Virus record (IMG/VR): IMGVR_UViG_3300033153_006942 | Location: 1-22,131 of that record | From: a virus | Strand: one strand, 5' to 3' | DNA length: 22,131 bases | The notes under the pieces: generated by a model | Database searches by the model: none | The model's input: only the letters and a program-made list of their open reading frames with translations | Told to the model about the DNA's origin: nothing | In this document: positions 1 to 22,131 of the stretch, in pieces | Numbering within the stretch: position 1 is the first letter of the stretch | How the letters are laid out: each line of letters opens with the position of its first letter | Program-made: the position numbers and the translations under genes

Positions 1-6
1 GGGAAT

Positions 7-183
7 ATGAAGATAAAGAGATATAAGTTAAATAGTGGAAATTCTATATATATGGCTAAGAAGAAGATAAAAAAGAATCCTAAAGTTGTGATTAATATTC
101 CTGGTTTAAATTGGATGCCTTCTGTTACTAAGAAGGATTATAAGAGTTATTTAAAGAAGATTAATAAGGGAAGAAAGAGATAA
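7..183 (+). CDS. Small basic protein upstream of terL
   Basis: A 58-codon reading frame ends one base before the terL start codon. It is very rich in Lys/Arg and ends KKINKGRKR, with a short hydrophobic/aromatic centre (NIPGLNWMPSV). The frame is open to the left window edge, so the true start may lie outside; an internal ATG at 52 (MAKKK...) is an alternative. I do not recognise the family. The position directly before terL is where small terminase subunits or small nucleic-acid-binding proteins are often found, but nothing in the sequence proves that role. Like terL, it uses many AAG lysine codons. Confidence 0.5.
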   Translation: MKIKRYKLNSGNSIYMAKKKIKKNPKVVINIPGLNWMPSVTKKDYKSYLKKINKGRKR

Positions 184-184
184 T

Positions 185-1492
185 ATGGCCTATAATGATT
201 TAATTAAAGAAGATGTAAAGAAGGTTTCTATATTCAAGCCTCGTAAGTTTCAGCAGTATATTATTGAGGAGTTGAAGCGTTTCAATGTTTTAGTATGTCA
301 TCGTAGGTTTGGTAAGACTTATTTAGCTGTAGCGTTGTTAGTCAGGGCTGCTTTAGAGACTAAGGATACGATGTTTTATGGAGCGTACCTTGCGCCAACG
401 CGTGTACAGGCTAAAGAAGTAGCGTGGTCTATGTTAAAGGATATAGCGCGTAAGATTGATAATACTGTAATTTTAGAATCTGAGTTAAAGGTAAAGTTTG
501 GTAATGGAGCTGTGATAAAATTGCTTGGTGCGTCTGAGCCTGATAGTCTTAGAGGTTTGGGATTAAATTATGTTATTTTAGATGAAGTAGCGCAGATGAA
601 GTCAGAGGTATGGATTGAGATCATCAGACCTGCCATTTCTGATAAGATTGGGACTGTGGTGTTTATTGGAACTCCAAAGGGTGCCAATTTCTTTCAAGAG
701 ATATATGAGTATGCTAGGAATACGGATGATTGGTTTCATGCCAAGTTCAAGAGTTCTGAGACTGATGTGGTTCCAATGCAAGAGTTAGCGAATGCCAAGA
801 GTATGATGACGGATGAAGCTTTTGAACAAGAGTATGAAGTAAGTTTTTATGTATCAAATGCTGCGTCTTATTATGGGAAGATAATCAACAAGATAGATAA
901 GGATAAGAAAATTACATCAGTGCCTCATGATCCGAATAAGAAGGTGTATACGGCGTGGGATATTGGTTTCACGGATGCCACTGCGATTTGGTTTTATCAA
1001 AAGACTGGGTTGAGTGAAGTTCGTATAATAGATTACTATGAGAATGAGGGAGAAGGTTTGCCTCATTATATCAAGTATATCAATCAACTACCTTATATAT
1101 ACGGAGTGCATTATGCGCCGTTTGACATAAAGAAGCATGAGTTTGGGAGTGGAAAGAGTATAATCTCTCAGGCGAAGGATTTAGGTGTCAGGTTTAAGCC
1201 TGTAACGAGGAAGATTAATAGGCAAGATGGGATTGAGCAGGTACGGATGTTTTTACCAAAGTGTGTTTTTGATCGTGAGAAGTGTGAAGTTGGTTTAAAG
1301 TGTTTGAAGCATTATCAAAAGAAGTGGAATGATAAGATGAGTGTTTATTTAAATGAGCCTCAGCATGATTGGAGTTCACATGCTGCTGATGCTTTTAGGT
1401 ATTTAGCGTTGAGTTATAAAGAACAAGATATATTGCATAAGAAGTCTGGAAATTATTTAAAAGATAGTGGTAGAAAGCAATGGTACAAGTAA
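185..1492 (+). CDS. terL: Terminase large subunit (DNA packaging ATPase/nuclease)
   Basis: This is the motor that pumps DNA through the portal into the prohead and cuts the concatemer. The ATPase domain shows a Walker A (CHRRFGKT, residues 38-45), a Walker B with catalytic Glu (YVILDE, 129-134) and a coupling motif (IGTPKG, 161-166). The C-terminal RNase H-like nuclease shows the first catalytic Asp in WDIGFTD (D259), an acidic segment YAPFD downstream, and a final SSHAADAFRY (D402). Its 435 residues are normal for a compact podovirus TerL, and no intein or break is seen. Its last 13 bases overlap the next gene. Codon use differs from downstream genes: 17 of the first 20 lysines are AAG, whereas late genes use almost only AAA. 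Confidence 0.97.
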   Translation: MAYNDLIKEDVKKVSIFKPRKFQQYIIEELKRFNVLVCHRRFGKTYLAVALLVRAALETKDTMFYGAYLAPTRVQAKEVAWSMLKDIARKIDNTVILESELKVKFGNGAVIKLLGASEPDSLRGLGLNYVILDEVAQMKSEVWIEIIRPAISDKIGTVVFIGTPKGANFFQEIYEYARNTDDWFHAKFKSSETDVVPMQELANAKSMMTDEAFEQEYEVSFYVSNAASYYGKIINKIDKDKKITSVPHDPNKKVYTAWDIGFTDATAIWFYQKTGLSEVRIIDYYENEGEGLPHYIKYINQLPYIYGVHYAPFDIKKHEFGSGKSIISQAKDLGVRFKPVTRKINRQDGIEQVRMFLPKCVFDREKCEVGLKCLKHYQKKWNDKMSVYLNEPQHDWSSHAADAFRYLALSYKEQDILHKKSGNYLKDSGRKQWYK

Positions 1493-1938
1493 AAAAACTA
1501 AAAACTGCAATGCAGTTACAAGAGTTTACCAATTTAATGCGAATCAATGATAAGAATGTTTATGATTGTAGTAAAGAGAAGTATATAGATTGGGTTGTAT
1601 TCAAGTTATTTTCTCCAAATAAGCGTCATATTGTATGGATATTGTATGCTGGTGAAAAACCTGTAGGTTATATTCATGTACGGTATGATAATGGATTAAA
1701 TCATGAATTAATAGTATTAAGTGCTTTCATATTGCCAGAATTTCAAGGTAAGAGATTATTGATAGATTTATTAAAGCCAGTAGCAGAGTTAGGAATAAAG
1801 TTAAATGTAAATAGGATTAAGTGGTATAGTCCAGAGGTTCCAAAAGAAGTTTGGGATAGAAACATATTTGGTAATAAAATGAAAGAAACCAGAGTATATA
1901 GTGTTGAAAAAAATATTAAGCCGTATCAGGAGAAATAG
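1480..1938 (+). CDS. GNAT-fold acetyltransferase-like protein
   Basis: This 152-residue protein overlaps the end of terL. It has the GNAT pattern: an N-terminal helical part, beta strands around WILYAGEKPVGYIHVRY (residues 53-69), then the acetyl-CoA loop region FILPEFQGKRLLIDLL (83-98), where EFQGKRL matches the usual Q-x-x-G-x-G/A-like turn in a relaxed form. A substrate cannot be predicted. T7 gp13, which helps assemble the internal virion proteins, is thought to have a GNAT-like fold, so this may be a structural relative rather than an enzyme; that is inference. The start at 1480 is preceded by a weak purine stretch; a second ATG at 1510 is possible. Confidence 0.6.
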   Translation: MVQVKKLKTAMQLQEFTNLMRINDKNVYDCSKEKYIDWVVFKLFSPNKRHIVWILYAGEKPVGYIHVRYDNGLNHELIVLSAFILPEFQGKRLLIDLLKPVAELGIKLNVNRIKWYSPEVPKEVWDRNIFGNKMKETRVYSVEKNIKPYQEK

Positions 1939-1942
1939 GTAA

Positions 1943-2920
1943 ATGAAAATTTATACAAAAGTAGTTTGGAATATAGAGAGTGGAGAAGAAATATTATCAG
2001 AGTCGTTTGAATACTCAGGTCCTTTAGCTTTATGTGATGGTGATGGTGGAGGTGATGGTAATTTTGATGGTAATGAAAGTTCATCTTATGAAGGCGAAGG
2101 TAGTTTTAATTCTACAGGAATTGGTGGCACTAATAATCAATCAACGGGTGGCGGCGGCGGTGGCGGCGGCGGCGGTGGCGGCGGTGGCGGTAAAGGTTTG
2201 AGTGATGCTGGTATGGAAGGTGCTCTTGGTGATCCTAAAGGTGGTGACCCTGACCCAGGTGCTGATCCTGGAGGTGGTAGTGGTAATTCAGATGGAGTAG
2301 GAAATATTGATTTAGGTTCACCATCATTAACTGATATTTCAAAAGCAAAAACTGCAGCAGATTTACAAACAACTGGATTTAGTGCAGAATTGGGACCTGA
2401 TTTGGGTAATGTATCTGAAAAAGATATTAAATCAGCGTGGGCAGCAACAGATAAAACATTAGCTGATAAATATGGATATGAACCAACTAAAATGGGGCTT
2501 GATTATAATTTTAATAAGAAAAAAGCTGGGAATGTTTTCTTAAGTGCTTTAGCTGTTACAAAAGATCCTTTCCTTGCAGCATTAGCCACTGCAATATCCC
2601 CTATTTCATATAATAATTTACCTGGTTTTGAAAGTAGACAAGCAGCCAGAGGAATAGGTGGAGACCCTGAAGGTGGAAATGCTGATGGAAAAGACATTGT
2701 AAAGAAAAAAACACCAGCCACTACCATCACTGAACCAGTAATTAAAGAAGAAGAAGAAGAAGAAGTGAGTCCAGCTGATTTTATAAAATCATTAGGTCAA
2801 GCTAAAAACAGAGCCACAAGGCGTGCTAAATCACGAATGCGAAGACAGTTTGGTTTCTTAGATACAAGATTGAGTGGTGATTTAACAAATCCAATAATTT
2901 ATACACCAACATTGAGGTAA
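1943..2920 (+). CDS. Gly-rich low-complexity protein, probably virion-associated
   Basis: I do not recognise a named family. The first 40 residues look folded (KIYTKVVWNIESGEE). Residues about 34-125 are extremely Gly/Asp/Ser-rich and include 15 consecutive Gly (69-83). A more ordinary region follows, with KKKAGNVFLSALAVTKDP and a mildly hydrophobic segment near 200-220. Then comes a run of six Glu (269-274) and a basic C-terminus (NRATRRAKSRMRRQFGFLD). Basic R-rich tails ending in a short GF/L-x-D segment are common in small structural or ejection proteins of marine podoviruses, so a virion role is plausible. It lies between the GNAT gene and the portal; the portal ATG follows its stop by three bases. 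Confidence 0.7.
   Translation: MKIYTKVVWNIESGEEILSESFEYSGPLALCDGDGGGDGNFDGNESSSYEGEGSFNSTGIGGTNNQSTGGGGGGGGGGGGGGGKGLSDAGMEGALGDPKGGDPDPGADPGGGSGNSDGVGNIDLGSPSLTDISKAKTAADLQTTGFSAELGPDLGNVSEKDIKSAWAATDKTLADKYGYEPTKMGLDYNFNKKKAGNVFLSALAVTKDPFLAALATAISPISYNNLPGFESRQAARGIGGDPEGGNADGKDIVKKKTPATTITEPVIKEEEEEEVSPADFIKSLGQAKNRATRRAKSRMRRQFGFLDTRLSGDLTNPIIYTPTLR
2147..2191 (+). repeat. GGC/GGT trinucleotide tract encoding 15 Gly
   Basis: Fifteen consecutive GGC or GGT codons lie in frame. The tract is entirely G/C apart from the T third positions and sits in otherwise AT-rich DNA. Length changes in units of three would keep the frame. Confidence 0.95.
2747..2764 (+). repeat. GAA trinucleotide tract encoding six Glu
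   Basis: Six consecutive GAA codons fall in the same gene as the poly-Gly tract (residues 269-274), just before its basic C-terminal tail. Confidence 0.9.
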
Positions 2921-2923
2921 AAT

Positions 2924-4585
2924 ATGGAAGTAACAAAATTAATGCAAAAATTTGAAGATGTGCAGAAGAATAGAAGCACTTGGGAAGAAACCTGGGATGA
3001 AGTGATCCATTATTGTAACCCTTCACGAGAAGGTATTTATGATGGTGATTTGCCTGGTGATATTAAGAATGCTGATGTGCCTGATGATACGGCCGCGATT
3101 TCTAGTGATAGACTTGCTGCTATGATCAATTCAACTATTACAAATCAAGCGACAGATTGGTTTGATATATCAATAAATGATGAAGAGTTGAAAGAAAAAG
3201 CTAGTGTAAAACAATGGTTAAATGATTTAAATAAGCAAGTTAAGAGAGCGTTTGATGAGTCTAATTTTTATTCATCTGTAAATGAGATGTATTTGGATTT
3301 AACTACAGTTGGTACAGGTGTAATGTTTATTGGTAGTTCAGATGAGTTAGATAAAGATTTAACTTTTTCTACTAGACATATAAAAGAGATTTACATTGCT
3401 GAAAGCCACGAAGGTAAAGTAGATACATTGTTTAGAAAGTTCAAATGGACAGCAAGACAAATTGTACAGAAATGGGGAATTGAAAATGTAAGTGATCATG
3501 TTAAAGAAGAATATAATGAAGGCAATGAAGAAAAAGATTTTGATATATTGCATTGTGTTTTCCCAAGAGAAGATTGGGTATTTGATGAAGATAATTTAGA
3601 TGCGAAGAAGATGAAGTTTGCTTCTCATTGGCTTGAGTTAGATGAAGAAACAGAGTTAGCGGAAAGTGGATATGAAGAATTTCCATATGTGGTTCCACGA
3701 TGGATAAAGAATACGACTGAAAAATATGGTCGCTCACCAAGTATTACCCTCCTACCAAGTATAAAATCAGTAAATAGAATGAAGGAAACATTATTAAGAA
3801 CAGGTGAAAAAGTTGCTGACCCACCAATAAATATTCCAGATGAAAATGAAGATGTGGATATGAATCCTGGTGGAAAGAATTATTATGACCCACAAACAGA
3901 AGGTTGGATTAGACCTATTGATTTAGGTGCTAATTTACCTGTAAATCTTGAAATGTTAAATACAGAGCAAGATCATATTCGTGATGGTTATTTAATGAAT
4001 CAGCTTCAAGTAATCAATAAGACTGAAATGACAGCTCTTGAAGTTAGAACAAGAATGACAGAAAATATGAGAGTTCTTGGACCAACATTTGGTAGACTAA
4101 TGACTGAATTTATGGATGTTTTATTAAATAGAGTTATAAGTATATTACAAAGAAGCACAGATAGATTTGGTTTGCCTCGTATTCCAGAAGCACCAAAAGA
4201 GATTGAAGGTAAAGAATTTTTATTAATTTACACATCTCCTTTGGCTAGAGCACAAAAGCAAAGCTATTTACAATCTACTATGATAATTGTTAATACAGCA
4301 ATTGAGTGGTCAAGGTCAACTGAAAGACCTGAAATACTTGATAATGTTGATTTTGATGAAGCTATTAAATTTGTAGCTGATGCTTCAGGTGATCCTGTTG
4401 GAGTAATGAGAACAAAAGATCAAGTTCAAGAGATAAGAGTAAGAAGAGCAGAATTACAGAAAGCACAACAAGAAATGCAAATGCAGCAAATGCAAATAGA
4501 ACAACAACAAGCACAAATGGGTATGGTTGAACAAGGAGCAAATGCTACTGAAAAGGTAGCAAAGGCGGAATCGTATGCAGGATAA
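2924..4585 (+). CDS. Portal protein (T7 gp8-type head-tail connector)
   Basis: The portal forms the dodecameric ring at the capsid vertex that binds terminase during packaging and the tail afterwards. The N-terminus (FEDVQKNRSTWEETWDEV, then HYCNPSREG) is the typical opening of the T7 gp8/head-tail connector family, and 553 residues is close to the 536 of T7 gp8. The C-terminus is a Gln/Met-rich helical tail (QQEMQMQQMQIEQQQAQM, about 495-520), expected for the barrel/crown region. A GAGG at 2914-2917, inside the end of the preceding gene, serves as ribosome binding site. The gene is intact. Confidence 0.93.
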   Translation: MEVTKLMQKFEDVQKNRSTWEETWDEVIHYCNPSREGIYDGDLPGDIKNADVPDDTAAISSDRLAAMINSTITNQATDWFDISINDEELKEKASVKQWLNDLNKQVKRAFDESNFYSSVNEMYLDLTTVGTGVMFIGSSDELDKDLTFSTRHIKEIYIAESHEGKVDTLFRKFKWTARQIVQKWGIENVSDHVKEEYNEGNEEKDFDILHCVFPREDWVFDEDNLDAKKMKFASHWLELDEETELAESGYEEFPYVVPRWIKNTTEKYGRSPSITLLPSIKSVNRMKETLLRTGEKVADPPINIPDENEDVDMNPGGKNYYDPQTEGWIRPIDLGANLPVNLEMLNTEQDHIRDGYLMNQLQVINKTEMTALEVRTRMTENMRVLGPTFGRLMTEFMDVLLNRVISILQRSTDRFGLPRIPEAPKEIEGKEFLLIYTSPLARAQKQSYLQSTMIIVNTAIEWSRSTERPEILDNVDFDEAIKFVADASGDPVGVMRTKDQVQEIRVRRAELQKAQQEMQMQQMQIEQQQAQMGMVEQGANATEKVAKAESYAG

Positions 4586-4588
4586 AAA

Positions 4589-4957
4589 ATGAACTGGGGA
4601 AAAACTCAAAAAATAATAGCAAGTATAGTTGGATTAATTACAATTTTTGCAGCAGGATTTGTAGTTTATAATCATTTTGCAAAACAATCAGCACATGCTG
4701 CTCTTGCTGCCAATGTTGAAACAAATTATGTTCAACAATCAGAATTGGTTGCTATGAATAAAAATGTTCAACAAACAAATTATGATTTTTGGATTTATAG
4801 AATTAAACAAGAAATAAGTGATTTATATAAAGAACTACGAAAAACTGTTGATAAAATTAAACAACAACAAATTCAAGATGAAATAGAAATGAAAAAAGAC
4901 GAATTGAAAAATTATAATAAGAAATTGGATGGATTAAAAGAAGGAATAAATGAATAA
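4589..4957 (+). CDS. Small membrane protein with coiled coil (spanin- or holin-like topology)
   Basis: This 122-residue protein has one N-terminal membrane segment (IIASIVGLITIFAAGFVVY, about residues 9-27) and a long charged, Lys/Glu/Gln-rich helical region (about 65-118) that should form a coiled coil. That topology is seen in inner-membrane spanins (Rz-like) and in some small virion membrane proteins. No lysozyme or outer spanin is next to it, so a lysis role is only a suggestion. It starts three bases after the portal stop and its end overlaps the next gene by 8 bases. Confidence 0.7.
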   Translation: MNWGKTQKIIASIVGLITIFAAGFVVYNHFAKQSAHAALAANVETNYVQQSELVAMNKNVQQTNYDFWIYRIKQEISDLYKELRKTVDKIKQQQIQDEIEMKKDELKNYNKKLDGLKEGINE

Positions 4958-5150
4958 TAAATTAAAAGAATTAAAAGAACAGTATAAAGTTTTATTTTCA
5001 GGTGAAGCTGGGATGAAAGTAATGATAGATTTAGAAAAAATAGCATGGTATAATAAATCCATGCGAACAATGAAAATGTCAAATGAAGATTTGGCTTTTA
5101 GAGAGGGAAAACGTAGTTTATTATTGTATATTAAAGATAGAATAAATTAA
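4950..5150 (+). CDS. Bbp19-like small phage protein
   Basis: This 66-residue protein follows the pattern of Bbp19-like small phage proteins (named after Bordetella phage BPP-1): FSGEAGMKVMIDLEKIAW (residues 16-33), then a short linker and FREGKRSLLLYIKDRI (50-65). The G-x-x-V-x-x-D-L core and the late EGKR/EGRR plus I-x-x-x-I ending are the family features I rely on. Such genes usually sit between portal and scaffold, as here. Their function is unknown to me. It overlaps the preceding gene. Confidence 0.6.
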   Translation: MNNKLKELKEQYKVLFSGEAGMKVMIDLEKIAWYNKSMRTMKMSNEDLAFREGKRSLLLYIKDRIN

Positions 5151-5226
5151 AAAGAGAACCTTTGGTCTCGTAGGGTAGCTTGAAATATAGTCCAGAGATT
5201 AGTAGAGGTAACTAAAGGAGGCAATT
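5151..5226 (+). promoter_or_regulatory. Scaffold leader with hairpins and strong ribosome binding site
   Basis: This 76-base gap is one of only two sizeable leaders in the window. A bulged hairpin (GAGAACC 5154-5160, loop TTT, GGTCTC 5164-5169) is followed at once by GTAGGGTAGC. A second small hairpin (TTAGT 5199-5203 with ACTAA 5211-5215) touches the strong Shine-Dalgarno AAAGGAGG (5214-5221) of the scaffold gene. No bacterial -35/-10 pair is convincing. Confidence 0.5.
5170..5179 (+). promoter_or_regulatory. Shared leader motif, copy 1
   Basis: GTAGGGTAGC occurs here in the scaffold leader and again, identical, at the start of the MCP leader. A weaker copy, GTAGGGGAGC, is at about 6710. 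The TAGGG-AG core recalls the initiating end of T7-type promoters (TATAGGGAGA), but the upstream bases do not match. Confidence 0.35.
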
Positions 5227-6111
5227 ATGCCAGAAGAAGGAACAACAGAAGAAGGAACAGAAGAAGGGTTAGATACTGGAGTAACAGAAGAAGGAAAATC
5301 TGATGAACCAAAAGTTTTTACAATAGATCAATGGAGAGAATCAATTCCAGAAGATTTAGCTAGTGAAGCGTCATTAGCAGATATTAAAGATGTTGAAGGA
5401 TTGGTAAAAGGTTATGTAAGTGCACAAAAATCATTTGGTAAAGATAAGACATTTTTACCAAGGAAAGAATGGACGAGTGAAGAATGGGAAACTTATCATA
5501 AAGCAACAGGAAGACCTGATACAGATGTAGAGTATAAGTTAAATAATCCTGAGAATGCTCCAGAAAATTGGCCATCTAATATTAATTATGAGAATGACTT
5601 TAGAAAAAAGGCCCATAAGTTAGGATTGACAAAAAGACAAGGTAGAAAAGTATGGGATTTTTTACAAACTAAAGCGTTAGATAATTATACTGGACAATCA
5701 GAAAATAGTTCAACAAGATTAAAAGAAGGCCATGAAGAAATTAGAAAAGAGTATGGTGCTAAGTATGATGAAGTTTCTAAAAAATCAAACAATATGATAA
5801 TGAAGTTAGATAAAGATGGTTCCATTAGAAAGTGGTTAAAGGATTCAGGTGCTGGACAAGAGCCAATGTTACATAAGTTAGCAATGAAGTTGGCTGAAGG
5901 TTTAGGTGAAGATAAAATTACTGATACAAAACCAGGTGGAGCATCTAAATTAACACCAAGAGAAGCTTTAGCAAAAATTTCAAAATTGGAAGAAGATATG
6001 TATAAACAAGGTGATAGTCATCCATTGATTGATAAATTTCATCCAGACCATGATAAAGCAAATACAGAAAGAACAAAATTATATGAACATGCGTATCCAG
6101 AAGGAACATAA
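5227..6111 (+). CDS. Scaffolding (capsid assembly) protein
   Basis: A 294-residue hydrophilic protein lies between portal and capsid genes, the standard place for scaffold. It begins with a Glu/Gly/Thr-rich disordered stretch (1-30). A conserved region typical of marine podovirus scaffolds follows: a WRESIPEDL segment, then DVEGLVKGYVSAQKSFGKDK (about 57-76), then a pattern of Trp/Glu ending in a GRPD-x-x-x-x-YKL element (about 96-107). The C-terminus contains HPLIDKFHPDHDKA and a KLYEHAYPE ending, a short basic/aromatic helix of the kind that binds coat protein. The start is set by AAAGGAGG at 5214-5221. The next gene starts immediately after the stop codon. Confidence 0.85.
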   Translation: MPEEGTTEEGTEEGLDTGVTEEGKSDEPKVFTIDQWRESIPEDLASEASLADIKDVEGLVKGYVSAQKSFGKDKTFLPRKEWTSEEWETYHKATGRPDTDVEYKLNNPENAPENWPSNINYENDFRKKAHKLGLTKRQGRKVWDFLQTKALDNYTGQSENSSTRLKEGHEEIRKEYGAKYDEVSKKSNNMIMKLDKDGSIRKWLKDSGAGQEPMLHKLAMKLAEGLGEDKITDTKPGGASKLTPREALAKISKLEEDMYKQGDSHPLIDKFHPDHDKANTERTKLYEHAYPEGT

Positions 6112-6654
6112 ATGGAAACATTAGGATTTACAGAAAAGTTACAATTTGAAATTGACAAGAATACAAGACTTATTTTTGGTGTTAGTGAAAAAGGAATAGG
6201 AAAAGGAGTAGCGAAATATATTTTCACATTAACAATTGAAGATATTGAGTATTCTTTTCCAGCTATTTTTGACATAAATGAAGTAATAGTTGAAGTTCCT
6301 GCTCTTAATAGTATTATACCACAAGGTATAGTAGGAACATTTATGGCTAAATTAGAAGTAATTGTAGATGATAGGATATATCTAAAGCCGTGGGAAGAAC
6401 CATTTGAGATATATACTAATCCTAAGATAGATGCCACCTTAGAAGTTGTGCCACCAGGAAAGAAAGTATATTTAAAAGAAGGCCCAAAAGGCGATCAGGG
6501 TGATCCTGGTAAAGAACAATCTAAAGAAGAACTTATTTCCATCATAAAATCTGTGATAGATGATGAAATAGATGAAGCTTCAGGTGGTGACAAGAAGAAG
6601 TTTAAAAAAATAAAATTATTAAGAATTTTAGAAGATATTAAAGATAGAATGTAG
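6112..6654 (+). CDS. Structural protein with short collagen-like segment (function unknown)
   Basis: This 180-residue protein begins with no gap after the scaffold stop. Residues 1-115 look like a beta-rich domain (FTLTIEDIEYSFPAIF; AKLEVIVDDRIYLKPW). Residues 124-133 are collagen-type triplets (GPKGDQGDPG). A charged helical tail of about 45 residues ends with KKKFKKIKLLRILEDIKDRM. Phages use collagen-like triplets in fibres and capsid decorations, so a trimeric head fibre/decoration or an assembly helper is possible. I do not recognise the domain. The stop codon TAG lies inside the GTAGGGTAGC motif. Confidence 0.75.
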   Translation: METLGFTEKLQFEIDKNTRLIFGVSEKGIGKGVAKYIFTLTIEDIEYSFPAIFDINEVIVEVPALNSIIPQGIVGTFMAKLEVIVDDRIYLKPWEEPFEIYTNPKIDATLEVVPPGKKVYLKEGPKGDQGDPGKEQSKEELISIIKSVIDDEIDEASGGDKKKFKKIKLLRILEDIKDRM

Positions 6655-6660
6655 GGTAGC
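6651..6660 (+). promoter_or_regulatory. Shared leader motif, copy 2
   Basis: Exact second copy of GTAGGGTAGC, overlapping the stop codon of the preceding gene and opening the MCP leader. Confidence 0.35.
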
Positions 6661-6818
6661 GTGTAAACGTCTTACATAAATCTTAAAAAAGGTCCTATAT
6701 TAAAAGGGTGTAGGGGAGCCATATAACCCGCAAAACACAAGAGTTGAATTGGTCTTCGTAAGAAGGTAGCCGCGTTCAATAATTGAACACTAAAATAAAA
6801 TATAGGAGAATTAAAATA
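6655..6818 (+). promoter_or_regulatory. Structured 5' leader of the major capsid gene
   Basis: This is the longest non-coding stretch in the window. It is richer in G/C patches than the flanking genes. Visible hairpins: TGTAA-ACGTC-TTACA (6662-6676); GTCTTC-GTAA-GAAGGT (6752-6767, GNRA-type loop, two G-T pairs); and GTTCAA-TAA-TTGAAC (6774-6788, perfect). TTCAA at 6775-6779 could instead pair with TTGAA near 6744, giving competing folds. A variant of the shared motif, GTAGGGGAGC, lies at about 6710, and GGTCTTCGTA...GGTAGC at 6751-6770 resembles GGTCTCGTAGGGTAGC in the scaffold leader. The MCP start has its own AGGAGA (6804-6809). Confidence 0.6.
6693..6807 (+). promoter_or_regulatory. Possible ribosome-binding-site sequestering pair (anti-SD)
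   Basis: TCCTATATT (6693-6701) is a perfect 9-base reverse complement of AATATAGGA (6799-6807), which contains most of the MCP Shine-Dalgarno. Pairing would close a loop of about 97 bases over the two GTAA/TAA hairpins and hide the start region. It may be a translational switch or chance. Confidence 0.4.
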
Positions 6819-7391
6819 ATGAGTACACAAATAACAACTGCATTTGTAAATCAATTCCATCGTGGTTTTGAGTTACTTTTGCAACAAGAAGGTAGTAAGT
6901 TACGTCCTTACGTGGATGTAAGAAAACAAGTAGGGGAATATGGGTATTATGATTTTATTGGTGCTGTTTCAGCGCAATCATTGACTGAAAGACATGCTTC
7001 AACTACTTTCATTAATACACCACATAGTAGACGTAGAGTTGGATTAGCTACTAAATTCCTTGCAGACTTAATTGACGAAAAGGATAAGGTTAAAATGCTT
7101 GGAGACCCAAAGAATGATTATGCAATGAACTTTGCACATGCTATGGGGAGAGCAATTGATCAAGCTATTATAGATGCTGCTTTTGGTTCAGCTTATGCTG
7201 GAAAAGCAGGTGGAACTACAGTTACTTATGCTTCAAGTGGTACTACAATTACTGAAGCTGGTTCAGCAGGATTAACAGTTGCGAAAATTAGAGAAGCTTC
7301 AACAAAGCTTAATTTGAACAACGTTCCAAATAGTGAAAGATACTTTATTGTAACTGCGAATCAAATTGATGATTTGTTAGGAATCAACTAG
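6819..7391 (+). CDS. Major capsid protein, N-terminal part (frame broken)
   Basis: This codes for the HK97-fold coat protein of marine podovirus type. I chose the ATG at 6819 because TAGGAGA ends about 9 bases upstream; an in-frame TTG lies at 6783. Family features: the opening QITTAFVNQFHRGFELLLQQ, then YDFIGAVSAQSLTERHA, the INTPHSRRRVG segment, DPKNDYAMNFAHAMGRAID, and late NSERYFIVTANQIDDLL, which normally leads into the last third of the protein. Instead the frame stops three codons later at TAG (7389-7391), giving 190 residues. The C-terminal part continues in another frame from 7373. Relatives are roughly 300-340 residues, so a piece seems to be missing. Confidence 0.85.
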   Translation: MSTQITTAFVNQFHRGFELLLQQEGSKLRPYVDVRKQVGEYGYYDFIGAVSAQSLTERHASTTFINTPHSRRRVGLATKFLADLIDEKDKVKMLGDPKNDYAMNFAHAMGRAIDQAIIDAAFGSAYAGKAGGTTVTYASSGTTITEAGSAGLTVAKIREASTKLNLNNVPNSERYFIVTANQIDDLLGIN

Positions 7392-7606
7392 ATGCTGATA
7401 TTCTTGGTAAAACAAATAATATCAGAGATTGTATTGCTTATAGTAAGAAAGCTTTATTGCTTGCTATTGGACAAGATGCTTTTAGTAGAATTACAGAAGA
7501 ATCTACTAAACATTTCAGTACACAAGTTTATACACAAATGACAATTGGTGCTACAAGAATGGATGAAGACCGTATTGTTAAAGTACAATGTTACGAAACT
7601 CCATAG
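7373..7606 (+). pseudogene. Major capsid protein, C-terminal part (shifted frame)
   Basis: A 77-codon open stretch without its own start (TGA just upstream at 7370-7372) reads FVRNQLDADILGKT, then IAYSKKALLLAIGQD, then STQVYTQMTIGATRMDEDRIV and ends at TAG 7604-7606. These are the usual last segments of the same coat family (the Y-x-K-x-x-L-L-A-x-G and Q-V-Y-x-x-M-x-I-G-A-T-R-M patterns). N- and C-parts together give about 264 residues; by memory of the family, about 45-60 residues between DDLL and FVRNQL are absent. The overlap TTTGTTAG (7373-7380) fits both frames. See findings. Confidence 0.85.
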
Positions 7607-7620
7607 GAGTAAAGTAAAAC

Positions 7621-7643
7621 AGGGGCCGTAAGGCCCCTTAATT
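7621..7643 (+). terminator. GC hairpin terminator after the capsid gene
   Basis: AGGGGCC (7621-7627), loop GTAA, GGCCCCT (7632-7638), then TAATT. This is a perfect 7-base stem with a stable GNRA-type loop, strongly GC in an AT-rich region. The T-run is short, so it may be leaky or act as an mRNA 3' stabiliser. T7 has its late terminator T-phi in the same place, after gene 10. Confidence 0.75.
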
Positions 7644-7658
7644 AAGGAGAAATAAAAA

Positions 7659-8222
7659 ATGGCTTCAAAAGTAGGTATTGCAAATAACGCTTTAACAAAT
7701 CTAGGTGCTGATAGAATCATGTCATTTACTGAAGATTCTGAAAATGCTAGAAATGTTAATAATATATTCGATCAAACATTAGACATGATATTACAGGATC
7801 ATCCCTGGAATTTTGCTAGATATCGTCAAGAATTAGCACAAACTGTTGATACTCCAGTATTTGATTATGATTATCAATATACATTACCAACAAATCCATA
7901 TTGTTTAAGAGTATTAAGAGCAGAAGATGATAAAAATTTTGTAATAGAAGGTAGAAAATTACTTACTGATGAAACTATAATATCAATAGAATATATTGGT
8001 AGAATTGTTGATATGAATTTATTATCAGCATTGTTTATAGAAGCATTTTCTTATTATCTTTCAATGAAATTAGCATATGCTATTCCTGGTAGTGGAAAAC
8101 AAAGAGAATTTAATGAACAGGATTACATATTAATGTTAAAGAAAGCTAAGTCAAGAGATGCACAAGAAGGCAATAAAGAAATAGTACAAGATAAAGGCAA
8201 TTGGTATAATGCGAGGTTTTAG
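7659..8222 (+). CDS. Tail tubular protein A (T7 gp11-type adaptor)
   Basis: This protein forms the adaptor ring joining portal to tail nozzle. Its 187 residues are close to the 196 of T7 gp11. The sequence begins KVGIANNALTNLGADRI, then has DSENARNVNNIFDQTLDMIL, and then HPWNFARYRQELA (about residues 47-59), which is the family hallmark, followed by YQYTLPTNPYCLRVLR. An AAGGAGA lies 8 bases upstream. The gene is intact and ends four bases before tail tubular protein B. Confidence 0.9.
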   Translation: MASKVGIANNALTNLGADRIMSFTEDSENARNVNNIFDQTLDMILQDHPWNFARYRQELAQTVDTPVFDYDYQYTLPTNPYCLRVLRAEDDKNFVIEGRKLLTDETIISIEYIGRIVDMNLLSALFIEAFSYYLSMKLAYAIPGSGKQREFNEQDYILMLKKAKSRDAQEGNKEIVQDKGNWYNARF

Positions 8223-8226
8223 ATAA

Positions 8227-10278
8227 ATGGCACGTACTACAAGTATAATTAATAATTTTATATCTGGAGAATTATCACCGCGATTAGCTGGAAGAACAGA
8301 TTTAAAAAACTATAATGGTGGTTGTAAAACCATTGAAAACATGTTTATTTTTCAACATGGTGGAATTTCAAAAAGACCTGGAACTAGGTTTATTGCTGCC
8401 GCTGGAGATTCAACAAAAGAAGTTAGACTATTATCTTTTGAATATTCAAGTGAGCAAGCTTATATTTTAGAATTTGGAGAATATTACATTAGATTTTATA
8501 TGAATGGTGGGCAGATACAATATGAAGGATCAGCATATGAAATAGTTTCACCATATGAAGCGCAAGATTTAGCTGAATTGAAATTTGTTCAAAGCGCTGA
8601 TATAATTTATATTACACATCCATTGTATCCAATTTATAAAATTTTAAGATATGGTCATACTAGTTGGAAAATTGAAGAAGTAGAATTTTATGGTGGTCCA
8701 TTTTTAGATGAAAATGATACAATTATTGAAACTGATGCTTCAGATGTTACAGGTGATATTCAAATAAATTCATCTGAAACTGTTTTGAATAATACGTTTG
8801 ATACTAATTTAGATAATTGGATAGACGTATCTGATGATGCTGGTGCTTCAGTATGGGTATCAGGAGGAACATTAAAATTGTCTGGTGATGATAGTACAAA
8901 ATATGGTGCAGTTGAGCAAATTTTAGATACGATTATTGACCAAGAATATACTGTTTCATTAGGGTGTTCTGGAGAAGATGGAACATTATATATATCAACA
9001 GAAACAATATCAGGTGCTCCATCTGGTGCATTTTTATTAACACAAACAATAACAGGTTCTTCAGCATTTTATACAGGAACTTATAATTTTACTGCAACAG
9101 CAGAAACATCCTACTTAAGTATGTCAACAACAGCATCCGCTGGAACTTATATTGATAATATTACAGTCAAAGCAAATATATTTAATGAAGATCAAGTTGG
9201 TGCGTTTTGGAAATTTAGAGGTAATGAAGTAAAAGAATCAACTATAAGTGCTGAAAATACATTTACAGATTCAATTATAATTGAAACATCTGGTGATACT
9301 TTCATTGTATCATTAACAGGAACTTGGGAAGCAACAGTTACTGTGCAAAAATCATTTGATGAAGGAACAACATGGTTAGATGTTTCAAATACTACAATTC
9401 CAGAATCTATTGAAGTAGCATCATATGAAGACAATGTATGGTGGAGAATTGGAGTTAAAACAAGTGATTATACAAGTGGAGATGTTGAAGCAAGATTATC
9501 AAAACTTGATGAATGGGGTTATGCTGAAATAACAGCATTTAATTCTGAAATTGAATTTGATGCTACAGTTATAAAGGATTTACCAAATACTGATGCTACT
9601 GAAAATTGGTCAGAAAGTGCTTGGTCAGATTATAGAGGTTATCCATCATGTATAGCATTTTTTGGACAAAGATTGATATTTGCTGGTTCTATATATCAAC
9701 CACAAACATTATGGGCATCACAAATTGATGATTATGAAAACTTTGAAGCTGGAACAAATGATGATGAAGGTTATATTTATACATTAGCAAGTTCAGATGT
9801 AAACACATTTAATTGGATGGTTGAATCAAAGGTATTATTACTTGGAACAAATTCAGCTGAATGGTCTTTTGGTATTCCAAATGAACCAACAACACCTACA
9901 AATGTATATGCTGAAAAACATACAACATACGGTAGTAAAAATATACAAGGTATTTTGACTGGACCTTTCAATGTTTTCATTCAAAAAGGTGGAACTAAAT
10001 TAAGAAATATGATTTGGAATTATGAGCAAGATAGATATTTAAGTAATGAAGAAAGTCTTCTATCAGAACATTTATTAAAAGAAGGAATAAAAGAAATTGG
10101 ATTTGCTTTTAAACCAAACAGTCAACTTTTTATGCTTTCAGATGATGGAAATTTAGTAGTTTGTACATATGACCCTTTGAATAAAATACAAGCATTTTAT
10201 AAATATGAAACTGATGGAGATTTTGAATCATTTTCAGTAATACCTGGAGATGATAGAGATGAAGTTTCAAACAACTGA
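8227..10278 (+). CDS. Tail tubular protein B (tail nozzle), main part, frame broken near end
   Basis: This is the equivalent of T7 gp12, the nozzle of the short tail. The N-terminus is diagnostic (NNFISGELSPRLAGRTDLKNY, then GGISKRPGTRFIAA, residues about 9-60). Residues about 184-318 form a separate beta-rich module (FDTNLDNW ... YIDNITV) that looks like a carbohydrate-binding, CBM4/9-like jelly roll inserted in the nozzle. The core resumes with AFFGQRLIFAGS and PQTLWASQIDDYENF (about 476-503). The frame ends at TGA 10276 just after IPGDDRDEV, where relatives continue with a W/V-rich R-x-x-NG segment. The missing end continues in another frame from 10250. Confidence 0.88.
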   Translation: MARTTSIINNFISGELSPRLAGRTDLKNYNGGCKTIENMFIFQHGGISKRPGTRFIAAAGDSTKEVRLLSFEYSSEQAYILEFGEYYIRFYMNGGQIQYEGSAYEIVSPYEAQDLAELKFVQSADIIYITHPLYPIYKILRYGHTSWKIEEVEFYGGPFLDENDTIIETDASDVTGDIQINSSETVLNNTFDTNLDNWIDVSDDAGASVWVSGGTLKLSGDDSTKYGAVEQILDTIIDQEYTVSLGCSGEDGTLYISTETISGAPSGAFLLTQTITGSSAFYTGTYNFTATAETSYLSMSTTASAGTYIDNITVKANIFNEDQVGAFWKFRGNEVKESTISAENTFTDSIIIETSGDTFIVSLTGTWEATVTVQKSFDEGTTWLDVSNTTIPESIEVASYEDNVWWRIGVKTSDYTSGDVEARLSKLDEWGYAEITAFNSEIEFDATVIKDLPNTDATENWSESAWSDYRGYPSCIAFFGQRLIFAGSIYQPQTLWASQIDDYENFEAGTNDDEGYIYTLASSDVNTFNWMVESKVLLLGTNSAEWSFGIPNEPTTPTNVYAEKHTTYGSKNIQGILTGPFNVFIQKGGTKLRNMIWNYEQDRYLSNEESLLSEHLLKEGIKEIGFAFKPNSQLFMLSDDGNLVVCTYDPLNKIQAFYKYETDGDFESFSVIPGDDRDEVSNN

Positions 10279-10813
10279 ATGGGACGAACATAAAAATGCT
10301 TATTACGTAGATTCTGGAATAGAATATAATGGTGTTCCAACAAATACAGTTTCTGGAATAGATCATCTTGAAGGTGAAACAATAAAATTATTAGTAGATG
10401 GTGCAACTCATCCAGATGTAACAGTATCAGGTGGAATATTTTCATTACAAGTATCTGGTTCAAAAATTATTGCAGGACTAGGATATAAATCATTAGTTGA
10501 AACAATGGATATTGAAGCAGAAACACAAGCTGGATCTTCACAAGGAAAATCAAAAGCAGCATTTGATGTTACATTTAGACTTCTTGACACAATTGGATTA
10601 AAATTAGGATATGATGAAGACAATCTTGATGTTATTCCATTTAGAGATTCAGCAGATTTAATGGGTAGCGCACCAGAACTGTTTACAGGTGATAAACATA
10701 GAAAATTTAATAAAGGGTGGGATAAATTTTTACATATAGTTGTAGTAAATGATCAACCATTACCATGTACTATATTGGCAATTATACCTACATTACAAGC
10801 AAGCGCACATTAA
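10250..10813 (+). pseudogene. Tail tubular protein B, C-terminal part (shifted frame)
   Basis: This frame reads IEMKFQTTEWDEHKNAYYVDSG, then SGIDHLEGETIKLLVDG, FTGDKHRKFNKGW and ends QPLPCTILAIIPTLQASAH. These match the normal end of the nozzle protein (the YVDSG, GL-x-HLEGE and PLP-x-T-x-LAI-x-P patterns). It overlaps the upstream frame, and the shared bases ATAGAGATGAAGTTT (10253-10267) make sense in both. It has an ATG at 10250 but no Shine-Dalgarno, so it is better read as a fragment than a separate gene. About 20 residues between the two parts appear lost. Confidence 0.8.
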
Positions 10814-10828
10814 GGAGAAATAAAAAAA

Positions 10829-11407
10829 ATGAATTGGTCAGCAGTTATACAAGGAGCTGGAGTATTAGCAAATTTTATTGGTGGAAAAAAGTCAGCTGAT
10901 GCAGCACAAGACGCAGCAGATGATAATGCTGCAATAACACTACAAAGAGCAGAGAATAATTCAAAACTTTCACTACATGATGCTTCTGTCATAGAATTAC
11001 AAGCATTAGAAACAAAAGTAAAATTACGTGATGATATAAGAAAACATTACTCTATTATTGATAAAATTTTATCTACTGCTAGAACAAGATATGGTTCAGC
11101 AGGAGTATCAACAAAAACAGGTTCAGCACGAGATGTACTAACAGATATTGAAGTTCAAGGTGAACAAGACGCAACTCGTATTTTATATGAAGGTGAAAAA
11201 TCTTATGATAGAATGAGAAATCTGGCAAAAAGATACAGAAATGCCGCTTCATATGGTTTATCTGATTCAGCTGCCCACGCTTCAGCAATTTCTGAAGCTG
11301 GAGCAAATACTGCAATGGCAACAAATATACAAAATTGGAGTAAATTATCAACTAATATTTATCAAATTGGTTCAAATCAAGGATGGTTTAATGAGGATAA
11401 AGAATAA
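10829..11407 (+). CDS. Internal virion protein (T7 gp14-type ejection protein)
   Basis: This 192-residue protein starts after an AAGGAGA ribosome binding site. It begins with a mildly hydrophobic segment (VIQGAGVLANFIGG, residues 6-19), then an Ala/Asp-rich helix (KKSADAAQDAADDNAA), then a long amphipathic helical region with RTRYGSAGVSTKTGSARDVL (about 86-105), the usual SGV-x-x-TGS-x-x-x-VL signature of this family. Such proteins line the capsid core and are ejected first to help DNA cross the envelope. It sits directly before the gp15-like gene, as in T7, and overlaps it by one base (TAATG). Confidence 0.8.
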   Translation: MNWSAVIQGAGVLANFIGGKKSADAAQDAADDNAAITLQRAENNSKLSLHDASVIELQALETKVKLRDDIRKHYSIIDKILSTARTRYGSAGVSTKTGSARDVLTDIEVQGEQDATRILYEGEKSYDRMRNLAKRYRNAASYGLSDSAAHASAISEAGANTAMATNIQNWSKLSTNIYQIGSNQGWFNEDKE

Positions 11408-13758
11408 TGGCTAGAATTAAAACATATACACAACAAGAAGGTTTAACTGCTGCTGGTCGTGATGTTCCGTCAATTGCTGGTGAAAGATCAAGAGATTGGA
11501 TTGTACCTGATAATTCTGGTAAAGTATGGGAAGCCGTTCAACAAGTTGCAGATGGCGCAACTGATATTGGGCAAAAATTACACGATGCTGAACAAATTGA
11601 TCTTTTAATAAAATCTAAAAACGATTTTTCAATTGCTGCTAATGAAATTGATATAGATCTTTTAAGTCCAAAAAATGAACATTTAAATGCTGAAGAAAGA
11701 ATGAAAATTCGTGATGAAAGTTATGAAAAAATAACTAATTTACAAACAGATAAATTTAAAGATGCAAGATTTTTAAATTCAATGCAGGACTATACAAATA
11801 GGAAAAACATTTCATCTAAACATAATGTTAATACTCATAGTATAAATGTTCAAACTAAAAAAAGTATTAAAACTCTTGATGAAACATTGAAATTAAAAAT
11901 TGATGAAAGTAGATTAGGAATTGGAAATCCAATTGGTGAAGGTGTACAAGCTATTACAGATACGTTTATTGCAATATATGGTGATAATGAAAATACTGAA
12001 AAAATGATTAAGTTTGCAGTTGATGAATTTACAAATAAAGCAACATATGGAAGCTATGAACATCAAATTATAAATAATCCATTAGATGCTGAAAAACGTA
12101 TTAATCAAAATCAAAAAGATAAAAAATCAAATTGGTATAATATGAATGTTGAAGATCAAGACGATTTAATAATAAAATCAAGAACTGCTGCTAATAAAGA
12201 AAGAAACAGAATTAAAACTAAAAGATTAGCAGGTTCAAATTTATTAATTAGACAAAATAAAGAAATGAATAGTTATGCAAAAATTGGTAAATTAGCTTTT
12301 ACTGATATGAAAAATATTCAACGAAAAAATATTTATACATTTGGACCTGAAAAAGCTAAAATGATTAATCAAGAATTAGAAGAAAATTACAATGCTGGAT
12401 TAAATGGTAAAAGTATTTGGATGTTAACAAATGCTGAATCTGTAAATGAAACCATAAAATTGGAAAAAATAATTTCTGATGCTCCAACTGATTTTTCAGA
12501 ACAAGCAATGAGTAAAAGAAATCTTGCAAGAAAAACAAAACAAGCTATAATTTATTGGCAACAACAATTTGAAAAAGACCCTATTAAAATAATGGATGAA
12601 GAATTACAATTTACAACAGTTGAAGAAAGAAATGTTTTTCAAAGACAACATGGTATTCAAGAACATCAAGTTAGAATAAAAAATAATAGAGATTTAGATG
12701 CTATTGCTTCTGCTTTTAAAACAGCAAAATCTGGAGAATTAAAATTAGTTAATGATGAATTAATTAAACAAGAAGGTGTAAAAAACACACATCAAATTTT
12801 TAGCAATATGATAAGATTAAAAAAATTAAGTGAAAATGTTAGATTTACTATTGCTTTAATGAATAATGGTCTTGAAAATCCAGAAGTAAATAGATTATTA
12901 GATATAACTAAAGATACTTCTATAAATGATATACAAAATAAAATAACTAAAGATGGTGGAAATACAAAAGCTAAAGAAGATTTTTATCAAATGGCTTCTG
13001 AAAAATTAGTAAAATTTAAAAATTCTTTATTAATTACTGATCCTTTAGGATTTGAATATAATGGTATAATTGATGGTTTAGTAAAAGCTGCTCTTGAATC
13101 AGAAAGACAAAATCCTGGTACAGGAGAAGATATATTAAATAAGGCTATTAATAACTTTGATAGTAAATCTTTTTATTTAAAAAACAATCCAACTACAAGA
13201 GTTAAAAAGGATTTAGTAAAACCAGATTTTAATGAAGGTAATTTTGATGGATATTTAACATATTTATCAAGTACAATTGATTTAAAAGAATTAAATTTTG
13301 GTTATGCAACTTTACGTAGAGAAGGTGAAACTTCACAAGATTTTGAAGCAAGAAAACAAATATTTTATAATAATTTAAATAGAGATGATTTTGCTTGGAT
13401 TAATGGTAGAGTTCAAAATACACAAGAATTAACATATAAAGGTTCTATTGTTGTAAATAATAATGGTAGATTAATTTCAGTATCAAATGACGATGATGCT
13501 TCTTCATACAAAAGTAGAAGAAGAAAATTAGAATTAGAAAAACAATTAGAATTAGAATCACCATTTATTAATGTTGAAGAAAAAATTCAGTCTAAAACAG
13601 AAAAACCAATTGAAAGAATAGAAGAAGATTTAGAACTTGATTATTCTTTTTATGAAATAGATAAGGAAGAACAATTGAAACAAAGAGAATTAAAACGACA
13701 AATTGAAATTGGTAAGAAGAAAAATGTTGAAAAACAAAGACAAGAAAAGGCTAAATAA
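11407..13758 (+). CDS. Large internal virion protein (T7 gp15-type)
   Basis: A 783-residue helical, hydrophilic protein comparable in length and position to T7 gp15 (747 residues), part of the ejected core/tunnel complex. No catalytic motif is visible. The N-terminus (TAAGRDVPSIAG ... GKVWEAVQQVADGATDIGQKL, about 15-60) resembles the start of many podovirus internal proteins. The last 90 residues are highly charged (runs of Glu, Lys, Arg), probably coiled coil. The assignment rests mainly on order, length and composition. It overlaps both neighbours by one base (TAATG), suggesting coupled translation. Lysine codons are almost all AAA. Confidence 0.7.
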   Translation: MARIKTYTQQEGLTAAGRDVPSIAGERSRDWIVPDNSGKVWEAVQQVADGATDIGQKLHDAEQIDLLIKSKNDFSIAANEIDIDLLSPKNEHLNAEERMKIRDESYEKITNLQTDKFKDARFLNSMQDYTNRKNISSKHNVNTHSINVQTKKSIKTLDETLKLKIDESRLGIGNPIGEGVQAITDTFIAIYGDNENTEKMIKFAVDEFTNKATYGSYEHQIINNPLDAEKRINQNQKDKKSNWYNMNVEDQDDLIIKSRTAANKERNRIKTKRLAGSNLLIRQNKEMNSYAKIGKLAFTDMKNIQRKNIYTFGPEKAKMINQELEENYNAGLNGKSIWMLTNAESVNETIKLEKIISDAPTDFSEQAMSKRNLARKTKQAIIYWQQQFEKDPIKIMDEELQFTTVEERNVFQRQHGIQEHQVRIKNNRDLDAIASAFKTAKSGELKLVNDELIKQEGVKNTHQIFSNMIRLKKLSENVRFTIALMNNGLENPEVNRLLDITKDTSINDIQNKITKDGGNTKAKEDFYQMASEKLVKFKNSLLITDPLGFEYNGIIDGLVKAALESERQNPGTGEDILNKAINNFDSKSFYLKNNPTTRVKKDLVKPDFNEGNFDGYLTYLSSTIDLKELNFGYATLRREGETSQDFEARKQIFYNNLNRDDFAWINGRVQNTQELTYKGSIVVNNNGRLISVSNDDDASSYKSRRRKLELEKQLELESPFINVEEKIQSKTEKPIERIEEDLELDYSFYEIDKEEQLKQRELKRQIEIGKKKNVEKQRQEKAK

Positions 13759-14792
13759 TGATAAAAGATATACAACCTGATTATGATCCATTTATAATGT
13801 CTGACATTAGTCAAGCTTCATTTTTTGAATCAGCTGGTGCAAGATTTACAGAATCTTATATTAGAGCACCTCTTGCCTCATTATATCGTTTTGGTGAATT
13901 AAGTATAGCAAAAGAAAACATTTATTCAGGTATTTTAGATGAAGAAGGATATAAAAATAGTCCATATTTTCGTAAAGATATAAAATGGCATGAAGGTATG
14001 ACAGAAGATGAATCACAAATTTTATCTGAAAGAAAGGATGCTGAAAGACAAAGACAAGATGTTATGAGAAGAACACCAACTGGATTAATTAGAGGTGGTG
14101 CTCTTATGGCTGTTGATTTTGCTGCTCAATTATTGGACCCATTAAATATTGCTGCTTCTTTTGTTCCTATTGTAGGTCAAACTAAATTTATTAGAATGGC
14201 TGGTACATCATTTGGAGCAAGATTAGTTGGTGCAAGAACAGCAACAGGTGTTATTGAAGGTCTTGCTGGTGCTACTTTAGTTGAACCAATTGTATTAGCA
14301 GCTGCTAGACAAGAACAAGCAGATTATGATATGTATGATTCATTAATGGCAATTAGTTTTGGTTCAGTATTTGGAGCTGGAACACATGTTGGTTTTGGAA
14401 AAATTGGTGATATTCTTGGTATAAGTAGATATGCTAATGATGCTTCAGTAAAAACAGCAATATCTGATGTTTTATCAAATAAAAATTCACAAATTGATAA
14501 AATAATTACTGCTGAAAGGTCATCAGTTATTGATAGCAATTTAAAATCTGAACCAATAAGAAATGCGCCAACGCCAGATGATAAATCTTATGATTTCAAT
14601 ATATTAAAAGAAGAAACTATTGATCAAAATAAAGTTACTCAAATAAAAGTTGGTTTAGATGATATAGATGAAAGAGTTAAAATAGGTTCAATGGAAATAG
14701 AACAAAGAAATAATGTTCATAAATCATCTAAAATTATTGATGATAAAGTAACAGAAAAAGAAAAACTTCGTAAAGATTTGGAGAATTGTTAA
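13758..14792 (+). CDS. Internal virion protein, N-terminal half of a split T7 gp16-like protein
   Basis: 344 residues. After a charged start it has a hydrophobic helical region with MAVDFAAQLLDPLNIAASFVP (about 115-135) and Gly/Ala-rich segments (GVIEGLAGATLVEPIVLA; SFGSVFGAGTHVGFG). The LLDPLN-x-A-x-x-x-P pattern is common in gp16-type ejection proteins of marine podoviruses. The C-terminal 110 residues are charged. T7 gp16 is one protein of 1318 residues; here this gene plus the next total about 1206. No lytic transglycosylase catalytic domain is evident in it. The next ATG follows the stop directly and has its own GGAG, so the split looks real. Confidence 0.65.
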   Translation: MIKDIQPDYDPFIMSDISQASFFESAGARFTESYIRAPLASLYRFGELSIAKENIYSGILDEEGYKNSPYFRKDIKWHEGMTEDESQILSERKDAERQRQDVMRRTPTGLIRGGALMAVDFAAQLLDPLNIAASFVPIVGQTKFIRMAGTSFGARLVGARTATGVIEGLAGATLVEPIVLAAARQEQADYDMYDSLMAISFGSVFGAGTHVGFGKIGDILGISRYANDASVKTAISDVLSNKNSQIDKIITAERSSVIDSNLKSEPIRNAPTPDDKSYDFNILKEETIDQNKVTQIKVGLDDIDERVKIGSMEIEQRNNVHKSSKIIDDKVTEKEKLRKDLENC

Positions 14793-17381
14793 ATGGCTAA
14801 TGAAAAATGCGTATCTGACGCAATAGATAATAGTTTATTAAGTAAAGAAGAAGCACTTGATATTTACGAAGAAATGCTTGAAGAAATAGATTTTAAAATC
14901 AAAAACGGTATTGAAGAATCAAGAGCATTTAAAGAAGTAGTTGAAGAATTAAATTTGAGAGATTTGAATGAAGCAAGAAATACAATTCATAATGGTGTTG
15001 CTTCCATACTATCACAAAATAATATTGACGATTTAAGACAAAGACGTGTTGTTGCTGAAATATTGAAAATTGATGTGAAAATAAAAGCACGAAAAAAACT
15101 AGGAAAATCAACAGAAAAACTTGAAGCACAAAAAGAAAAAGTTAGAAAACGCGGTGGAAGTAGATATGATGTAATTTCAGATATGCTTGCTGGTTCTGAA
15201 AGACCAGCATTTGGAAGTTCAAATTCAGTAGATGTAAAATCTAAAGCACTTTGGAGTGTTATGTTTAGAAAAATACAAGTTGAGTTTGAAAAGTTAGATA
15301 TAAATGCTGAAATGAAAAAAGGTGTTTTAGATGCAGATATTATAGAAGAATCAAGACATGGATTAAAAAAATCTATTACTGGAAATGAAAAGGCATTTGA
15401 AGCCGCTAAAGTTATAAAAAAACATTCAGATGATTTACGTAAAGAATTAATTGAAGTTGGAGCAACAGTTGGTGAAATAGATAATTATTTGACAAAAATG
15501 ATGCATGATCCATATGCAATAAGAAAAGCTGGTTTTGCTAAATGGAATGATTTAATGTTAAGAGTTATTGACCATGAAAAAGTATTTAAAAATGTAAAAG
15601 ACCAAGATAAATTTATGAAGGATGCGTACAATCAAATTACATCTGGAAAAGATATGTTAATTGATACATACATTCCAAATAAAGTTACAGATAAATTTAA
15701 ATCTAAAGTTGAAGGTCATAAAGTTTTTCATTTTATTAAAGATGGTGAATATGAATATAGACAAAATTTTGGTAAAAATAATACAATAATAGCAGATTTA
15801 ATTGATGTAACTACTTTTGATACTAAAGCTGTTGAAATGATGCGTAAATTTGGTCCTGATTGGAAAAAAACAATTAATGATGCAATGGCACTTGAACAAG
15901 AAAAATTAAGAGTTATTGGTAATGCAAAAGATTTAGATAAGTTTAGAAAAGAACAAATAAAACTTCAAAATTTAATTGACCATTTTGATGGAACTGCAAA
16001 TATGCCTGTTTATGGTACAATGTCTAATATTTTTTCTTTTTATAGACAATTTAAAAATATGAATTTATTAGGAAATATCTTATTTTCTGCTTTTCCTGAT
16101 CTTGCTATAATGCCACTTACTTTAAGACACCAAGGTGTAAATATTGGTTCTTCAGTAAAAAAATCATTTATTGATTCATATGGTAAGATTGCGAGACAAG
16201 ATAGAAAATTATTTACTCATATGGAATTTGCTGATATGGAATATGTTATGGGGCAAACAATGAGTAGATTTGCTGGTTTTGGTGATATGATGGATAAAAA
16301 GGGAGCATTAAATTCTCTTGGTAGAGCATCTAATTTCTTTTTTAAACTAACAGGTATTCAAGGTTGGAATAAACATCATAAAGAAAGATTTATACATATA
16401 TTAACATCATATGCTGGAGCAATGAAAGATATTGAATATAAAAATCTTAATGTTGATTTTTTAAGAACATTAGGTAAATATGAAATTGATGCTGATGGAT
16501 GGGATTTTTTAAGAACATATGGCGCAATTCAATCACCTGGTAATAAAGATATATATTATGTTTCATCAAGAAATATTGATAAAATTCCAGATGAAGTAAT
16601 TGCTCAAAAGTTTTTTTCAAATGAAACAAATGCGGCTAAATTAAGATTAAAAATTGATAGATATAAAAGTAAATTAATATCTGATTATAATGCTTATTTA
16701 ATTGATAGCACTGACCATGCTATTGTTACTCCAGGTTTAAAACAAAGAGCATATGCTTTTGGAGCAACAAAACCAGGTACAATATCTGGTGAATTAGCAA
16801 GATCATTTTGGCATTTAAAAACATTTCCATTAACACTTACTCAAAAGGTTATTATGCGTAGCTTTGTTGGTGGTAAACAAGGTCGTTTAAATATTGCTGG
16901 AGCAGATATAGAAGGTTTAATGTTAGGAATAATAATGGCTACATCAATGGGTTATTTAGCAAATGCTATAACAGACTTATCAAAACTTAGAACACCTAAA
17001 GATATGATAGATCATCCAGTACCAACACTTATGGATGCTATTCGTAGAGGTGGTGGTGGTGGTTTATTTGCTGATTTTGTATTTGCTTTAGAAAATAAAT
17101 ATGGTGGAACTGTATTAGAATCAATTGGTGGTGTTGCTGCAGGTGATGCTGTTAAATTAGGTCATGTTTTTTCAAATATTTTAGAAGGAAAATTTGATAA
17201 AGCTGGTGGTAAAGTATTAAAAGAAACAATGAAGAATGTACCATTTTCAAATCTATTTTATACTAAAGCGGCATATGATTTCTTATTACTTGATAGAATG
17301 AATGAATGGTTAAATCCTGGTTATAAAAGAAGAATTGAAACAAATATGAAAAAAGAATACGGACAGGAGTTTATATTTTAA
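14793..17381 (+). CDS. Internal virion protein, C-terminal half of a split T7 gp16-like protein
   Basis: 862 residues. The N-terminus (NEKCVSDAIDNSLLSKEEALDIYEEML) is helical. Recognisable family-like segments are FSFYRQFKNMNLLGNILFSAFPDLA (about 410-435), SNFFFKLTGIQGWNKHHKER (about 517-536), a region of Asp/Thr with GLKQRAYAFGATKPGTISGELARSFWHLKTFPLTL (about 655-690), and several hydrophobic helices toward the end (MLGIIMATSMGYLANAI). This fits the membrane-spanning, DNA-translocating part of gp16. The ribosome binding site is TTGGAG near 14778. Assignment is by pattern and order. No frameshift seen. Confidence 0.7.
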   Translation: MANEKCVSDAIDNSLLSKEEALDIYEEMLEEIDFKIKNGIEESRAFKEVVEELNLRDLNEARNTIHNGVASILSQNNIDDLRQRRVVAEILKIDVKIKARKKLGKSTEKLEAQKEKVRKRGGSRYDVISDMLAGSERPAFGSSNSVDVKSKALWSVMFRKIQVEFEKLDINAEMKKGVLDADIIEESRHGLKKSITGNEKAFEAAKVIKKHSDDLRKELIEVGATVGEIDNYLTKMMHDPYAIRKAGFAKWNDLMLRVIDHEKVFKNVKDQDKFMKDAYNQITSGKDMLIDTYIPNKVTDKFKSKVEGHKVFHFIKDGEYEYRQNFGKNNTIIADLIDVTTFDTKAVEMMRKFGPDWKKTINDAMALEQEKLRVIGNAKDLDKFRKEQIKLQNLIDHFDGTANMPVYGTMSNIFSFYRQFKNMNLLGNILFSAFPDLAIMPLTLRHQGVNIGSSVKKSFIDSYGKIARQDRKLFTHMEFADMEYVMGQTMSRFAGFGDMMDKKGALNSLGRASNFFFKLTGIQGWNKHHKERFIHILTSYAGAMKDIEYKNLNVDFLRTLGKYEIDADGWDFLRTYGAIQSPGNKDIYYVSSRNIDKIPDEVIAQKFFSNETNAAKLRLKIDRYKSKLISDYNAYLIDSTDHAIVTPGLKQRAYAFGATKPGTISGELARSFWHLKTFPLTLTQKVIMRSFVGGKQGRLNIAGADIEGLMLGIIMATSMGYLANAITDLSKLRTPKDMIDHPVPTLMDAIRRGGGGGLFADFVFALENKYGGTVLESIGGVAAGDAVKLGHVFSNILEGKFDKAGGKVLKETMKNVPFSNLFYTKAAYDFLLLDRMNEWLNPGYKRRIETNMKKEYGQEFIF

Positions 17382-18491
17382 ATGACAATATCAGTAGACA
17401 CATCAAAACAACAATATAATGGGGATGATTTACAAGTCATTTTCCCATATGAATTTAAAATATTTGATGAATCAGAAATTTATGTTGAATTAAGACAAGA
17501 TGATGGAACAATAGTTAGTCAAGTATTAAATACTGATTTTACTACTTCAAATGCTTCTGGTGTTGGTGGAAATGTTGTTATGATTGTGCCACCAGCAACA
17601 GATGAAACACTTACAGTTTATAGATTAGTTGATTTATTACAAGAAACTGATTATGTTGAGAATGATCCGTTTAAAGCTGAAACACATGAAGATGCGCTTG
17701 ATAAATTAACAATGCAGAATCAACAACAAAATATTACATTAGATAGATCAATAAAAATTCCTATTACTGATAGTTCAACGCTTAATACTGAATTACCTGA
17801 TTGGGAAACACGAGCAGGTAAGTATTTAGGATTTGATGGAAATGGTGGTTTAATTGCTACTGCTGGTACAGAAGCATCTTCACCGTTTACACCATATATT
17901 GAAACATTGATTGATGATGTTGATGCTGAAGAAGCAAGAGGAACATTAGGTTCTGGAACATTTGGAAGTGAATGGTTTACTTATGATACTGCTTCAGAAG
18001 GTATAGCAGCTTTAAATTTAGACTTTATGGAAAATGTTGTTGAAGATACAACACCTCAACTTGGTGGAGATTTAGAATTAAATGGTCATAATATTGATTT
18101 AGGTCCAATACTTACTGTTGATGCAACTTATAAAGGAAAGATAATGACAGTTGTAGTTGATGATGCTTCAGCAGAATTTGGTAAATTATTATATTGTGCG
18201 GCAGATTTTCATTATGAATTATCTGACCCAACAGATGCTTCACCATATAAAATGCCTGTTAGATGTATGGCATTAGAAAGTGGAACAGGTTCAAAAAAAG
18301 TATTATTAGAAGGTCAAGTATGTAAAACTTCTTGGAATTGGAGTGCAGGTGATTTATTCGCTACAACAAGTGGTGATATGACACTAACTACTCCAGCATT
18401 GTCTGGTGATAAAGTTCAAAAAGTTGGATGGACATTAAGTGCTGATACTATTTATTTTAAACCAGATTCAACTACAGTAGAGAAGGCTTAA
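17382..18491 (+). CDS. Tail fibre 1 with T7 gp17-type adaptor domain
   Basis: Residues about 1-130 match the N-terminal tail-attachment domain of T7 gp17: VIFPYEFKIFDESEIYV, then a V-Y-R dipeptide region, QETDYVENDPF, AETHEDALDKL and LDRSIKIP. The second part contains LGFDGNGGL, a TPQLGGDLELNGHNI element common in phage fibres, and a C-terminal domain (about 246-369) with KIMTVVVDDASAEFGKLLY, VLLEGQVC and VQKVGWTLSADTIYFKP, a small receptor-tip-like domain seen in many phage appendages. At 369 residues it is short for a fibre. AGGAG lies at 17365-17369. The adaptor is duplicated in the gene at 20952. Confidence 0.85.
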   Translation: MTISVDTSKQQYNGDDLQVIFPYEFKIFDESEIYVELRQDDGTIVSQVLNTDFTTSNASGVGGNVVMIVPPATDETLTVYRLVDLLQETDYVENDPFKAETHEDALDKLTMQNQQQNITLDRSIKIPITDSSTLNTELPDWETRAGKYLGFDGNGGLIATAGTEASSPFTPYIETLIDDVDAEEARGTLGSGTFGSEWFTYDTASEGIAALNLDFMENVVEDTTPQLGGDLELNGHNIDLGPILTVDATYKGKIMTVVVDDASAEFGKLLYCAADFHYELSDPTDASPYKMPVRCMALESGTGSKKVLLEGQVCKTSWNWSAGDLFATTSGDMTLTTPALSGDKVQKVGWTLSADTIYFKPDSTTVEKA

Positions 18492-18492
18492 T

Positions 18493-20955
18493 ATGGCAAT
18501 AACATATAGATCATCAGCATCTAATGGTAATGGTAGTCCATTTGGCATATCATCTATAACTATCACAAAACCAGCAGGAACAGTTGAAGAAGATTTGATG
18601 ATAGCAAATATTTCAAGTAGATATTATACTACATGGAGTATTGATGAAATTGCTCCTATGGTTACTCCTTCTGGTTGGACTCTATTGGGTTCTGATAACC
18701 AGGGTTATTATGCTGAAGGATATTATTATCATTTTCAAACCTATGTATTTTATAAAATAGCTGGATCATCTGAACCTGCAAATTATACATTTACTTGGAA
18801 TAATAGTGGTATTTGGGATGAAGACCCTGTTGAAGTAGAAGGTGGTATATCAACATTTGATGGTATAGATACTGCTGACCCAATAGGTGATTGGGGTTAT
18901 GATGGTAATGCTCAAGATGCTGGTTATACATCTCACAATGGGCCTTCTATTGCTATGAATAATGGAAATTGGGCGGTTCATGCAGTTGGTTTAACAAAAA
19001 ATTGGGCTGTAACTCCACCAACTGGTACTCCAACATATACAGAAGCATATGATACGGGTTCACAGATTTATACAACTGGTGTTAGAAGTCAATTATCTTA
19101 TGCTGCATATACAGCTGATGGTGCATCTGGTGTTAAAACATCAACTTCTGCTTTAGTAAACTCTTGGATTGTTTTTCATATAGAAATACAACAAGACCCA
19201 TTACCTACATATGTACCACATATTACGCTTTCACCATCTGAATCAATTTCAACTTCAGGTAATAATTATGATACTAATCCAAGTAATGATACTTTTACAG
19301 TAACAAATAGTGCTGGTGCTTCTGCTTCAACATTAAATTGGACAGCAACATCAAATTATAATTGGATTACATTAGTACCTGATAGTGGTAGTGATACACA
19401 AAGTGGTGGTGGTGACCTTGTTACAGTTTCATATGATACACAAGGTTTAAATGAAGATACTTATTATGATACAATTACAGTATCAGATGTAAATGCTTCA
19501 AATACACCACAGACAATTGGTATTACTGTAGATGTATATGAAAGACCAGACCCAGTTATTACATTAACACCTTCTGGTTCAATTTCACCTTCTGGTGATA
19601 ATGTTGGAAATAATCCAAGTAATGACACATTTACCGTGTCAAATAGTGGATTAACAGATTCAACATTAAATTGGACAGCGGTAGCATATGATTCAACTGA
19701 TGGTTACTGGTTAGGATGTGCGGCTGAACCTGTTGTTGGTAATGGTTCATCAGTAGCAGGTTACTCTTATATATATAATGAAGTATGTCCTGTTCCTGGT
19801 AAGATTTCTAAGATTGAAATATATATAAGTAATGATTCAAGTGGTATATTTGATTTTGCTATATTCAATGATAATGGTTCTAATAGTTATACTGACGAAC
19901 ATGTAGCATTAGCGCTTCCTATATCAAACGGATTAAACCAATATTATGATGGTGTAGATTTTAATAAAGATGATTTGCCTATTGAAGTAAATCAATATAT
20001 TGGTGCTTATATTTCATCAAGTGGTATATGGACTAAAATAACAAGTAATGGTCCTGGTTATAGATATGATAATGGCGACCAAATATCTGGAACACCAGCA
20101 GCAAGTAATTTTACTACTAGTCCAAATAGTACACATGAGTTTCAAATTCGTGTTTGGGTAGAATATCCAACAGATGTTGATAGTTTCATTACATTATCAC
20201 CTTCAAGTGGTAGTGAATCAGCAAGCGGAAGTGGTGATTTAGTAACAGTTTCATATGATACGCAAGGTTTAGATAAAGGTTTATTTAATAATATAATTAT
20301 AGTATCAGATTCAAATGCTTTAAATACACCACAAACAATTGATGTTAATTTAACTGTACATGGTTCTGGAAATGAAGACTATATAAGATATAACGCTGGT
20401 ACACAAGAAACAACAAATCACATTTGGACAGATATTGCTAATGCTTGGGATGATGATTTTTATACAAATGCTGAAGGGGATATTTATATATCTGGCGTTA
20501 CAAGAACTCTTGTTGGAACAGTACATGACAATGTAAGAAATAATGGCAATATAACAAAAGTGGAAATTGGATTATATGGTAGTCATCTTAATTCTGATTC
20601 ACCAAATTCTTTTTATGCTAGATTTGATGGTTCAACAGATAGTGCAAGTTATTACTCTGGTGTTACAAATACTAATTGTTATCATTGGTATGATGTAACA
20701 AGTGATGCAAACGGACCTGGAGTTGATGAGTGGACATGGACAGATATTGATAATCTTGATGTTTATTATATTGGTGGTTTTGATGAACCATCTCCTGATG
20801 AACATTATATTACTCAATTTTATATTAGAGTAGCTTATAATTTTGCAGCTGATGAATCAGATAAGATTGAAAAAATAAATAGCGTAATAAATTTTTCAAG
20901 AGTAAATGATGTTTTAATATCAAGTTTAAGTAAAGTAAATGGAGTAACAGTATGA
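18493..20955 (+). CDS. Multi-domain adhesin-like appendage protein with Ig/BACON-like repeats
   Basis: 820 residues between two fibre genes, probably a receptor- or glycan-binding part of the tail. Residues 1-232 form a beta domain seen in phage and surface proteins (ITITKPAGTVEEDLMIANI ... TPSGWTLL ... VFYKIAGSSEP). Residues 244-350 are an Ig/BACON-like repeat (ITLSPSES, NPSNDTFTV, STLNWTA, GDLVTVSYDTQGL, NTPQTIGITV). A second copy begins at 356, is interrupted after STLNWTAV (397) by about 166 residues, and resumes at 564 with SFITLSPSSG to 623. The C-terminus (about 627-800) is another beta domain ending KVNGVTV, a tail seen in structural proteins. No enzyme motif seen. It overlaps the next gene by ATGA. 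Confidence 0.75.
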   Translation: MAITYRSSASNGNGSPFGISSITITKPAGTVEEDLMIANISSRYYTTWSIDEIAPMVTPSGWTLLGSDNQGYYAEGYYYHFQTYVFYKIAGSSEPANYTFTWNNSGIWDEDPVEVEGGISTFDGIDTADPIGDWGYDGNAQDAGYTSHNGPSIAMNNGNWAVHAVGLTKNWAVTPPTGTPTYTEAYDTGSQIYTTGVRSQLSYAAYTADGASGVKTSTSALVNSWIVFHIEIQQDPLPTYVPHITLSPSESISTSGNNYDTNPSNDTFTVTNSAGASASTLNWTATSNYNWITLVPDSGSDTQSGGGDLVTVSYDTQGLNEDTYYDTITVSDVNASNTPQTIGITVDVYERPDPVITLTPSGSISPSGDNVGNNPSNDTFTVSNSGLTDSTLNWTAVAYDSTDGYWLGCAAEPVVGNGSSVAGYSYIYNEVCPVPGKISKIEIYISNDSSGIFDFAIFNDNGSNSYTDEHVALALPISNGLNQYYDGVDFNKDDLPIEVNQYIGAYISSSGIWTKITSNGPGYRYDNGDQISGTPAASNFTTSPNSTHEFQIRVWVEYPTDVDSFITLSPSSGSESASGSGDLVTVSYDTQGLDKGLFNNIIIVSDSNALNTPQTIDVNLTVHGSGNEDYIRYNAGTQETTNHIWTDIANAWDDDFYTNAEGDIYISGVTRTLVGTVHDNVRNNGNITKVEIGLYGSHLNSDSPNSFYARFDGSTDSASYYSGVTNTNCYHWYDVTSDANGPGVDEWTWTDIDNLDVYYIGGFDEPSPDEHYITQFYIRVAYNFAADESDKIEKINSVINFSRVNDVLISSLSKVNGVTV

Positions 20956-21737
20956 CAATAGAAAATAGTGTCAATAGAAACGAACATCTTGGAAATAATG
21001 TTGTATTAAGTTTTCAATATGAATTTAAAATTTTTGATGAATCTGAACTTTATGTTCTGATTAAAGAAACAGATGGGACAATAGTTGAACAGGTACAAAA
21101 TGTTGACTATTCAATTGAAGACAACGGTGATAGTGGTGGAAATGTTGTATTTGTTGTAGCACCAATATTTGGTGATACTGTAATAATTTATAGATTATTA
21201 CAAATACTTCAAGAAACTGATTATGTTGAAAATGATCCATCTTTAGCTGAAACACATGAAGACGTTGCTGATAAATCAATTATAATTGACCAGCAATTAC
21301 AAGATGAATTAGATAGAAGTGTTAAAGGTCCAGTTACTGATCCTGATACATTAAATATGGAACTACCAATTGATACTTTAAGAGCTAATAAAGCTGTAAC
21401 TTTTGATATTAATGGTGCAACAACAGTAAATAATATATTAAGTGAAACAAATTTAACAGATTTAACAGATGGTGGAGATACAACATTACATGACCATGAT
21501 GGAATAGATGAAAATACGGCAGCAAGACATGCTCAATTACATACTGTACCAAGTCATACTGATACAAGTGCAACTGGTGCTGAACTAAATGAACTAACAA
21601 ATGGTAGTGATACTGCTTTACATGATCACTTACATACTGTACCAAGTCATACTGATACAAGTGCAACTGGTGCGGAACTAAATGAACTAACAAATGGTAG
21701 TGATACTGCTTTACATGATCACTTACATACTGCATGA
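20952..21737 (+). CDS. Tail fibre 2 with T7 gp17-type adaptor, frame broken
   Basis: 261 residues to the first stop. Residues 1-140 repeat the gp17-type adaptor of the gene at 17382 (SFQYEFKIFDESELYV, LQETDYVENDPSLAETHEDV, LDRSVKGP). Then follow fibre-shaft repeats: DHDGIDENTAARHA, and a 31-residue unit containing SHTDTSATGAELNELTNGSDTALHDH, present twice and starting a third time. The frame stops at TGA 21735 after LHTA. The downstream sequence continues the same kind of repeat in another frame, so the stop looks like an indel rather than the true end. ATGA overlap with the upstream gene. Confidence 0.85.
   Translation: MTIENSVNRNEHLGNNVVLSFQYEFKIFDESELYVLIKETDGTIVEQVQNVDYSIEDNGDSGGNVVFVVAPIFGDTVIIYRLLQILQETDYVENDPSLAETHEDVADKSIIIDQQLQDELDRSVKGPVTDPDTLNMELPIDTLRANKAVTFDINGATTVNNILSETNLTDLTDGGDTTLHDHDGIDENTAARHAQLHTVPSHTDTSATGAELNELTNGSDTALHDHLHTVPSHTDTSATGAELNELTNGSDTALHDHLHTA
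21537..21722 (+). repeat. Two 93-base tandem repeats in tail fibre 2
   Basis: Copies at 21537-21629 and 21630-21722 differ at one base that I can see (GCT versus GCG before GAACTA). Each codes for 31 residues from LHTVPSHTDT to ALHDH. A third copy begins at 21723 but is cut after eight bases. The near identity indicates a very recent duplication or active exchange. Confidence 0.95.
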
Positions 21738-22131
21738 TGGAATAGATGAAAATAATGCCGCAAGACATGCTCGTTCTCACTCAATAATTTCTAATTCTGA
21801 TCATACTGTTGGTAATAATAAATTAATTTATTCAGATAATTCAGGTGATTTAAAAGAAATAGCTCATGGTCAAAATGAATATGTATTAACAAGTACAGGT
21901 ATAAATTCAATTCCAGAATGGCAGGCATCACAAGCATCTGCTGCTCCAGGACCACATACAATAGTAAGTCATATTGATACTGATGCCACAGGTGCTGAAC
22001 TAGATACTCTTACAGATAATTCAATTGCAAATACACTACACAGACATAGTGAACTTGTTGCAAGTGATGGTGACCCTGACCCAGCTTTTAGTATTAATTC
22101 TGCTGGAGATGCTACATTACATGGTACTAAG
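21733..22131 (+). pseudogene. Tail fibre 2, continuation in shifted frame (runs off window)
   Basis: This frame is open from the break to the window edge (133 codons) with no start of its own. It begins HDGIDENNAARHARSHS, a near copy of HDGIDENTAARHA upstream in the same fibre (40 bases at 21495-21534 and 21733-21772 differ at three positions). It continues with LIYSDNSGDLKEIAHGQNEYVLTS, SHIDTDATGAELDTLTDNS (same theme as the 31-residue repeat) and SINSAGDATLHGTK. It is the rest of the fibre. Dropping the single G at 21732 would join the two frames as LHTHDGIDEN, parallel to LHDHDGIDEN upstream. Confidence 0.8.

Follow-up and report, generated by a model that had tools for sequence, protein, structure and literature searches.

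The window, by which is meant the whole stretch of DNA analysed (22,131 nt; IMGVR_UViG_3300033153_006942), is a contig of an uncultured T7-like phage with a coat protein of the HK97/T7 gp10 kind. The major capsid gene starts at the ATG at 6819 (a mechanical ORF call opens at the TTG at 6783) and lies in two reading frames (Table 1). Frame 1 reaches a stop at 7389-7391, three codons past the conserved DDLL (DDLLGIN-stop). The -1 frame opens at 7373 with FVRNQLDADILGKTNNIRDC and continues to YETP and a stop at 7604-7606. A first-pass annotation, made from the letters of the window, had described a coat frame that stops just after DDLL and a C-terminal part that resumes in another frame from 7373, and this description is confirmed.

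Table 1. Positions of the broken virion genes of the window and of their junctions.
Feature	Position	Strand	Remarks
Major capsid protein, N-terminal two thirds	6819..7391	+	PF19821 E 4.2e-46, PHROG 3437 E 2.6e-42; profile nodes 1-189
Major capsid protein, C-terminal part, -1 frame	7373..7606	+	PF19821 positions 231-293 E 1.5e-12; node 220 on
Junction TTTGTTAGGA, single remaining copy of a putative 8-10 nt direct repeat	7373..7382	+	D-LLG in one frame, FVR in the other
Tail tubular protein B, N-terminal part, ends DRDEVSNN-stop	8227..10278	+	PHROG 376 to profile position 511; relatives
Second junction ATAGAGATGAAGTTT, reads D-R-D-E-V and I-E-M-K-F	10253..10267	+	13-15 nt both ways
Tail tubular protein B, C-terminal part, other frame	10241..10813	+	PHROG 376 from position 527, E 2e-41
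93-nt tandem repeat, then third frame break (~21733), tail-fibre gene	21527..21745	+	Frame resumes as LHDGIDENNAARHARSH

The coat family and the missing segment

Profile comparison places both fragments in a single coat family, as had been proposed: each matches PF19821 (Phage_capsid_2) as well as PHROG 3437, the C-terminal fragment matching the latter at E 4.3e-12. Along the 293 positions of PF19821, the N-terminal fragment covers 1-189 and the C-terminal fragment 231-293; a whole-length match in a single frame is absent, the piece between the fragments being gone and the frame changed. On this profile similarity, the coat gene is a broken member of PF19821 with both fragments homologous to the family. 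The family comprises the coats of HTVC010P-like pelagiphages and their relatives, and the closest annotated relatives are found there, among them the Pelagibacter phages Greip, HTVC100P, and HTVC010P (46-52% identity to the N-terminal part). In all aligned relatives the coat protein is continuous across the site, whereas in the window ~26-30 codons are gone past DLLG, where the frame also shifts.

The size of the loss was obtained from a coat profile of 286 nodes, built from 16 intact relatives. Node 189 is the last one covered by the N-terminal part; alignment of the C-terminal part begins with its residue 9 at node 220. Counted from the overlap, the loss amounts to 79-91 nt, a range that depends on the alignment of FVR and that has the form 3n+1, as the frame change requires. 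The 45-60 residues suggested earlier were therefore too many.

The relatives' sequence at the lost stretch resembles TTEVTSSDFNTVKALANGEVNSFLGF in the alignment. This stretch is among the best conserved of the family, with invariant D195, L202, G205, G212, and F213. In the model of an intact relative (L013) it comprises a loop, a helix (193-203), and the residues leading into a strand (213-217); confidence there is pLDDT 77-86, in an overall model that is poor (mean 62). The same model has an HK97 fold and matches the phage capsids 9jwb, 9eg4, and 8i4l, and the coat profile matches T7 gp10A (2xvr, E 7.6e-7). A coat protein without the lost segment would not be expected to assemble.

Short overlaps at the junctions and further breaks

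At the coat junction, TTTGTTAG(GA) can be read in two frames, one giving the left flank (DDLLG) and the other the right flank (FVR). This overlap can be lengthened to 9-10 nt, with TTTGTTAGG(A) fitting both readings. Reckoned over all possible 30-150-nt deletions in the window, the chance of such an overlap is 1.1e-4 for at least 8 nt and 1.4e-5 for at least 10 nt; because so few arbitrary deletions show it, the direct-repeat signature at the coat join is not a matter of chance. The first-pass annotation had taken the break for a deletion between short direct repeats. Its overlap signature held up, 8-10 nt being read both ways, but the segment was smaller than supposed, and the second copy of the repeat is one that the protein reading implies. 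The direct joining of DLLG to FVR, which would have spoken against a deletion, occurs in no coat relative among those aligned. An RNA element or a group I intron was rejected for the break: neither the window nor its sister contig (see below) has an Rfam match up to E 1.

The coat gene is one of three virion genes in this 22-kb contig with frame-breaking losses, the others being those for tail tubular protein B and a tail fibre; most other long frames of the window are intact. Tail tubular protein B (8227-10813) has ~15 residues (~59 nt) fewer than its relatives, one of which (L033) has DELWMIVKRTIDGTTRRYIE at this place. The chance of an overlap of at least 13 nt, as found there, is about 2e-6 among arbitrary deletions. 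In the tail-fibre gene, the break falls directly after the tandem repeat, where LHDHLHTA-stop closes one frame and the continuation lies in another.

Two protein scans and an exact 24-mer scan of viral contigs, together with a scan of a genome collection, gave no near-identical contig that spans the coat break. The sole close contig, IMGVR_UViG_3300033388_004081 (7,916 nt; L003 and L028 in the coordinates below), matches window positions 1-6653 at 98.7% and 6602-7071 at 97.9%; it ends 5' of the coat break and cannot show the undeleted state. This sister contig has lesions of its own. In its terminase gene 37 nt are missing (window 425-461) and the frame is lost, with no direct repeat at the deletion. 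It has 2 nt extra at window position 2577, and the next large gene is out of frame. Its coat gene gives way near codon 83, right at the end of the contig, to 84 nt identical to an endonuclease copy in the contig's interior. At each of these three places the window has no lesion.

Origin of the coat break

The preferred explanation, with a probability of roughly 0.7, is that the coat break is a false join produced in assembly or in DNA amplification or library preparation, and not a property of a living phage. Two ends flanking ~79-91 nt would have been joined through the 8-10 nt overlap, with loss of the intervening stretch and of the frame; the same event would account for tail tubular protein B (~59 nt, overlap of 13-15 nt) and probably for the repeat-rich tail fibre. 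The join was presumably made in silico or in vitro. One candidate is a gap-closing step of an assembler, in which contig tips connected by read pairs would be joined on overlaps of ~10 nt; a literature search on short-overlap gap closing or amplification chimeras returned nothing specific. Two of the contig's breaks have overlaps expected in ~1e-4 or fewer of arbitrary deletions. An artefact is favoured because two more virion genes are broken here and because a contig that is ~99% identical has private breaks elsewhere, at sites where the window is intact. False joins and amplification chimeras in metagenomes likewise give several frame-breaking losses per contig that are private to each near-identical contig; here they are seen in the contig sequences. 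Private lesions that break the frames of essential virion genes in two contigs, while other genes stay intact, are better accounted for by false joins or chimeras than by inheritance. Against an artefact, real replication slippage just as typically leaves microhomology of 8-15 nt, a length too short for joining by De Bruijn assembly alone. Because the 37-nt deletion of the sister contig has no direct repeat, one mechanism does not explain all of the lesions.

A genuine deletion is a credible but doubtful alternative. By replication slippage or microhomology joining it would have left a defective phage, carried by helpers in a mixed infection or left to decay within the chromosome of a host. 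The short direct-repeat signature at two breaks and the lesion sizes of 37-91 nt, typical of slippage, are in its favour. Deletions of this origin likewise retain one copy of 8-10 nt (or 13-15 nt) with the middle gone; in the present case, however, no intact parent was found to supply the second copy. What weighs against it is the number of independent lesions in essential genes of one genome in which most other long frames are intact, and their being private between two contigs that are ~99% identical. Moreover, no close coat relative was found as a prophage in 84,980 prokaryote species (one genome per species; close relatives only). Of the two possibilities first offered, an artefact or a deletion variant borne by helpers, the former is thus favoured by the several breaks and the private lesions of the sister contig, and the latter less so. 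That the lesions as a whole are real, and that the sampled population includes packaged defective genomes which intact helpers sustain and in which deletions of 37-91 nt recur in essential virion genes, mostly at short repeats, we consider improbable. Two further proposals fare much worse. It is highly improbable that the break is a repair scar, left after the coat gene was cut by an endonuclease VII-type enzyme whose gene the sister contig carries beside, and apparently also joined into, its own coat gene. In the sister, an Endonuclease_7 gene (PF02945, E 1.2e-20) does directly precede the coat gene, and part of a second copy is joined to the coat near codon 83. That junction, however, itself lies at a contig end and ~100 codons away from the deletion, and the comparable break in tail tubular protein B is not close to any endonuclease. 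Direct causation by the endonuclease was rejected, the window carrying no copy. Least probable of all is a working coat, in which programmed -1 frameshifting joins the frames, or two polypeptides are made, in a lineage that has dispensed with the segment. Similarity to the family persists in both fragments as far as the junction, yet the lost segment, with its conserved helix and strand approach, is present in every aligned relative; the coat genes of these relatives stay in a single frame throughout, and a break of this kind recurs in tail tubular protein B. On inspection, TTTGTTAG does not have the X-XXY-YYZ form of a canonical slippery heptamer. Programmed frameshifting was rejected on the frame structure, which no aligned relative shares, the conservation of the missing residues, and the absence of a slippery site.

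With a false join as the preferred reading, this contig should not serve as evidence of a split or shortened coat protein or of a capsid-less phage. Frame-breaking losses that affect several essential genes of a contig and carry short overlaps readable both ways are a simple warning sign, in collections of viral metagenomes, that ends have been falsely joined. If real, the lesions would mean that a natural population of phages carries unusually many defective genomes.

Other features of the two contigs

Relative to the window, the sister contig has its Endonuclease_7-type gene as an insertion at the point where the gene preceding the coat comes to its 3' end (L003:2238-2833 versus window 6602-6654). 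The 3' end of this upstream gene is new in the sister: five codons in a row (R-I-L-E-D) differ by synonymous changes. The endonuclease frame ends in LEDIKDRM-stop, which resembles the displaced old 3' end of the upstream gene. From these sequences the endonuclease looks like a mobile gene that restores a recoded end to the gene it displaces. Related endonuclease pieces are found at both ends of the sister contig and inside it (L028:1-253, 7100-7366, and 7833-7916), and these repeats probably limit its assembly. Differences between L028 and the window fall into short tracts (window 1711-1776, 2992-2998, 4792-4797, and 5694-5700) separated by long runs of identity, as if short alleles had been exchanged or the consensus were patchy.

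Among coat relatives, IMGVR_UViG_3300006802_004489 has an in-frame stop in the coat gene (L027:1784-1786), after which the same frame continues. Two tail-fibre genes of the window (17382-17765 and 20952-21335) have similar N-terminal domains of ~125 residues that match the same PHROGs (1640 and 13893). Directly 3' of the terminase gene, the window carries a GNAT-type acetyltransferase gene at 1480-1938 (PF00583, E 0.0004).
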